64,000 bases of DNA, from the NCBI GenBank assembly GCA_902589475.1, contig CACITD010000006.1:1-64000 (forward strand), given 5' to 3'. Shown one piece after another: positions 1-64,000 of this stretch. A program made the position numbers and the translations under genes. The notes below the pieces were generated by a model. The model did no database searches. It had not been told where the DNA came from and saw only the letters and a list, made by a program, of their open reading frames with translations. The stretch's first letter is position 1; the number at the start of each line of letters is the position of its first letter. Origin of the DNA: an uncultured Alphaproteobacteria bacterium (lineage in GTDB: Bacteria > Pseudomonadota > Alphaproteobacteria > Thalassobaculales > Thalassobaculaceae).

Positions 1-3
1 CGT

Positions 4-29
4 GGTAATATCATTAAGGTAATATCATT
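4..29. repeat. Short tandem direct repeat, two 12-bp copies
   Basis: GGTAATATCATT occurs at 4-15 and again at 18-29, separated by two bases. It lies at the window edge in the AT-rich region before the first gene. It could be a paired regulator site or chance, and the sequence to its left is not available. Confidence 0.4.
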
Positions 30-146
30 GGAATAAGCAAAAAGATTAGCAACACTTTTAGTTAAATCAATATTTAAACGGTGTTTGATGAAAAGTGATA
101 TCGATTGTAGAGGAACGGTATCCTTTATTTGATTAAGGAGAAAAAA

Positions 147-1166
147 GTGTCAATCAATAACGAAAAAGCTAGTATTGCGATCTATGGTGCTGGTGCGATA
201 GGAGGGCACCTAGGCGCTATGCTAAGTAAAGCCGGATTTGAGGTCAGTTTAATAGCGCGTGGGGATCATCTTAAAGCAATAGAGCAAAATGGATTGAGGT
301 TAATTGCAAAGGATCAAGACTTCATCACACGACCGCGAGTAACTAGTAATCCTTCTGAGCTTGGACCACAGGATTACGTGATAATGTCATTAAAATCATA
401 TCAAGCGCCAGATGTGGTAGAGCAAATGCAACCACTGCTTGGAGAAAATACAACTGTCGCAACAGCAATGAACGGGATTCCATGGTGGTATTTTTACGGA
501 TTACCAGGTCAATGGGAGAATCATAAAATAAAATCCGTCGATCCAGAAGGTAAACAATGGGACGGCATTCGGCCTGAGCGTGCGATAGGCTGTATCACCT
601 ACGTCGCAAGCGAAGTAGTAGAACCCGGAATAGTAAAAACTATCAGTCCAAGTTATCAATATCAAATTGGTGAGCCTGACGGTTCCGTATCCCCTCGCTG
701 TAAGTTGTTACAGCGAATGGTTGTTGCTGCTGGTATAAATTGCGACATCAAACCCAATATTCGAAGGGATATCTGGGTTAAAGTGATGGGTAATGTTGCT
801 TACAATCCAACAAGTGCTTTAACCATGGCGCACACTGGGGCCATGCTTGACGATCCTTCAATGGAGCAAGTTTTACGGCAACTCATGACCGAAGTTCTTG
901 CAGTCGGGAAAGCGCTGGGGGCAAATCCAGAAGACAAAATTGATGCCAGGCTAAAAACGACGCGAGAGCGAGCAGCAGCCCATAAAACCTCCATGCTTCA
1001 AGACCTAGAACGGGGACGGCCACTTGAGATAATGCCAATTATTGGAGCAACATCTGAGTTAGCCAGATTGGTCCGTGTCCCCACGCCGACTATCGATACT
1101 GTGTTGGCGATTGTCAAATTACGAGCCAAGATGACAGGACAACTACCGAGTACTGGGATTAGGTAG
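147..1166 (+). CDS. 2-dehydropantoate 2-reductase family protein (ApbA/PanE-like)
   Basis: This is an NADPH-dependent 2-ketoacid reductase of the ketopantoate reductase family, cytoplasmic. The N-terminal Rossmann motif GAGAIGG lies at residues 14-20. The C-terminal helical domain carries the family features WVKVMGNVAYNP, which supplies the catalytic Lys and Asn, and LERGRPLEI. The ORF track starts at a TTG at 129. I prefer the GTG at 147 because AAGGAG ends six bases before it, giving 339 aa. Many members of this family are not pantothenate enzymes, and no panB, panC or panD lies nearby, so the substrate is uncertain. The gene stands alone; the next gene is convergent. Confidence 0.8.
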   Translation: MSINNEKASIAIYGAGAIGGHLGAMLSKAGFEVSLIARGDHLKAIEQNGLRLIAKDQDFITRPRVTSNPSELGPQDYVIMSLKSYQAPDVVEQMQPLLGENTTVATAMNGIPWWYFYGLPGQWENHKIKSVDPEGKQWDGIRPERAIGCITYVASEVVEPGIVKTISPSYQYQIGEPDGSVSPRCKLLQRMVVAAGINCDIKPNIRRDIWVKVMGNVAYNPTSALTMAHTGAMLDDPSMEQVLRQLMTEVLAVGKALGANPEDKIDARLKTTRERAAAHKTSMLQDLERGRPLEIMPIIGATSELARLVRVPTPTIDTVLAIVKLRAKMTGQLPSTGIR

Positions 1167-1213
1167 ATGGTTAATAACTCAGCACTAGCAAAATTTTATC
1201 TACAGATCTGCCA

Positions 1214-1843
1214 TTATAATTTTGCGCTCGGTCGTTGGCTTACCGCCTCATACCATCTCTTAGCATTTTTTGCACTGTCGGGGAGCTCTAGCTTAATCCA
1301 GTTTGCAAAATCAATAACAACCAACAAATCAATGTCTGCAACAGAATATATGTCTCCAGCAACGAATTGATTACTGCCTAGAAGTTTCTCCACACCTTCC
1401 AAAAAACGCTTAACCCGCTGTTTACCTCGTTCAGCCAACGCTGGAATTTGTTCGTAGTTGACTGGGCCAGTAAGAGCTCGACTCGCCATTCGTGGAGCAG
1501 AGTTTCTTAAGGCTTCCGACATTGCCATCAATCCTTCCATCTCTATCCGCCACTGCAAATCAGCTATTTTTCCTTTCTCATAATCCGTCCTGCCCATCAA
1601 CGGTATATCTGGATACTTAGCCTCTAAATAACTTCTTATTCCGGCTGTACTCGTAAGAGTATCGCCATTGTCAAAAGAAAGGACAGGCACTGTACAATTA
1701 GGATTGATCTTCTTGAACTCTGGACTTAATTGCTCTCCATTTTTTAAATCGATGTCAATGGTTTCCACATCTATATTCTTTTCCGCTATAAATATTCGCA
1801 CCCTTCGAGGTGACGGCGCGGTTTTACAATCATAAAATTTCAT
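1214..1843 (-). CDS. Glutathione S-transferase family protein
   Basis: A 209-aa soluble two-domain GST. The thioredoxin-like N-terminal domain has the cis-proline loop CTVPVL at about residues 50-55. The all-helical C-terminal domain contains SVADIDL, the N-capping region typical of the fold. In most GSTs the glutathione gamma-glutamyl contact is an acidic or Gln residue followed by Ser. Here the corresponding stretch reads LTSTAGI, so the acidic residue is Ser and the Ser is Thr. Glutathione binding may therefore be altered. The gene converges on the reductase upstream. Substrate unknown. Confidence 0.85.
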   Translation of the reverse strand: MKFYDCKTAPSPRRVRIFIAEKNIDVETIDIDLKNGEQLSPEFKKINPNCTVPVLSFDNGDTLTSTAGIRSYLEAKYPDIPLMGRTDYEKGKIADLQWRIEMEGLMAMSEALRNSAPRMASRALTGPVNYEQIPALAERGKQRVKRFLEGVEKLLGSNQFVAGDIYSVADIDLLVVIDFANWIKLELPDSAKNAKRWYEAVSQRPSAKL

Positions 1844-2013
1844 AACCTTAAACCAATCTCTCTATGTTAAATTATTCCGTTCTTTTTCGAAAAAGGCCAA
1901 CCATATCAGAGTGCCAAACTATCGTATGATATTTCTAATTCTTTTTAGCTTTTGAATTTTATAAGACTGAATCTATGAAAATGCATATAGGGGAGAATTA
2001 TTATCAAAAACAT

Positions 2014-2811
2014 CTACCTCTGTTTCAAAAGAAAATTTTTAACGATTAAATTAAATGTTTCAATGTGTTCTAGAGACGACAAATGCTGAGCAGGCTCCAG
2101 CCAATGCAACTCAGAACCACTTATATATTCTGCCATTCGCCTAGATATATATGTTGGCGCTCCCGGATCATCCGGCGTAGCAACAATTAACGTTGGCACC
2201 GAAATATCTTTTAATTTTTCATTCGTATCCAAGTTGCACATAGCGTGGCTAATTTTTTTGAAAGTCACAGGATTAAAATTTTTAAAGGTTTTCGACAAAT
2301 ACTTATACCCAGGAATTTCATTTTCTATTGCATCTATAGTGAACCAACGTCGCATTAGAACATCGTGTACGGCATCAGTTCCGTTTTCTAAAACCTGCTG
2401 CGACCGCTCTCTCCATAATTGATGCATATCTTCACTAATGAAACAGGTCGTATTTATAAGCATTAAAGCGCTAACTAGCTCAGGGTGCTTCAAAGTAAAT
2501 GTTTGAGAGATCATTCCTCCCATCGAAACACCTCCGAGGATTACCTTATTTATTCCAAGAAAATCCAATAGAGATGAAATATCACTCGCTATCAGTTCTA
2601 AACTGCAGTCAACATCATAAAGGCTACTTTGCCCATGCCCAGGCACGTCAATTATCAAAGTTTGAAAACCCGCAAATGCTTCTTTATGAAAGTCCCAGTA
2701 TTGCCTGTTTGAACCAAAACAATGCAGCAAAAGAACAACTTTTTCACTTGGGGAACCCGAGAGGTCATAAGCTATTTCAACATGATTTAGTGATATCGAG
2801 CCACTTGCCAT
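2014..2811 (-). CDS. Alpha/beta hydrolase, enol-lactonase-like
   Basis: A 265-aa single-domain alpha/beta hydrolase. The oxyanion-hole segment HCFG is near residue 30, the nucleophile elbow GVSMGG has Ser at about 96, the acid lies in ATPDDPG, and the His lies in AQHLSSLEH near the C terminus. Similarity is to the 3-oxoadipate enol-lactonase (PcaD) group, but many of these are uncharacterised esterases. The track start is a TTG. The ATG at 2811 is preferred, with AAGG seven bases upstream. It is divergent from the oxidoreductase/hydrolase pair that follows, so the two sides may share a 60-bp promoter region. Confidence 0.8.
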   Translation of the reverse strand: MASGSISLNHVEIAYDLSGSPSEKVVLLLHCFGSNRQYWDFHKEAFAGFQTLIIDVPGHGQSSLYDVDCSLELIASDISSLLDFLGINKVILGGVSMGGMISQTFTLKHPELVSALMLINTTCFISEDMHQLWRERSQQVLENGTDAVHDVLMRRWFTIDAIENEIPGYKYLSKTFKNFNPVTFKKISHAMCNLDTNEKLKDISVPTLIVATPDDPGAPTYISRRMAEYISGSELHWLEPAQHLSSLEHIETFNLIVKNFLLKQR

Positions 2812-2871
2812 TTTCAAACCTTACGTATAGATAATTACGACCTCAAAGAGTTATTTGATTTTTAAACCGCC

Positions 2872-3903
2872 ATGATGAATATACCAAGTCATAATCGCCG
2901 TTTCGTCCTGAAAACACGCCCGACAGATCTTCCGAGCGACGAAAACTTTAATATTGAAACACTCCCCGTATCGCGCCCCAAGGATGGCCACCTGCTAATA
3001 CGTGTCCTGTCCGTTGCGCTCTCCCCATGGCAAAACCAACGTCTTAAAGATTTTAAAAATTATACCAAACCGTTTGAAATAGGAGAACTGATTGACTGCG
3101 ACGTCATTGGACAAATCATAAGTGGGGAAGTAGGTGATTTTAGTCCTGGAAAATTAGTCACAGGCCGTCTGGGGTGGCAGGAGATCGCAGAAGCTTCCCC
3201 TGCTGATCTTCAGCTTGTTAGCAATGATTTTGAAGAAACTATGTGGCTTACTGCGTTAAGCTCACCTGGCCTAACCGCCTATTGTGCAATGGATTTGTTT
3301 GGCAGGCCAATGCCAGGGCAAACACTAGTCGTTACTTCGGCTGCTGGTTCCGTAGGTTCGTATGCGATACAACTTGGCGTAATGGCTGGAATGCATGTAA
3401 TTGGCATTGCAGGAACGAACGAAAAATGTAATGTCGTAGAAAATACACTCGGTGCACATAAATGTTTGAACTATAATGATCCATCGTTTGGTGAAAAACT
3501 AGCATCCGCATGTTTCAATGGCGTTGATTTATTTTTTGATACACTCGGCGCCAACATCGCGGATTCAGTGTTCGATAATTTAGCTAAATACGCAACTGTA
3601 CTTATTGTGGGTCGGACCAACTCAAATAACAGTGAGACACCTCACCTGGACTATGTAAATATGCGTCAACTATGGGCAAGAGAGGCCCGAATTCAGTGCT
3701 TTTCTAGGTATTCGTATCCCGAAAGATGGTCTTTTGCCCGTGAAAAGATGATGAAACTTTGCCGCGATGGGAGACTTAAAGAAATAAAAACGACAGCTAT
3801 CGGATTTGAAAACACACCCCAGGCTCTACGCGACATGCTTTCTGGAAAAGCACTTGGTAAAATGATTGTAAAATACTCAGAGGCAGTTGGACAGAGCAGA
3901 TGA
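2872..3903 (+). CDS. Medium-chain NADP-dependent oxidoreductase, CurA/YncB-like
   Basis: A 343-aa zinc-free MDR-family reductase. Family features are the GroES-like N-terminal half (LSVALSPWQNQRL is the typical CurA-type segment) and a Rossmann half with VTSAAGSVGSYAIQLG, the glycine-rich NADP loop. Enzymes of this clade reduce the C=C bond of alpha,beta-unsaturated ketones. Two ATG codons are adjacent and no strong ribosome site is seen. The stop overlaps the start of the next hydrolase in ATGA, so the two are translationally coupled and probably act on one pathway. Confidence 0.85.
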   Translation: MMNIPSHNRRFVLKTRPTDLPSDENFNIETLPVSRPKDGHLLIRVLSVALSPWQNQRLKDFKNYTKPFEIGELIDCDVIGQIISGEVGDFSPGKLVTGRLGWQEIAEASPADLQLVSNDFEETMWLTALSSPGLTAYCAMDLFGRPMPGQTLVVTSAAGSVGSYAIQLGVMAGMHVIGIAGTNEKCNVVENTLGAHKCLNYNDPSFGEKLASACFNGVDLFFDTLGANIADSVFDNLAKYATVLIVGRTNSNNSETPHLDYVNMRQLWAREARIQCFSRYSYPERWSFAREKMMKLCRDGRLKEIKTTAIGFENTPQALRDMLSGKALGKMIVKYSEAVGQSR

Positions 3904-4694
3904 AAAAAGTGAAGGTGGGAAAAATTGACATTGCGTACCAATGGGATGGGCTTCAAGATGGCCCTGTCCTTATGATGGCGCACGCCATGGGCACTAGTCA
4001 TAGAATTTGGGATCAGCAAATAGGCGCTCTGCAAGCCAAATACAAGATTCTTCGTTATGACTGGCGAGGACACGGCTCAACGAGCGCCCCAGATGGTCCA
4101 TACACATTAGAAGAGTTCGTCGACGATGCTATTGGAACAATAAATGCTCTCGGTATTCAAACCGTAAACTGGGTCGGCATATCAACGGGTGGTATGATTG
4201 GTCAAGGCTTAGCTATTAGATATCCGGAGAGAATTTCATCGCTAGTTTTATGCAACACTACATCCCAGAGCGACGTGTGGTATAAAAACTGGGTTAAAGA
4301 AAGACAAGCCGTTGTCAAGGATGGTGGAATGCCGCCGGTTTGGGAAATGACCAAGGCCCTGTGGTTTAATGATGATTTTGTCGCTAGAGAAAACGCTGAT
4401 TATTGCCGAATTAGAGATGTATTCGTTAAAACGCCCGTTGCAGGCTATTTAGGGGGAACTTCTGCGGTAGCTGACTTAGCTTACCGAGATAAACTTCATT
4501 TGATCCAAGCGCCTACCCGGATTATTGCTGCTGGAGATGACCCTGTCACTCCAATCCAGAAATCAAAGGAAATACAGTCCGAAATATCTAATTCTGAACT
4601 GATTATAATAGATGGCCAACGGCACTTTTCGAACGTTGAGGTGCCTGAGACTTTCAACAACGAATTGATACGCTGCCTCGACCAAATAGTCTAA
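3900..4694 (+). CDS. Alpha/beta hydrolase, 3-oxoadipate enol-lactonase-like
   Basis: A 264-aa alpha/beta hydrolase whose ATGA start overlaps the stop of the CurA-like reductase. The nucleophile elbow is GISTGG (Ser at about 95), the acid is in AAGDDPVTP, and the catalytic His is in GQRHFSNVE. It is a second member of the same superfamily within 2 kb, on the other side of the reductase. No other beta-ketoadipate pathway gene is in the window, so a true PcaD role is unproven. A lactone or ester hydrolase acting with the reductase is the safer reading. Confidence 0.82.
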   Translation: MKKVKVGKIDIAYQWDGLQDGPVLMMAHAMGTSHRIWDQQIGALQAKYKILRYDWRGHGSTSAPDGPYTLEEFVDDAIGTINALGIQTVNWVGISTGGMIGQGLAIRYPERISSLVLCNTTSQSDVWYKNWVKERQAVVKDGGMPPVWEMTKALWFNDDFVARENADYCRIRDVFVKTPVAGYLGGTSAVADLAYRDKLHLIQAPTRIIAAGDDPVTPIQKSKEIQSEISNSELIIIDGQRHFSNVEVPETFNNELIRCLDQIV

Positions 4695-4695
4695 G

Positions 4696-6066
4696 TTATT
4701 TAATAGAACTCCAAGTGTCATCGAGTGCCTTGGTGAATCTCAAAGCCATATCGTCTATCTCTTCTTCGGTAATAATTAAAGGTGGAGCAAATACAAGGCG
4801 GTCCCCAACAACGCGAGGGATCAGGCCATGCGCGAGAGCATTTTCTTGGAACCTTTCCGGTACCAACAAGTCTTTTTCAAACGCAACTCTTTTATCTCCA
4901 TCACGCATCAATTCGATACCACAAATTAAACCAATTCCGCTAACATCTCCAATAAGAGGATGCTTTTTAAAAGCATTCAACTTGCTAAGAAAATATGGAG
5001 ATATGCTTGCAACATGTTCAACCAAATTCATTTCTTCATAAATTTTTAAAACTTCCAAAGCAACTGCTGATGCAACAGGATGGCCCGCATAGGTATAACC
5101 ATGAGCGAAAGATCCGAGTTTATCACTTTGTTCAATCATAACTTGGTATATTTTATCATTAATCATGAGAGCCGAAATCGGCTGCATTGCAGCTGACAGA
5201 GCCTTTGCAGAAGTAACCATATCAGGAACTAAGTTAAATGTTTCTGATCCCCACATCTTACCAGTACGACCAAAACCGCATATTACCTCGTCTGCCACAA
5301 AAAGAATTTCATACCGGCGCAAAACTTCTTGGACTTTATGGAAATATGTTTCTGGTGGTATCACTGCTCCCCCTGCTCCCATTACGGGCTCAGCAAAAAA
5401 AGCTCCTATATTTTCTGGCCCTTCCGCTAATATCAGCTGCTCTAACGCATCTGCCATTCGCGTCGCAAATTCCTCTTCTGTTTCGCCGTCTAGATGATTT
5501 CGGTAGTAATGTGGAAATTCTGTATGAAGGAAACGCTCGATAGGCAACCCAAAGTCGGCGTGCATATCGTTTTTCCCTGATAAGCTTACCGCTGCTATAG
5601 TACTTCCATGGTAGCCCATTTTCCGACCAATTATTTTAATTTTATTTGGTTTCCCAATTGCATGGTGATAATACCAGACAAGCTTAATTGCCGTGTCATT
5701 TGCTTCAGACCCAGAACACTGGAATAGGACCTTTGACATTGGTACGGGTGCCAGTGAAAGTAGCTTTTCTGCAAGACTTATATTAGGCTCATTCGTCCTA
5801 TGCCGATAGGAATGATAATATCCAAGTCGGGTCATCTGTTCGTAAGCCACTTTTGCAAGACGTTCCATCCCAAAACCAAGCGACGCGCACCAAAGGCCCG
5901 CCACACTCTCTATGTAGTCTTTTCCATTATCGTCAAAAATCCTTGCACCTTTGCTGTGTGTGACCAACATCGGGCCAATTTCTCTATGTTTTTTTAAATT
6001 CGTTTGTGGGTGGATGATCGACTCTATATCACGTGCGTGAAGCGAATTTGGAATCACGTTCATCAT
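4696..6066 (-). CDS. Class III (omega) aminotransferase, PLP-dependent
   Basis: A 456-aa class III aminotransferase. The phosphate-binding SGSEANDTAIK is at about 118-128, the cofactor-pairing Asp is in VADEVICGFGRTG (Asp about 259), and the Schiff-base Lys is in TSAKAL (about 288). The overall pattern (SLGFG, YYHSYRHRTN, YTYAGHPV) is of the omega-amino acid/polyamine:pyruvate transaminase group, which moves an amine from putrescine, taurine or beta-alanine-type donors to pyruvate. Two ATGs are adjacent behind AAAGGAG; the second gives the better spacing. The 172 bp upstream (6067-6238) shows no gene. Substrate not assignable. Confidence 0.88.
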   Translation of the reverse strand: MMNVIPNSLHARDIESIIHPQTNLKKHREIGPMLVTHSKGARIFDDNGKDYIESVAGLWCASLGFGMERLAKVAYEQMTRLGYYHSYRHRTNEPNISLAEKLLSLAPVPMSKVLFQCSGSEANDTAIKLVWYYHHAIGKPNKIKIIGRKMGYHGSTIAAVSLSGKNDMHADFGLPIERFLHTEFPHYYRNHLDGETEEEFATRMADALEQLILAEGPENIGAFFAEPVMGAGGAVIPPETYFHKVQEVLRRYEILFVADEVICGFGRTGKMWGSETFNLVPDMVTSAKALSAAMQPISALMINDKIYQVMIEQSDKLGSFAHGYTYAGHPVASAVALEVLKIYEEMNLVEHVASISPYFLSKLNAFKKHPLIGDVSGIGLICGIELMRDGDKRVAFEKDLLVPERFQENALAHGLIPRVVGDRLVFAPPLIITEEEIDDMALRFTKALDDTWSSIK

Positions 6067-6238
6067 GCGCTCCTTTCATAGGGTTTCCCGGAACTTAACC
6101 ATTTTAAGTCACAGCAACTCTGTCTGCTTCAGAAGCATAATATATCATCATCTGCGAATGCAAACGCGAACGAGTTAACCTTAAAATCGTTAACTACATT
6201 TGCTTGATCAATAGGTATCTTATCAGATTTATACCGTT

Positions 6239-6850
6239 CTAATCCGATGAATTATCTGTTCTTGCACGGCGCCCCAAGTATCCTCCGTGATGCCGAAGTC
6301 CATATTCTTCAAGTGTAATTCCCTTTTTCTGCATAAGTACAAGAGCAATCGCATCACTGACTGCGGCCATAACAGCCATACTTGCCGTTGGAGTCATACC
6401 AAGTGGGCAGGGTTCGCGAATAACTCCCATGTCAATAATCACATCCGATAGTTCTCTTAGACCGGAATCACTATGAGAGGTAATTCCAATAACTGATCCA
6501 TTCGTCATATGCCGACTCAGCTCAATGAATTCCAAAACTTCGCGGGTTTTTCCGCTTGTTGAAAACGCCACGATAGAATCATTTTTAGAAATTACACCTA
6601 GATCTCCGTGCGCCGCTTCAGCCGGATGTATGAATACTGATGAAGTCCCCGTCGAACTCATAATCGCGGCAAATTTCTGAGCGACAAAACCAGCTTTTCC
6701 CATGCCAGTAGTAATAATCTTTCCTGATGATTCAAAAAGTATATTAATCGCCTTTTCATAAGAGGAATCAATTTTTACGGCATTTATAGCGTCAGCCTCC
6801 GCCCTTAAAACTTCCTTTATTTTAGGTAAAATTTCTATTTTAGGGTTCAC
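6239..6850 (-). CDS. SIS-domain sugar-phosphate isomerase, KdsD/KpsF-like without CBS domains
   Basis: A 203-aa protein made of one SIS domain. TGMGKAG, SSTGTSSVFIHP and EAAHGDLG are the hallmark segments of D-arabinose-5-phosphate isomerases, which make the KDO precursor. FSTSGKTREV is the sugar-phosphate loop. Classical KdsD and KpsF are about 320-330 aa with two C-terminal CBS domains. Here the protein ends after the SIS domain in an Arg-rich tail. Short single-domain isomerases are known, so this is not obviously a truncation. The start is GTG. No kds gene is next to it. Confidence 0.82.
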   Translation of the reverse strand: MNPKIEILPKIKEVLRAEADAINAVKIDSSYEKAINILFESSGKIITTGMGKAGFVAQKFAAIMSSTGTSSVFIHPAEAAHGDLGVISKNDSIVAFSTSGKTREVLEFIELSRHMTNGSVIGITSHSDSGLRELSDVIIDMGVIREPCPLGMTPTASMAVMAAVSDAIALVLMQKKGITLEEYGLRHHGGYLGRRARTDNSSD

Positions 6851-7024
6851 TTTAATATCTACCTCGAAGAAGAATTACACCGATGAAAATCATTATGCCA
6901 AAAAAGCAGAGAATAATAGTGCCAATTAATAATAAACATTGATTATTTTATTGATTACATTTGGCGTTCCATAATTTACTAATGACTTCTCATTCAACTT
7001 ATAGAGCAATATTGGAAACGAATA

Positions 7025-7816
7025 ATGACAGAACCAGTTGTCCTTTTAAATGTCGATACTCGTGGTGTGGCAACAATCACGTTAAATCGGCCTAAGGTTA
7101 ACAACGCATACAATGGTGAAGTAATTGAAGCTATGATAGACGCCGTTGGGGAGTGTGCCTCGAACAAGGACATAAGAGTTCTAGTAATAAAAGGTAACGG
7201 GAAACACTTTCAAGCGGGAGCTGATTTAAAATGGCTGAAAGAAATCGGGAATTTGTCGCCTGATGAAAATATCAATGTTTCTCGATTAACGGCAACAGCG
7301 ATACGCGGATTAACTGAAATTTCAAAACCCACAGTTGCTCTAATTCACGGTGGCTGCTTTGGTGGGGGCACTGGCATAGCTGCCGCTTGTGACATTGTTT
7401 TGGCTAGTCATGATGCAATTTTTTCTATTACTGAAACAAGATGGGGCGTGATGGCGAGCGTCATTATTCCACAATTAAACGCTTCTATTGGCGTCAGAAA
7501 TACAAGGAGGTACGCCCTTACTTGCGAACGCTTTGATGCAAAAACTGCATGCGAAATTGGTTTAGTTCACCAAGTTTGCGACGTTGGAGAATTAGAAGCC
7601 ACAGCTGCATCGATTATAGATCATCTTCTGTTAGCTGCTCCCGACGCAACAGCGCAAACAAAAGCTGCTGCACTAAAAGATGCTAAGTTAACAATTTCAG
7701 ACCAGTATTTTGAGGAACTTGTTTTGACGCATGCAGCAAAAAGGCAGTCGGAAGAAGCCATTGAAGGCTTAACGAGCTTCGCAGAAAAACGAGACCCAAG
7801 TTGGTATCGTACGTAA
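7025..7816 (+). CDS. Enoyl-CoA hydratase/isomerase family protein
   Basis: A 263-aa crotonase-fold enzyme. The oxyanion-hole segments are FQAGADLKWL and HGGCFGGGTGIAAACD, and ETRWGV carries the region of the catalytic Glu. The FxAGADLxW pattern is shared with methylglutaconyl-CoA hydratases of leucine breakdown (LiuC-like), but no other leucine-pathway gene is nearby. It probably hydrates an unsaturated acyl-CoA in the cytoplasm. The gene is 37 bp from the CobW gene and may be cotranscribed. There is no clear ribosome site. Confidence 0.85.
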   Translation: MTEPVVLLNVDTRGVATITLNRPKVNNAYNGEVIEAMIDAVGECASNKDIRVLVIKGNGKHFQAGADLKWLKEIGNLSPDENINVSRLTATAIRGLTEISKPTVALIHGGCFGGGTGIAAACDIVLASHDAIFSITETRWGVMASVIIPQLNASIGVRNTRRYALTCERFDAKTACEIGLVHQVCDVGELEATAASIIDHLLLAAPDATAQTKAAALKDAKLTISDQYFEELVLTHAAKRQSEEAIEGLTSFAEKRDPSWYRT

Positions 7817-7853
7817 TATTTCTGCATGAGGTGATATTGAAGAAAGTGGATCT

Positions 7854-8963
7854 ATGACCAACGAAACAACCCAAGACAGAACCCCAGTATCTATTCTCAC
7901 CGGCTTTTTGGGAAGTGGGAAAACAACATTACTTTCAAAACTTCTGACCAACAAAGATATGGAGAATGTCGCGGTAATAATTAATGAATTCGGTGAAGTC
8001 GGAATAGATGACGCTTTAGTTGTTAAATCTAATGAAGATACAATTTTACTCAACAATGGTTGCTTATGCTGCACAGTACGAGGCGACCTTGTAAACACTA
8101 TGCAAAGTCTGCACATGCAAAGGACTAGCGGGGAGATAAATTATTTTGACCGGTTGGTAGTCGAAACAACGGGTTTAGCTGACCCCGCGCCAATACTTCA
8201 TACGATGATGGCGGATCAATTTCTTGTAAATTATTACCGGCTGGACGGCGTGATCACGGTAGTTGACGCGCATCATGCAATGCAACAATTCGATAGTCAA
8301 TTTGAGTCTGTAAAGCAGGCAGCAGTGGCGGACCGGATAGTTTTAACAAAGGTGGATGTCACAGACATCAATTCAATCGCTGAAGTTAAAAAGCGGTTGG
8401 AAACACTGAACCCGGCCGCGCCAATTTTAGAGGCTTCCCATGGTAACGTAGAACCAAGCGAACTATTTAATGCCGGCTTGTATAATCCACTGACAAAAAC
8501 CGCCGACGTATCCAGATGGTTGAAGGAAGAAGCTTATATGGAAACAGAAGGTCATGTTTATCATCGCCATGACGATCACGAGAAACACCAACATGACCAT
8601 AAACACGACCACGCTCATCATCATGACCATGAACATGACGTGAATCGCCATGATGACCACATCTATAGTTTTGCCATTCATTTCGACAGACCACTTAAAT
8701 GGGCTAAAATTGCGGGGTCACTAGATATGCTGGCTCAAACTCATGGAGCGAGTATTTTAAGGGTAAAAGGTATTCTAAACATTGAAGAAATCGAAAAACA
8801 ACCGGTTGTCGTACATGCAGTCCAGCACATGTTTCATCCTCCTGCCAAGATTGACGCATGGCCAAGTGATGACCATCGTTCGCGATTGGTTTTTATCGTT
8901 AAAGATATAGGAAGAGATAAAATAGAAGATGCCTTAAATTCGTATCTCGCAATGGATTTCTAA
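7854..8963 (+). CDS. CobW/COG0523 family GTP-dependent metallochaperone with His-rich linker
   Basis: A 369-aa G3E GTPase. Walker A is GFLGSGKTT (residues 17-25), followed by INEFGEVGIDD, the metal-binding CLCC (71-74), ETTGLADPAPI, and a TKVD base-recognition motif. Between the GTPase domain and the CobW C-terminal domain lies a stretch of about 35 residues that is mostly His and Asp. COG0523 proteins deliver Zn, Co or similar metals to client enzymes, and the His-rich linker fits metal capture. No cobalamin genes or Zur-type operator were recognised, so the metal is unknown. Confidence 0.9.
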   Translation: MTNETTQDRTPVSILTGFLGSGKTTLLSKLLTNKDMENVAVIINEFGEVGIDDALVVKSNEDTILLNNGCLCCTVRGDLVNTMQSLHMQRTSGEINYFDRLVVETTGLADPAPILHTMMADQFLVNYYRLDGVITVVDAHHAMQQFDSQFESVKQAAVADRIVLTKVDVTDINSIAEVKKRLETLNPAAPILEASHGNVEPSELFNAGLYNPLTKTADVSRWLKEEAYMETEGHVYHRHDDHEKHQHDHKHDHAHHHDHEHDVNRHDDHIYSFAIHFDRPLKWAKIAGSLDMLAQTHGASILRVKGILNIEEIEKQPVVVHAVQHMFHPPAKIDAWPSDDHRSRLVFIVKDIGRDKIEDALNSYLAMDF

Positions 8964-9060
8964 ATTAAAAATTTCTAATTCCCGCCTTCCAATGAAATCT
9001 TCCGGAGGGCTAGACTACTAAAACTCAAATAGAAAATGTTTTGGTGTAGGGTGCCTACCT

Positions 9061-9564
9061 CTACGAGCGTTTATTGAAACTGCTAGCGCGGGCGTTTATT
9101 TGATCATGCTTTTCGCGAATGCTTTTAGGCCACATACTTTTTATATATGATAGCACGGCAATTATTTCGTCATCCGAGAGAATGCCATCGTAAGCGGGCA
9201 TATTGTTTTGGTATTTTTGACCAATAATCTTCTCAATACCATATTTCGTCATGTTAAATAGATAACTGTCTGAATGATGCCATGTATGTCCTGTTTCATC
9301 ATGGGGGGGAGCAGGAAGGTAACCCTCAGAATTGCGTCTACGCCAATTCTTTTGACCCTCTAATTGTATCCCATGACATGAAGCACAGTTTTGCAAATAG
9401 ACCGTACGACCAGCAGTTACCAAATTTATATCATTGGGTTCTAGCTTTATCTTTTGTGATTGCATTTCCTCCGACATGGAAAAGTAATAAAACCCAGCCA
9501 CAGTAAGTGCCACGGCTCCAATGACGAAAAGGGATAAAAATTTCATTTTCGAATTAAAGTCCAT
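9061..9564 (-). CDS. Membrane-anchored c-type cytochrome (monoheme)
   Basis: A 167-aa protein with an N-terminal hydrophobic segment (about residues 8-29) acting as uncleaved anchor, then a class I cytochrome c domain. The heme site is CASCHG and the likely axial Met is in NNMPAYDG. It would sit on the periplasmic face. It is related to the cytochrome at 41732-42328: both share the order CxxCHG, LxGQ, PxPPLN/PPHDETGH-like segment, TKYG, MPA and a final helix. The partner oxidase or dehydrogenase is not in the window. It is divergent from the CueR-like gene with 181 bp between them. Confidence 0.85.
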   Translation of the reverse strand: MDFNSKMKFLSLFVIGAVALTVAGFYYFSMSEEMQSQKIKLEPNDINLVTAGRTVYLQNCASCHGIQLEGQKNWRRRNSEGYLPAPPHDETGHTWHHSDSYLFNMTKYGIEKIIGQKYQNNMPAYDGILSDDEIIAVLSYIKSMWPKSIREKHDQINARASSFNKRS

Positions 9565-9745
9565 TTTTTAAAAGCTGTTACAAATAAAATTAATCTACAA
9601 CGTTAAGTTTTCAACTTTTCGCAATGCCCGCTAGCCATGATGACGCTCTTGATAAATTTTTCTTGCAATCAATTGATGCACTGGCTGAAAAGTATTATTT
9701 CTTAAAGAAGATAAAGCTTCTTGTGACAGGAAGGTAAAGATAAAA

Positions 9746-10138
9746 ATGAATATAGGGCAAGCAGCAAAGATATCTGGGTTAACAGTCAAAACTGTGCGTT
9801 ATTACGACAATATTGGCCTGGTAAAGGCCTACCAAAATTCAGACAACCAATATCGAGTTTATTCAAAAGATGATATTGCAAAACTTCAATTTATTGGCAG
9901 GGCACGTCGTTTTGGTTTTAGCATATATGAATGCAGAGAATTACTCTCACTTTATCAGGATAAGAACCGTCCCAGTAGAGAGGTAAAAGAGCTGACATTA
10001 GAAAAACTCGCCAGAATAGATAATAAGTTAGACGAACTTCGAAACCTCAGGAATCAATTGTACCATCTATCAAAAAGTTGCAGCGGGGATGATAGACCTG
10101 ATTGTCCTATATTAGACGCTCTGGCCAGCGAAAATTAA
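9746..10138 (+). CDS. MerR-family transcriptional regulator, CueR-like (copper sensing)
   Basis: A 130-aa MerR protein. The winged helix starts at MNIGQAAKISGLTVKTVRYYD, then comes a long dimerisation helix. The metal-binding loop is CSGDDRPDCPIL, matching the two-cysteine loop of CueR/HmrR Cu(I) sensors. In the family these activate a copper ATPase or oxidase gene from a promoter with an overlong spacer. No copper efflux gene is adjacent; the neighbours are a cytochrome c (divergent) and a flavin reductase. The upstream 181 bp contains an AAGAAG...CTTCTT inverted repeat but no clear CueR operator. Confidence 0.88.
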   Translation: MNIGQAAKISGLTVKTVRYYDNIGLVKAYQNSDNQYRVYSKDDIAKLQFIGRARRFGFSIYECRELLSLYQDKNRPSREVKELTLEKLARIDNKLDELRNLRNQLYHLSKSCSGDDRPDCPILDALASEN

Positions 10139-10300
10139 ATACAAAACAAATCCATAAGCGCCGCCTTTTTAAATAGATATTTCCTTAACTCGCTACAAAT
10201 ATTTATAAACATAAATCGTTTGTAAAACCAAGTAACTCTCAGATTATAGTTTTCTTATCTGGGTTAGATAGTTATCAATCAAAACTCTAGGAGGAGAAAA

Positions 10301-10918
10301 ATGTTCTATAAGCCTGGTTCCCATCGGGAAAATGGATTTAAGCGTGACCCTTTCAAAGCTTTTATTTCTCCGCGACCTATCGGCTGGATTTCCACCATTA
10401 GCTCGAATGGTAAAAATAACCTTGCACCATATAGTTTTTTCAATGCCGTATGCTCCGACCCTCCGTGTGTAATGTTTGCGTCAGGTGGCTCGCCAGATGA
10501 CCGAGGTAAGAAAGATAGTCAGGTTAATGCGGAAACCACTGGGGAATTCGTTTGCTCTATTGTTAGTTATCAGCAAAGGGAAGCTATGAATCAAACTTCG
10601 ATACATCTTCCATATGGAGAAGATGAAATGCCAAAGGCTGGCCTCGAAGGTGAACCATCAAGATTAGTCAAACCTTTGCGGGTCAAAGGAGCACCTATTC
10701 ATTTGGAATGTAAATATATGCAGAGCGTTCAGATGCCTTGTTGGAGGGAAGGAAAGGAAAATTGGGTAATATTTGGCGAAGTCGTTGGGATACACGTCGA
10801 TCCAAAAATAGTAAAAGACGGCTTTGTTGATGTTACTATCTATAAACCCGTCTCTCGACTAGGCTATATGGAGTATTCAGCAACCGATGAAGTTTTTCAA
10901 ATGGATCGTCCAGATTAA
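10301..10918 (+). CDS. Flavin reductase domain protein (FMN-binding split barrel)
   Basis: A 205-aa protein of the flavin reductase-like family. The FMN-binding segments include SPRPIGWISTI, NLAPYSFFNAV and PPCVMFASGG. Such proteins either supply reduced flavin to a monooxygenase or act on their own substrate. The start is the ATG at 10301, directly behind GGAGGAG. It converges on the N-carbamoylase gene, 28 bp away. No obvious two-component monooxygenase partner is next to it; the LLM-family protein at 29001 is far away. Confidence 0.85.
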   Translation: MFYKPGSHRENGFKRDPFKAFISPRPIGWISTISSNGKNNLAPYSFFNAVCSDPPCVMFASGGSPDDRGKKDSQVNAETTGEFVCSIVSYQQREAMNQTSIHLPYGEDEMPKAGLEGEPSRLVKPLRVKGAPIHLECKYMQSVQMPCWREGKENWVIFGEVVGIHVDPKIVKDGFVDVTIYKPVSRLGYMEYSATDEVFQMDRPD

Positions 10919-10946
10919 GCGGCCTCTATCGAAAAAATTCATCTGA

Positions 10947-11882
10947 TCAATTTAGACCTTTTGGTAACTCCACACCAGTCTGCTCAGTAATGACCGAATA
11001 ATGTTCTGTGCGGCGATGTTTCGCGAAATTAAAAATTGTATCTTTTGGCATATTACAGATATCGATATCGGCAGCAAAAGTGATAAGTTCGTCGTCTAAT
11101 GTCGCAGCCTGGGTGGCTATTTCCCCAGAAGGTTGAATTATGCACGAACCGCCAATTAACATGCAGCCATCTTCGACACCAGCCTTGGCGGTCCCAATAA
11201 CCCAACAACCATTCATGTAGGCATTACTCTGCATTGTAAGATGGTTATGAAACATTCTTAGATGATTCTGTTCCTTCCCCGAGGTATTCAAGTCGGGAGT
11301 ATTATAGCCTAACACAATGATCTCCGCCCCCTTTAGACTCATCACACGATAAGTTTCAGGCCATCTTCTATCATTACATATTGCCATACCCATTATAGCC
11401 TCTTGCTGTCTCCAAACACCAAAGCCTAGATCTCCTGGCTCAAAATATCTTTTTTCCAAATGCTGAAATGGTCTCTTTGGGTCATACTCAGAATGTCCTG
11501 GCAAATGTACTTTTCGGTATTTACCGACTATTTTCCCATTCTGATCAACAAGTATTGCAGTGTTGAAGCGCCTTCCTTCCGGTGTAAGTTCGGCGTACCC
11601 AAGATAAAAACCTATTTTCGCATCGGCTGCTGCTTCAAATAACGGAAGCGTTGCTTTGTTAGGCATTTCTTTCTCGTACCAATCATCCATTTTGGAAATA
11701 TCTTCTTCATAATACCTTGGAAAAAATGTTGTCAAAGCGAGTTCAGGAAAAACGACAAAGCCGCACCCTCTAGAGCTCGCTTGCTTGATGAGATCTACCA
11801 TTCGAGAAACACAGCTCTCTCTACTTTCGTCAGGTGCGATCGGACCCATTTGCGCAGCACCAAGATTTATAACCCTACTCAT
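10947..11882 (-). CDS. N-carbamoyl-D-amino-acid hydrolase (nitrilase superfamily)
   Basis: A 311-aa C-N hydrolase with the Glu-Lys-Cys triad: Glu in FPELALTTFFPRYY, Lys in KYRKVHLPG, Cys in AICNDRRWPE. The TTFFPR and NDRRWPE patterns and the length match D-carbamoylases, which release D-amino acids, CO2 and ammonia from N-carbamoyl-D-amino acids. The ATG start is preceded by AAAGGAG at ideal spacing. It is the second gene after the hydantoinase on the same strand, 52 bp apart, so together they form a hydantoin-to-D-amino-acid pathway. Confidence 0.9.
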   Translation of the reverse strand: MSRVINLGAAQMGPIAPDESRESCVSRMVDLIKQASSRGCGFVVFPELALTTFFPRYYEEDISKMDDWYEKEMPNKATLPLFEAAADAKIGFYLGYAELTPEGRRFNTAILVDQNGKIVGKYRKVHLPGHSEYDPKRPFQHLEKRYFEPGDLGFGVWRQQEAIMGMAICNDRRWPETYRVMSLKGAEIIVLGYNTPDLNTSGKEQNHLRMFHNHLTMQSNAYMNGCWVIGTAKAGVEDGCMLIGGSCIIQPSGEIATQAATLDDELITFAADIDICNMPKDTIFNFAKHRRTEHYSVITEQTGVELPKGLN

Positions 11883-11934
11883 ATTTTCTCCTTTTGATCT
11901 TGAATTCGGCGTTAAATGTTGCTTTTGCCATTAT

Positions 11935-13395
11935 TTACTTTTTGTTTGTTGTTAATGCTACAGGGTCGAATGGCGTAGGCAAAACACCTCGTGGTTCAAT
12001 GTAATCGTATGGATCGCGTGAAAGAAAATTTCCCCAACCCGCCTCACATCTGACATCCCCATTTTCCCAGACTATTTTACCTCTACTTATTGTAATAAAT
12101 GGCCAGCCAGTAACCTGTAATCCTTCAAACGGGGTATAATCAGTATCATGATGCAGTATATCTTGAGTAATCGTGACATCTTTTTCTGCGTCCCAAATGC
12201 AGATATCTGCGTCAGCGCCAACGGATATAGTCCCTTTCTTAGGATATAATCCAAATAAACGCGCCGCATTTGTTGATGTAACGGCAACAAATGTTTGCAA
12301 ATCAATCCTTCCCTTAACGACTCCCTCCGAGAAGGTAATGGGCATTCGTGTTTCAAGACCAGGTACGCCGTTAGCTATCTGACTAAAGGGCGCATTATCA
12401 CCAGCCCAAAATTTGCCTTCCAATTCATCTATATTATAAGGCGCGTGATCCGATGTAACATTCCCTATCGTTCCTAACCGAACATGATCCCAAACCGCTT
12501 CTTGGTCACCTTCTGTACGGGGTGCTGGTGAACAGACAAACTTTGCTCCCTCTCGTTGATCTCGATCGAGATCCCTTTCTGTTAGAACAAAATACTGCGG
12601 ACACGTTTCTGAAAATATTTTCAAACCTCTTTGCTGTGCACGTCTTATTTCTTCCGCCGCTTCTTCGCAACTCACATGAAAGATTTGAATTGGAACATCC
12701 AATAATTCGGACAACATTATCACCCTATGCACGGCCTCCCGCTCTACAAGAGGTGGCTTTGCCCAAGCATGAAACTTAGTGCTGTTATTTTCTGCCGCCA
12801 ATAACTTTTCCGTCATATACATAATTGCATCGTGATTTTCCGCGTGCACACAAACTAATGCCTGTTTCCTTTTGGCGGTTTCTAAAACCTTAAGAATTTC
12901 TGCATCATTCAATCTATTGCGAGGGTAAGTCATAAAAATTTTTAGAGACCTGTGACCTTGATCTATAAGTTTAGGGACTTCATCATTCATCACCTCGTCA
13001 CTTGGATCGCTGATGATCAAATGAAAGCTATAGTCTATACAAGAATCTTTCGCACGCTCGTGATAATCTTCGACTATTGGCGTTAACAATTCGCCTTTTT
13101 CCTGCGCCGCAAAACAAATAATAGTTGTTGTCCCCCCGCAGGCGGCAGATCGCGTGCCACTCAAAAATGTCTCTGCATTTCTGCCTCCACCGCTCGATCG
13201 CTGATCAATATGACAATGGCTATCGATCCCGCCCGGCATAACAAATTTACCTGTCGCATCTATCTCTTGTTTGCCTGGACCCAACCTTTCTCCCAATGCA
13301 ACAATGCGTCCCTCTTTTATACCAACTTCACATTTTGAGATCTCAGCAGCATTCACAACTGTGCCACCCCTTATTACCAAATCAAAATCAGACAA
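11935..13395 (-). CDS. D-hydantoinase / dihydropyrimidinase
   Basis: A 486-aa cyclic amidohydrolase with a TIM-barrel binuclear metal centre: HCHID (HxH), a carboxylated-Lys segment SLKIFMTY, His in VHAENHD, His in IFHVSC, and Asp in TSDHAP. It opens hydantoins or dihydropyrimidines to N-carbamoyl amino acids. The track ORF begins further upstream at a TTG. I prefer the TTG at 13395, which has GGGGA six bases upstream and gives the family N terminus SDFDLVIRGG. It is followed by the carbamoylase. With no dihydropyrimidine dehydrogenase in view, a hydantoinase role is as likely as pyrimidine breakdown. Confidence 0.9.
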   Translation of the reverse strand: MSDFDLVIRGGTVVNAAEISKCEVGIKEGRIVALGERLGPGKQEIDATGKFVMPGGIDSHCHIDQRSSGGGRNAETFLSGTRSAACGGTTTIICFAAQEKGELLTPIVEDYHERAKDSCIDYSFHLIISDPSDEVMNDEVPKLIDQGHRSLKIFMTYPRNRLNDAEILKVLETAKRKQALVCVHAENHDAIMYMTEKLLAAENNSTKFHAWAKPPLVEREAVHRVIMLSELLDVPIQIFHVSCEEAAEEIRRAQQRGLKIFSETCPQYFVLTERDLDRDQREGAKFVCSPAPRTEGDQEAVWDHVRLGTIGNVTSDHAPYNIDELEGKFWAGDNAPFSQIANGVPGLETRMPITFSEGVVKGRIDLQTFVAVTSTNAARLFGLYPKKGTISVGADADICIWDAEKDVTITQDILHHDTDYTPFEGLQVTGWPFITISRGKIVWENGDVRCEAGWGNFLSRDPYDYIEPRGVLPTPFDPVALTTNKK

Positions 13396-13544
13396 GGTGT
13401 TTCCCCAATCAAAACTTATTATCAAAAATTCAAAAACTAATGTATCTATCGTCAAAACTTATAAGGTTAATGTAAATATGGCAAAAAGGATTTTCAAATT
13501 TGCTAAAACTCGAAAAAAAATCAGAAGAACAGAGTTCATCGCCA

Positions 13545-14837
13545 ATGAAAACTAAGGTGCTTTTAGGTCACCGCAGACCAGCAGACGGAAAATTATTTTA
13601 CCATGCCACAGCGTGCCCTTCTCCTAACTTTTCCACCTTAGAGGGCGATCATCATGCAGATGTCTGTGTTGTGGGTGGGGGCCTCACTGGTGTGTCTACC
13701 GCTCTGCATTTAGCCAAGTCTGGTATTTCCGTAGCGCTTTTAGAGGCACAAAGAATAGGTTGTGGAGCGTCTGGCAGGAATGGTGGACATATCGCTAACG
13801 GCTTTAGTTGCGAGTTAACGAGAATGGAAAAAATGCTAGGTTTCGAGGCAACAAAGATGCTCTGGCAGATGGTAGATTCCTATTTAGTTGATATAGATCA
13901 GAATATTCTTACGCACGGTATCCAATGTGATAGAAAATTTGGCTATATCTATGCAGCCAACAACAGTTATCAGATGCGAGAGTTAGCGTTATTGAATGAT
14001 CGTTTAAAATCAAAATACAACTATCAAAAAACAACCCTACTCCATAAATCTGAACTCGGAAAATTTTTAAGGACAGCCCAATACTCAGGCGGCCTTTTTG
14101 ATAAAACTTGTGGCCAAATAAATCCTTTTAAGTATCTGCAAGGATTGGTAAAGCAACTAAAAACAATGAATGTTAAAATTTTTGAACAGAGTCCTGCACA
14201 AGCGATCTCTCCAGGTTCTGATTTAACGGTCCACGCTGAAAAAGGCCGTATCAAATCAAAATACGTTTTGCTTGCCGGCAATGCTTATCTTAGTTGCAAC
14301 ACCCCGCTACTAGAGGATAAATCAATACCCGTTTCCAGTTTCGTGGGCGTAACCACTCCCTTATCACGAGCATCGATACAATCCATATTGCCTCGCGATG
14401 TGACCGTCGCAGATTGTAATAAGATTCCAGACTACTTCCAAATTATCGCCGGTAACCGTATGCTGTTCGGTTGCGGCATAAATTTTTTGGGGAAAGAGCC
14501 AAAAACTTTTAGAAAAATAATCAGTAGCAGAATTAAGCGCCTATTTCCCCAACTCACTAGTTTTGAACTCGAATACGCTTGGAGTGGCTTAATTTCATCC
14601 ACAACTAATAAGCTCCCTCATATTGGCCAAATAAATTCTCAGATATACTATGCCCAAGGATTTTCAGGTCATGGCGTAGTATTATCCGGCCTAATCGGAA
14701 AACTTATAAGTGAAGCAATTTTGGGGAATTCAGGAGGTTTTGAACTTTTTTCCAGAATTAAGCATAAAAAATTACCGCCTTATCCAATAAAAAGCATAGG
14801 CTTAGGCATTGCTAATCTTCTCCATAAACTTCAATAA
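13545..14837 (+). CDS. FAD-dependent amine/amino-acid oxidoreductase, PuuB-like
   Basis: A flavoprotein of the DAO family, about 430 aa. The ADP-binding motif VVGGGLTGVSTALHLA is followed by GCGASGRNGGHIANG, and the C-terminal FAD segment is FSGHGVVLSG. The N-terminal pattern ...FSTLEGDHHADVCVVGGG is typical of gamma-glutamylputrescine oxidoreductase and related deaminating oxidases. The track start is a TTG at 13500; the ATG at 13545 fits family length better, though neither has a good ribosome site. It is divergent from the hydantoinase by 149 bp, so its substrate may be an amino acid from that pathway or a polyamine. Confidence 0.82.
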   Translation: MKTKVLLGHRRPADGKLFYHATACPSPNFSTLEGDHHADVCVVGGGLTGVSTALHLAKSGISVALLEAQRIGCGASGRNGGHIANGFSCELTRMEKMLGFEATKMLWQMVDSYLVDIDQNILTHGIQCDRKFGYIYAANNSYQMRELALLNDRLKSKYNYQKTTLLHKSELGKFLRTAQYSGGLFDKTCGQINPFKYLQGLVKQLKTMNVKIFEQSPAQAISPGSDLTVHAEKGRIKSKYVLLAGNAYLSCNTPLLEDKSIPVSSFVGVTTPLSRASIQSILPRDVTVADCNKIPDYFQIIAGNRMLFGCGINFLGKEPKTFRKIISSRIKRLFPQLTSFELEYAWSGLISSTTNKLPHIGQINSQIYYAQGFSGHGVVLSGLIGKLISEAILGNSGGFELFSRIKHKKLPPYPIKSIGLGIANLLHKLQ

Positions 14838-14876
14838 GATTTCAAGTGATAGATAATATGCAGTAGATTATTAATC

Positions 14877-14904
14877 TTGATATTGTTTACAAAAACGATA
14901 TAAT
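14877..14904 (+). promoter_or_regulatory. Near-consensus sigma70-type promoter of moaA
   Basis: The -35 element TTGATA is at 14877-14882, then 16 bp, then a perfect -10 TATAAT at 14899-14904. Transcription would start near 14911, about 37 bp before the moaA ATG. The start site falls inside the ModE-like inverted repeat listed next. Confidence 0.65.
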
Positions 14905-14906
14905 TA

Positions 14907-14932
14907 TCGTTATGTTTTCATATACATAACGA
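14907..14932 (+). promoter_or_regulatory. ModE-type molybdate operator upstream of moaA
   Basis: TCGTTATG at 14907-14914 and CATAACGA at 14925-14932 are perfect 8-bp inverted repeats separated by 10 bp. The 24-bp core has the form CGTTATGTT-N6-TACATAACG. This agrees with the E. coli ModE operator form CGTTATATT-N6-TACATAACG as I recall it. A further half-site-like AACGATA sits at 14894-14900. The position overlaps the predicted start site, which would suit repression by molybdate-bound ModE. No modE gene is in the window. Confidence 0.6.
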
Positions 14933-14947
14933 AATGTTGTCTTGCTA

Positions 14948-15940
14948 ATGCTTGATCCTTTTGGACGTACTATTTCATACCTGCGGGTTTCAGTGACCGA
15001 CCGCTGTGACTTCCGATGCACATATTGTATGTCAGAAAATATGACATTTCTTCCAAAAAAGGATTTGCTAACCTTAGAGGAATTAGAACGGCTCTGCACA
15101 GTTTTTATTAACCTTGGCGTCAAGAAACTTAGATTGACGGGGGGCGAACCGCTGGTTCGAAAAAATATAATGAACCTAATAGCCTCACTATCGAGACATA
15201 TAACCTCAGGAAAGCTGGAGGAACTCACATTAACAACAAATGGATCTCAATTATCTAAGTATGCCCAACAGCTTGCCGATAATGGTGTGAAAAGACTGAA
15301 CGTTTCTTTAGACACCTTAGACCGAGAAAAGTTTAAAAAAATTACGCGTTGGGGCGATCTTGACCAAGTGCTAGCCGGCTTAAATGCAGCTAAATCATCG
15401 GGATTGAATATTAAAATTAATACAGTTGCACTGAACGGCACCAATAACGACGAACTGAAAGATATGCTGACCTGGGCAGGCGACAACGGTTACGATATGA
15501 CAATTATAGAAGTTATGCCCATGGGGGATATCGGCAGTGAAACTAGGATTGACCAATACCTACCTCTGAACGCTGTGCGAAATGACCTATCAAAATATTT
15601 TACTCTTGAAGATATAGATTATAAAACAGGCGGGCCGGCGAGATATACCAGAGTAAAAGAAACCGGCGGAAGACTGGGCTTTATTACACCTCTTACACAT
15701 AATTTCTGCGAAAGCTGCAATAGAGTGCGTGTTACCTGCACAGGGACACTCTATATGTGCTTAGGTCAAGATGATGATGCTGATTTGAAAACTCCTCTGC
15801 GCAACTCCGAAGGTGATGAGGCAGTCGTAAGAGCTATCCGCGAAGCAATTTTACGCAAGCCCAAAGGGCACGATTTTATCATAGACCGTAATGCCGCAGT
15901 GGACCCTGTAACAAGACATATGAGCGTTACGGGAGGTTAA
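14948..15940 (+). CDS. moaA: GTP 3',8-cyclase MoaA (molybdenum cofactor synthesis)
   Basis: A 330-aa radical-SAM enzyme for the first step of molybdopterin synthesis, converting GTP to 3',8-cyclo-dihydro-GTP. The SAM cluster motif is CDFRCTYC (Cys at about 20, 24 and 27), followed by [10 protein letters not shown]. The second cluster ligands lie in [14 protein letters not shown], and the C-terminal Gly-Gly (SVTGG) needed for activity is present. The track TTG at 14942 is replaced by the ATG at 14948. There is no clear ribosome site. It is single and convergent with the PhyH gene; moaC and other moa genes are not adjacent. The ModE-like site predicts molybdate control. Confidence 0.93.
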
Positions 15941-15945
15941 CTCCC

Positions 15946-16758
15946 TTATTGCGTGCTATAGTAGTTTAACAGGCAATCCGGTTCCAACTCTACTAGCGGG
16001 TTAAAATTCCTAGCGGCATAGTACTCCGGCCTAGCAAAACTTTCGCCCCTATTGTCAAGCGCACTTACGTTAATATAAAGCAATAATCGTCTTAACGGTG
16101 AAATATTTACTGAAGACCCGTGTACGACCGCCATGTTCATTAAAAGCACAGTTCCTGCAGGTCCTTCTATTGATTTTATGCCCTGTCTATCAACTAAATG
16201 GGACAGCGTGTCGTCAGTTATGTCAAAACGAAACTTTGCTGCCCCATTATGATCAACAACGTTTTCGTCAATAATCGCCTCGGAAACCAGGCCATCTTTA
16301 TGTGACCCAGGTATTGCTAGTACAGGAGCATTACATGGTGTAACGTCATCGAGAAAAATGCCGATCATGATCCCTCTGGCTTCAGGGATACCATCAACTC
16401 GATGATACGTTCCAAAGTCTTGATGCCATTCCACTACAGAACCATTTCTTTGCTTAATATTTATTCGTGACTGATGAACGAAGACTTTTGACTCCAAAAG
16501 TTGTTCAACTGGACGTAGTAACTTTGGATGTTGAGTTAATATTTTAAAACGCTCGTCAAAAAGATGCATTCCCCAGCAAACATGGGGAGTCCCATCAGCT
16601 TCTCTAGCAACCTCTGGCCCTGACCTCTTCAATACATCGTAGGATGTTTTCTCTAAAACATTTATTTCTTTACGGGAAAAAACACTGGGGAGAACAATCC
16701 ATCCTTGCTCTTTATATTCGCGCATTTGCTCGTCTGTTAATGCTGTCACCTGTTTCAT
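15946..16758 (-). CDS. Phytanoyl-CoA dioxygenase (PhyH) family, Fe(II)/2-oxoglutarate-dependent
   Basis: A 270-aa non-heme iron oxygenase. The iron ligands are His and Asp in WHQDFGTYH and a distal His in VVHGSS; Arg in PLRRLLLY is the likely 2-oxoglutarate contact. The WHxDFxTYHxxDGxP context recalls ectoine hydroxylase and other small-molecule hydroxylases of this superfamily, but the rest differs and no ect genes are present. Its ATG overlaps the aldolase stop (ATGA), so it is cotranslated with that gene and probably hydroxylates an acid handled by the same operon. Substrate unknown. Confidence 0.82.
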   Translation of the reverse strand: MKQVTALTDEQMREYKEQGWIVLPSVFSRKEINVLEKTSYDVLKRSGPEVAREADGTPHVCWGMHLFDERFKILTQHPKLLRPVEQLLESKVFVHQSRINIKQRNGSVVEWHQDFGTYHRVDGIPEARGIMIGIFLDDVTPCNAPVLAIPGSHKDGLVSEAIIDENVVDHNGAAKFRFDITDDTLSHLVDRQGIKSIEGPAGTVLLMNMAVVHGSSVNISPLRRLLLYINVSALDNRGESFARPEYYAARNFNPLVELEPDCLLNYYSTQ

Positions 16759-17513
16759 CGATTTAATCCATCTAGCATCGATCTCACACCAACTTCCATC
16801 AGCAATAGATCGAAACCCATCAACAAAACCTGGTACCCATTTTGTATTTTATCATTGCCTTCGCTGGCAGATAGACATAGTCCCCCAAGGGACCCATGAC
16901 TTTTTTTTATGCATGCCTCGGCTCTAGCGATTGCCTCTTTCACCTCCGGATGATCTCTATCACCCACGTATCCCATACTGGCGGCTAAGTCCATCGGTGC
17001 AATGAAAAAGACATCTATACCTTTAACTTTAGTAATTTCTTCGATGTTATTAATCGCATCTATATGTTCAATTAGCGAAATGATGACAATGTCATCCGAA
17101 CTTTTATAATATTCAATAGAATCTTTTTTCTGCCAGCGCATTGGCGCATAGAATGGCCCCCAGCCCCGTTCGCCCGCAGGCGGGTATCTTACAGCCGCAA
17201 CTGCAGCTTCTGCTGTTTGCTTAGACGTAATCATGGGAAATATAACTCCCATTGCACCCGAGTCTAACACTGGTTTTGTAAAAGCTATTGATGGCTCCAT
17301 CACGCGAACAACTGGCGAACACGAACTACCTGACGTTGCGGTGATCATATTATAGCATGAAGCTATATCGATAGCGCCATGTTCCATATCAATAAACAAC
17401 CAATCGAAACCGGAATTTGAAAGCATTTGTGCCATATTAGTACTAGGCATACTAGTTAAGACCCCCGCACAAACCTGTCCTTTATTGAGCTTTTCGCGAA
17501 ATGGATTAGACAT
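16755..17513 (-). CDS. HpcH/HpaI-family class II aldolase
   Basis: A 252-aa metal-dependent pyruvate/2-ketoacid aldolase or lyase, TIM barrel. Family segments are FIDMEHGAID (metal and base region), RVMEPS, the glycine-rich RYPPAGERGWGP and APMDLAASMG. The usual MIE-T/S segment before the metal ligand reads LIEHIDA here. These enzymes split 4-hydroxy-2-ketoacids to pyruvate and an aldehyde. It is the middle gene of a cupin-aldolase-dioxygenase operon, 59 bp after the cupin and overlapping the PhyH gene. Confidence 0.88.
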   Translation of the reverse strand: MSNPFREKLNKGQVCAGVLTSMPSTNMAQMLSNSGFDWLFIDMEHGAIDIASCYNMITATSGSSCSPVVRVMEPSIAFTKPVLDSGAMGVIFPMITSKQTAEAAVAAVRYPPAGERGWGPFYAPMRWQKKDSIEYYKSSDDIVIISLIEHIDAINNIEEITKVKGIDVFFIAPMDLAASMGYVGDRDHPEVKEAIARAEACIKKSHGSLGGLCLSASEGNDKIQNGYQVLLMGFDLLLMEVGVRSMLDGLNR

Positions 17514-17572
17514 GAAAGCTACTCTCTTTTTCTCAACGTTTTAAACGAACCATTGGCCTGCAATATCTTTCT

Positions 17573-18505
17573 CTAATCCCAACTAAACCCGGGTGTGCGA
17601 AGGTAAAAATGTAATCCCTCGTCCTGGATAACAAAACTGCGCATTCTTCTATTTCCTCTATTATGATGAGAGTGAAGTTCTGCGCCGGGTGTTATTTGAG
17701 CCGCCCCACTTACCCACGGAACTTTCTCATCCTCTATCATCGAGTGAATGCCCTCTCCCTCTATAGCCAAAGTGATTGCTGCTCCATTATGACGATGAGG
17801 CCGTTGGTCACCACCAGCCTCAAGTGTATTAATTGCAGTATTGACCATAGGAATTGTGTTCCTGCTAGGAGCTGTTGCCGGCGTAGAGAACTGAATTGAC
17901 ACACCTGAAGTTTCTGCTGTTTTTGGGCGCTCATAAATCGCCGACAAATGATTCTCTATTTCTTCATGTGGCCAGTGAACCGTTTCATTTCTTGATTTAC
18001 CGGGGAGCGGTGCTTGAAGATTTTCAAATGCCAGCAGCGGCTCATTAGTTACACAAAATATTATCGCTGTATTGTGAGCTTTATGTGTAGTTTCATTCCC
18101 TCCCGGAAAACAAAAGACATCTCCAGTTCCCCACGACACTTTATCCGAACCATTCCGGCTAAGGCCATCTCCTTTCAAAACATAATAAACTTCACCGGAA
18201 GCAATGAATGAATGATTAATTTTTTCGCCCGCATTTATCCTGATATATCGTGCTAAAATAGCAGGTATCGTAGCTGGATACGGCGTTTGAAGTTTATCTG
18301 AAATATCCAGTTCAATTAATCCAGTATCGCCGTCAGGATCAAAAGCTCTATCGCGTTCACTTAAAAATTGATGGCGTGGCACAGAGGGCCAAGACCAATT
18401 GAAGAAGTTCTCAGGACTATTGTAGATTGCTCTCTGCTGCTGTGCTAATTCACCGTTGTCTTGTTCTTGATTAATACCATTGTTTGAAACTGGTTGTAAC
18501 GTCAT
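17573..18505 (-). CDS. Bicupin protein, gentisate-1,2-dioxygenase-like
   Basis: A protein of about 310 aa with two cupin barrels. The first contains SFIASGEVYYVLKGDG, GTGDVFCFPGG and THKA; the second contains PHRHNGAAITLAIEGEG and PGAELHSHHNRG, with clustered His that can bind metal. The architecture matches gentisate or salicylate dioxygenase-type ring-cleavage enzymes. The first barrel lacks a full HxH set, as happens in that family. The ATG at 18505 is chosen over the track start because GGAGG lies five bases upstream. It is the first gene of the three-gene operon and probably generates the ketoacid used by the aldolase. Confidence 0.75.
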   Translation of the reverse strand: MTLQPVSNNGINQEQDNGELAQQQRAIYNSPENFFNWSWPSVPRHQFLSERDRAFDPDGDTGLIELDISDKLQTPYPATIPAILARYIRINAGEKINHSFIASGEVYYVLKGDGLSRNGSDKVSWGTGDVFCFPGGNETTHKAHNTAIIFCVTNEPLLAFENLQAPLPGKSRNETVHWPHEEIENHLSAIYERPKTAETSGVSIQFSTPATAPSRNTIPMVNTAINTLEAGGDQRPHRHNGAAITLAIEGEGIHSMIEDEKVPWVSGAAQITPGAELHSHHNRGNRRMRSFVIQDEGLHFYLRTPGFSWD

Positions 18506-18649
18506 ATCCGCCTCCGCTGTAGTAACTCCGTTAGAGTGTATCGTTTTATTCGTAAATTTGTCATCGCATTGGCGATACATTTTGCTATTTTGATGTTAGG
18601 ACTAGCAGTGCCTGATTCATAGTATATTGGGCATTGCCATTTGTTAGCA

Positions 18650-21600
18650 TTAGTGAAAATCACGACTATTAAAATTTACTCGAGCTATTTTCTCTTTGCT
18701 AGTTTTATTCGTTAATGATTGGACTGCATTTGTTGATACACAGGTTTGCTTACTTTTAATCGTATCCTTATTTCTCTCGACCTGATGTTGATTTTGTTCT
18801 GGTAACTCCGATAAATAAAATGTCAAATCTTGAAGATTTTCTGCAATCAAATGAATGACTTCCCCTTCGCGCTGTAGTTTCCCTGTTACACCTAATAACT
18901 TCGCATTCATAACGGCGCGTTTAAAACGCTCAAATTGACGAGACCAAATAACAAGATTTGCAACACCTGTATCATCTTCAATAGTGATAAATAGAATTCC
19001 TTTAGCCGTACTTGGACGCTGTCTTACCAGCACCAAACCAACCACACTTACGCGTTCCCCATCATTAAGGTCATTGAAGGAAGAAATCGGTTTGTAAAAA
19101 CCTTTGGGAAAAACATTACGTAATAGACTAAGAGGGTGAGACTTAAGAGATAATCTGAGAGAGGCATAATCATCCATTACTTCTTCACCAAGATTTGAGT
19201 CTGGTAGATCTACGCCAGGTTCGCTATCAACAACAAAGTTCTTGCCAACACTTAAAAGGGTATCAAACAATGGCAGTTCTTGTTTTTTCTTTTGGTTATT
19301 TCTAAATACAGACGCATTCAGCCCGCGCACATGCCAAAAAGCCTGTCGTCGTGAAAGTGAAAGTGATTGAAATGCATCTGCACGGGCTAATATTTCTAGG
19401 GTCATCGACTGGATACCTGCACGGATACTCAATTCCTCTATATTTCGATAACCCTCCCGCCTATTCTTTTCGATAAGAACCGCCTCTCCCTTTCTCAATC
19501 CTTTAATTTGATTCATTCCCAACCTTAAAGCCAAAGTACCATCTTTTTGACGTTCTAAGTCACAATCCCAATTAGCCATATTTACGTCTGGCGGCAATAC
19601 AATAACTCCATGTTCACGAGCGTCTCGGACAATCTGTGCTGGCGCGTAGAACCCCATAGGCTGAGAATTTAACAAGGCAGCCGCAAAAGTAGCTGGCATA
19701 TGACATTTCATCCAACTTGACACGTAAACTAATAATGCAAAACTCGCTGCATGACTTTCTGGAAAACCATAATTGCCAAACCCTTCAATCTGTCTAAAAC
19801 AACGCTCTGCAAATGACTTTTCGTACCCTCGTTCAACCATACCTGCGATCATTTTAAGACCTAGCTCACCAATTTTATCTGTTTTACGGAACGTTGCCAT
19901 TGCTTTACGTAATTGGTCTGCTTCACCAGGGGTAAATCCCGCAGCAATAATAGCAATTTTCATTGCTTGTTCTTGGAATAAAGGTACACCCAACGTTTTA
20001 TGCAGTACTTCGTGTAATTCCTTAGACGGCAAATCAACTGACTCTTCACCATTACGGCGTCTTATATAGGGATGCACCATATCACCTTGTATGGGACCAG
20101 GTCTTACTATTGCTACCTCTATAACTAAGTCATAAAATGATCTTGGTTTAAGTCGAGGTAGCATTGCCATTTGCGCACGACTCTCTAGCTGGAACACACC
20201 TAGTGAGTCACCTTTGCATAACATGTCGTATACTACGGGATCCTCCGACGGGATATTTGATAGATCAAGTTCAAGACCATAATGACGACGAGCGATATCA
20301 AAACCTTTTCGCAAGCAACTCAACATGCCGAGTGCTAATACATCTACTTTTAATATTCCAAGTGCATCTAGGTCATCCTTATCCCATTCAATCACGGTGC
20401 GGTCTATCATCGCTGCGTTTTCTATCGGAACTAATTCGTCTAACCTATCACGTGTTATTACAAAGCCACCAACATGTTGAGAGAGATGTCTAGGAAAGCC
20501 GATTAGCTCTTTAGCTAATTTGATAACAAGTCGAAGAATTTTATCTTTAGGGTCAAGACCAATCTCTAATAGTTTTGAGGCAGATATATTTTTAATATCA
20601 CTGCCACGAACCTGACTAACCAATATATCAATTATAGCGTCTGAAAGGCCCATGGCTTTTCCAGCTTCTCTTATAGCGCTACGCGAGCGGAACGTAACCA
20701 CTGTTGCAGCTAACCCGGCACGCTCTCTACCATAAGTCTCATAAATGTGCTGAATTACTTCTTCACGTCGTTCATGCTCAAAATCAACGTCTATGTCTGG
20801 TGGTTCACCGCGTGCTTCACTAATGAACCGCTCGAATAATACCGCAGATTGGTTGGGGTCAACTGCTGTTATGCCTAAGCAATAACAAACTGCCGAATTT
20901 GCAGCAGAACCACGTCCTTGACATAAGATATTACGCTCACGTGCGAATTTCACCATGTCATAAACTGTTAAAAAATATGGCGCATATTTTAATTTTTCTA
21001 TTATATCTAGCTCATAATTTATCTGCTTTTTAACTGACTGAGGAACTCCTAGTGGATATTTATCAATCGAATAACGCTTTTTTGCTCCTTCCCAAGTCCT
21101 AACTCTTAGCTCATCTTCTGCGCTATTGCCTGATCGCGTTAAAACACTTGGATATTTATATCTTATGTCAGTCATTGAGAATTCACACCTGTCAGCAATC
21201 TCAATTGTCTTTGTGATTGCATCCGGATACTTCTCAAACCCGTTTTTAATTTCCAGGGGAGACTTCAAGTAACGCTCTGCATTTAACTCAAGTTCAAAGC
21301 CAGCTTGCGTTATAGTGCATTGCTTACGTATGCATGTTAAAAGGTCTTGAAGTGGTCGACGACGAGGGTGATGATACAGAATATCATTGGTAGCAACCAT
21401 TGGCGCACCAGATTGTTCAGCTAACTTTTGCAGTGCAGCCAGCCTAGAGTCGTCATCTTCTCTATAGCACAACGATGCAGAAAGGTAGACTGAACCAGAT
21501 AGTTGTTCCACCCATTTTGATAGTTCATCCGCAAACTCTGAATCAATCCTCTTTTGGTCTACGTATAACTTTGATGCACTAAAAGATAATGGAGGTAAAA

Positions 21601-21982
21601 TAATTAAAATTTGTCCCTGTAGGTATTCAACTATATCCGAACGCCATAACTTACACATTGATTTTTGCGCTCTGCGCTTACCTAGGGTTAGTAACTTTGA
21701 TAGTCTACTATATGCGCTGCGGTCTTTTGGTAAGCATATGAAACTAGCACCATCTTCAATATCTATCCGTGCTCCTATAATTGCCTGAATTCCTTTGGCC
21801 TTTGCCGCTGTATGAAAACGAACTACCCCAGCGAGTGTATTACGGTCCGTCAAAGCGATAGCCCTATAGCCAAGAAAGGCAGCTCTTTCAATTAGCTCTT
21901 CCGGATGTGAACCTCCTTCGAGAAAACTAAAATTGCTCAACACATTAAGTTCTGCATATGCTGCTATATGTTTTTCCATCAT
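18650..21982 (-). CDS. dnaE2: Error-prone DNA polymerase III alpha subunit DnaE2 (ImuC)
   Basis: A translesion polymerase of about 1110 aa. An N-terminal PHP domain (YAELNVLSNFSFLEGGSHP, ALTDRNTLAGVVRF) is followed by the C-family polymerase core with CQGRGSAANSAVCYCLGIT and the catalytic Asp pair in PDIDVDFEHERR. Then come a helix-hairpin-helix region and an OB fold with the DnaE2-type GLVLVRQRPSTAKG. The C terminus ends in SRDFH as usual for DnaE2. The start is one of two adjacent ATGs, 8 bp after the imuB stop, so imuB-dnaE2 is an operon. It works with ImuB and the beta clamp in SOS mutagenesis. Confidence 0.95.
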   Translation of the reverse strand: MMEKHIAAYAELNVLSNFSFLEGGSHPEELIERAAFLGYRAIALTDRNTLAGVVRFHTAAKAKGIQAIIGARIDIEDGASFICLPKDRSAYSRLSKLLTLGKRRAQKSMCKLWRSDIVEYLQGQILIILPPLSFSASKLYVDQKRIDSEFADELSKWVEQLSGSVYLSASLCYREDDDSRLAALQKLAEQSGAPMVATNDILYHHPRRRPLQDLLTCIRKQCTITQAGFELELNAERYLKSPLEIKNGFEKYPDAITKTIEIADRCEFSMTDIRYKYPSVLTRSGNSAEDELRVRTWEGAKKRYSIDKYPLGVPQSVKKQINYELDIIEKLKYAPYFLTVYDMVKFARERNILCQGRGSAANSAVCYCLGITAVDPNQSAVLFERFISEARGEPPDIDVDFEHERREEVIQHIYETYGRERAGLAATVVTFRSRSAIREAGKAMGLSDAIIDILVSQVRGSDIKNISASKLLEIGLDPKDKILRLVIKLAKELIGFPRHLSQHVGGFVITRDRLDELVPIENAAMIDRTVIEWDKDDLDALGILKVDVLALGMLSCLRKGFDIARRHYGLELDLSNIPSEDPVVYDMLCKGDSLGVFQLESRAQMAMLPRLKPRSFYDLVIEVAIVRPGPIQGDMVHPYIRRRNGEESVDLPSKELHEVLHKTLGVPLFQEQAMKIAIIAAGFTPGEADQLRKAMATFRKTDKIGELGLKMIAGMVERGYEKSFAERCFRQIEGFGNYGFPESHAASFALLVYVSSWMKCHMPATFAAALLNSQPMGFYAPAQIVRDAREHGVIVLPPDVNMANWDCDLERQKDGTLALRLGMNQIKGLRKGEAVLIEKNRREGYRNIEELSIRAGIQSMTLEILARADAFQSLSLSRRQAFWHVRGLNASVFRNNQKKKQELPLFDTLLSVGKNFVVDSEPGVDLPDSNLGEEVMDDYASLRLSLKSHPLSLLRNVFPKGFYKPISSFNDLNDGERVSVVGLVLVRQRPSTAKGILFITIEDDTGVANLVIWSRQFERFKRAVMNAKLLGVTGKLQREGEVIHLIAENLQDLTFYLSELPEQNQHQVERNKDTIKSKQTCVSTNAVQSLTNKTSKEKIARVNFNSRDFH

Positions 21983-21990
21983 ACGACTTC

Positions 21991-23586
21991 TTAGGCAAAA
22001 AAACCGTGCAGATACCAATGTGAACGTTCATGATTTTTTTTTATGAATTCCTTAAACAACCAATATCGACGTCCTTGAGTGTCCTCAACCCTGAAATAAT
22101 CGCGTGTCAGATGATAATTTTCCATATACCACCATTCTGGGCTAATACGTTCCGGTCCGTTAACTCTTCTTATCTGTATATTATTGCGACGCCATTCAAA
22201 GTTCTTTGGTCTACCGCGCTTACACACCAAAATAGAACTTAGACGCTCCGGGGGCACTGCTAAGCGCAGAGGGCGAACTGCTAAAAAATAATCCAGTGAT
22301 CGTTGTGCCCTCTCACTCGTTCTAAACGTTTCTAGATTGGAAATAGCATGCCATACCATTTCAGAATGTTCCGGGCAGTAGCTCTCTTTCAAAGAGTGCA
22401 ACGTTACTGAACTAATACCAAATCTGTTTGTTAAACTATCTATAAGTTCCGATAGCTTAAGCTCAGATGTTTCACTTTCATTATTTAAATGGACTTGTTT
22501 ATATTGGATAACATCAGTTTCAGTTGCTTCTAACGTAACAACGTCAACTCCTGCATCTAATAGATAATTATCAATTTTTTCGGAGAACAATCTCAAAATG
22601 ACATCTGAGTTTTGACTTACTTCGCTGGTCCGAATTTTTAACTCCTGCACCTTTCCATCAATTTTATATAAGCTAAGTCGCAGTTGTCTTATACCTAACG
22701 AGCGCGTTACAAGCATCTCAATGACTTGGGGAAGCAAGTGACCAAGTATTTGTTTTATTGTTTCTGAATTACTAATTGGCTCAAGCAAAACTAATCTTGC
22801 CAAGTAAGGCGAATGTAATGTTTGTGGCGATACAGTTTCTTTTTCTATTCCTAATGCTTGATCTAAGCGCAATCTTATATTCTTACCAAACCTGGCACGG
22901 AGAGGAGCTCTTGGTACTAACATTAATTGACTGATTTTCCGCAAACCAACTTTACTCAAATCGTCAACTGTATTCTTTGGTAAACGCAAAGCAGATAGAG
23001 GTAATTCAGAAAGAGCTGCTTGTTGCTCACCTGGTGCGATTAACTGGGTCACCCCGCCACTAAAGCGTGCTACTGCCCAAGCACTGCCCGGTGTATCAGA
23101 AATAGCACCAAATGCTGTCCAGTTTATAGCTGTTAGACGTGCGATAATGTCATTTAAAAGATCAGCTTCTCCACCAAAGAGATGGGCGCAGCCTGTAATA
23201 TCCAACCAAATGCCAGCATTCCCTAATCCCTTATTTGCTTCATCAATAGAGACAAGTGGCGTATATCGTCCGCACCATCTTGCCAAGGTTTCGATCGCCA
23301 GTTGATCAGCGATCAAGTCTGCCTCAAATACCAATAAACTTGGGCACGCTGCCAAGGCATCCTCAAGCGATAGTCCAACAGCAACCCCCATTTGGAATGC
23401 CAGAGGACACGAGGCGATAACAACCCTTCGACCTGCCCGATCTTGAATAATTATTATACCCGAAAAATCATCTTGCTTTGCTCTTTTATCAATCTCAATA
23501 CGCTTATGCCGTTCGATCGAAAAATGAGGAAACCAGAGATAAAGTAATCGTCTTCTCACTTTATTTTGTTCTTGTTTTGTTCTCAT
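21991..23586 (-). CDS. imuB: ImuB, inactive Y-family polymerase homologue of the mutasome
   Basis: A 531-aa Y-family-like protein that bridges DnaE2 and the beta clamp. The N terminus LLYLWFPHFSIERHKR lacks the catalytic DxD of true polymerases, as in all ImuB. LWLDITGCAHLFGGE and SDTPGSAWAVARF are typical family segments. The ATG at 23586 is listed, but the GTG at 23559 gives MRRRLLYLWFP, closer to the usual ImuB N terminus; neither has a clear ribosome site. A LexA-like box overlaps this start. The imuA gene that normally precedes imuB in alphaproteobacteria is absent; the upstream gene is a broken djlA-like gene. Confidence 0.92.
   Translation of the reverse strand: MRTKQEQNKVRRRLLYLWFPHFSIERHKRIEIDKRAKQDDFSGIIIIQDRAGRRVVIASCPLAFQMGVAVGLSLEDALAACPSLLVFEADLIADQLAIETLARWCGRYTPLVSIDEANKGLGNAGIWLDITGCAHLFGGEADLLNDIIARLTAINWTAFGAISDTPGSAWAVARFSGGVTQLIAPGEQQAALSELPLSALRLPKNTVDDLSKVGLRKISQLMLVPRAPLRARFGKNIRLRLDQALGIEKETVSPQTLHSPYLARLVLLEPISNSETIKQILGHLLPQVIEMLVTRSLGIRQLRLSLYKIDGKVQELKIRTSEVSQNSDVILRLFSEKIDNYLLDAGVDVVTLEATETDVIQYKQVHLNNESETSELKLSELIDSLTNRFGISSVTLHSLKESYCPEHSEMVWHAISNLETFRTSERAQRSLDYFLAVRPLRLAVPPERLSSILVCKRGRPKNFEWRRNNIQIRRVNGPERISPEWWYMENYHLTRDYFRVEDTQGRRYWLFKEFIKKNHERSHWYLHGFFA
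23568..23582 (-). promoter_or_regulatory. LexA-like SOS box at the imuB start
   Basis: GTTC-N7-GTTC (GTTC at 23568-23571 and 23579-23582) is the direct-repeat form of the alphaproteobacterial LexA box. It overlaps codons 2-7 of the ATG reading of imuB, or lies 8-23 bp upstream of the alternative GTG start. The right half also belongs to a 16-bp inverted repeat GTTCTCA-TT-TGAGAAC at 23579-23594. Confidence 0.6.
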
Positions 23587-23680
23587 TTGAGAACATTAAT
23601 CGTATCGCCGAAAAAAATAAACAATCTACTTCACATAACATTATTATGATTGTGAAAAATGCCAATATGAAATAGCTAAT

Positions 23681-24420
23681 CTAGTCTGAGGTTCTTTTTT
23701 GGACGATATTACTGTAAGCGACGTTCACGGCAGCCATTTTCTCCGTAGCGTGACGCACAAACTACTCGGGCATCCCACTAGCGACAAGTTTATCCGGATG
23801 ATTCTCCAAAGTAAGCCGCCTATAGGCATGCTTAACCTCCTCATCTGAGGCAGATGGATCAACACCCAAAACACTATATGGGTCGTCAGCTCTTGAGATA
23901 TTGTAAGTCGCCAGCAACCGCTTAAATTGAGATTCATCAAATCCAAAGATTTGAGCCACTCTCCCTAAGTAATCAATTTCCTCGGAATTAACGACACCAT
24001 CTGCCTGTGCTATATAAATTAAACTCCCTAAAAGTTCCTCGAGAACTGGGGATTGCGGATTAAACAGTTTTTCAATCTGCCTCGCATAAACTTCAAAACC
24101 AGCAACATCTCTTCGTGCCAAGTCCCAAACGCGTCCAACATTCTTAATTTCGTTCTCTGGTATATGGAAAATTTTACGAAAAGCTGTAATTACATCCCTT
24201 GTTACAACTCCATCTGCTTTAGCCATCTTTGCTGAAAGAACGATAACGCCAATCGTAAAAGCAATTTTTTGCTTTGATGCTTCCTTATCTATGGGCATAC
24301 CCTCAGAGTTTGATGTAATTTTATAATCAGCATGTCCCGCTGCTGTACCTATCAACGCACCAAGCGGGCCTCCTAATGCAAGGCCAGCTGCCCCCCTATA
24401 ATTTTACCCCAAATACTCAT
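23681..24420 (-). pseudogene. Broken djlA-like gene (TerB domain plus C-terminal J domain)
   Basis: The ORF track shows only a fragment (23762-24355). Reading the strand shows a complete gene with two lesions. From an ATG at 24420 the frame reads MSIWGKIIGG, then a run of six G (complement of 24391-24396) shifts frame; a seventh G would restore AAGLALGGPLGALIG joined to the long ORF. At the 3' end, after the J-domain motif NHPDK and GMPE, an in-frame TAG (23762-23764) interrupts what continues as FVRHATEKMAAVNVAYSNI and stops at 23681. The middle holds a TerB-like domain with two AxADGVV repeats. DjlA-type proteins are membrane-anchored DnaK cochaperones. Two independent breaks suggest a pseudogene; sequencing error is possible for the homopolymer. 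Confidence 0.75.
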
Positions 24421-24579
24421 GATATCGTTTTATCCAAAAGTAAAAAATGCAACTAACAATAAGTAGTATTTCATTACTAAAAGCTATTTTTTACAATGTC
24501 CCTATTCATGCTTTATTCAAAAATGGTTGTCCATATAATTTGAGAGGTGAACGCATTTAACTCTTAGCAAGAGCTCTAT

Positions 24580-24593
24580 ATTGGTATACTAAT
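24580..24593 (+). promoter_or_regulatory. Possible operator and -10 element before the D-lactate dehydrogenase gene
   Basis: ATTGGTATACTAAT is a near-palindrome with one mismatched pair and contains TATACT, a good -10 hexamer, about 50 bp before the start codon. A CTCTT-AGC-AAGAG inverted repeat lies just upstream at 24561-24573. TTGGT/ACCAA-like half sites are used by GntR-type lactate regulators, but no such regulator is nearby. Weak. Confidence 0.25.
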
Positions 24594-24642
24594 AGTAAAT
24601 ATTTTGGCACTTACTGGAATTTAATTTTTTCGGGGAAGATCA

Positions 24643-26046
24643 ATGCACGTCGACGCAATACCATCAGATGCGCTCACGCGTGAAAAGGTAATCGGAATAA
24701 TGTTACAGCGCTTTGGTGATCAGTTCACTACAGCCGAAGCTATTAGAGAACGACACGGAAAAGGGGAAAGTTATCATAGCGTAGCTTCACCCGATGGCGT
24801 ATTTTTCGCAAAATCAACGGAAGACGTAGCGGAAGTTGTTAAAATTTGTGCAGATCATAAGTTTCCCATCGTACCTTTTGGTGTAGGAACCTCTCTAGAA
24901 GGTAACATTGCGGCTCTGAAGGGAGGTATTTGCGTTGATTTATCGATGATGAATGAAATTCTAGAAGTTAATGAAGAAGACTTGGATGTAAAAGTACAGG
25001 CTGGCGTTACTCGCAAACAACTTAATGATTTCTTGAGGGACACCGGACTATTTTTTCCAATTGACCCGGGAGCAGATGCTTCAATTGGCGGCATGGCCGC
25101 AACAAGAGCATCCGGCACCAATGCAGTTAGATACGGTACAATGCGAGAAAATGTTTTATCGTTGACCGTTGTGACCGCCGACGGTCGTATTGTACAGACG
25201 GCTAGGAGAGCTAGAAAGTCGGCGGCTGGTTACGACCTTACCCGATTATTCGTTGGCTCTGAGGGAACGCTTGGTATTATCACAGAAATACGCTTGAAAG
25301 TTTATGGTATTCCAGAGTCCATTACATCAGCGGTTTGTCAGTTCGAGGATTTAGAGAGTGCTGTAAACACATCTATACTTATAGTGCAAACAGGTATTCC
25401 TGTCGCACGCATGGAATTGCTGGATGACGTGCAGATGGGAGCATGCATCAGTTATTCAAAATTAGAGGGTTATGAGGAAAAGCCCACCATATTCTTCGAA
25501 TTCCACGGCACTGAAACGGGTGCTAAAGAACAAGCCGAGACCGTTCAGGCAATAGCAGAGGAATTCGGTGGATCCGCTTTTCAATGGACCTCCAAGATGG
25601 AAGATAGAAATAAACTTTGGCAAGCACGTCATGACGCCTACTATGCAGCTATTGCTCTAAGGTCAGGGTGCCAAGGCTGGGCAACGGACGTTTGCGTTCC
25701 GGTTTCTCGCTTAGCAGAATGTATCAACGAAACAAAAGATGACCTCGAAGAAACAGGACTTATTTCGCCATTAGTAGGTCATGTCGGAGATGGAAACTTC
25801 CATATGCTCTACATAGTCGATCCTAATAACCAAGAAGAAATGGCGAAAGCTCAGGCACACTCAGATCGAATGGTAATGCGAGCATTAGAGATGGGAGGGA
25901 CGTGTACCGGGGAACATGGCGTGGGCTACGGAAAAATTCACTTTTTAACCAATGAGCATGGTGACGCAATGTCATTGATGCGATCACTTAAAACAGCCTT
26001 TGATCCAGATAATATAATGAACCCTGGCAAAATAGTTAATATTTGA
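24643..26046 (+). CDS. FAD-binding D-lactate dehydrogenase / glycolate oxidase family
   Basis: A 467-aa flavoenzyme. The PCMH-type FAD domain shows VPFGVGTSLEGN, then IDPGADASIGGMAATRASGTNAVRYG, and the C-terminal FAD-oxidase domain ends in GTCTGEHGVGYGK and FDPDNIMNPGKI. The arrangement matches cytochrome-linked D-lactate dehydrogenase (LDHD/Dld1-like), which oxidises D-2-hydroxyacids to ketoacids and passes electrons to the respiratory chain. The GlcD family is close. The start ATG follows GGGGAAGATCA. It stands alone and converges on an esterase. Confidence 0.9.
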   Translation: MHVDAIPSDALTREKVIGIMLQRFGDQFTTAEAIRERHGKGESYHSVASPDGVFFAKSTEDVAEVVKICADHKFPIVPFGVGTSLEGNIAALKGGICVDLSMMNEILEVNEEDLDVKVQAGVTRKQLNDFLRDTGLFFPIDPGADASIGGMAATRASGTNAVRYGTMRENVLSLTVVTADGRIVQTARRARKSAAGYDLTRLFVGSEGTLGIITEIRLKVYGIPESITSAVCQFEDLESAVNTSILIVQTGIPVARMELLDDVQMGACISYSKLEGYEEKPTIFFEFHGTETGAKEQAETVQAIAEEFGGSAFQWTSKMEDRNKLWQARHDAYYAAIALRSGCQGWATDVCVPVSRLAECINETKDDLEETGLISPLVGHVGDGNFHMLYIVDPNNQEEMAKAQAHSDRMVMRALEMGGTCTGEHGVGYGKIHFLTNEHGDAMSLMRSLKTAFDPDNIMNPGKIVNI

Positions 26047-26053
26047 AGAGAGT

Positions 26054-27001
26054 CTATTCTACACAAGACTGAAATATCCATTTAGATATCCATCCCGCAA
26101 TTTTGTCTGAATGACGATCCATCATCAGCATGTGAGAGGCGCCCTCGAAGCCAACATCAGGCAATGAGATAAGCGAGGCGTTTCCGCCTAAAGAGTTCAT
26201 ATGTTCACAAAATTCAGCTGCTTCCGTTCGCGCACTTTGCCACCTTGGCGACTCATCAATATAATCTCCGAGTAAGACAAGCCAGGGCGCTTTCTTTGCT
26301 ATATCCTTATTTATATCAGTCAGCCTAGGCCAACCCGATGCTTCCACACAGATTAAACCTTTAATAACATCTATATTTTCCACAGCAGCCTTTCCTCCAA
26401 GAAAACCACCCTGACTATGACAAATGAGAACACACGAACCAATTTTTTTAAGTGCTTCTCCAATACCCCGTACTTGTGCTCCCGAAGTGCTAGTCCACCG
26501 CGGTACAAATTGACGTTGAAAAGCCTCCATATACTCTAGTGGGAATTCAAGTCCTTTAAATGGCTTGCCACTTTGATAATTTTCTGGTTTGCCAAAACGA
26601 AAAATATCCCAGGCCTCCTTCAAAGTTCGTTGGATAGGTTGGCCGTCCCAAACATTTTCAATTGCACAAAACCCTGAACGACCTCTCTCCACGTTGTCCA
26701 AAACATAAACGGCAAACCCTGCAGATAAAAAATTATGTAACCAGCCAGGCCGCCCATCGGGTGTTGTTTCCCAACAAGCACCCGTCAACCCACCCCCATG
26801 AAGCAGCACTAAAGGCCATTTATACTGACGTTTTTGTGGAATAAAATATTGGACATAAACTTGTTCTATTAGGAATTCTCCATTCGGATCCTGATCATGA
26901 TAGGAAGTTTCCGTAAACCAGACTTTACGGTTCGGTTGGTTACGCACCTCAACAATCCGGCCACCAACATGAAAACTTCCAAAATCACTTAAATAATACA
27001 T
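26054..27001 (-). CDS. Alpha/beta hydrolase, putative esterase
   Basis: A 315-aa alpha/beta hydrolase. LLHGGGLTGACWE forms the oxyanion region, ICHSQGG the nucleophile elbow, and GASHMLMMD the probable catalytic His. A long cap insertion lies between the first strand pair and the nucleophile (AWDIFRFGKPENY...), as in the bacterial esterases once called tannase-like or AB-hydrolase 10 kDa-cap types. There is no signal peptide. It is divergent from the FAH-family gene with a 133-bp shared promoter region. Function beyond ester hydrolysis is not assignable. Confidence 0.75.
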   Translation of the reverse strand: MYYLSDFGSFHVGGRIVEVRNQPNRKVWFTETSYHDQDPNGEFLIEQVYVQYFIPQKRQYKWPLVLLHGGGLTGACWETTPDGRPGWLHNFLSAGFAVYVLDNVERGRSGFCAIENVWDGQPIQRTLKEAWDIFRFGKPENYQSGKPFKGLEFPLEYMEAFQRQFVPRWTSTSGAQVRGIGEALKKIGSCVLICHSQGGFLGGKAAVENIDVIKGLICVEASGWPRLTDINKDIAKKAPWLVLLGDYIDESPRWQSARTEAAEFCEHMNSLGGNASLISLPDVGFEGASHMLMMDRHSDKIAGWISKWIFQSCVE

Positions 27002-27134
27002 TGCACCAACACCTTCTAAAATTCACTAGTATGCCTTCAAACCAAAAAAAGACGTTTGCAGTAATATCTTTATTAAAATCATTTTATGCCTATTCTTTTA
27101 TAGATATCAAAAATTGTTGCTAATGGAGAATAAA

Positions 27135-27917
27135 ATGCGTTGGGTCAGAGTAAAAACACAGAATGGGCCATCATATGGTATTATTAACAACGACATTATC
27201 TCTCTTGTCCGAGGAAATCTTTTTGAAACAATCGAGCTTACAGGCGAAGAAATCAAGCTGGCCAATGCCAAAATTATGGTGCCGTTGGAACCCAAAACTT
27301 TTTATGCAGCCGGCTTAAACTATGCGCAACATGTTATAGAGCAGGCTAAAGCAAACAATCGAGAACCCAACATCCCAGATGAGCCGCATGTTGGTTACCG
27401 AGCTAATAATGCTTTGATCGCAGATGGCGAACCAATAATCAAACCCAACGACTCCTCTGAAGAGTTTCAATATGAGGGTGAGCTGGTCGTTATAATTGGT
27501 AAGAAAGGAAAAAACCTAACGGAGGATGAAGCACTCGATATTGTTTTTGGATATAGTATAGGCAACGACATAAGTGAACGAAAATGGCAGAGGGAAGATA
27601 GAACGATGTGGCGGGCAAAAAATTCAGATACTTTCAAACCTCTCGGTCCTTGGATTGAAACTGATGTAGATCTCAATAGCTTAACAACAAGAGTGACGGT
27701 GAATAATCGTGAAGTGATATCTTTTAAAACAAACAGCATGATCTTTGGGGTGAAAAAGTTCATAAGTACCATGTCTAAGTATTTAACCTTGGTTCCAGGG
27801 GATATGATCTGGATGGGTACGGAAGGCCACTCAGAAAACTTGAAGATAGGAGATGTGTGTAAGGTTTCTATTAGCGGTATAGGTACGCTAAGCAATCAAA
27901 TCATTGCGGACAAATAA
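27135..27917 (+). CDS. Fumarylacetoacetate hydrolase (FAH) family protein
   Basis: A 260-aa FAH-fold hydrolase or isomerase acting on 2-keto acids from ring-cleavage pathways. Metal ligands are seen in YEGELVVIIGKKG (two Glu) and GNDISERKWQ (Asp), and the C terminus contains PGDMIWMGTEG, the typical PGDVI-TGTP-like loop. The track starts at a TTG. The ATG at 27135 is preferred, with GGAG six bases upstream. Possible substrates include acylpyruvates and 2-hydroxyhepta-2,4-dienedioate. It converges on the flagellin gene. Confidence 0.88.
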   Translation: MRWVRVKTQNGPSYGIINNDIISLVRGNLFETIELTGEEIKLANAKIMVPLEPKTFYAAGLNYAQHVIEQAKANNREPNIPDEPHVGYRANNALIADGEPIIKPNDSSEEFQYEGELVVIIGKKGKNLTEDEALDIVFGYSIGNDISERKWQREDRTMWRAKNSDTFKPLGPWIETDVDLNSLTTRVTVNNREVISFKTNSMIFGVKKFISTMSKYLTLVPGDMIWMGTEGHSENLKIGDVCKVSISGIGTLSNQIIADK

Positions 27918-27971
27918 TGAATACGCAGAACATCTTGGGAAGGCACAAATCCGCCCAAAATTTGATTATTC

Positions 27972-28799
27972 TTATTTGAATAATTTAATAACACTACTCG
28001 GGTCGCCATTTGATATGGCTAAAGTTTGCCTTGATAATTGAGTTTGAATACTCTGGGCTGTAATGCGAACGCCTTCACGTTCAACATCACTTTCCAATAT
28101 ATTACCAAGATTCTTAATTAGCGTCTCATTGAAATCTTGGAGACTTCTTTGCCTTAAACTAACCGCTTTATCGGCTCCTCCTAACGTCGTGCTTGCTTCT
28201 GCCAAAGTTGCTTCTAATAGCTTAAATTCACTCTGGAGGATTGAATTTGGATCATTTATCCTGCTGCCATTTTTTATTGCCGCAGATAACGAATTAATCG
28301 CTGATCCGAGAGAGGATTGAGATGTTATAATTAAGTTCTCACCAGTTGCCGTTGCGACTACATTTAAGTCTTCGCCATTAGCACTAAGGAGATTAACAGA
28401 ATTAAACTCGCTACCCCCAATGAACCCCTCTGCTTGATTTAGTAAATTTTCAAGGTCAGTTGTCAGGGCTCTCGTCTCGCTTTCAGAATTATTGGAGTTT
28501 GCTAAGGATATAAGTTTATCCTGAATAACCACCGCTAGTTCTGAAATGTTTTTTACTCCGGCTTGAGCCACGGCCACAGCACCGCGCGCATTTCCCAGAT
28601 TTTGTGTCAATATTGAAGATACTCTTAATTTACTGCGAAAAATTTGGTCTGTAATCTTATTGGCAGTGATTGACTTTTCAGTTGCACTTCCACCCAAAGC
28701 CAAACGGTTTATTGCACGGTTGGACGGCCTTTTGTCCGAGTTTAAACCTCTTAAAGATTTAAAAAACTCAGAGCTTCCTGTTAACGGAGTGATAGCCAT
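27972..28799 (-). CDS. Atypical flagellin-like protein
   Basis: A 275-aa protein with the flagellin D0/D1 helices at both ends and a short middle. LRVSSILTQNLGNARGAVAVAQAG resembles the N-terminal D1 helix, and LSRQTLAISNGDPSSVIKLFK matches the flagellin C terminus that forms the inner filament core. The usual N-terminal start and the INSAADDAAG-type segment are replaced. The protein is therefore either a minor flagellin, a hook-associated (FlgL-like) protein or a divergent filament subunit. No export chaperone or other flagellar gene adjoins it. The start ATG has only a weak ribosome site. Confidence 0.75.
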   Translation of the reverse strand: MAITPLTGSSEFFKSLRGLNSDKRPSNRAINRLALGGSATEKSITANKITDQIFRSKLRVSSILTQNLGNARGAVAVAQAGVKNISELAVVIQDKLISLANSNNSESETRALTTDLENLLNQAEGFIGGSEFNSVNLLSANGEDLNVVATATGENLIITSQSSLGSAINSLSAAIKNGSRINDPNSILQSEFKLLEATLAEASTTLGGADKAVSLRQRSLQDFNETLIKNLGNILESDVEREGVRITAQSIQTQLSRQTLAISNGDPSSVIKLFK

Positions 28800-29000
28800 A
28801 AAAATCTAGTCTCTAGAATAGCAACCGTATCGACATTTTAATATCTGACAAACAACATAATTAAGGTTTTGGATTGAATCAACAGAAGTAATACTTTTTA
28901 CTAATTTGGGATAATTAAATCCATAGATGATATATGTGCAAATCAAGTTACCTCGGCATCTAAATTGAGAACCCAATATCCTTTCGGAAGATGTATCACC

Positions 29001-29879
29001 ATGAAATTTTCTCTACATTTTGGAAACTTGATTTGCCCTGACCCAACTGAGGCAAAAAGATTAGCAATCGCAGCCGAAACCGCGGGTTTTGAATCTGTCA
29101 TCGCCGTTGAACACGTTGTAATTCCTTCAAATTATTCTACAAAATATCCTTACAGCAAAACAGGCCGATTGCCGGGGGACGAAAAGACAGATTGGCCAGA
29201 TCCACTTGCATGGCTAACATTTATTGGAGCAGTTACCAAAAAATTAAGGCTAATAACAGGAGTTCTTGTTCTTCCTCAACGTAATCCCGTCATACTAGCA
29301 AAGCATCTTGCAACAATTGACAGGTTAACAAGTGGCCGTATTGAGCTTGGCATCGGGGTGGGATGGTTGAGAGAAGAGTTTGATGCTCTAAATGTAGAGT
29401 TCAGTAACCGCGGCGAGCGAACGGATGAATATATAGAGGCTATGCGAAAATTATGGCAAGAAGACGCGGCTACATTCAAAGGAAAATTCATCAACTTTGA
29501 TGGCGTGAATTGCAACCCAAAACCTATCTGCAAAAACCTACCAATAATCATCGGCGGCCATTCCGCAAGAGCCGTCAAGCGTGCAGCAGAATTTGGCGAT
29601 GGTTTTTTCCCAGCTACTGGAATGCAAAATGACCTTGAGTTCATTTTGGGTTTATTGTGGAAAAAAATGGATGAGATAGGAAGAGAGCCAGAAGAAATAG
29701 AAATAATGACAGGTTGCCCGGAACTTTTGACAAGCCCATCTGAAGAGGCATTGAAGGAAATAAAAAATAAACAAGAGCAAGGAATTCACAGACTTGTGGT
29801 ACCTTTGGATGGTTTATTACCCGAAATGGAGACAAACATTCTTCGTTTTGGTGAGGAAATCATTAAAGAGGCTCAATAA
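29001..29879 (+). CDS. LLM-class (luciferase-like) oxidoreductase
   Basis: A 292-aa TIM-barrel enzyme of the bacterial luciferase superfamily. LRLITGVLVLPQRNPVILAKHLATID and RIELGIGVGWLREEFDALN are diagnostic segments, and PIIIGGHSARAVKRAAEFGDGFFP is the C-terminal flavin/F420 region. Members use F420 or reduced FMN, and the cofactor cannot be decided here. The track starts at a TTG; the ATG at 29001 fits the family N terminus MKFSLHFG. It may accept reduced flavin from a flavin reductase, but none is adjacent. Confidence 0.85.
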   Translation: MKFSLHFGNLICPDPTEAKRLAIAAETAGFESVIAVEHVVIPSNYSTKYPYSKTGRLPGDEKTDWPDPLAWLTFIGAVTKKLRLITGVLVLPQRNPVILAKHLATIDRLTSGRIELGIGVGWLREEFDALNVEFSNRGERTDEYIEAMRKLWQEDAATFKGKFINFDGVNCNPKPICKNLPIIIGGHSARAVKRAAEFGDGFFPATGMQNDLEFILGLLWKKMDEIGREPEEIEIMTGCPELLTSPSEEALKEIKNKQEQGIHRLVVPLDGLLPEMETNILRFGEEIIKEAQ

Positions 29880-30008
29880 AATGGCCTGCATAAATTTCTT
29901 ACTTCAACTTTACAAGGTAAAAATATATTAGATAAAATTAGGATAATTATATTTTAGCCAATTTTCAAAGGTACTCCGTAATTGACTTCTAATTTTTAGG
30001 AAACAAGA

Positions 30009-30878
30009 ATGCCCCAAGACAATGTAGGAAACATCAGAGAAAAAGCACTAGAACCACTTAAAGTTTACTGGCAGCCAGGATGTTCTAGCTGCCTAAAAAC
30101 AAAAGAGTTTCTTTTGGAACATGGCGTAGCCTTTCAATCCGTAAACGTATTGGAAGATGATTCTGGGTTTGAGGAGCTCAGGGCTTTAGGTTTAAAGCTC
30201 GTCCCTATCGTAGCTAGAGGTAAAAACTGGGCCAACGGTGCGGTTTTTAGAGACGTCGCAAGAGTGGCCGGGTTTGAATATGGCGGGCATAAAATGCTCC
30301 CGCCAGAAGAAATTAAAAATAAAATAATAGCCATTCTAAGCGCGGCGCTTAGGTATTTGGATCAAATCCCAGAAAACAAATTGGACGAAGTACTCCCCGG
30401 GAGGCCACGATCCTATCGGCAACTTGTTTACCATGTATTAAGCATTCCAAATGTTTTTCTAGACAGGGTTGAAGATGATGCTCCATATACTTATGAGGCG
30501 TTAAAATCAATTTTGCCTAGTGAGATAAATAGCACAGGTGCCTTAATTGAATTTGGCAATCAGGTCATAAGTCGGTTAAATGCTTGGTGGGACAGAGAAG
30601 GGAATACCACTGACTTTTCTCAACCTGGAAATGTTTATTATGGCGAAGTAACGTTGCATGAGGTCCTAGAAAGGACGGGATGGCATTCGGGACAGCACAC
30701 CCGTCAAATTATTCTTTTGCTAAAAGAAAAGTTAAACATCGATCCAGACGGTTTGCTAACAGAAGACGATTTCAATGGATTACCTATGCCTAAAAATATT
30801 TGGGACAATGAGCGATCGTTCGGCGAAGGTTCGTATTCATCGCAAGCCGAAACCTGGGAAGATACTAAAACGCGTTAG
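30009..30878 (+). CDS. Glutaredoxin-DinB domain fusion protein
   Basis: A 289-aa two-domain protein. Residues about 15-90 form a glutaredoxin-like domain with an active site CSSC in WQPGCSSCLKTKEFL and a cis-Pro segment LVPIVARG. Residues about 105-250 look like a DinB-type four-helix bundle with metal-ligand His in YHVLSIP and WHSGQHTRQI. DinB-fold proteins include bacillithiol/mycothiol-type thiol transferases, so a thiol-redox link is plausible, but the function is unknown. The start ATG is behind AGGAAAC. The AtuA-like operon follows after 116 bp on the same strand. Confidence 0.8.
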   Translation: MPQDNVGNIREKALEPLKVYWQPGCSSCLKTKEFLLEHGVAFQSVNVLEDDSGFEELRALGLKLVPIVARGKNWANGAVFRDVARVAGFEYGGHKMLPPEEIKNKIIAILSAALRYLDQIPENKLDEVLPGRPRSYRQLVYHVLSIPNVFLDRVEDDAPYTYEALKSILPSEINSTGALIEFGNQVISRLNAWWDREGNTTDFSQPGNVYYGEVTLHEVLERTGWHSGQHTRQIILLLKEKLNIDPDGLLTEDDFNGLPMPKNIWDNERSFGEGSYSSQAETWEDTKTR

Positions 30879-30994
30879 AAACCTCACACTTTATGCGTGG
30901 TATATGAAAATGATTAATCAGAATGGAGACAAAACTGACCTTGCAAAGCAGTTGTACATTTTATTAAAACTTATATTTCATTAAGGGTCGAATC

Positions 30995-32389
30995 ATGCGT
31001 CCAATCAAAATCATGGCAGCATCCGGAATGCTTGGCTATGGCTTCACCGAAAAGGCTTTCAATCACGGACTGAGTTTAGGTATCGATCTAATTGCATGCG
31101 ATGCTGGATCGGCAGACCCTGGGCCCTATTACCTAGGCAGTGGTACTCCGTTTGTATCCAGAATCGCTGTGAAGCGCGATCTATCATTGATGATAAGGGG
31201 AGGGACACAAGAAAAAATCCCCGTATTTATTGGGTCCGCAGGAGGAAGCGGTTCAGACAAACAGGTAGACTGGACGCTTGAGATAATTCGTGAAATCTGT
31301 AACGAACAAAACATTTATCCCAAAGTGGCAGTTTTAAGAACTGAGCTCAGGCCGGAACAATTAGTATCAAAAATAAATTTGGGAAAAATTAGCCCGTTGG
31401 GCCCTATTAAAAATTTGAACGAAAAGGATGCTAATCAAACCCACAAAGTCGTCTCCATGATTGGCGCGGAACCGTTCCAGCAGGCGCTTGAGGAAGGAGC
31501 TGACATCGTTATCGCTGGCCGTTCTAGTGACGCAGCAATATATGCAGCTCTTCCTCTAATGAGAGGCGCTGATCCTGGATTGTCTTGGCACATGGGGAAA
31601 ATAATAGAATGTGGTGCTCAAGTAATTGAACCACGAGAGGGTCAGGATTGTGTGATCGGAACCATCTACCATGATTATTTCACTATCGAACCGGGACATC
31701 CGGATCGTCGTTGCACTAGAACGAGAGTGGCAGCTCACACTTTATATGAAAACCCAAGTCCATACGAACTTAAAGAACCCAGTGGAACGTTAATTACAAA
31801 ATCCGCAACTTTCGAGCAAATAGATGACAGGGTCGTAAGGGTATCAGGAAGCAAATGGGAACCGTCAAGTACATATACCGTAAAGCTAGAAGGGGTAAAA
31901 AAATTAGGATTTCGAACAGTTTTTTTCGCGGGGACTCGGGATCCAATACTAGTAAGTGGAATAAATAATTTTATCGAAGCCTGCCAAACAAGAATTGAGA
32001 GAGATTCAAAAGCTATTGGCATTGACAAAGAAGACTACATGTTAAATATCAAAGTCTACGGGAAAGATGCCGTCATGGGAGCGAATGAACCACTAAGTGA
32101 TCATAATGCTCATGAGGTGGGCATTTTGGTTGATGTTGTAGCCAACGACCAAGATACAAGCAAGGCGGTTTGCGCAAAGGCGCGGTATAGTCTTCTTCAT
32201 ACCGATTTTCCTGGCAGAATGTGCATCTCTGGGAACTTAGCCATCCCTTTTTCGCCCTCCGATTTATCGGCAGGCGAGGTCTATGAATTCAACATATGGC
32301 ATATTATGGAATGCAACGACCCAATGGAACCGGTTCGAATGGAGCTCATTATACCAAATGATCCTCCAAAAGTGAGGCTCAATGGCTAA
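30995..32389 (+). CDS. AtuA-family protein (DUF1446, acyclic terpene utilization family)
   Basis: A 464-aa protein with the DUF1446 hallmarks: an N-terminal CDAGSADPGPYYLGSG, PVFIGSAGGSGSD, and the central ADIVIAGRSSDAAIYAALP. AtuA is required for citronellol/geraniol catabolism in Pseudomonas, but the biochemical reaction of the family is unclear and most members occur outside terpene pathways. ATG with AAGGG upstream. The next gene (DUF4387) overlaps it by 8 bp, the usual partnership for this family. No atuC/atuF carboxylase or citronellol genes are in view, so a terpene role is doubtful. Confidence 0.85.
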   Translation: MRPIKIMAASGMLGYGFTEKAFNHGLSLGIDLIACDAGSADPGPYYLGSGTPFVSRIAVKRDLSLMIRGGTQEKIPVFIGSAGGSGSDKQVDWTLEIIREICNEQNIYPKVAVLRTELRPEQLVSKINLGKISPLGPIKNLNEKDANQTHKVVSMIGAEPFQQALEEGADIVIAGRSSDAAIYAALPLMRGADPGLSWHMGKIIECGAQVIEPREGQDCVIGTIYHDYFTIEPGHPDRRCTRTRVAAHTLYENPSPYELKEPSGTLITKSATFEQIDDRVVRVSGSKWEPSSTYTVKLEGVKKLGFRTVFFAGTRDPILVSGINNFIEACQTRIERDSKAIGIDKEDYMLNIKVYGKDAVMGANEPLSDHNAHEVGILVDVVANDQDTSKAVCAKARYSLLHTDFPGRMCISGNLAIPFSPSDLSAGEVYEFNIWHIMECNDPMEPVRMELIIPNDPPKVRLNG

Positions 32390-32696
32390 ACTTCATGAAC
32401 TAGCAAAGGTCATTCGGTCAAAAAATGCTGGTGCGCTTTTGCTAACTCTAGACATAATGTTCGATAATGAAGAAGCGTACCGCACAGTTTTTGATTCAGG
32501 TGTGCTGTCTCCTCGCAAGATAGCTTCGCTGTATAACCTCAGCGACAATCAAGTTGAAGTTATCGCTTTTGAGGTGGCTTTAGCAATTAAAATCACTATT
32601 CCGCGACACACCACTGCTGGATCTCCTGGAGATAGTGATGTCTATGGAGCACAGCAACACGCTCCTCTGTTAGACTTAGAAATTACATCTGGCTAA
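32382..32696 (+). CDS. DUF4387 family protein, partner of AtuA-like protein
   Basis: A 104-aa protein recognised as DUF4387 by LHELAKVIRSKNAGALLLTLDIMF at the N terminus and IPRHTTAGSPGDSDVYGAQQHAPLL at the C terminus. This domain is often the neighbour of, or fused to, DUF1446 proteins, which supports a two-subunit enzyme. It overlaps the AtuA-like gene by 8 bp (translational coupling). Function unknown. The 59-aa ORF follows after 11 bp. Confidence 0.85.
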   Translation: MAKLHELAKVIRSKNAGALLLTLDIMFDNEEAYRTVFDSGVLSPRKIASLYNLSDNQVEVIAFEVALAIKITIPRHTTAGSPGDSDVYGAQQHAPLLDLEITSG

Positions 32697-32707
32697 CCGA
32701 AGATAAT

Positions 32708-32887
32708 ATGATCACGCTCAACCTTCATAATATTTGTCAGGTGCCAGCTTTACTATTCAAGATCATAAGCCAAACTCAAGACTGGCGACACATAAGAGCT
32801 GCCAGAACGAGAAAAAATTGTTTGCCGCAAAGACTTGATGAGAATGCCCCAAATTACTACCTTATATCAGAGGGTGGATTTCGATAA
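32708..32887 (+). CDS. Small ORF (59 aa) linked to yggT-like gene by TAATG
   Basis: This ORF was too short for the track. It begins MITLNLHNICQVPALLFK and ends SEGGFR. Its stop overlaps the ATG of the YggT gene as TAATG, and it starts 11 bp after DUF4387, so it fills the space between two coding genes with tight coupling on the downstream side. Not recognised: no signal peptide, some basic charge (RAARTRKN), two Cys. It could be a genuine small protein or a leader ORF for yggT translation. The alternative is chance, as no similarity can be claimed. Confidence 0.4.
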   Translation: MITLNLHNICQVPALLFKIISQTQDWRHIRAARTRKNCLPQRLDENAPNYYLISEGGFR

Positions 32888-33174
32888 TGTTCGCAATAAT
32901 ACAATTAGTTGATTCTTTAATAAGCCTATATTTGTGGTGCCTTTTTATATTTGTTATCCTAACGTGGCTCATTCACTTCGGCGTTGTTAATACACAAAAT
33001 CGACTAGTTTATTTGGTTGTTGATTTTTTATACAAAATCACTGATCCCATCCTCCGGCCAATCAGGAATATTTTACCAAATCTTGGTGGTATCGATATAT
33101 CGCCAATTATTTTGGTATTAGCATTGATTTTTATTCGAAACTTGATCGTAGTGGATCTAGCCAAACTGATGTAA
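32887..33174 (+). CDS. YggT family integral membrane protein
   Basis: A 95-aa inner-membrane protein. Two hydrophobic segments (about 5-30 and 70-90) flank the family core LVYLVVDFLYKITDPILRPIRNILPNLGGIDISPIIL, which is diagnostic for YggT. The role is not firmly known; the family is linked to osmotic stress tolerance and to cell-division or membrane-organisation functions in different lineages. It is followed after 217 bp by folD, an arrangement I associate with alphaproteobacteria, but the DUF167 gene that often sits between them is missing here. Confidence 0.9.
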   Translation: MFAIIQLVDSLISLYLWCLFIFVILTWLIHFGVVNTQNRLVYLVVDFLYKITDPILRPIRNILPNLGGIDISPIILVLALIFIRNLIVVDLAKLM

Positions 33175-33287
33175 TGTCTAGCTAAAGGCCGACTATCGGG
33201 ATGCATACTTTGAGCGGCCTATAAAGAGCCTAAGTTCATCATTTATTAGACGAACAAAAGACTCATCAATAACATACCACTAAGTTA

Positions 33288-33371
33288 ATGCGCAGGAATT
33301 TGATCTACTTTTTCCTTGTAATTTTTTTGGTTTTATTGGTTCATCAATATCACTATCAAGAAAATTTATAG
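33288..33371 (+). CDS. Possible 27-aa single-pass membrane peptide
   Basis: In the 217-bp gap between yggT and folD, an ATG at 33288 opens a 27-codon frame: two Arg, then about 15 strongly hydrophobic residues (LIYFFLVIFLVLLV), then a polar tail. This has positive-inside topology like small bacterial membrane proteins. The ribosome site is poor (only AAG upstream). The rest of the gap holds no other feature that I can see except the folD ribosome site. Confidence 0.25.
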   Translation: MRRNLIYFFLVIFLVLLVHQYHYQENL

Positions 33372-33391
33372 AAATTGAAAGGTGATTTCCC

Positions 33392-34279
33392 GTGGCAAAA
33401 ATATTAGACGGCAAGATCTTCGCTAAAAATTTAAGAGATGAATTGAAGGGTATCGTGTCCACTTTGCGAGAGGAATATGGCAACGTCCCGGGTCTTGCTG
33501 TAGTACTTGTTGGGGATAATCCAGCCAGCGAAGTATATGTTCGAAACAAAGGTATCCAAACCAAGGAATGCGGGATGCGTTCATATGAATATAAGCTGGC
33601 CAGCACCGTAGAGGAAGATGATCTTTTAAAAGTAATTAAACAACTAAATGACGACCCAGAGGTGGATGGGATCTTGGTCCAACTTCCCCTTCCCAATCAT
33701 ATAGATTCACAAAAAGTTCTTGATTCTATCGATCCTGAAAAGGATGTGGACGGGTTCCATATAATAAACGCAGGCCGCCTCGCCACAGGTGGTGACGCAC
33801 TTGTGCCATGCACACCGCTAGGATGCCTTTTGTTATTAAAAGATTATTTTGATGAACTAACTGGAAAAAATGTAGTTGTGATCGGTCGCTCTAATATAGT
33901 TGGGAAACCCATGGCCGCCTTATTGTTGAGAGAAAGTTGCACGGTAACGATCGCTCATTCTAAAAGCAACAACCTCGAAGAAATTTGCCAAAGGGCCGAT
34001 ATACTGATTGCCGCGGTTGGAAAACCGGAAATGATTACGGAGGATTTTATTAAGAAAGGAGCGGTGGTTTTAGACGTTGGTATAAACCGCATCCCGGCAC
34101 CGGAAAAAGGACCTGGTAAAATGAAGTTGGTCGGAGATGTAGCATTCCACGAAGCTACAAATCAGGCAGAAGCAATCACTCCTGTGCCGGGGGGGATTGG
34201 CCCAATGACAATAGCCGTGCTACTAAGAAATACGATACAAGCAGCATGCCAACGCCGGGCGTGGAAATGTGATTTGTAA
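33392..34279 (+). CDS. folD: Bifunctional 5,10-methylene-THF dehydrogenase/cyclohydrolase FolD
   Basis: A 295-aa cytoplasmic enzyme that interconverts 5,10-methylene- and 10-formyl-tetrahydrofolate using NADP. Family signatures are the [11 protein letters not shown] region with the catalytic Lys, [11 protein letters not shown], the Rossmann loop GRSNIVGKP and the C-terminal [12 protein letters not shown]. The GTG start is preceded by AAGGTGAT at good spacing. The HDAC-like gene follows on the same strand. Confidence 0.95.
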
Positions 34280-34307
34280 AAATCCAAAAATTAGCAAAGC
34301 TCTTTCT

Positions 34308-35354
34308 ATGAAAATATTTTTTTCCCCGAAAACACAAAACCACTCACCCAAGACCTTCATAAGTCGAGGTCACGTCATTGAAAGTCCAGAAAGAGCAGAG
34401 AGAGCCGATATATTAAGAACTGCCGCCAAGAATGCCGGACACACAATTACTGAAATTTTTTCAGAACATCATCATTCCGCTTTAGATATTCATGACGAGG
34501 CTTACATAAGTTTTCTCAAAAACGGCTGGCAGCAGTGGTCGATTTTGGACGGAAGCAGTAAGGAAATTATTCCTAATGTTCATCCAGGTAGAAACATGAA
34601 CGCAAATCCAAGTGCAATTGTTTCAGCCGCTGGATACTATCAGGCTGACACAGCTTGTCCCATCGGGGAAAAAACTTGGGAGGGAGCCAAAGCCTCGGCA
34701 GATACCGTGATAGCTGCAGCCTCTTATCTGCTTGATCGACATAAGAACAATGAACATGAGAACTTTGTTTACAGTCTTTGTCGTCCACCTGGACACCATG
34801 CTTATGCGGACCAGGCGGGAGGCTTTTGCTTCCTTAATAACTGTGCAATTGCCGCAAATTTCTTTTTAAAGCAGGGATTAACAAAGATTGCTATTCTTGA
34901 TGTCGATGTTCATCACGGAAACGGCACGCAGGGTATTTTCTATGAACGTTCGGATGTATTGACTGTGTCTCTTCACGGCGATCCATCTGAATATTATCCG
35001 TTCTTTGCAGGTTATGAAGAAGAAGTCGGTCTTGCCAATGGCAAAAACTTTAATATCAACTTCCCTCTCTCCAGGGGTACAGCTGATATTGAATATATGA
35101 GGGTCTTACAAAAAGCTCTAAGAAAAATAAAAGACTTTAAGCCTCAAATACTAATTATTGCGCTTGGTTTAGATGCGTCAGAAGAAGACCCATTAGCCTT
35201 TTTAGCATTAACGACAAAAGGGTTTTTGGAGCTTGGCAAGGTAATCGCCAGTGCGAAGTTACCTACTATTATTGTGCAAGAGGGGGGGTACATATCGCCT
35301 ATCCTAGGTGACAATCTCACCGCCACTCTTAAAGGATTTGAAAACAATCGGTAA
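34308..35354 (+). CDS. Histone deacetylase family protein, acetylpolyamine amidohydrolase-like
   Basis: A 348-aa zinc amidohydrolase of the HDAC superfamily. RPPGHHAYADQAGGFCFLNN carries the two active-site His, and DVDVHHGNGTQGIFY carries zinc ligands Asp and His; the third Asp lies in ALGLDASEEDPLA. The architecture and the long N-terminal loop resemble bacterial acetylpolyamine deacetylases, which remove acetyl groups from acetylputrescine, -cadaverine or -spermidine. The ATG at 34308 (MKIFFSP) is preferred over the track GTG, which overlaps folD. The second homologue is at 57572-58501. Confidence 0.87.
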   Translation: MKIFFSPKTQNHSPKTFISRGHVIESPERAERADILRTAAKNAGHTITEIFSEHHHSALDIHDEAYISFLKNGWQQWSILDGSSKEIIPNVHPGRNMNANPSAIVSAAGYYQADTACPIGEKTWEGAKASADTVIAAASYLLDRHKNNEHENFVYSLCRPPGHHAYADQAGGFCFLNNCAIAANFFLKQGLTKIAILDVDVHHGNGTQGIFYERSDVLTVSLHGDPSEYYPFFAGYEEEVGLANGKNFNINFPLSRGTADIEYMRVLQKALRKIKDFKPQILIIALGLDASEEDPLAFLALTTKGFLELGKVIASAKLPTIIVQEGGYISPILGDNLTATLKGFENNR

Positions 35355-35374
35355 GCCTATTTACGGTGAACGCG

Positions 35375-35911
35375 TCAAGTAAGTCGAAACTTTTCTAAGG
35401 GTAAATAAATAGAGCCCTCCTTCTTTGAAATGCTCTCGAAAAGTGTGAAGCTTTCAATCCGAAAAGATCTTGTTTTAAACAGATTGTTAAATGCAATAAA
35501 TCCGGCTGTGTCTTCTGGGCGCACATTTTTAAGTCTTGCTAGTGTTACGTGTGGGCTAAACTGACGTTTGTCTCTTGGTATTCTATTTATCTGCAGACAA
35601 TTTTTTATCTTACTATGCAGAGAAAAGAGGCTTGGCTCTTCTGCAACGCCAACCCAGATAGATTTGCTCCGACCCTTTGACGTGAAATGATTTATACCTC
35701 TCAACTGCATGCAAAATGCATGGGCAGCCAGACGGCTTAGCACATCTTCTAAATCTTCTAGTAAAATATTTGAAGCCTCGCCAATATAACTCAAGGTTAA
35801 ATGCAAATTTTGCGGCGGCACCCATCTTGCTCCTCTTAGACCAGATTGTAGCTCTGTCAATTTTACCACTATATCACTCGGGAAATTGAGCGCGATAAAG
35901 AGTCTTTTCAT
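35375..35911 (-). CDS. thpR: RNA 2',3'-cyclic phosphodiesterase ThpR (LigT family)
   Basis: A 178-aa 2H phosphoesterase. The paired catalytic motifs HLTL (about residue 37) and HVTL (about 121) are both present, with the family N terminus MKRLFIALNFP and ARWVPPQNLHLTL. The enzyme opens 2',3'-cyclic phosphate ends and can ligate tRNA halves in vitro. It starts 3 bp from the stop of the GDSL esterase on the same strand, so the two are cotranscribed. It converges on the HDAC-family gene. Confidence 0.9.
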   Translation of the reverse strand: MKRLFIALNFPSDIVVKLTELQSGLRGARWVPPQNLHLTLSYIGEASNILLEDLEDVLSRLAAHAFCMQLRGINHFTSKGRSKSIWVGVAEEPSLFSLHSKIKNCLQINRIPRDKRQFSPHVTLARLKNVRPEDTAGFIAFNNLFKTRSFRIESFTLFESISKKEGSIYLPLEKFRLT

Positions 35912-35914
35912 ATC

Positions 35915-36574
35915 CTAACTATCTGATTTTGATGTTTTAATTTTTGACAACAACTTTTTGACGTAAGGCTTAATTCTCATAACAATTTCGGCTATGCCCT
36001 CCCCTGTTGGGTGAATACCATCTAGCTGATTAAGCTCTGGTACGCCAGCAACTCCGTCAAGAAAAAATGGATAAAAAACGACATCGAATTCTTGTGCTAG
36101 ATCTTGATATGTTTTGTTAAACTTAGAACCATATTCTCTGCCCAAATTGGGTGGAGCGAGCATACCAGCAAACAACACCGGAATATCTTTTAATCGAAGT
36201 TGTCCCAGGATTTTTGCTAAATTTGTTTTAGTTGTCGAAGGGTTAATACCTCTAAGTCCGTCATTAGCTCCTAACTCCAAGATTACAGCATCTGGATTGC
36301 TTGCCAGGGACCATTCAAGACGCGTGAGACCTCCGGCACTTGTATCCCCCGATACACCTGCATTTATTAGCCTGACATTAAGCCCTTCGTTTTTCAGTTT
36401 CTTCTGTAACAGCGTTGTAAAGTGCTCTTTTTCATCAAGTCCATAGCCCGCTATCAAAGAATCACCAAGAGCAAGAATTTTAATTTCTTTAGCTAGACAC
36501 CCCCAGGGCATCAAAACATGCAATGAGACGAGCCCTCCCAAAAAAAGAACTAAAAATATTTGTTTGATCTGCAT
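35915..36574 (-). CDS. tesA: GDSL esterase/lysophospholipase L1-like arylesterase (TesA)
   Basis: A 219-aa secreted SGNH hydrolase. The N-terminal signal peptide (about residues 1-29, hydrophobic core FLVLFLGGLVSLHVL) is followed by LALGDSLIAGYG (catalytic Ser), the block III Asn in ELGANDGLRG, and the Asp-His pair in DGIHPTGEG. It acts in the periplasm on thioesters or lysophospholipids. It is divergent, by 52 bp, from a YbbA/YbbP-type ABC pair, the classic tesA-ybbAP arrangement. This suggests a shared role in lipid or envelope turnover. Confidence 0.9.
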   Translation of the reverse strand: MQIKQIFLVLFLGGLVSLHVLMPWGCLAKEIKILALGDSLIAGYGLDEKEHFTTLLQKKLKNEGLNVRLINAGVSGDTSAGGLTRLEWSLASNPDAVILELGANDGLRGINPSTTKTNLAKILGQLRLKDIPVLFAGMLAPPNLGREYGSKFNKTYQDLAQEFDVVFYPFFLDGVAGVPELNQLDGIHPTGEGIAEIVMRIKPYVKKLLSKIKTSKSDS

Positions 36575-36626
36575 CTAATTGATCCCATATCTTCTTGCGT
36601 CTGCTTCTACAAAATTATAAGTGATA

Positions 36627-37370
36627 ATGGTAAAGACAAGCGAAGGAAAAATTTACGATATGGCCTCTATAAACGCTCGGAACACCCCTCAAAAGGAGAG
36701 TGTTCCCCTGATCACTTTGGATGACGTAAAGTTAGATCTTGAAAGCGGTGCTGGTAAAGTAAACATACTAAAGGGTATTAATTTAAAAATATGTGCAGGC
36801 GATAGTGTAAGTATAGTTGGCCCATCAGGCGCTGGTAAGACTTCACTTTTGATGGTGATCGCTGGCATCGAAGCAATAAGTTCTGGTAGAATTCTAGTTT
36901 CAAATAACGATCTAACCAATCTTTCAGAAGATCAACTTGCACGCTTTAGACGAGATAATGTCGGTATTGTATTTCAGGCTTTTAGATTAATACCGAATAT
37001 GACGGCCCTGGAGAACGTAGCACTGCCTCTTGAGATGGCTGGAGAGAAACATGCGTTTTCTCAAGCGCGAAAAGGGCTCGAACTCGTCAATCTGTCAGAT
37101 CGAGAGACACATTACCCAGACCAATTATCAGGAGGTGAGCAGCAGCGCATTGCCATTGCACGTGCTTTTGTCAAAAAGCCAAAAATACTACTTGCTGATG
37201 AACCAACCGGCAACTTAGATGAAAAGACTGGCGAGGCGACCATAAATCTTCTTTTCGATCTTCAAGCTTCATATGGAGCAACACTCATACTCATTACACA
37301 TGATCAGCATCTTGCAAAAAAATGTAGCCGTACGCTCTCTATGTTAGACGGCCTACTGATAGAAAACTGA
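36627..37370 (+). CDS. ybbA: ABC transporter ATP-binding protein, YbbA/LolD-type
   Basis: An ATPase of about 247 aa of the MacB/LolD class that powers FtsX-type permeases. Walker [13 protein letters not shown] loop in [16 protein letters not shown], signature [15 protein letters not shown], Walker [13 protein letters not shown] and H-loop LITHD are all intact. The N terminus is uncertain: the listed ATG, a GTG six bases earlier, and a start just after an internal AAGGAG near 36694 are all possible. It is 15 bp from the permease gene. It probably transports or extrudes a lipid-like compound with TesA nearby. Confidence 0.88.
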
Positions 37371-37385
37371 CATAGAGAACTTTCA

Positions 37386-39926
37386 ATGTTATATATCTTT
37401 CAAAACTGGCTGCCAATATATGTGACACTAGCTTTGCGAGAATTGAGAGGTGCCAAAGGTAACTTTAAGATATTTGCAGCATGTTTGATACTTGGCGTTG
37501 CAACAATCACGGGTATTGGGTCAATTTCAGCAAGTTTATCGTCTGGGGTAGATAATAATGCGCGTAGTCTCCTAGGCGGCGACATATCAATTGAGCTTTC
37601 GCACCGTCCTCTATCACCAGCTATTATAAATTTTCTAGAACAAATAGGATCTATTTCCCAGTTAAATACTCTGCGGGCAATGGCACGCCCATCACAACGC
37701 GAAAAACGAACACTTGTTGAACTTAAATCTGTGGACGATTTTTATCCACTGGTGGGCACACTTACTCTGAAACCTAATATAACTCTCGACGCTGCTCTAA
37801 GACCGACTGCAGGAAATTTTGGCGCAATTGTGGACAAGGCTTTATTACAGCGATTGCATCTGAATATTGGGGACCAAATCCAAATCGGAGATATTTCGTT
37901 TGTTATCACAGCGGAGTTAGCGAGTGAACCCGACAGGATCATTCGTTTTACAACATTTGGCCCACGCGTTCTTATTCATTCTGAAGCACTCCAACAAACC
38001 GGACTCCTGGTTGAGGGTAGCCTCATCAAATACATCTACAAAATTCGTCTAAAGGAGCGTGCCTCAGCCGATAAAATTATCAACATCCTCAATAAAAAAT
38101 TTCCATCCGTTGGTTGGAGAATACGAACAACCGATAACGCGGTACCTGGCTTCGATCGTTTTAACAATCAAGTTACCCAATTTTTGACGCTCATTGCCTT
38201 TACTACTTTAATCGTAGGCGGCTTGGGTATTGGGAACTCTGCTAGAAACTATCTGGAACAACGCGTTTCTTCGATCGCAACATTAAAATGTTTGGGCAGC
38301 GACGACAAATTAGTATTCCAAATTTACTTTACTCAAATGCTAGTGGTGGGCGTTTTTTGTATTTTAGTCGGCATAACCGTAGGAGCTTTAATACCAAAGG
38401 CAACATCGGGTTTGATATCAAAAGCAATACCAATTACGTTGCCCTCCACTATTTTCTTTAAACCTCTTATTCTTGGCTTTGTTTACGGATTTTTAATTAC
38501 TTTTATTTTTACACTATTACCTCTAGCAAAAACGACGCGAATAAAACCAGGCTATTTATTTCGATCCTCCACAACGCGTGATATGTCCAATACCCCAAGC
38601 AAGTTTTTAATTTGGGTTATAGGAGCTTTTTTATGCTTAGCGCTTATATCCATACTAAACAACAACGACCAGAGACTCACCTTTTTCTTTGTAATCGGCG
38701 TCGCTGCGCTATTTTGTATGTTTTTGTTTGGCTCCTATGTAACCAAATTCTTATGCTTTAAATTAACGCACATACAACTAAGTTTTTTTCGGCTGGTACT
38801 ATCGAACATCATTCGCCCAGGAAATCTAACAACCGGTATTATTTTATCCCTAGGCTGTGGTTTAACATTGTTACTAACAGTGGCTTTGGTAGAAGAAAAT
38901 TTGAGCAGACGTCTCAGCAGCGATATACCGAAGATAGCCCCTGCGTACTTTTTTATAGATATTCAACCGCATCAAAATGATGCCTTTATGCAGCTAGTCA
39001 ATACCTCACCGGGCGTTACAAAGGTGGAAAAGACACCAATGACTAGAGGACGTGTGGTAGCTATTAATGGTACACCAACTAAGAATGTGAAGCCTAGACA
39101 AGATATAGCATGGGCTGTTAGAGGCGATAGAGGGCTAACATATGCTTCTAAAAAGCCAACAAACGCAAAAATAGTCGCAGGAGACTGGTGGCCAGAAAAT
39201 TACTCTGGGAAACCCCTTATTTCAATAGGAGCTAATGTCGCCCGTGGCTTGAATTTAGATATAGGGGATACAATCACGTTCAATATTTTAGGAAGAGAGA
39301 TAAAAGCAAAAATAGCAAATCTACGTTACATCGATTGGTCCAATCTTCAGATGAATTTCGTTTTCATATTCTCACCAGGGACCCTAGAAGCAGCTCCCCA
39401 CAGTATAGTAGCGGCCGTCTACGCATCGGGGATAGGTGTCGCCGAGACAGTTCGTAATAAGGTGACAGATACTCTGACTAATGTTTCTTCTATCAGTGTG
39501 AAAGACGCAATCAAAAATGCGCAAGACATCATCTCCACGGTTGGATTTACAATAAGGACCACCTCAGCTTTCACACTTATAAGCGGAATCCTTGTCCTAG
39601 CTAGTGCTCTTGCAACCCAACAGCAAAAACGGCGATATGACGCAACAATATATAAAGTACTTGGCATGTCGCGAATGCGGATACTTTTTTTGTATTTGAG
39701 TGAGTATTTTCTACTTTCCTGCATCTCCGCTGTGCTCGCGACCCTTGTATCGGTGATAATAAGTTGGCTTATACTAACGAAAATTATGCGCAGCGACTTT
39801 CAAATAGACTTTAGTGTTATTCTATTCACGCTTGGAATAAGCTTATTAATTATGATCCTGCTTGGATTAGGAAGCACCTGGAGATCCCTATCCTTAAAAC
39901 CAGGGCGTGTTCTGGCTAATTCCTAA
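37386..39926 (+). CDS. ybbP: ABC transporter permease, YbbP-like with FtsX domains
   Basis: An 846-aa membrane protein. One TM helix near the N terminus precedes a large periplasmic MacB-type domain (ISIELSHRPL ...). FtsX core helices at about 260-380 follow, then two or more further TM segments, a second periplasmic domain (about 500-700), and a C-terminal FtsX helix set ending SLKPGRVLANS. Full-length YbbP has this duplicated layout and about 800-850 aa. It acts with the preceding ATPase. The substrate is unknown in the family. Confidence 0.9.
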   Translation: MLYIFQNWLPIYVTLALRELRGAKGNFKIFAACLILGVATITGIGSISASLSSGVDNNARSLLGGDISIELSHRPLSPAIINFLEQIGSISQLNTLRAMARPSQREKRTLVELKSVDDFYPLVGTLTLKPNITLDAALRPTAGNFGAIVDKALLQRLHLNIGDQIQIGDISFVITAELASEPDRIIRFTTFGPRVLIHSEALQQTGLLVEGSLIKYIYKIRLKERASADKIINILNKKFPSVGWRIRTTDNAVPGFDRFNNQVTQFLTLIAFTTLIVGGLGIGNSARNYLEQRVSSIATLKCLGSDDKLVFQIYFTQMLVVGVFCILVGITVGALIPKATSGLISKAIPITLPSTIFFKPLILGFVYGFLITFIFTLLPLAKTTRIKPGYLFRSSTTRDMSNTPSKFLIWVIGAFLCLALISILNNNDQRLTFFFVIGVAALFCMFLFGSYVTKFLCFKLTHIQLSFFRLVLSNIIRPGNLTTGIILSLGCGLTLLLTVALVEENLSRRLSSDIPKIAPAYFFIDIQPHQNDAFMQLVNTSPGVTKVEKTPMTRGRVVAINGTPTKNVKPRQDIAWAVRGDRGLTYASKKPTNAKIVAGDWWPENYSGKPLISIGANVARGLNLDIGDTITFNILGREIKAKIANLRYIDWSNLQMNFVFIFSPGTLEAAPHSIVAAVYASGIGVAETVRNKVTDTLTNVSSISVKDAIKNAQDIISTVGFTIRTTSAFTLISGILVLASALATQQQKRRYDATIYKVLGMSRMRILFLYLSEYFLLSCISAVLATLVSVIISWLILTKIMRSDFQIDFSVILFTLGISLLIMILLGLGSTWRSLSLKPGRVLANS

Positions 39927-40051
39927 ACAAAGAGCGAATTTTGTTGGGGTTTGCCGAGTAAAAGGAAAACTAGGTGTGGCGTTTTTGACACTTATCCCTA
40001 TACTCCCAGGCCGCTGAACAATTTGTCATAATAATACAATTTGGAGATGAC

Positions 40052-41272
40052 ATGACTAACGAAGTAAAAAAGGTGGTTCTTGCCTACTCCGGAGGGTTGG
40101 ACACATCTATTATTCTTAAATGGCTCCAGGATAACTATCGTTGTGAAGTTGTCACCTTTACAGCTGACCTTGGACAAGGAGAGGATATAGAGCCTGCTCG
40201 CGAAAAAGCGAAACTGCTGGGGATAAAGGAAATCTTCATAGAGGACCTGAGAGAAGAATTCGTTCGTGATTTTGTTTTTCCAATGTTCAGAGCCAACACA
40301 GTTTATGAAGGTACTTACCTTCTTGGAACATCCATTGCTCGACCGCTTATAGCTAAAAGACAGATTGAAATAGCGAAAATGACAGGCGCCGATGCTGTTG
40401 CCCACGGCGCAACCGGCAAAGGAAACGATCAGGTCCGCTTTGAACTTTGTTACTATGCATTAAATCCACATATAAAAATTATAGCCCCCTGGCGCGAATG
40501 GGATTTCCAGGGGCGACAGGACTTAATTCAATACGCAGAGTCGAGACAAATTCCGATAGCAAAAGATAAGCGCGGAGAAGCACCATTTTCTGTAGACGCC
40601 AATCTTCTACATGCATCTAGTGAAGGAAAAATTTTGGAAGATCCGTGGGTTGAGGCAGAAGAGTTTATTTATTCGCGCACTATAGCTCCGGAAGATGCAC
40701 CCGATAAACCGACTTATATTGAAATTGGTTTTGATAAAGGAGATGCAACCAGCATTAACGGCACAGCTCTTAGCCCAGCCAACCTCCTGTCTCAACTAAA
40801 CCAATTTGGAAAGGAAAATGGTATAGGACGTCTTGATTTAGTAGAAAACCGGTTTGTTGGTATGAAAAATCGCGGTTTGTATGAAACGCCAGGTGGCACA
40901 ATTTTACATGTCGCTCATCGCGCCATCGAAAGTTTAACTTTGGACCGAGGCATGGCACACTTAAAAGATGAGTTAATGCCTCGTTATGCTGAACTAATAT
41001 ACAATGGTTTTTGGTATTCACCTGAACGAGAAATGCTTCAATCAGCAATAGATTTTAGCCAAAGAAATGTCAACGGCACCGTGCGCTTGAAATTATACAA
41101 AGGTAACACGATTGTTGTCGGAAGAAAGTCCGAAAAAAGTCTTTATTCAGCGGACTATGTGACATTTGAGCAAGGAGCCGCTGATTACAATCATGCTGAC
41201 GCGCATGGGTTTATTCGGCTCAACGCATTGCGGTTGCGATTAAATAAAATGATGTTAGACGATGAAAAATAA
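40052..41272 (+). CDS. argG: Argininosuccinate synthase ArgG
   Basis: A 406-aa ATP-dependent enzyme joining citrulline and aspartate in arginine synthesis. The ATP pyrophosphatase loop [14 protein letters not shown] is at about residues 8-21, and [12 protein letters not shown] and the citrulline-binding [15 protein letters not shown] are intact. Length is standard. The start ATG follows TTGGAGATGAC. No arg neighbour is in the window, and no ArgR-like operator was recognised in the 125-bp upstream gap. Confidence 0.97.
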
Positions 41273-41282
41273 TAAGTTTATT

Positions 41283-41672
41283 TTATTCGTGAATATCGGT
41301 ATGGAAAGTTTTTGAAATAATCCTCCATCCATCTGAGGTTTTCAATATTGTTAAATAGTCGGTGAAATACTTTGGTGGGATAGCACAATTAACTACCGCC
41401 ATTGCGGTTGATGGCCCAGATTTGTTTACCGATACAATCTTATCGTGCCGGGGTAAATTCTGCGACGATGGCGAAGGCCGATTTTTAATCATCTCAAAAT
41501 AGAACGACCTTTGCCAATCGTCTACCTTTGTGCCATCTGATGAATATAGATGCGCACTTTCATGGAAAACTTTTTCAAACTTGTCCGTATCTCCCTCATA
41601 TAGACCGTCAAAATACTGACCAAGTAAGCTAACGATCTCTTGGATATCATTGTCATTAAAGTCCTTAACCAT
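41283..41672 (-). CDS. NTF2-like nuclear transport factor 2 / lumazine-binding-like protein
   Basis: A 129-aa single-domain protein with the NTF2-like cone fold pattern: an N-terminal helix pair (IVSLLGQYFDGLYEGDTDKFEKVFHESAHLY) and C-terminal strands ending DYLTILKTSDGWRIISKTFH. It resembles the putative lumazine-binding group, common as uncharacterised bacterial proteins. No catalytic residue set can be assigned. It is the last gene of a minus-strand run and converges on argG with 10 bp between. Function unknown. Confidence 0.7.
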   Translation of the reverse strand: MVKDFNDNDIQEIVSLLGQYFDGLYEGDTDKFEKVFHESAHLYSSDGTKVDDWQRSFYFEMIKNRPSPSSQNLPRHDKIVSVNKSGPSTAMAVVNCAIPPKYFTDYLTILKTSDGWRIISKTFHTDIHE

Positions 41673-41731
41673 TTTTTTGCTCCAATTTCAAATGTCGAAC
41701 CAAAGCTTCTCTATTTATAATATCACTACAT

Positions 41732-42328
41732 CTAAAATTCCGCCCTCAAAAAAGCTAGAATAGCCCATATCTGACTATCTTTTAGAAGCATTTCAAAAGC
41801 CGGCATCTCATTTATATAGCCTGGCGGGGCAAAGGGTTGACCTCCATACTTCGTAATTTCAAAAAGCTCTCGATTTGAAAGCAGCGCTATATTGCCAGAA
41901 GCGTTCAATGGAGGCGCCGGTCGTTTCCCCTCAATATATGTTTTATCCCAGTGCGGTTGACCCTGGAGCTTATCCCCGTGGCAAAATGCGCAATTTGCCT
42001 GATACAACTCTTTACCCAAGCTATTTTGAGCTTGGCTCGTTTTATCTATAAAAACAAGCCCATCAACCTGTGATCTATCATAGTAAATTTTCGAAGCCGC
42101 CATAAATATTGCTATCAAAATGGATATTGCAACAAATCGGCCTTTAGAACCTAAACGGTTCCAGATTTGCCCCGATAATATTTCAGAATTAGAAGTTTCC
42201 TCTCTATCATCCTCGCTCTCTATCACAAGCTTTAAATTTCGCCGTGAGGTGCCTCTCCCACGTCCAGGACCCAGAAAGCGCCTTTTTCTTATTCTCGTTA
42301 GACTATTGCCTGAGCTCTTCTTGAACAC
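41732..42328 (-). CDS. Membrane-anchored c-type cytochrome with long basic N-terminal tail
   Basis: A 198-aa protein. The first 70 residues are cytoplasmic and rich in Arg and Lys (RIRKRRFLGPGRGRGTSRR), followed by one TM helix (about 75-92) and a periplasmic cytochrome c domain. The heme site is CAFCHG and the axial Met is in NEMPAFEML. It is a paralogue of the cytochrome at 9061-9564 but with the added tail, which is unusual for an anchored cytochrome c. The start is GTG, so a later start is possible; the TM segment would remain. It is 39 bp downstream of the dnaJ-like gene. Confidence 0.8.
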   Translation of the reverse strand: MFKKSSGNSLTRIRKRRFLGPGRGRGTSRRNLKLVIESEDDREETSNSEILSGQIWNRLGSKGRFVAISILIAIFMAASKIYYDRSQVDGLVFIDKTSQAQNSLGKELYQANCAFCHGDKLQGQPHWDKTYIEGKRPAPPLNASGNIALLSNRELFEITKYGGQPFAPPGYINEMPAFEMLLKDSQIWAILAFLRAEF

Positions 42329-42367
42329 AATAAATTCTAGCCTACTTAATTTAGCCGTAATTTGTTA

Positions 42368-43312
42368 TCATGTGATTTTTACCTTTTGCCTCGGATTATA
42401 TTCATTTTTCTTACCCCAGTTTTCTATAAACTCCTTTAATTCATTGTCGATTTTATCCGGCAGAGTAACTTGTAAACGAATGTATTGGTCACCAAGATTG
42501 CGTTCCTTCGATTTTGGGACACCCTTCCCTTTCAACCTTAAAATTGAACCGCTGTTTGAATTCGTTGGGACCTTTAAGGTAACATTCCCATAAATCGTTG
42601 GGACAATGATTGTCGCACCGGATATAGCTTCGGGTAGACTAATGGGAATGTCTATATGAATATCCTGGTTCTTCCGAACAAAATGTTCATGATCCTGAAC
42701 AGTAATTTCTATTACGGCATCACCCTTTTTTGAACTTTTGTCTGCAATCCTTCCCTGACCCTTCAACCGTAATTTCGTTCCGGTTTCAGTTCCTGGTGGG
42801 ATGGACATATTTACAACTTTTCCATCAGAGAGTGTGACGTGTTTTTTTATGCCTAGCGTGGCCTCGGTAAAAGGCACAGTAAGTTTGTAATTTGTGTTTT
42901 TGGGCTTGTTATTTTCCTTCGCCGAGTTTTTTCTGTAACTGCCGGTTTCAGGGCGCCCATGAATATCACCTCTAGCGTTTCGGAAAAAACTTGAAAATAT
43001 ATCGTTATTGGTTCCATCAAATTCATCAAAGCTAAAAGATTTACCAGTCTTTTGAGCGCCACCCCACTGACCCCAAAAACCAGCTCCCGGCCTCTCTGCG
43101 CCAGTAGCAGGATCTAGTTGCCCCCGGTCAAATTTCTTCTTTTTCTCAGGATTTGAAAGAATATCGTAGGCTCCCGTTATGTTTTTAAACCGCTCCGCAT
43201 TCCCGGGATTTAAATCTGGGTGATGCTTTTTTGCTAGCGTCCGATAAGCGCTTTTTATTTCAGCGGCACTCGCTTCTCTGCCCAAGCCTAATGTTTTGTA
43301 AGGGTCAGTCAT
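42368..43312 (-). CDS. DnaJ-class cochaperone without zinc finger (CbpA-like)
   Basis: A 314-aa type II J-domain protein. The N-terminal J domain (about 1-65) has the HPD motif in KKHHPDLN. A Gly/Phe-rich linker (GAGFWGQWGG...) and the two-part C-terminal peptide-binding domain follow, with TVPFTEATLGIKK and RLKGQGRIADK. The four CxxCxGxG zinc repeats of DnaJ are absent, as in CbpA. It would stimulate DnaK ATPase. The order lipoprotein - dnaJ-like with divergent pdxH is one I associate with alphaproteobacterial genomes. Confidence 0.9.
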   Translation of the reverse strand: MTDPYKTLGLGREASAAEIKSAYRTLAKKHHPDLNPGNAERFKNITGAYDILSNPEKKKKFDRGQLDPATGAERPGAGFWGQWGGAQKTGKSFSFDEFDGTNNDIFSSFFRNARGDIHGRPETGSYRKNSAKENNKPKNTNYKLTVPFTEATLGIKKHVTLSDGKVVNMSIPPGTETGTKLRLKGQGRIADKSSKKGDAVIEITVQDHEHFVRKNQDIHIDIPISLPEAISGATIIVPTIYGNVTLKVPTNSNSGSILRLKGKGVPKSKERNLGDQYIRLQVTLPDKIDNELKEFIENWGKKNEYNPRQKVKIT

Positions 43313-43372
43313 CTATTTTACTTTTCAGCAAGAGCACTTAAGTAAGTAGCACTCTGTAAAATATAAAGTATA

Positions 43373-43849
43373 TTATCTAATAATTTTCCAACTTCCATCC
43401 GGCTGTCTGCAAGCTGTCCCATATGCCTCCGCGGTTCGCCCCCCTATTGTGACGGTTTGTTGGAATTCCCTACAATACCGACCATTGTTATTTTTAAAGG
43501 CTGGTTTAGGTGTTACGGTTCCTCTATTGCCTGTATCTGGATTTTGCCACGCCACTGACGTTCCACTTCTACTTGTCTCCAACGCAGTTGTTGTGGTCTT
43601 CTGCATTGCAAGTCTATCCGCTCGATCTAATGACAATCCTATCTGGTTGCCTAAAAATGCACCCAACAAAGCGCCAGCTGCGCCGGCTGCAACTCTACCG
43701 GAACCTTTTCCAAATTGAGAACCAGTAACAGCCCCAGCTACACCACCTAAAATTGTACCTACTCGCTGCTTTGTTCCCTCACCTTGAGTTGTTTGACAAC
43801 CAACCAGCCCCACTATCAAAAGACAAACTATAGCCAAACGCGAAAACAT
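43373..43849 (-). CDS. Outer-membrane lipoprotein, 17-kDa surface antigen-like (glycine zipper)
   Basis: A 158-aa lipoprotein. The signal peptide ends in a lipobox LVGC (Cys about residue 18). A glycine-zipper region follows (GTILGGVAGAVTGSQFGKGSG ..., GAAGALLGAFLGNQIG), then a C-terminal domain with two Cys (RYCREF, GTACRQPDGSW). This matches the rickettsial 17-kDa antigen family. The ATG at 43849 is preferred, since AAGGGA lies eight bases upstream, over the longer track start. It is divergent from pdxH and likely sits in the outer membrane. Confidence 0.88.
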   Translation of the reverse strand: MFSRLAIVCLLIVGLVGCQTTQGEGTKQRVGTILGGVAGAVTGSQFGKGSGRVAAGAAGALLGAFLGNQIGLSLDRADRLAMQKTTTTALETSRSGTSVAWQNPDTGNRGTVTPKPAFKNNNGRYCREFQQTVTIGGRTAEAYGTACRQPDGSWKIIR

Positions 43850-44070
43850 CCAAAGATTCCCTTTCAAAATTACCATCAGACCGCCAAAATTCGCACCGTA
43901 AGAGGACTATATCATAGCAAAAAAACCTATTAAAGGTATCCTTAAACCCCATTTTAATTTAATTTTCCATTCTTATCTTATTGGCTGTCAATTCACTAGT
44001 ATCAAGTGATCCGGGCCTATGTAAAGTTCGTAACTTTGGCAGCGTAATAGGTAGATATGGAGAAACACTG

Positions 44071-44667
44071 ATGTTCGAGCCTATGACCACGGACCCACTT
44101 GAACTTTTTACCGAATGGTACGAGAACGCAAAAAAGAATGAAATCAATGATCCTAATGCTATGTCTTTAGCGACAGCAGACAAAAACGGAATGCCCTCCG
44201 TCAGAATGGTCCTGCTTAAGGGTTTTGACACAAATGGCTTCGTATTTTACACAAATTTAGAAAGTCGCAAAGCGAGCGAGTTTAAGAGTAATCCTAACGT
44301 CGCTGTTTGCTTTCATTGGAAAAGCCTCCAAAGGCAAGTACGAATAGAGGGAAACGTTTCTCAAGTTAGTGACGAAGAAGCTGATGAATACTTCAATAGT
44401 AGAGCACGATTAAGTAGGATTGGCGCGTGGGCATCTATGCAGTCGCAGACGCTAGAGTCCAGAGATTATTTGCTAACACGTCTCAAAACTTTTGAAGAAA
44501 AATACAATGGAGAGGCAATACCTCGACCAACCCACTGGAGTGGTAACCGTATAAAAGCAAAGAGAATAGAATTTTGGCAAGATGGCGAGTTCAGATTACA
44601 CGATCGATTTGTTTTTGAACGGCGATCAATAAACGAAGCTTGGACTAAAACAAGACTATATCCATGA
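44071..44667 (+). CDS. pdxH: Pyridoxamine 5'-phosphate oxidase PdxH
   Basis: A 198-aa FMN enzyme of the vitamin B6 pathway producing pyridoxal 5'-phosphate. FMN/PLP segments are SVRMVLLKGFDTNGFVFYTN, CFHWKSLQRQVRIEG and the C-terminal signature IEFWQDGEFRLHDRFVFER, ending in RLYP. The track frame begins 30 codons early at a TTG; the ATG at 44071 is chosen because GGAGA precedes it by seven bases and the length then fits the family. Confidence 0.95.
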   Translation: MFEPMTTDPLELFTEWYENAKKNEINDPNAMSLATADKNGMPSVRMVLLKGFDTNGFVFYTNLESRKASEFKSNPNVAVCFHWKSLQRQVRIEGNVSQVSDEEADEYFNSRARLSRIGAWASMQSQTLESRDYLLTRLKTFEEKYNGEAIPRPTHWSGNRIKAKRIEFWQDGEFRLHDRFVFERRSINEAWTKTRLYP

Positions 44668-44758
44668 CCCGCATGCTAGGGGATAAATTTCAAGAAGTGG
44701 TTGGGAACCAATAAAAAACGTTCTTTAACTAAATTAAAAATTTGTATAATATTCCAGA

Positions 44759-45499
44759 ATGGTTAGGGACCCTAAAACCGTTATTTTGACCGGAGCGAGC
44801 CGCGGAATTGGGCATTCCACAGTTAGTTTTTTTAGCAAAAAAAATTGGGAAGTTATAACCTGCTCCAGAGAAAAGCCACCAGAGGAATGCCGTAGGGATC
44901 CCAATTGGTCTCATCATATCACAGCAGACCTTGAGGATGGTAAAAGCCTCGACAATTTCGTCACCGAGGCTAAAGAGCTTCTCGCTGAAAAGCCACTACA
45001 CGCCTTGGTAAACAATGCTGGATGGTCACCTAAATCACCGACACAAGAACGATTGGGATGTTTAAATGGTGATCTTGAGGCCTGGAGACGCGTGTTTGAA
45101 CTTAATTTTTTTGCTCCCCTAAAGCTTGCTAGGGGTTTTGCAGCATCTTTGCGGAAAGGTAATGGTTCGATCGTCAATATTACTTCAATAGCAGGACATG
45201 CCATCCATCCTTTTGCAGGGTCTGCTTACAGTACCTCCAAGGCAGCCTTGAGTTCTCTCACCAGGGAAATGGCAAATGAATTCGCTGATTTAGGAGTCCG
45301 AGTAAATTCAGTAGCACCCGGTGAAATTGAAACAGCTATGTTGTCACCTGATACTGAGGTGCTTATCCCTCGTATCCCCCTCAATAGGTTAGGACAACCG
45401 AACGATATTGCGTCTACTATTTATTTTTTGTGTTCTGAGGACAGCACCTACATTACGGGCACAGAGATTTTTGTTACGGGTGGGCAGCATATACTTTGA
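44759..45499 (+). CDS. SDR-family NAD(P)-dependent oxidoreductase
   Basis: A 246-aa classical short-chain dehydrogenase. The cofactor loop is TGASRGIGHS, then LVNNAGWSP, the catalytic Ser in NITSIAG, the YSTSK tetrad, and the C-terminal VAPGEIETAM with a terminal VTGGQHIL. FabG-like 3-oxoacyl-ACP reductases and many other substrates share this pattern, so the substrate is open. It is the first gene of a segment separating pdxH from fabI-aroC, and is convergent with the PadR-like gene. Confidence 0.88.
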   Translation: MVRDPKTVILTGASRGIGHSTVSFFSKKNWEVITCSREKPPEECRRDPNWSHHITADLEDGKSLDNFVTEAKELLAEKPLHALVNNAGWSPKSPTQERLGCLNGDLEAWRRVFELNFFAPLKLARGFAASLRKGNGSIVNITSIAGHAIHPFAGSAYSTSKAALSSLTREMANEFADLGVRVNSVAPGEIETAMLSPDTEVLIPRIPLNRLGQPNDIASTIYFLCSEDSTYITGTEIFVTGGQHIL

Positions 45500-45532
45500 A
45501 GATATACGTGGGCGTTAAAGAGTTTTACAAAG

Positions 45533-46075
45533 TTATATTTGGATTCTTATTCTTTGGTCACACCACTCTATTCTTTTGTTGACTACAAAGAGATCTAATT
45601 CTATTGACTCCAACAGAAACCCTGTCAACCAAGTAGTTTGATTTTTTAGGTCTTCCAATCGCCTCTTCTCGTTATGATACATATCTCTAATAGCCAGAAG
45701 TTGATCTCGCCTTTCGTTATCATCTAAAATATCTATGAACCGCAATTTCAATGCAATTACAAGTTTGTTTAGTTCTGACCCCCCAGATTTAAGATTTGAT
45801 CTAAGATACTCCTTGAGTTCTTGTAAACCTGCGGGACTCAACTGCAACAATGACGAATCACCTTTATCATTGTCATTGACGGCCTCGATGAGGCCTTCGA
45901 GTTTTAGTAGTTCAATAGATGTGCCCATTAACTCAAGTGAAGGACCGACGATCCTGCTGATGAAGCTACGCACTTCATTCGCAATATCATCGTAACTTCT
46001 TGCACGCTCAATCAAGGCTCCCAAAGCTGCCATTTTGATTGTCTCGCGTGGTATGAGAGAATTATCTCTATACAA
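45533..46075 (-). CDS. PadR-like winged-helix transcriptional regulator
   Basis: A 180-aa protein. The N-terminal half looks like a winged helix (TIKMAALGALIERARSYDDIANEVRSFISRIVG ... TSIELLKLEGLIE ... LLQLSPAGLQELKEYL). The C-terminal half is helical (ALKLRFIDILDDNERRDQLLAIRDMYHNEKRRLEDL), like the PadR C-terminal dimerisation domain. The listed start is a TTG; an ATG at 46033 is possible. It lies 82 bp after the potC-like gene on the same strand, so it may be the last gene of that operon and could regulate it. Confidence 0.6.
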   Translation of the reverse strand: MYRDNSLIPRETIKMAALGALIERARSYDDIANEVRSFISRIVGPSLELMGTSIELLKLEGLIEAVNDNDKGDSSLLQLSPAGLQELKEYLRSNLKSGGSELNKLVIALKLRFIDILDDNERRDQLLAIRDMYHNEKRRLEDLKNQTTWLTGFLLESIELDLFVVNKRIEWCDQRIRIQI

Positions 46076-46157
46076 TCTTAAACCCCAAAAGTTTTGAGGA
46101 CACTAGCTTAATTGCGAGTCATTCGCAATAAATATTTTTTCATTTAAATTGACTCGT

Positions 46158-47009
46158 TCAAGATGGAGAGATACCACGTAATTTTTCACTACGACGTCGA
46201 AGAAGTTCAACTGTCGTTAAAAGTAAAATACTGACAACTACGAGAATAGTAGCTACTGCCAAAATGGTTGGACTTATTTGCTCTCGTATGCCTGCCCACA
46301 TTTGCCTGGGAATCGTCCGTTGCTCGAAACCCGCCAAAAAGAATACTATTACAACCTCATCAAATGAAGTTATGAAGGCGAATAAAGCTCCCGAAATTAC
46401 CCCTGGTAAAATCAACGGCATTTGAATTTTAAAGAATGTTTTTCTACTATCCGCACCAAGACTTTGCGATGCGCGGGTTAATGAATGATCGAAACCAGTC
46501 AGAGTGGCAGTTACGGTTATTACCACAAAAGGCGTTCCTAGCACGGCATGTGCAAGAATTAAACCAGGAAGCGTCTGCGCTAATCCGATATTCGAATAAA
46601 AAAAGAACATTCCTGCTGCGGAAATTATAAGCGGTACAATCATGGGCGATATAAGCACTCCCATTACTGCAGATTTATAAGGCATATGAGACTGACTTAG
46701 GCCCAACGCAGCGAGCGTACCTAACAAAGTGGCTAAAAAAGTCGAACAAATCGCCACAATTATGCTATTAGCGGCCGAGAATGCCCATTGGGGATTCTTA
46801 GCGATATCGGCGTACCAACGAGTAGAATATGCCTCCGGTTCTAGAGAAATCATACCTTCGGTAAAGGTGAAATAGGGTTCTGCATTGAACGAAAGAGGAA
46901 TAATTACCAAAATGGGTGCAATTAAAAAAATAAAAACAAAACCACAGAAAATTATGAAACTGTAGTGTGCTATTTTTCCACCAACTCCTACATACGGAGG
47001 AAAAGTCAT
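46158..47009 (-). CDS. ABC transporter permease, PotC-like
   Basis: A 283-aa inner-membrane permease with six predicted TM segments. The EAA-type cytoplasmic loop is around SLGADSRKTFFKIQMPLILPGVISG, the PotC/PotI signature region. The start is taken at the ATG at 47009, not the TTG of the track. It lies five bases from the potB-like stop and completes an importer for polyamines or similar cations together with the three genes upstream. Confidence 0.9.
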   Translation of the reverse strand: MTFPPYVGVGGKIAHYSFIIFCGFVFIFLIAPILVIIPLSFNAEPYFTFTEGMISLEPEAYSTRWYADIAKNPQWAFSAANSIIVAICSTFLATLLGTLAALGLSQSHMPYKSAVMGVLISPMIVPLIISAAGMFFFYSNIGLAQTLPGLILAHAVLGTPFVVITVTATLTGFDHSLTRASQSLGADSRKTFFKIQMPLILPGVISGALFAFITSFDEVVIVFFLAGFEQRTIPRQMWAGIREQISPTILAVATILVVVSILLLTTVELLRRRSEKLRGISPS

Positions 47010-47014
47010 ATTAT

Positions 47015-48256
47015 TCAACCTAACTTCATTTTGTCTATGCCAATAATTTTATTATAAAGCCAATAAAGAATTAAGACTGCAACCAAGAGAATGGTACCTA
47101 ATGCAGCAGCTAACCCCCAATTAAGCGAGGACTTCATGTGATACGCTATAAAATTACTTATGAGTTGCCCTGACCTTCCACCCACAAGTGCTGGAGTAAT
47201 ATAGTAGCCGATCGATAAAATGAAGACCAGAAGACAGCCGGCACCAATGCCCGGTGTCGTTTGAGGCATATAAACTCTAACAAATGCTGTAAGCGGGCTA
47301 GCGCCCAACGATCTAGCCGCTCTCATATACGAAGGAGAGATGGTTTTCATAACTGAATAAAGAGGCAGAATCATAAACGGCAATAGTATCTGGGTCATGG
47401 CCACCAAAGTACCAGTTTGGTTATATATCATCTGAATACGGCCATCTTCTGAAATTATATTCAACGCAACTAGAATATCATTAACAACACCATTCCTCTG
47501 AAGAAGAACAATCCAAGAGGTGGTTCTGACAAGCAGTGATGTCCAAAATGGTAAAAGGACCATTATTAGAAAAATATTGCTTATTCGCAAAGGAAGCGTC
47601 GCCAAAAGGAAAGACACTGGATATGCCAGAACAAGGCAGAAAACTGTTACCAAAAAGCTGATCCAGATTGTTCTCAAAAAAATTTTTACATAAATCCGTC
47701 TATCTTCGGATTGCAGCCCTATTGTGTTATCCTCATTCACTTTCAGGTCTAAAGCTGCAAGATACTGAACCCCCGTGTATCTCTGGCCTATACGCTTAAT
47801 AACTTTCCAGGTGACAACGGCTCCCCACCTTTTGTCGAACTGAATTAATGCCTTTTTATAATCATTACCCTTATATTTTCTTACTTTCCTAACAGTCTTA
47901 TTTATCATGCTCCGCATGCCGCCTGACTCAAAATTAAGCCGGGCGGCGATCTTGCCAACCTTGCTATTTTCTCTAGCTATCAATAATTCCTTTGCAAGGA
48001 GTGAAAACGTTTCCTGGTCTGGTAAATTAGTTCCGTCCCATTTTTGAAGTTTTTCAATTGTTAGCGGTAAGTTATTAGCTACAACAGGATTATCCACGCT
48101 CCTGAAAAGCATCTCAAATATTGGGAGAACGAAAGATATCAGTACAAAGAGTAAAAGTGGGGCTACTAGTAGGAAAGCTTTTGCACGCCGCCCTCTCTCA
48201 GCCTTGCGCAGGCTATCCTTGAGAGGGGTGCCATCTGCAGTGAGAATACTTGTCAA
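47015..48256 (-). CDS. ABC transporter permease, PotB-like with large periplasmic insertion
   Basis: A 413-aa permease, longer than E. coli PotB (about 280). After the first TM helix there is an extra, roughly 150-residue hydrophilic segment (SVDNPVVANNLPL ... through VNEDNTIGLQSEDRR) before the remaining five TM helices. The EAA loop is around RSLGASPLTAFVRVYMPQTTPGIGAG. Such extended PotB forms are known in alphaproteobacteria. The start is a TTG with GAGG upstream; an internal start would remove only a few residues. Confidence 0.88.
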   Translation of the reverse strand: MTSILTADGTPLKDSLRKAERGRRAKAFLLVAPLLLFVLISFVLPIFEMLFRSVDNPVVANNLPLTIEKLQKWDGTNLPDQETFSLLAKELLIARENSKVGKIAARLNFESGGMRSMINKTVRKVRKYKGNDYKKALIQFDKRWGAVVTWKVIKRIGQRYTGVQYLAALDLKVNEDNTIGLQSEDRRIYVKIFLRTIWISFLVTVFCLVLAYPVSFLLATLPLRISNIFLIMVLLPFWTSLLVRTTSWIVLLQRNGVVNDILVALNIISEDGRIQMIYNQTGTLVAMTQILLPFMILPLYSVMKTISPSYMRAARSLGASPLTAFVRVYMPQTTPGIGAGCLLVFILSIGYYITPALVGGRSGQLISNFIAYHMKSSLNWGLAAALGTILLVAVLILYWLYNKIIGIDKMKLG

Positions 48257-48303
48257 GAGGACTACCTCACCAGCAATTAATTTTTCTTCGATAAAGTAAA
48301 TTT

Positions 48304-48328
48304 AAGGTAGGCCTTAAAGGCCTACCTT
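48304..48328 (-). other. Strong inverted repeat between potD- and potB-like genes
   Basis: AAGGTAGGCCTT (48304-48315) and AAGGCCTACCTT (48317-48328) are perfect 12-bp complements around a single base, so the RNA can form a stem of about 10 bp with a short loop. It starts 10 bp after the potD-like stop codon and is not followed by a long U run. It is therefore better read as an intercistronic stabiliser or partial attenuator than a full terminator. Such stems often keep binding-protein mRNA in excess over permease mRNA. Confidence 0.65.
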
Positions 48329-48338
48329 TATCTATCAG

Positions 48339-49427
48339 TTATTTTGCCAACCAAGCGTTGAACCTTTCGTTTAGTTCGTCACCGTTGTCGGACCAAAACT
48401 CTGCATTTTCTAGAACAGCAGTCTTAAAATTATTTGGCGCCGTAGGCATATGCGGCATCATTTTAATTCCAGCTGTTGCATGGGTTGAAATAAGTTTAAT
48501 AGAGGATTTACGTGTAGGCCCGTAAGAAATCCATCGGGCCTGATTAGCAAGTTGCTCAGACGCAGTCGAAAACTGAACATACCGAAGCGCCTCTTTTAAT
48601 CTTGGGGTTCCTTTAATAATCGCGTAAAGGTCAAAAGAAAATAGCTGTCGGTCCCATACAATCTCAAAATTCTTCTTCTCTGTCACCGCCGCATTAAAAA
48701 TACGCCCATTATAGGCTGACGTCATTACTACCTCGCCATCAGCGAGCATTTGTGGAGGCTGAGCACCGGCTTCCCACCAAAGTACATCATTTTTTATTGT
48801 ATCTAGCTTTTTAAAGGCCCGGTCTTGACCTGCCTTAGTCGCTAATACTTTGTAAACATCTTTGCCATCAACGCCATCTGCCATCAATGCCCATTCTAAA
48901 TTTACCTTCGGCACCTTGCGCATTCCCCTCTTTCCTGGGAATTTTTTTACATCAAAGAAGTCAGATATAGTTGTTGGTTTTTTTGATTTGTACTTGTCGG
49001 CATCGTAAGCATAGATCGTTGACCAAACAATAGTGCCAACTGCACATTCTTGCAAAGCACCAGGTATAAAGTCTTTGGATGGCAATGCTCCATTAACGCC
49101 ATTTGGCAGTGAACCAGCGGAAATCTTTTCAAACAATCCGTCATCGCAACCGCGCGCCGCATCTGAGACTTCCAAATCTACCACGTCCCATGTAATTTTT
49201 CCTGCTTCGACTTGAGCGCGAATTTCTGCCAGCCCACCATTATAGTCTTCAGATTGAATTTTAGTGCCATACTTGGCTGTGTAAGGCTTATGGTATGCCT
49301 CGATTTGACTCTTGGTGTAAGCACCACCCCATGAGACAACCGTCAGGGCATCCTCTGCATACGCAGAACTTGCACCTAGGGCTAACCCGCCCGCTATGAT
49401 TGCGCTCTTTATTATTGGGAGTTTCAT
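48339..49427 (-). CDS. Polyamine-type periplasmic solute-binding protein, PotD-like
   Basis: A 362-aa extracytoplasmic binding protein. The signal peptide (about 1-24, SAIIAGGLALGASSAYA) precedes the mature LTVVSWGGAYTKSQIEAYHKPY, a hallmark of the PotD/PotF family. WWEAGAQPPQMLADGEVVMTSAYNGR is the family ligand-cleft segment. It would deliver putrescine, spermidine or a related compound to the permeases. ATG with AAGGAG upstream. It lies between the ATPase and the permeases, with a hairpin downstream. Confidence 0.92.
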   Translation of the reverse strand: MKLPIIKSAIIAGGLALGASSAYAEDALTVVSWGGAYTKSQIEAYHKPYTAKYGTKIQSEDYNGGLAEIRAQVEAGKITWDVVDLEVSDAARGCDDGLFEKISAGSLPNGVNGALPSKDFIPGALQECAVGTIVWSTIYAYDADKYKSKKPTTISDFFDVKKFPGKRGMRKVPKVNLEWALMADGVDGKDVYKVLATKAGQDRAFKKLDTIKNDVLWWEAGAQPPQMLADGEVVMTSAYNGRIFNAAVTEKKNFEIVWDRQLFSFDLYAIIKGTPRLKEALRYVQFSTASEQLANQARWISYGPTRKSSIKLISTHATAGIKMMPHMPTAPNNFKTAVLENAEFWSDNGDELNERFNAWLAK

Positions 49428-49558
49428 TTTTATTCTCCTTATTTAATCACCGTTGAATACGATAGTTAGTTAATCACGCCGTTCCAAAGTTTGTTGTAAA
49501 TATTCCTAGGAAATTAGCGCATAGATATTTTAAAAGCCCGTTACAGGAAACGTCGTCT

Positions 49559-50650
49559 CTAAATAGCATTAAGAGCTCTACAATCTGTTACCTGCCATCC
49601 AATCGTGACAACGTCACCCTTGTTCAACGAGTTATTCGTATGGTCATTAGGGATCTTAACGATAAAATCATCATTTTTGCAAATACTCATTCTACATCTA
49701 ATATGATCGCCGAGGTATATAAGCTCTAATACTTCCGCTTCAAAAATATTCATTTCAGTTTCAACTTTCGGATTAAGAATAATTCTCTCTGGACGCAATG
49801 ACAGTGTAACACTGCTACCCTTCGGTTGTTCATGAACATTTGTTGCACCTATTAAGTTGTCTTGCACCATGACTAAGCAACTTGAACCTTTTGTCTCTTT
49901 TATCGTTCCTTTAAATCGATTATTTTCCCCTATAAACTCAGCCACAAAGGCATTTTCCGGTTTCTCGTATAGTTCATTTGGAGGAGCGAGCTGCTTAATG
50001 ATCCCATCATTAAAAACTGCTATGCGATCTGACATCGTTAACGCTTCCGTTTGGTCATGTGTCACATAAACAACTGTCATTCCTAAATTTTCATGAATAT
50101 GTTTAATTTCATATTGCATTTGTTCCCTTAAATTTTTATCCAACGCCCCCAAAGGTTCGTCCATAAGAACCAAATCTGGCTCGAATACCAATGCTCGCGC
50201 TAAAGCTACTCTCTGTTGCTGCCCGCCGGACAACTGCGCAGGTCGTCTAGATCCAAACTGCATCAACTCGACCATCTCTAATACTTTTTTAACTTTCGTT
50301 TTAACAGCATTGGCACTGAACTTTCTAACCTCTAGAGGAAAAGCAAGGTTCTCGTAGACTGACATATGTGGGAACAACGCATAATTTTGAAACACCATAC
50401 CAATTCCACGTTTATGAGGCGGCACGTTATTCAATTCTACTCCCCCCAACATTACCTTGCCGTGTGTTGGAGTCTCAAACCCCGCTAACATCATTAGGCA
50501 CGTTGTTTTTCCGGACCCTGAAGGCCCGAGAAGTGTTAAAAACTCGCCTTTTTTTATCTTTAGGTTGAGATCCTTTATTACTAACTCAGTCCCGTCATAG
50601 GTTTTCTGCACATTTATAAATTCTACTAGAGTCTGATGGCTCATATTCAT
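49559..50650 (-). CDS. ABC transporter ATP-binding protein, PotA-like
   Basis: A 363-aa importer ATPase. Walker A GPSGSGKTTCLMMLAG, Q loop GMVFQNYALFPHMSVYENLAFPLE, signature LSGGQQQRVALARAL, Walker B LVLMDEPLGALD, H loop VTHDQTEAL. The C-terminal TOBE regulatory domain (about 270-363) is present. First gene of the potADBC-like operon on this strand. Two nearby ATGs could serve as start. Substrate is inferred from the binding protein family only. Confidence 0.92.
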   Translation of the reverse strand: MNMSHQTLVEFINVQKTYDGTELVIKDLNLKIKKGEFLTLLGPSGSGKTTCLMMLAGFETPTHGKVMLGGVELNNVPPHKRGIGMVFQNYALFPHMSVYENLAFPLEVRKFSANAVKTKVKKVLEMVELMQFGSRRPAQLSGGQQQRVALARALVFEPDLVLMDEPLGALDKNLREQMQYEIKHIHENLGMTVVYVTHDQTEALTMSDRIAVFNDGIIKQLAPPNELYEKPENAFVAEFIGENNRFKGTIKETKGSSCLVMVQDNLIGATNVHEQPKGSSVTLSLRPERIILNPKVETEMNIFEAEVLELIYLGDHIRCRMSICKNDDFIVKIPNDHTNNSLNKGDVVTIGWQVTDCRALNAI

Positions 50651-51069
50651 ACCTTTAAACTCCTAGTCCTAAAAACAAACAAGTATTCACCAGACATTGG
50701 TTGGCAGACTAAGCAAGCGGTGGACCAGTGTAAAGCTCAGGTAAACGGATTTAAGCGTAATTTCACTTTTTTGTTTTCTTTAAACCCCTAAAACGTCTAG
50801 TTTATCTTAAAGGAAACTCAATCTATAAAAATATTTATTTTACAATGGAGATGCTGGTAAAACGTCAGACGTGTGCAGTGCCCAAAAGACAAAGCATGCT
50901 GTTCTGACAGGGTCAACTCGGTCTGTACTTATTTCGAAAAGATATAAAATTAAAAGTTGTGCGTCTTTAGGATTTATACCTTTAGTGGTTTATAGTAGAG
51001 TTAAAAAAGCTTTTAGATGATAACATTTGAAAATTTATTACGTTCATCCTTGGAAAATGGGAATTTCAT
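50651..51069. other. Intergenic region of 419 bp between the divergent potA-like gene and fabI
   Basis: No gene is seen here. It must hold both divergent promoters. The longest ATG-started frame I noticed (near 50844) is about 20 codons and unconvincing. The sequence before fabI is AT-rich with possible -10 elements (TATAAAAT and TTATAGT) but no clean promoter. No tRNA cloverleaf or riboswitch was recognised. Confidence 0.5.
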
Positions 51070-51882
51070 ATGAATAGTTCAGTAGGAGTTATGTCTGGAA
51101 AACGTGGACTCGTTATGGGCGTAGCCAACGAACGGTCTATAGCGTGGGGGATAGCCAAAATGGCAGCAACCCATGGGGCTGAACTGGCGTTCACATACCA
51201 AGGAGAGGCTCTTCTAAAACGACTGTCACCACTTGCACAATCAGTTAATTCAGAGATGATAATGCAGTGCGACGTCACTGATGAACATAGTTTAGAAACA
51301 GTATTCAATACAATCAGAGAGAGTTGGGGAAAGATTGACTTTGTAGTTCACGCAATAGCGTATTCAGATAAGGATGAATTGAAAGGAGAGTACATCAATA
51401 CTAGCCGAGACAACTTTCTACGAACACTGGACATATCTTGTTTTTCCTTCACTTCAGTTGCAAAGTATTCTGCTGAACTTATGCCAGACGGGGGTAGCCT
51501 TTTAACACTTAGTTATTACGGGGCAGAACGGGTTATGCCACACTATAATGTTATGGGAGTAGCGAAAGCAGCTTTAGAGTCCAGCGTGCGTTATTTAGCC
51601 ATGGACCTCGGCGACCAAAAAATAAGGGTGAACGGACTTTCAGCCGGCCCCATGAAAACTCTAGCCGCATCAGGAATAGGCGACTTTAGATATATTTTAA
51701 AATGGAACGAATACAACTCACCATTAAAACGGAACGTTACTCTTGAAGACGTGGGTGGTGCCGCAATGTACCTGTTGAGCGATTTATCTAGCGGGGTATC
51801 TGGCGAGATACATCATGTAGATTGTGGATATAATATCGTAGGTATGAAAGCTGTCGATGCTCCAGATATCTCAGTAGTTTAA
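51070..51882 (+). CDS. fabI: Enoyl-[acyl-carrier-protein] reductase FabI
   Basis: A 270-aa NADH-dependent reductase for the last step of the fatty-acid elongation cycle. FabI signatures: GVANERSIAWGIAK (cofactor loop), AFTYQGEALLKR, CDVTDE, and the catalytic Tyr-x6-Lys region TLSYYGAERVMPHYNVMGVAKAALESSVRYLA. It lies 19 bp upstream of aroC. fabI-aroC order and proximity to pdxH are seen in other alphaproteobacteria. FabI is the usual target of triclosan-type inhibitors. Confidence 0.96.
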   Translation: MNSSVGVMSGKRGLVMGVANERSIAWGIAKMAATHGAELAFTYQGEALLKRLSPLAQSVNSEMIMQCDVTDEHSLETVFNTIRESWGKIDFVVHAIAYSDKDELKGEYINTSRDNFLRTLDISCFSFTSVAKYSAELMPDGGSLLTLSYYGAERVMPHYNVMGVAKAALESSVRYLAMDLGDQKIRVNGLSAGPMKTLAASGIGDFRYILKWNEYNSPLKRNVTLEDVGGAAMYLLSDLSSGVSGEIHHVDCGYNIVGMKAVDAPDISVV

Positions 51883-51901
51883 TTAATAGTTTGGTTTAAA
51901 T

Positions 51902-52999
51902 ATGGCTAGTAATACCTTCGGCAATATTCTTCAGTTTAGCACTTGGGGTGAAAGCCATGGAGTTGCCATCGGAGGGGTTGTCGATGGTGTTCCGCCCTTA
52001 ATACCGCTTGTTGAGGAAGATATTCAATATTACTTGGATAAACGGAAACCAGGGCAGTCCCGTTTCACCACCCAACGGAAGGAACCAGATAAAATCAAAA
52101 TTTTGTCTGGTGTATTTGAAAATAAAACCACAGGCACACCGATAAGCTTACTCATCCAAAACGAAGATCAGCGATCAAAAGATTATGGTGAAATAAAGGA
52201 TCAGTTTCGTCCTGGGCACGCAGATTTCACCTATCAAAAAAAATATGGCATCCGTGATTACAGGGGGGGTGGTAGATCTTCCGCGCGAGAAACTGCCATG
52301 CGTGTAGCCGCTGGCGCTATTGCTAGAAAAGTCTTAGACCTAAAAATTGAAAACAAAATATCTATAAAAGGAGCGCTAGTCCAAATCGGCCCTCACAAAA
52401 TAGATAGAAATAATTGGGATTGGGATCAGGTAGATCAAAATCCTTTTTGGTCACCAGATAAAAATATGGCTTCACACTGGGCAAATTTTTTAGATGAAGT
52501 CCGCAAAAAAGGTTCTTCAGCGGGAGCAGTCGTCGAAATTGTAGTTACAGGGGTCCCTGCTGGGCTGGGCGAACCTATATATGGGAAGCTAGATAGTGAT
52601 CTAGCTAGTGCCATGATGTCGATAAACGCAGTGAAGGGCGTAGAAATTGGAGATGGCTTTGATTTAATATCAACACCCGGCGAGTTAGCTTCTGATGAAA
52701 TTAGGATGTTAGATGGACAACCTGACTTTCTAACCAATAAGGCTGGCGGAATTTTAGGTGGAATATCAACCGGTCAACCCATTATTATAAGGTTTGCCAT
52801 AAAACCTACGAGTTCCATTCTTACCCCGAGGCGCTCAATAGATAGATTTGACAATGAGGTAGAAGTCCGAACGAAGGGGCGACACGACCCATGTGTAGGT
52901 ATACGGGCAGTACCCGTTGGTGAAGCAATGGCAGCATGCGTTATAGCTGACCACGTTCTTAGACATCAGGCGCAATGTCTATCGAATTCCACGCTTTAA
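51902..52999 (+). CDS. aroC: Chorismate synthase AroC
   Basis: A 365-aa FMNH2-dependent enzyme making chorismate from EPSP, the last shikimate-pathway step. Signatures: [17 protein letters not shown], the [19 protein letters not shown] block, and [22 protein letters not shown] near the C terminus. Length is standard. It is in operon with fabI; the FliL-like gene follows 67 bp later. Confidence 0.97.
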
Positions 53000-53066
53000 G
53001 AAAAAGATGCTTTGGCCAAAATAAGTTTCTTCTTTCAGTTGACTAGAAAAAATAGAAGGGAAAAAG

Positions 53067-53576
53067 ATGAGTAGTTTATTTACCTGGCGTCTTTTGTTTT
53101 CTTTGCTACTTTCATCGCTATTTGTTTATTACTCTTATACAAACTGCTCCTTATCTCAAGAGAAAGAGGAAAAAGAGGAAGAAGAACTGGATGACTTAGC
53201 AAAAGAGCGACTAGAAAAAGACAAGGAGCAAAAGAAACGCGACAAGCAATTTAATGAAGAAAAGCTATATAAATTTATGGTGGGTAGAGATGTGCTCACG
53301 CTCCCACTGTTTTATATTTCACTATACGTTAAAGGCAAGTTAGTAGAGGGGAAACTACGCGTAGCTATTCAAACAAAAAGTCCCGCAGCACGAAGGTCAT
53401 TAAATCCAGAAAAAATGGCCATCAAAGGAATAATTTATCCACTAGCCGTACGAATGTGGGAAAAAGGTCGCCCTACTTCAGAGGATATTCGAAATTTTAA
53501 GATTGATGCGAAAGCGCAATTGAAAATTCGTTATGAAGAATTGGTCAAGGAAGTATACATCGAATCCATTTTATAA
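53067..53576 (+). CDS. FliL-like membrane-associated protein (putative)
   Basis: A 169-aa protein. An N-terminal TM or signal segment (about 7-23) is followed by a 40-residue run of Glu, Lys and Asp predicted to be coiled coil or linker. The C-terminal domain (PLFYISLYVKGKLVEGKLRVAIQ ... AQLKIRYEELVKEVYIESIL) matches the pattern of the FliL stator-associated domain: short strands, then the final VKxVxIxxxL. No flagellar gene adjoins it, so either it is a stray flagellar factor or a related envelope protein. It could also be misassigned; only the C-terminal pattern supports the call. Confidence 0.5.
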   Translation: MSSLFTWRLLFSLLLSSLFVYYSYTNCSLSQEKEEKEEEELDDLAKERLEKDKEQKKRDKQFNEEKLYKFMVGRDVLTLPLFYISLYVKGKLVEGKLRVAIQTKSPAARRSLNPEKMAIKGIIYPLAVRMWEKGRPTSEDIRNFKIDAKAQLKIRYEELVKEVYIESIL

Positions 53577-53593
53577 CCTCAAACAAATACCTT

Positions 53594-54391
53594 CTATACT
53601 TTCTCCGCCAATATAAAAAACTCTTTATTTCCTTCCCGCCCTGGTAATGAAGACTGCATACTCCCTTTGAACTTCCAATCTTTAAAATTCAAAAACCAAC
53701 TTTCCATTTGTCTTAATAATTTTATCCGCAAATCAACGTCCGTTAATACTCCCGTTTTTTTTAATTTTCCCGGCCCAACCTCAAATTGTGGCTTAAATAG
53801 GCATAATAATTGCCCACCTGTTTTTGAAAGCGCCATACAAGGGAGGAGTACTTTCTTAACAGAAATAAAACTAACGTCACAGACAATGAGGTCTACAGGA
53901 TTTAATATTATTCGATTATTCAGTGATCTAGCATCGGTGTTCTCGAGATTAACGACCCGCGGGTCCGATTTTACTTCGCCAACTAACTGAAACCTTCCAA
54001 CATCGACCGCATATACTTTCTGCACCCCCCCCCGAAGTAAAACATGAGTAAATCCTCCTGTTGAAGCTCCAATATCCAAGCAAATTTTATTTTTTAACTC
54101 TATTTTAAAGTGTTCTATGGCTCCAACAAGTTTAAAGCCACCCCTTGAAACCCATTCTTTTGATAAGTTGATCACTTTTAATTCTGATTTTCTAGAAACT
54201 AACCTGTTTGCTTTTTTAGCAACTTCTTGGTCACAAATTACTTGACCCCTGATGATCAAATCCTTTGCATGCGTCCTCGACCTTACTAAACCTTTCAAAA
54301 CTAAGAGTTGGTCAAGCCTTATTTTATCTTCATCTGTGATGGACTGATCCGTCAACGGCTTAAACTTTTCTGGTCGAATACGATTAGCCAT
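53594..54391 (-). CDS. tlyA: TlyA-family rRNA 2'-O-ribose methyltransferase
   Basis: A 265-aa methyltransferase. The N-terminal S4 RNA-binding domain (RLDQLLVLKGLVRSRTHAKDLI) is followed by the FtsJ-like domain with SRGGFKLVGAIEHF, the SAM motif CLDIGASTGGFTHVLL, AVDVG, and VCDVSFIS. The family modifies 16S and/or 23S rRNA cytidines. It is 15 bp downstream of dxs on the same strand, an arrangement common in alphaproteobacteria. Confidence 0.92.
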   Translation of the reverse strand: MANRIRPEKFKPLTDQSITDEDKIRLDQLLVLKGLVRSRTHAKDLIIRGQVICDQEVAKKANRLVSRKSELKVINLSKEWVSRGGFKLVGAIEHFKIELKNKICLDIGASTGGFTHVLLRGGVQKVYAVDVGRFQLVGEVKSDPRVVNLENTDARSLNNRIILNPVDLIVCDVSFISVKKVLLPCMALSKTGGQLLCLFKPQFEVGPGKLKKTGVLTDVDLRIKLLRQMESWFLNFKDWKFKGSMQSSLPGREGNKEFFILAEKV

Positions 54392-54406
54392 TATTTCTGT
54401 TTTTTT

Positions 54407-56326
54407 TTAAGCTGAGGCTGAGCCACTCAATTCACTATTACCGAGGGTTTTAACAACAACGTCTATTATACTCGCCGAGTCTAATTGCGCGATTTTATAT
54501 TGCTCATCCGAAGAAGCATGATCAATAAATATATCTGGCAGTGTCATTGGACGAACTTTTATACCACCATCCAGAAAACCCTCAAGTGCGAGAAAATGCA
54601 AAACCTGACTCGAGAACCCACCGACAGACCCTTCTTCAAGAATTATCATGAGCTCATGGTCTTTAGCCATTTGCCTTATAAGCTCGGTATCGAGTGGTTT
54701 TGCAAACCGTGCATCTGCAACCGTAGTGCTCAACCCAAGAGCTGCCAATTGCTCCGCAGCCAACAGACAATCTTTCAACCGCGATCCTAAAGAGAGTATA
54801 GCAACAGTAGAACCTTTACGAAGCAACCGGCCCTTACCTATCGGCAAAGGCTTACCATGGTCGGGAAGCTCCACCCCCACGCCTTCACCTCTGGGGTATC
54901 TAATTGCAGAAGGGGCGTCGTTTATATCTCTTGCCGTAGCTATCATATGCACTAATTCCGCTTCATCTGCAGCGGCCATAATAATAAATCCAGGAAGGCA
55001 ACAGAGGTAAGCTAAATCAAAGGCTCCTGCATGCGTTGCACCATCTGCGCCGACTAAACCTGCTCTGTCAATTGCAAAACGGACAGGCAGCCCCTGAATT
55101 GCAACATCATGAACAACTTGGTCATAAGCCCTTTGAAGAAAAGTGGAGTAAATCGCTACGAAAGGCTTCAAACCCTCTGTTGCCAGGCCGGCCGCGAATG
55201 TTACAGCATGCTGTTCCGCTATTCCAACGTCAAAGCTCCTCTGCGGGAATTGTTGTGCAAATTTATCTATGCCTGTACCAGATGGCATCGCTGCGGTGAC
55301 CGCAACGATTCTCTCATCTTGCTCTGCTTCTCGTATAAGCGATTTAGAAAAAACTTCTGTATAAGATGGGGCGTTAGCTTTGGCTTTGGATTGGGCGCCG
55401 GTGACAAGATCAAACTTCTGTACAGCGTGATATTTCTCCAGTGACTTTTCAGGAAATGGGTGACCGCGGCCCTTTTCTGTTACAACGTGCAGCAATACTG
55501 GTTTGTCTTGTTTAGCATTTTTAATATTTTGTAGTACTGGCAGCAGGTGGTCTAAATTGTGTCCATCAACAGGCCCGACATAATAGAACCCTAATTCCTC
55601 AAAAAGTGTCCCACCGGTCACCAATCCTCGCGCATATTCCTCTGCCCTTTTGGCTGTTCGCTCTAGTTGTTTAGGTAGATGAGAGGCGAGCTGCTTAGCT
55701 AGGTCTCTTAAGCTCCTGTATGACGTGGAACTAATCAGCCTGGATAAATACGAGCTCATTGCACCTACAGCTGGGGCTATAGACATATCATTATCATTTA
55801 AAACGACTAGAAGTTTTGAGTTACCTGCACCAGCATTGTTCATAGCCTCGTAAGCCATGCCCGCACTCATAGCCCCGTCGCCAATTACGGCAATCACATG
55901 ATTTTTCGCAGACTTTAAATCTCTGGCAACCGCCATGCCTAATCCCGCAGAAATAGAGGTCGAGCTATGCGCAGCTCCAAAAGGGTCAAATTCGCTTTCT
56001 GCTCTTTTTGTAAACCCAGACAAGCCCCCAGTTTGCCGTAGTGTTTTTATTCTATCTCTGCGGCCAGTTATTATCTTATGCGGATAGGCTTGGTGACCAA
56101 CATCCCATATTAGTCTGTCATGAGGGGTTTGATAGACGTAATGGAGAGCGATTGTTAGTTCGACAACACCCAATCCAGCTCCTAAGTGACCGCCAGTCAC
56201 AGAAACTGCATTTATCACCTCTTGGCGCAACTCTTGTGCCAGTGCGGTTAGATTTTCGGCCTTAAGCCCCCGTAAGTCTTTGGGGTTCTTAACCAGATCC
56301 AATGTAGGTGTATTACTGTTCGACAT
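54407..56326 (-). CDS. dxs: 1-deoxy-D-xylulose-5-phosphate synthase Dxs
   Basis: A 639-aa thiamine-diphosphate enzyme, first step of the MEP isoprenoid pathway (pyruvate plus glyceraldehyde-3-phosphate). ThDP-binding segments [18 protein letters not shown] and [10 protein letters not shown] are present, then [12 protein letters not shown] and the transketolase pyrimidine-domain motif [16 protein letters not shown]. Start at the ATG (56326), three codons inside the track TTG start. Follows ispA by 12 bp. Confidence 0.97.
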
Positions 56327-56338
56327 AACGTTCAAACT

Positions 56339-57223
56339 TTACTTTTGTCTTTCCAAAACAAATTGGGCTAGGGACCTAAGATGGTCCGCTTCCGTACCCC
56401 ATAGTTTTAATGCTTCAATAGACTCGTCTACCAGCAATACCGCCTTATGCCTTGCCTCTTCAACCCCTAATTTTGCTACCAGTGTAGCTTTTTCCATTTT
56501 GGCATCTTGCCCACCAGGTTTTCCGATCGTATCTATGTTTCCTTCTACGTCTAATAAATCATCTACTATTTGAAAAGCTATACCAAATCCATAAGCGTAT
56601 TTTTTGAGTGCATCAAGTTGCAACTTGCTAGCACCACCTAGTATACCGCCAGAAACCATGCAGAACGCAAAAATTTCTCCTGTTTTAAGACCCTGCATTT
56701 GAACTATTTCGTCGACGCACAATTGCTTTCCCTCTGTCACTAAATCTAACATTTGCCCCGCGACCATTCCCCGATGCCCAGCAGCTTTCGCTAGAAAGTT
56801 AACAAGCTGGCATCTTACAGAGCTGTCCTCTGCTGTTAAAGGATCAGACAAAATTTCAAAAGCCAGAGTTAACAATGCATCACCAGCTAGAATTGCCGTT
56901 GCCTCATTGAAATGCTTGTGACAACTTTTTTTCCCTCTTCGAAAATCACTGTCGTCCATTGCGGGCAAGTCGTCGTGAATTAATGAGTAGCTGTGTAAAA
57001 ATTCTACAGCTGAGCCCACCCGGCACGCAACTTCCTCTTTTACACCAAACAGGTTCGAAGATTGAAGCACCATAAATGGTCGTATTTTTTTCCCCTCGCC
57101 AAGCGAACTGTATTTCATAGCGTCGCGCAAGATAGCTTCAGCGCCCACGGCTCCTGGCAGGAGATCCTCCATGGTTTTATTTATCTTAACTGCACAATCT
57201 GCAAGTGCCTTGCTTAAAGTCAT
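56339..57223 (-). CDS. ispA: Geranyl/farnesyl diphosphate synthase IspA
   Basis: A 294-aa trans-isoprenyl diphosphate synthase. The first Asp-rich motif is DDLPAMDD and the second is DDLLD (in FQIVDDLLDVEG). Lys in GEGKKIRPF and the HKHFNE segment fit the substrate-binding sites. It condenses IPP with DMAPP and GPP. In operon with xseB upstream and dxs downstream, the classic xseB-ispA-dxs order. Confidence 0.95.
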   Translation of the reverse strand: MTLSKALADCAVKINKTMEDLLPGAVGAEAILRDAMKYSSLGEGKKIRPFMVLQSSNLFGVKEEVACRVGSAVEFLHSYSLIHDDLPAMDDSDFRRGKKSCHKHFNEATAILAGDALLTLAFEILSDPLTAEDSSVRCQLVNFLAKAAGHRGMVAGQMLDLVTEGKQLCVDEIVQMQGLKTGEIFAFCMVSGGILGGASKLQLDALKKYAYGFGIAFQIVDDLLDVEGNIDTIGKPGGQDAKMEKATLVAKLGVEEARHKAVLLVDESIEALKLWGTEADHLRSLAQFVLERQK

Positions 57224-57252
57224 GAAAATCCTACACTATTCATGAAATAGAG

Positions 57253-57495
57253 TCATTCATCAAAGTCCGTAATCTCTACTGCACCACCTTCTTGAGGCAA
57301 TCTTATTTTTTCTACTTTTAACCGAGCTTCATCCAGTTTGGCCTGACAATGTTTCTTCAATAATGAGCCGCGTTCATATGCTGATATAGCATCCTCTAAT
57401 GATCCCTGACCGTTTTCCAAACGCTCCACGATTTCTTCAAGTTCTTTCAAAGATGCTTCAAAATTTAAATCCTCTATTTTACTTTCTTTACTCAA
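57253..57495 (-). CDS. xseB: Exodeoxyribonuclease VII small subunit XseB
   Basis: An 80-aa helical protein with the family core LNFEASLKELEEIVERLENGQGSLEDAISAYERG and the second helix LLKKHCQAKLDEARLKV. The track ORF begins 17 codons early. The TTG at 57495 is chosen because the perfect AAGGAGG site is five bases upstream and gives the standard length of about 80. It forms exonuclease VII with XseA, which is not in the window. Confidence 0.93.
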   Translation of the reverse strand: MSKESKIEDLNFEASLKELEEIVERLENGQGSLEDAISAYERGSLLKKHCQAKLDEARLKVEKIRLPQEGGAVEITDFDE

Positions 57496-57571
57496 ATTTT
57501 CCTCCTTGAAACTGATAACTACTGAGTTGCTTAACAGAATCCGCAAAGATTTTTATTAGTAGCTTTGACGA

Positions 57572-58501
57572 TTACGCTTGTACCAGTTCCTCCACATGCG
57601 AAGCAACAGATGACGTAAGGGCTAAAAGGTCGTACCCCCCCTCCAAGCTCGATATCAAACGGCCATTTGTGAATTTGTCTGCTACTTCTAAAAGTTGTTT
57701 TGTCACCCAAGCATAGTCACTGTCTTGTAAATTCAATCCGGCAAGCGGATCATTCATGTGAGCGTCAAATCCCGCAGAGACAAGCAGTAAATCGGGCTGA
57801 AACGTCTCCAATTTTGGCAATATAGCGTCTGAGATGGCCGTCCTAAACTCACTACCACCGTCGCCTGCGATCAACGGACAATTTACAATGTTTTCAAATT
57901 CTCCTCTTTCACTCTTTGATCCAGTTCCAGGATATAGAGGCATCTGGTGTGTGGAAGCGAAGAATAAGTTTTGATCTGACCAAAACATTTCTTGAGTGCC
58001 ATTGCCATGGTGAACATCAAAATCAATCACGGCCACACGTTCAACACCGTGTGTTCGCCTAGCATAGGCTGCTGCAATTGCGACCGTGTTGAAAATGCAA
58101 AATCCCATAGCTCGATTTGTTTCGGCATGGTGTCCAGGCGGCCTCACCGCACAAAAAGCATTTTTTGATTCGCCCAAAACTACTGCGTCTACAGCAGAAC
58201 AAGCTGCCCCAACCGCCCTGAGAGCGGCTTCCAAAGATCCCGGAGATAGACATGTATCTGCATCTAGCCTCGTGATCCCAGATGAAGGTACACTGGCCAC
58301 AATTTGATCTATATATTTTTGAGGATGCATTAATCCAATACAATCAAGCGCTGCTCTTTCCGCATCTCGCCTCACGAGGCTACCGTAAAATCCTTCTCGT
58401 TTAAGCGCTTGTTCTACAGCATCCATACGAGCTGGCCTCTCCGGATGTCCTTCTCCCATATTATGCCCTAGGCAGCCTGGGTGACTAAATACTATGGTCA
58501 T
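57572..58501 (-). CDS. Histone deacetylase family protein (class II HDAC-like)
   Basis: A 309-aa zinc hydrolase. FSHPGCLGHNMGEGHPERPARM is the N-terminal family motif, RPPGHHAETNRAMGFCIFNTVAIAA carries the active-site His pair, DFDVHHGNGTQEMFW supplies the Asp/His zinc ligands, and SAGFDAHMNDPLA the last Asp. It precedes xseB-ispA-dxs, an order also known from Rhodospirillales. The substrate may be an acetylpolyamine or acetyl-Lys. The ATG at 58501 is preferred to the track TTG. A homologue lies at 34308. Confidence 0.9.
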   Translation of the reverse strand: MTIVFSHPGCLGHNMGEGHPERPARMDAVEQALKREGFYGSLVRRDAERAALDCIGLMHPQKYIDQIVASVPSSGITRLDADTCLSPGSLEAALRAVGAACSAVDAVVLGESKNAFCAVRPPGHHAETNRAMGFCIFNTVAIAAAYARRTHGVERVAVIDFDVHHGNGTQEMFWSDQNLFFASTHQMPLYPGTGSKSERGEFENIVNCPLIAGDGGSEFRTAISDAILPKLETFQPDLLLVSAGFDAHMNDPLAGLNLQDSDYAWVTKQLLEVADKFTNGRLISSLEGGYDLLALTSSVASHVEELVQA

Positions 58502-58769
58502 TTTAAAGCTCAACAAAACATTTTTCTTACATTAACCTAAGTGCCACTATTTTTCAAAAAATAGGAAAATTATAATTTTATACTTTACAAGGAATAGAAA
58601 TAGTGGCTTATCCCCAACAACCATTCTTGTGTTCAGTAAAAAAATCTTGTTTAGACAGCACGTATCGAACCTTCTAAAGTCAACACCATTTAAACCAAAC
58701 TTAAATCTACTTCGTAAATGTCAAGACATAAAGAGTTTACCCGACAATAAAGTTTGGGAGGGGGAGTTA

Positions 58770-59930
58770 GTGACTCATTCTTATAATTTTAACAAATTGG
58801 AACAGCATAAAGCTCGCCAAAGTTTAAAATTAGGTCATGACCTTTTCATTTTTCTTGCACTGTCAGCCATTGCGTTTTTTTACATCGAAACCACCCGCGC
58901 GGAGCAACGATCTAGTCCTGTTTTTACGGATAAGGTAATCCTAGAACCTATGTCTCAAACTATGCCAGTATTGGGTAGGGTTGTAACCAACCAGTCCGGT
59001 ATCGTTGCAACACGAATTGCAGAACGGATAGAAAAACTAGAAGTAAGAATCGGTGACCGAGTAAAGAAAGGCGCAATCTTGGCGCGACTTTCATCAGATC
59101 AACTACGGCAGTCACTCCGACTTAAAAAGGCTGAGCTCAGCAGAGCAAAGGCAATAGGAGAAAAAAGTAACGCCGAATTCAAAAAAAAGGAACAAGCGAG
59201 GCAGCGCATTATTGCTCTTCGAGGGTCAACGGCATTCCGACAAGATAGAGATCAGAATAGCCAGCGTGACCTTGAGATGGCTGCTGGATCACTAAAAGAA
59301 GCGGAAGCAGAAGTGGCACGCGCAGAAGCGGCGTTAAATATGGCACAACAATTTTTGAGAGACACTCTCATAAAAGCTCCTTATTCAGGCATTATCATTT
59401 CCACACATATCGTTCCTGGAAGTTATACCAGAACAGGTGACCCAATCGTTACAATGCTTAATGATGATGATCTTGAAATAGAAGCTGACATACCAACAGT
59501 ACGTGCACTCAACTTGGTTCCAAACATGAAGGTTCAAGGAAAATTACAGAACGAAGTTCTTTTCGAAGCCTCTCTTCGCACAGTTATCCCTCAGGAAAAT
59601 ATGCAAACGCGTACTTTAGCGGCTCGCTTTACCTTGGATGCGAGTTCCAAACGAATAAGAATAGTCGGGAATCAATCAGTAACACTCGACATTCCAATAG
59701 GAACTTCAACACGCATCACCACCGTACACAAGGATGCCATTCTTATAAATAAAGGTAATAAGAATGTGTACGTTCTAAAAAATAATAAGGCAGTTAAAAA
59801 GGTAATCAAAATAGGTCGGTCAGTTGGAGAGCGCTTCGAAGTAATAGAAGGCCTAAGACCTGGAGATATAACTATCACTCGCGGAAATGAGAGACTAAGG
59901 CCTGGTGAAATTGTTAAACCTGTAAATTAG
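58770..59930 (+). CDS. RND efflux periplasmic adaptor (membrane fusion) protein
   Basis: A protein of about 386 aa. One TM helix (about 25-45) anchors it; then come the lipoyl/beta-barrel pattern ESVATRIAERIEKLEVRIGDRVKKGAIL-like region (VATRIAERIEKLEVRIGDRV), a coiled-coil hairpin rich in Lys, Arg and Glu, and the second lipoyl half APYSGIIISTHIVPGSYTRTGDPIV. The track begins 47 codons earlier. I choose the GTG at 58770 because GGGAGGGGGAG sits just upstream. It links the RND pump encoded next to an outer-membrane factor that is not in the window. Confidence 0.88.
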   Translation: MTHSYNFNKLEQHKARQSLKLGHDLFIFLALSAIAFFYIETTRAEQRSSPVFTDKVILEPMSQTMPVLGRVVTNQSGIVATRIAERIEKLEVRIGDRVKKGAILARLSSDQLRQSLRLKKAELSRAKAIGEKSNAEFKKKEQARQRIIALRGSTAFRQDRDQNSQRDLEMAAGSLKEAEAEVARAEAALNMAQQFLRDTLIKAPYSGIIISTHIVPGSYTRTGDPIVTMLNDDDLEIEADIPTVRALNLVPNMKVQGKLQNEVLFEASLRTVIPQENMQTRTLAARFTLDASSKRIRIVGNQSVTLDIPIGTSTRITTVHKDAILINKGNKNVYVLKNNKAVKKVIKIGRSVGERFEVIEGLRPGDITITRGNERLRPGEIVKPVN

Positions 59931-59939
59931 GGCTTACAT

Positions 59940-62900
59940 ATGGACCGTCTTATTAACGTATCTATCGAAAGACCAATAGCAGTAATCGCCGCTGTTTTAA
60001 TGGTCATAATGTTTGGATTCGTCGCCTTAGAAACCATTCCCATTCAATTAACGCCAGACGTGAATAGACCTGTTATTACGGTAACAACTCAATGGCCTGG
60101 AGCCGCACCTGCAGAGGTTGAGCGCGAAGTTGTAAATAGACAAGAGAAAGAACTCAAAGGTATAGAGGGACTAGAGTCTATAGTCAGTCGCTCAGAAACT
60201 GGGCGGGCCCGAGTAACGCTAGAGTTTTCTGTTGGCCAAGACATGACAAAAGCAGTGCTTCTTGTATCCAATAGGTTAGATCGTGTAGGGAACTATCCAG
60301 CAGAAGTAAACGAACCATCCTTAAACACAGCCGGGTCAGAAGACAATGCCATCGCATGGCTGATACTAAGAAAGCTAGAAGGCAACGAAACCGAAATTCA
60401 TAAATATTATGATCTCGCAAATGATTTCATAAAAGATCGGTTAGAACGAGTAAAAGGGATATCAGAGGTCCGCGTTTATGGCGGCGCAGAGCGGGAAATG
60501 CAAATAATCGTTAACCCGGAGAGCCTTGCACGTTACAAACTAACTATCCCAGATATTTTGAATACACTTCGGATGGCGAATGCATCCATTTCTGCCGGGG
60601 CGGTAGATGAGGGTAAACGTCGTTATGTAGTAAGAACAGAGGGAGACTTTGAAAGTATACGCTCTGTAAAAAATGTCGTCCTCAAGTCTACTAAAGATAT
60701 AACCTCCGGCCGCATCACCAGAGTTAAAGTCGAAGATATAGCTGATGTAATCTTCGATTACAAAAAACCAGTATCAAGAATAAGGATGATGGGAGAACCG
60801 GCCATAGCTCTTCCGGTCTATAGAGAAACTGGGGCAAACGTCATAGAAGTGATGCGAGGAATAAGAAGTGCAGTCAAGGACATTAATAGAAACTTTTTAG
60901 CAGCTGAGAAACTAGTTTTGACCCAAGTTTATGACGAAACAACGTACATAGACTCCGCCATTAATCTTGTTCAACAAAACATCTATATTGGAGGAACTCT
61001 AGCAGCAATAGTCCTGCTTCTTTTTCTTCGCAGTGGCTCGGCCACGCTAGTCATTTCACTTGCAATTCCAGTATCAATAGTAGGATCTTTTGTTGCGATG
61101 GCAGTTCTAGGCCGATCGATTAATGTCATATCTCTTGCGGGCCTTGCCTTTGCCATAGGCATGGTTGTGGACGCAGCTATTGTTGTCCTGGAAAATATAT
61201 TTCGCTTTCGGCAACAGGGACTCCCTATCACTAGGGCCGCTTTTGAGGGTGCAAATCAGGTTTGGGGAGCTGTTTTAGTTTCAGCATTAACAACAGTGAT
61301 GGCATTCATACCAATTCTAATAATGGAATTAGAAGTCGGTCAATTATTCAGAGATATTGCTGTTGCAATATCGGTAGCTGTTTTATTGTCGTTGATCGTT
61401 TCCGTCACGGTAATACCGGCACTTGCAAGTAGATTATTAAAAGGCAACGTTCAGGAAATAACGACGAAACGCCGTATCAATTTGATAGATCATTCTGCAT
61501 CGATATTTGTAAGATATGTTCTAAACTTCACCCGCGCCGTGACGAATAATCGTGTGATGGCCGCGAGTGCTGTAACATCTGTGCTGCTCGTTTCAGGCGT
61601 CATTACCACTCTTCTCCTTCCAAAACTTGATTATTTACCAGACGGCAATCGTAATCTAATTATTGGCTACGTGATGCCTCCTTCGGGCTATAACTTAAAA
61701 ACTATGACAGAAATTGCAACTAAGTCTGAGAAAGCGACTGAGCCACTATGGGACATCGAGGGAAAAGACAAAAAAGTTTCATTCGATCAACCGTCGATCC
61801 AACGATTTTTTTTCGCGGCCTTTCGAGCCAATGCGATTATTGGCGCCGTAGCCACCGACCCATCTAGGATTGATGACTTAATACCAATTCTCGAGCGGTC
61901 ACTTTATTCAGAACCAAAAACTTTTGCCATAATGAGAAAAAGATCAATTTTTGGCCGAGGTATTGGGGGTTCGAGATCAATTGACCTTGACGTCTCCGGA
62001 GGAAACCTGGAAGAAATAATTGCGATTGCTCAAAGAGCAGCGGGCAAACTCGGCAAGGTTCTTCCTCGACGAGAGGGTACTCGGATGAGGCCTCGACCAT
62101 CTTTGAGTCTAGGTGCTCCAGAAATACGGGTAAAACCTAATCCAACCTTTATAGCTGATAATAAACTCTCTTCTAGGGGATTGGGACTGACACTCGACGC
62201 ATTTAATGATGGATTGAGGGTAGCCGAAATAACAGTGGAGGGAGAGCGCCTTGATCTAACTATAAAAGGCCCAACTGATCATATCCGCTCAACTCAAAGT
62301 ATAGAGGACCTTCCCATTGCAACAACGGATGGCAGAATTATACCAACGAGTTCACTAGCTGATATAGAAATCACAAGAGGTCCCAGTGAAATAAGACACA
62401 AAGAACAGTTGAGAACCATCACTTTACAGATAAATCCTCCCACGACTATGGCGCTAGAAACAGCCATGGAAAAGATACAGTTGTTTGTAATAAATGAGTT
62501 AAGAAATGAGGGTGTTCCCAACACAGTAAAACTTGAACTTTCAGGAACAGCAGACAAGCTAACCGAGACTTGGGATGAAATGGTATTAGACCTTTTAATT
62601 GCTCTGGTTATTGTCTATCTCGTAATGGCTGTTTTATTTGAGAGTTTTCTGTATCCACTAATTATCATTTTTTCAGTTCCTTTGGCCGCTGCAGGGGGCG
62701 TAATTGGATTAGTTATCTTAAGTTTATTCCAGCACCAAAATTTGGATATGTTAACGCTTTTGGGTTTTGTAATTCTTGTAGGAATTGTGGTTAATAACGC
62801 TATTTTGCTTGTCCATCAAACTCTTCATCAATTCCGGTCAGAGGGTTTGAGCGAAACAGACGCCATAATTGAAGCTACACGAAACAGAATAAGACCTATT

Positions 62901-63107
62901 TTCATGTCAACCCTCACCAGTGTTTTAGGCATGATGCCGCTGGTTCTTTTTCCGGGGGCTGGCGCAGAATTATATAGGGGTTTGGGGTCCGTTGTTATAG
63001 GTGGATTAATGCTATCGGCGGTTCTGACGCTGATAATTATACCATCCTTATTATCAATTTTTATGGTTCCTATTGAAAAGTATAATAAAAAGCAGCACGT
63101 GATATAA
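59940..63107 (+). CDS. RND family efflux transporter permease (AcrB/MexB-like)
   Basis: A 1055-aa inner-membrane transporter with the duplicated 12-TM layout: TM1 (about 12-30), a large periplasmic porter domain, TM2-6 (LAAIVLLLFLRSGSATLVISLAIPVSIVGSF ...), then the second half. The TM4 region reads GMVVDAAIVVLEN, so only one of the usual two Asp residues is kept. The TM10 region VGIVVNNAILLVHQ lacks the AcrB Lys. These changes occur in other HAE1-type pumps, so it is probably active but with a different proton relay. Nine bases after the adaptor. Substrate unknown. Confidence 0.93.
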   Translation: MDRLINVSIERPIAVIAAVLMVIMFGFVALETIPIQLTPDVNRPVITVTTQWPGAAPAEVEREVVNRQEKELKGIEGLESIVSRSETGRARVTLEFSVGQDMTKAVLLVSNRLDRVGNYPAEVNEPSLNTAGSEDNAIAWLILRKLEGNETEIHKYYDLANDFIKDRLERVKGISEVRVYGGAEREMQIIVNPESLARYKLTIPDILNTLRMANASISAGAVDEGKRRYVVRTEGDFESIRSVKNVVLKSTKDITSGRITRVKVEDIADVIFDYKKPVSRIRMMGEPAIALPVYRETGANVIEVMRGIRSAVKDINRNFLAAEKLVLTQVYDETTYIDSAINLVQQNIYIGGTLAAIVLLLFLRSGSATLVISLAIPVSIVGSFVAMAVLGRSINVISLAGLAFAIGMVVDAAIVVLENIFRFRQQGLPITRAAFEGANQVWGAVLVSALTTVMAFIPILIMELEVGQLFRDIAVAISVAVLLSLIVSVTVIPALASRLLKGNVQEITTKRRINLIDHSASIFVRYVLNFTRAVTNNRVMAASAVTSVLLVSGVITTLLLPKLDYLPDGNRNLIIGYVMPPSGYNLKTMTEIATKSEKATEPLWDIEGKDKKVSFDQPSIQRFFFAAFRANAIIGAVATDPSRIDDLIPILERSLYSEPKTFAIMRKRSIFGRGIGGSRSIDLDVSGGNLEEIIAIAQRAAGKLGKVLPRREGTRMRPRPSLSLGAPEIRVKPNPTFIADNKLSSRGLGLTLDAFNDGLRVAEITVEGERLDLTIKGPTDHIRSTQSIEDLPIATTDGRIIPTSSLADIEITRGPSEIRHKEQLRTITLQINPPTTMALETAMEKIQLFVINELRNEGVPNTVKLELSGTADKLTETWDEMVLDLLIALVIVYLVMAVLFESFLYPLIIIFSVPLAAAGGVIGLVILSLFQHQNLDMLTLLGFVILVGIVVNNAILLVHQTLHQFRSEGLSETDAIIEATRNRIRPIFMSTLTSVLGMMPLVLFPGAGAELYRGLGSVVIGGLMLSAVLTLIIIPSLLSIFMVPIEKYNKKQHVI

Positions 63108-63128
63108 AAGCAGTTTACGAAGTTGTTT

Positions 63129-64000
63129 TTAGTTATCCTCGGCTTGAATTCCCGGGTAACAATTAATTGGGGTCTTCAAATAGGAAATGCCATTCCTCTC
63201 AACCTCAGGAAGCCTCCCTGCCCTCATATTAATTTGGATCGAAGGGATAATCATTTTAGGTAAACTGAGCCCAGCATCCCGCGCTTCTCGGACCGAGACG
63301 AACTCGGAAATTTGAACACCATCATTAATGTGAATATTCTCTTCTTTTTGTTTTTCAATTGTCGTTTCCCACGCGATTGGGCGGCCGCCCGGTCCATAGT
63401 CATGACCAACGAAAACTTTTGTCGACTTTGGCAGTTGCAATAATCTTTGAGCAGAAGAATATAAATCTCGAGCACTGCCACCTGGAAAGTCACATCTTGC
63501 TGTTCCAAAGTCTGGCATGAAAATACTATCACCAACGAAAAGCATATTTTCTATTAAAAAGCTGTTACAAGCGGGTGTATGGCCAGGCGTTGGAATAACT
63601 TCTATTGTCACATCACCGAAAGGCAAGATTTGATCAGGTTCTAGTAAACAATCAAATTCCGAGCCATCAAAACTGGGACAAGGTGCGTCATTATAAATTT
63701 TTGAAAAAATTTGTTGAACTTCTTTGATTCGAGAACCTATAGCTATGGTCCCACCAAGCTCCGATTTCAGATATTGCGCCCCAGTCACATGATCTGCATG
63801 CACATGGGTTTCCAATATCCATTGTAACTTATAATTGAAATCATTTATGACATTTTCGATTTGACGGCAAAAACTGAAGTCCAGTTCACCTGTCAAAATA
63901 TTGAAGTCTGCTGCTGGGTCTATAATTGCAGCTAGGCCGGAGGACTTTTCTAACAAAAGATATGTTATTGTCGAGGAAGCTTCGTGAACAAACGCTTGAA
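63129..64000 (-). CDS. Metallo-beta-lactamase-fold hydrolase, persulfide dioxygenase/glyoxalase II-like (5' truncated by window)
   Basis: The start is outside the window. The frame stays open from the track start at 63956 to the right edge and reads QAFVHEASSTITYLL upstream of it, matching the start of this family. Metal-binding THVHADHVTGAQYL is the main signature; a later His in PTPGHTP, Asp in LFVGDSIFMPDFG and His in FVGHDYGPGG complete the centre. Such proteins (Blh/ETHE1-like) may oxidise glutathione persulfide or hydrolyse thioesters. The gene converges on the RND permease. Confidence 0.85.
   Translation of the reverse strand, partial: QAFVHEASSTITYLLLEKSSGLAAIIDPAADFNILTGELDFSFCRQIENVINDFNYKLQWILETHVHADHVTGAQYLKSELGGTIAIGSRIKEVQQIFSKIYNDAPCPSFDGSEFDCLLEPDQILPFGDVTIEVIPTPGHTPACNSFLIENMLFVGDSIFMPDFGTARCDFPGGSARDLYSSAQRLLQLPKSTKVFVGHDYGPGGRPIAWETTIEKQKEENIHINDGVQISEFVSVREARDAGLSLPKMIIPSIQINMRAGRLPEVERNGISYLKTPINCYPGIQAEDN

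Follow-up and report, generated by a model that had tools for sequence, protein, structure and literature searches.

Introduction

Agrobacterium tumefaciens encodes, beside modABC, a short form of the regulator ModE that consists of the DNA-binding domain only (ModE(S)). Its known target is reportedly modA, and it is said to answer to the molybdenum cofactor (Moco). The title of a 2016 paper (Hoffmann et al.; cited in PMC7294313 and PMC10174112) links molybdate uptake in this organism to cellular Moco status. A ModE reduced to the DNA-binding domain is also found in Desulfovibrio, where the protein is without molybdate domains and the sensing step has been stated to be unclear (PMC545781). In Escherichia coli the regulator is full-length; moa is activated by ModE at promoter S1, and a Moco RNA in the leader allows Moco to shut it off (PMC2408646). 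The published E. coli-type ModE consensus is ATCGNTATATA-N6-TATATANCGAT (quoted in PMC545781).

Here we describe a predicted ModE-type operator in front of moaA in an uncultured alphaproteobacterium of the family Thalassobaculaceae. The window, i.e., the whole stretch of DNA that was analyzed, is 64 kb long, and the assembly to which it belongs comprises 2.08 Mb and is 59% complete.

Results

The moaA promoter and operator

The moaA gene (14948-15940, plus strand) encodes GTP 3',8-cyclase, the first enzyme of Moco synthesis, and its product was identified by the NCBIfam equivalog TIGR02666 with a score of 368.8 bits (cut-off 284). Direct reading bore out the promoter and the perfect 8-bp inverted repeat that had been placed at 14877-14932 in a sequence-only reading of the window. 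The −35 element TTGATA (14877-14882, plus strand) and the −10 element TATAAT (14899-14904, plus strand) are separated by a spacer of 16 bp. Within the genus (n = 4) the −35 element is TTGATA or TTGCTA at the identical place, and the −10 element is unchanged. The predicted operator (14907-14932, without strand orientation) is a perfect 8-bp dyad with a 10-bp centre; its arms are TCGTTATG (14907-14914) and CATAACGA (14925-14932), and its 24-bp core occupies 14908-14931. There are 15 bp between the end of the operator and the moaA ATG at 14948. Judged from the position of the −10 element, the transcript would start at about 14911, with a predicted leader of 37 nt.

Since the 3' neighbor, a PhyH-type dioxygenase gene (15946-16758), lies on the opposite strand and the 5' neighbor, a FAD-dependent oxidoreductase gene on the same strand, ends at 14837, short of the promoter, the promoter can directly serve moaA alone. 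A four-codon frame, ATGTTGTCTTGCTAA (ATG TTG TCT TGC TAA; window positions 14936-14950), whose stop overlaps the moaA ATG, was considered and set aside because it is absent elsewhere in the genus. Neither a Moco riboswitch nor any other Rfam family was detected in the 64-kb window, the moaA leader included.

Rarity of the match

Apart from the moaA operator, no perfect 8-bp inverted repeat in the window has a 10-bp gap, and on both strands the pattern TTGANA-N15..18-TATAAT occurs once only, at moaA. When up to 3 mismatches were permitted, a search of the window returned the moaA site as an exact match and one poor site at 3 mismatches, with 0.19 expected. The pattern CGTTATRT-N8-AYATAACG had one exact match in the 2.08-Mb assembly, again the moaA site, where an order-3 Markov model built on the window predicts 0.0016 chance matches.

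The palindromic CGNTAT..ATANCG core of a Mo-box, with its fixed spacing, is present at moaA. Comparison of the E. coli-type consensus with positions 14906-14933 gave agreement at 16 of the 20 defined positions (17 of 18 for the form of the consensus proposed in the sequence-only reading). Matrix scoring of the genome gave 21.5 for the moaA site, 12.8 for a site at C33:13005 and 7.4 for one at C13:41702. The latter two were rejected as further ModE boxes on the basis of these scores; no molybdenum gene lies near the C33 site.

Conservation of the box in genus, family and class

Each of the four moaA genes examined from the genus carries the box at the identical place, with the arms kept and the 8-bp centre drifting. 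At the family level it precedes moaA in 11 of 12 genera (g1-g11, not g12). A matrix built from family sites outside the window's genus detected it, at a score of at least 15, in 21 of 25 moaA upstream regions, some of which had also served to build the matrix; the four regions without it all belong to g12. Because of this partial training on the counted sites, pattern searches provide the cleaner evidence of conservation. In the family genomes, genome-wide searches with one mismatch permitted gave matches that, with few exceptions, belong to moaA or the mod cluster. The −10 element of most relatives lies 9 bp before the start of the box or overlaps its left half (+3). Across the class (289 genomes) there were 22 exact boxes versus 5 for a reversed control pattern, and among 17 loci read outside the family 10 adjoin mod genes and 1 adjoins moaA.

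Several related sequences were noted along the way. In Mesorhizobium and relatives (L048, L055, L061, L070 and L071) a CGTATCACATAGC(C/G)GTATATAACG-like sequence lies 55-75 bp before moaA, with one intact ModE half-site, the other half degenerate, and a matrix score of about 12. A box at L193:1239-1262 precedes by about 100 bp a frame that resembles a small Mop (molbindin) protein, as assigned by eye. Exact boxes at position 1501 of both L187 and L189 stand 40-120 bp before aldehyde dehydrogenase-like frames; no molybdenum gene was recognized near them, and they may be chance matches or new targets.

The ModE of this genome

The sequence-only reading depended on a ModE homologue being encoded in the genome. 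Both modE and modABC were found, in one cluster with the gene order metC-modE-modA-modB-modC. ModE is encoded at C57:889-1236 and matches TIGR00637 with E = 7.5e-24; its score of 83.7 bits is below the curated cut-off of 98.5, as are the scores of all relatives searched. Its matches among solved structures include E. coli ModE (E = 9e-14), and the best is the short ModE-type protein of PDB entry 2IJL (E = 6e-25).

The protein is short, 115-121 aa, and its single Pfam match covers a helix-turn-helix only. The C-terminal molybdate-binding Mop/TOBE domains of a full-length ModE are absent from it. In its own assembly the sole TOBE domain detected is that of ModC, and in the family TOBE matches occur in frames of >320 aa, many of which adjoin modE as ModC. 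Since the helix-turn-helix stands alone and TOBE occurs only in ModC, we assign the regulator to the single-domain form ModE(S). It shares with that class a DNA-binding domain alone (class size about 120-135 aa) and a location near modABC. A protein with this domain content cannot detect molybdate in the textbook manner. Because the assembly is incomplete at 59%, it could fail to show a further ModE of full length or a Mop protein; when more complete relatives were searched for TOBE and ModE, there was no sign of one. Eight molybdoenzyme-type domain matches in the genome point to a demand for Moco.

Search for a box at the mod genes of the genus

In the mod clusters of five same-genus species no position scored above chance (best matrix score 3.2, where maxima in shuffled 64-kb sequence were 2 to 17), and a box before metC, modE or modA was rejected for the genus of the window. 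The mod contig of the genome itself begins inside metC; the region upstream of metC was read in three same-genus species. An alignment of the modE-modA gap (L141:1236-1325 in this species) has CGTTATAT here and CATTA in four others, which is perhaps a decayed ModE half-site at most. In the same-genus genome G001 (93% complete) the sole other one-mismatch match falls inside a gene. With the modABC operon lacking a box, the usual companion target is missing in this genus, and moaA appears to be its only detected ModE box target.

Most sister genera do have a box before modA, mainly between modE and modA. A similar site before mod genes, whose absence the sequence-only reading had named as a refutation, is missing from this genus; the modA sites of its sisters answer this objection. 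The members of g12 (G044, G047, G050 and G051; loci L180-L183) carry ModE(S), and their box lies between modE and modA; despite the presence of ModE(S), the box was not found at their moaA genes. Genus g12 is in this respect the mirror image of the window's genus, with the box only at modA versus only at moaA.

Discussion

Probable repression of moaA and its likely cue

With a ModE encoded in the genome, a box at moaA throughout most of the family and a box before modA in related genera, a ModE-type operator over the moaA start is well supported. We consider it probable that moaA is repressed through this operator by the short ModE(S) when cells are replete in Moco, as an end-product feedback. 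If transcription starts near 14911, a ModE dimer on 14908-14931 would cover the moaA promoter from about −3 to +21 and, when bound, would block RNA polymerase. In related genera the −10 element mostly lies 9 bp ahead of the box or within its left half. Both are repressor positions, whereas an activator would be expected to bind upstream. It is this geometry that supports repression; ModE is also able to activate, as at E. coli moa (PMC2408646), and this counts against the repression reading. The cue would be a cell replete in Moco rather than molybdate bound to ModE, given a ModE without a molybdate-binding domain and, by analogy, the precedent of Agrobacterium ModE(S). In that case the end product would control Moco synthesis at its first committed step. 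Of the earlier proposal that molybdate-bound ModE represses moaA, the repression is supported on geometric grounds, and the molybdate-bound state is not supported, since the ModE found here is a DNA-binding domain alone. Against the preferred explanation stand the missing box at modABC in the window's genus and genus g12, which has ModE(S) yet no box at moaA. More tentatively, and with somewhat more doubt than belief, we suggest that the ModE(S) of the window's genus has lost its transporter target and is now a one-target Moco-feedback regulator at moaA, which would read Moco or the molybdate-loaded domain of ModC.

Alternatives to this explanation concern first of all the signal. ModE could repress in answer to molybdate, for which the TOBE domain of ModC, or a Mop protein not seen here, would be the sensor in contact with the short ModE. 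The gene for the TOBE-bearing ModC lies in one cluster with the short modE in the genus and shares a contig with it in most other genomes of the family; we know of no contact of a short ModE with ModC. The lack of a molybdate domain in ModE and the Agrobacterium precedent, which favors Moco, make a molybdate signal unlikely in our view, even though the E. coli ModE binds molybdate (PMC2408646). Activation from the operator after the fashion of E. coli moa, where ModE acts on the S1 promoter (PMC2408646), is less probable still: the site is not upstream but covers the predicted start or the −10 element, both in the genus and in most of its relatives, and a promoter so near consensus should need no helper.

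The inverted repeat itself could be read as a hairpin that forms in the leader RNA of moaA and controls translation or attenuation, and RNA from 14905 indeed folds at −15.7 kcal/mol (z = −3.65). However, RNA from the predicted start at 14911 lacks the left arm and the effect is gone (z = −0.61), so that good folding requires a transcript start before 14907. Arm positions are moreover unpaired in many relatives (CGCTAT with ATAACG), which fits the N of the ModE consensus and not a stem, and relatives have this box before modA as well, so we regard a hairpin as very improbable. That the repeat is a chance palindrome has in its favor that the window holds 24 inverted repeats with perfect 8-bp arms and gaps of 3-20; the sequence match, however, has no second instance in 2 Mb and is conserved across the phylogeny, and this footprint refutes chance for practical purposes.

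Comparison with known systems

A switch of this kind is already known, and the moaA site described here is a conserved and well-placed example. With the E. coli-type operators of modABC and moaA it shares the palindrome, and moaA is a target in both organisms. It differs in that the site covers the predicted moaA start and that the Moco RNA of the E. coli leader was not found in the window. The sequence-only reading had suggested that the sign of the switch is reversed with respect to E. coli. The contrast is subtler, since Moco RNA shuts off E. coli moa despite activation by ModE, and the two switches may have the same net logic. On E. coli moaA the Moco riboswitch (PMC2408646), an RNA element that is not homologous to the DNA operator found here, has the role that the operator would play, Moco shutting off its own synthesis. 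The moaA box suggests a protein-and-DNA stand-in for that riboswitch. If the signal is Moco, the box would close a plain end-product loop at the entry to Moco synthesis.

For the question of how the molybdenum state of the cell is read by a ModE that lacks a molybdate domain, one genus with the box only at moaA and another with the box only at modA offer a natural comparison within a single family. Desulfovibrio ModE has the same single-domain architecture and a different predicted box, CGGTCACG-N14-CGTGACCG (PMC545781), whereas the box in this genome is of the E. coli type. The ModE(S) of A. tumefaciens resembles the present regulator both in its domain content and in its location beside modABC, and the difference lies in the placement of the box, which in this genus is at moaA and not at modA.
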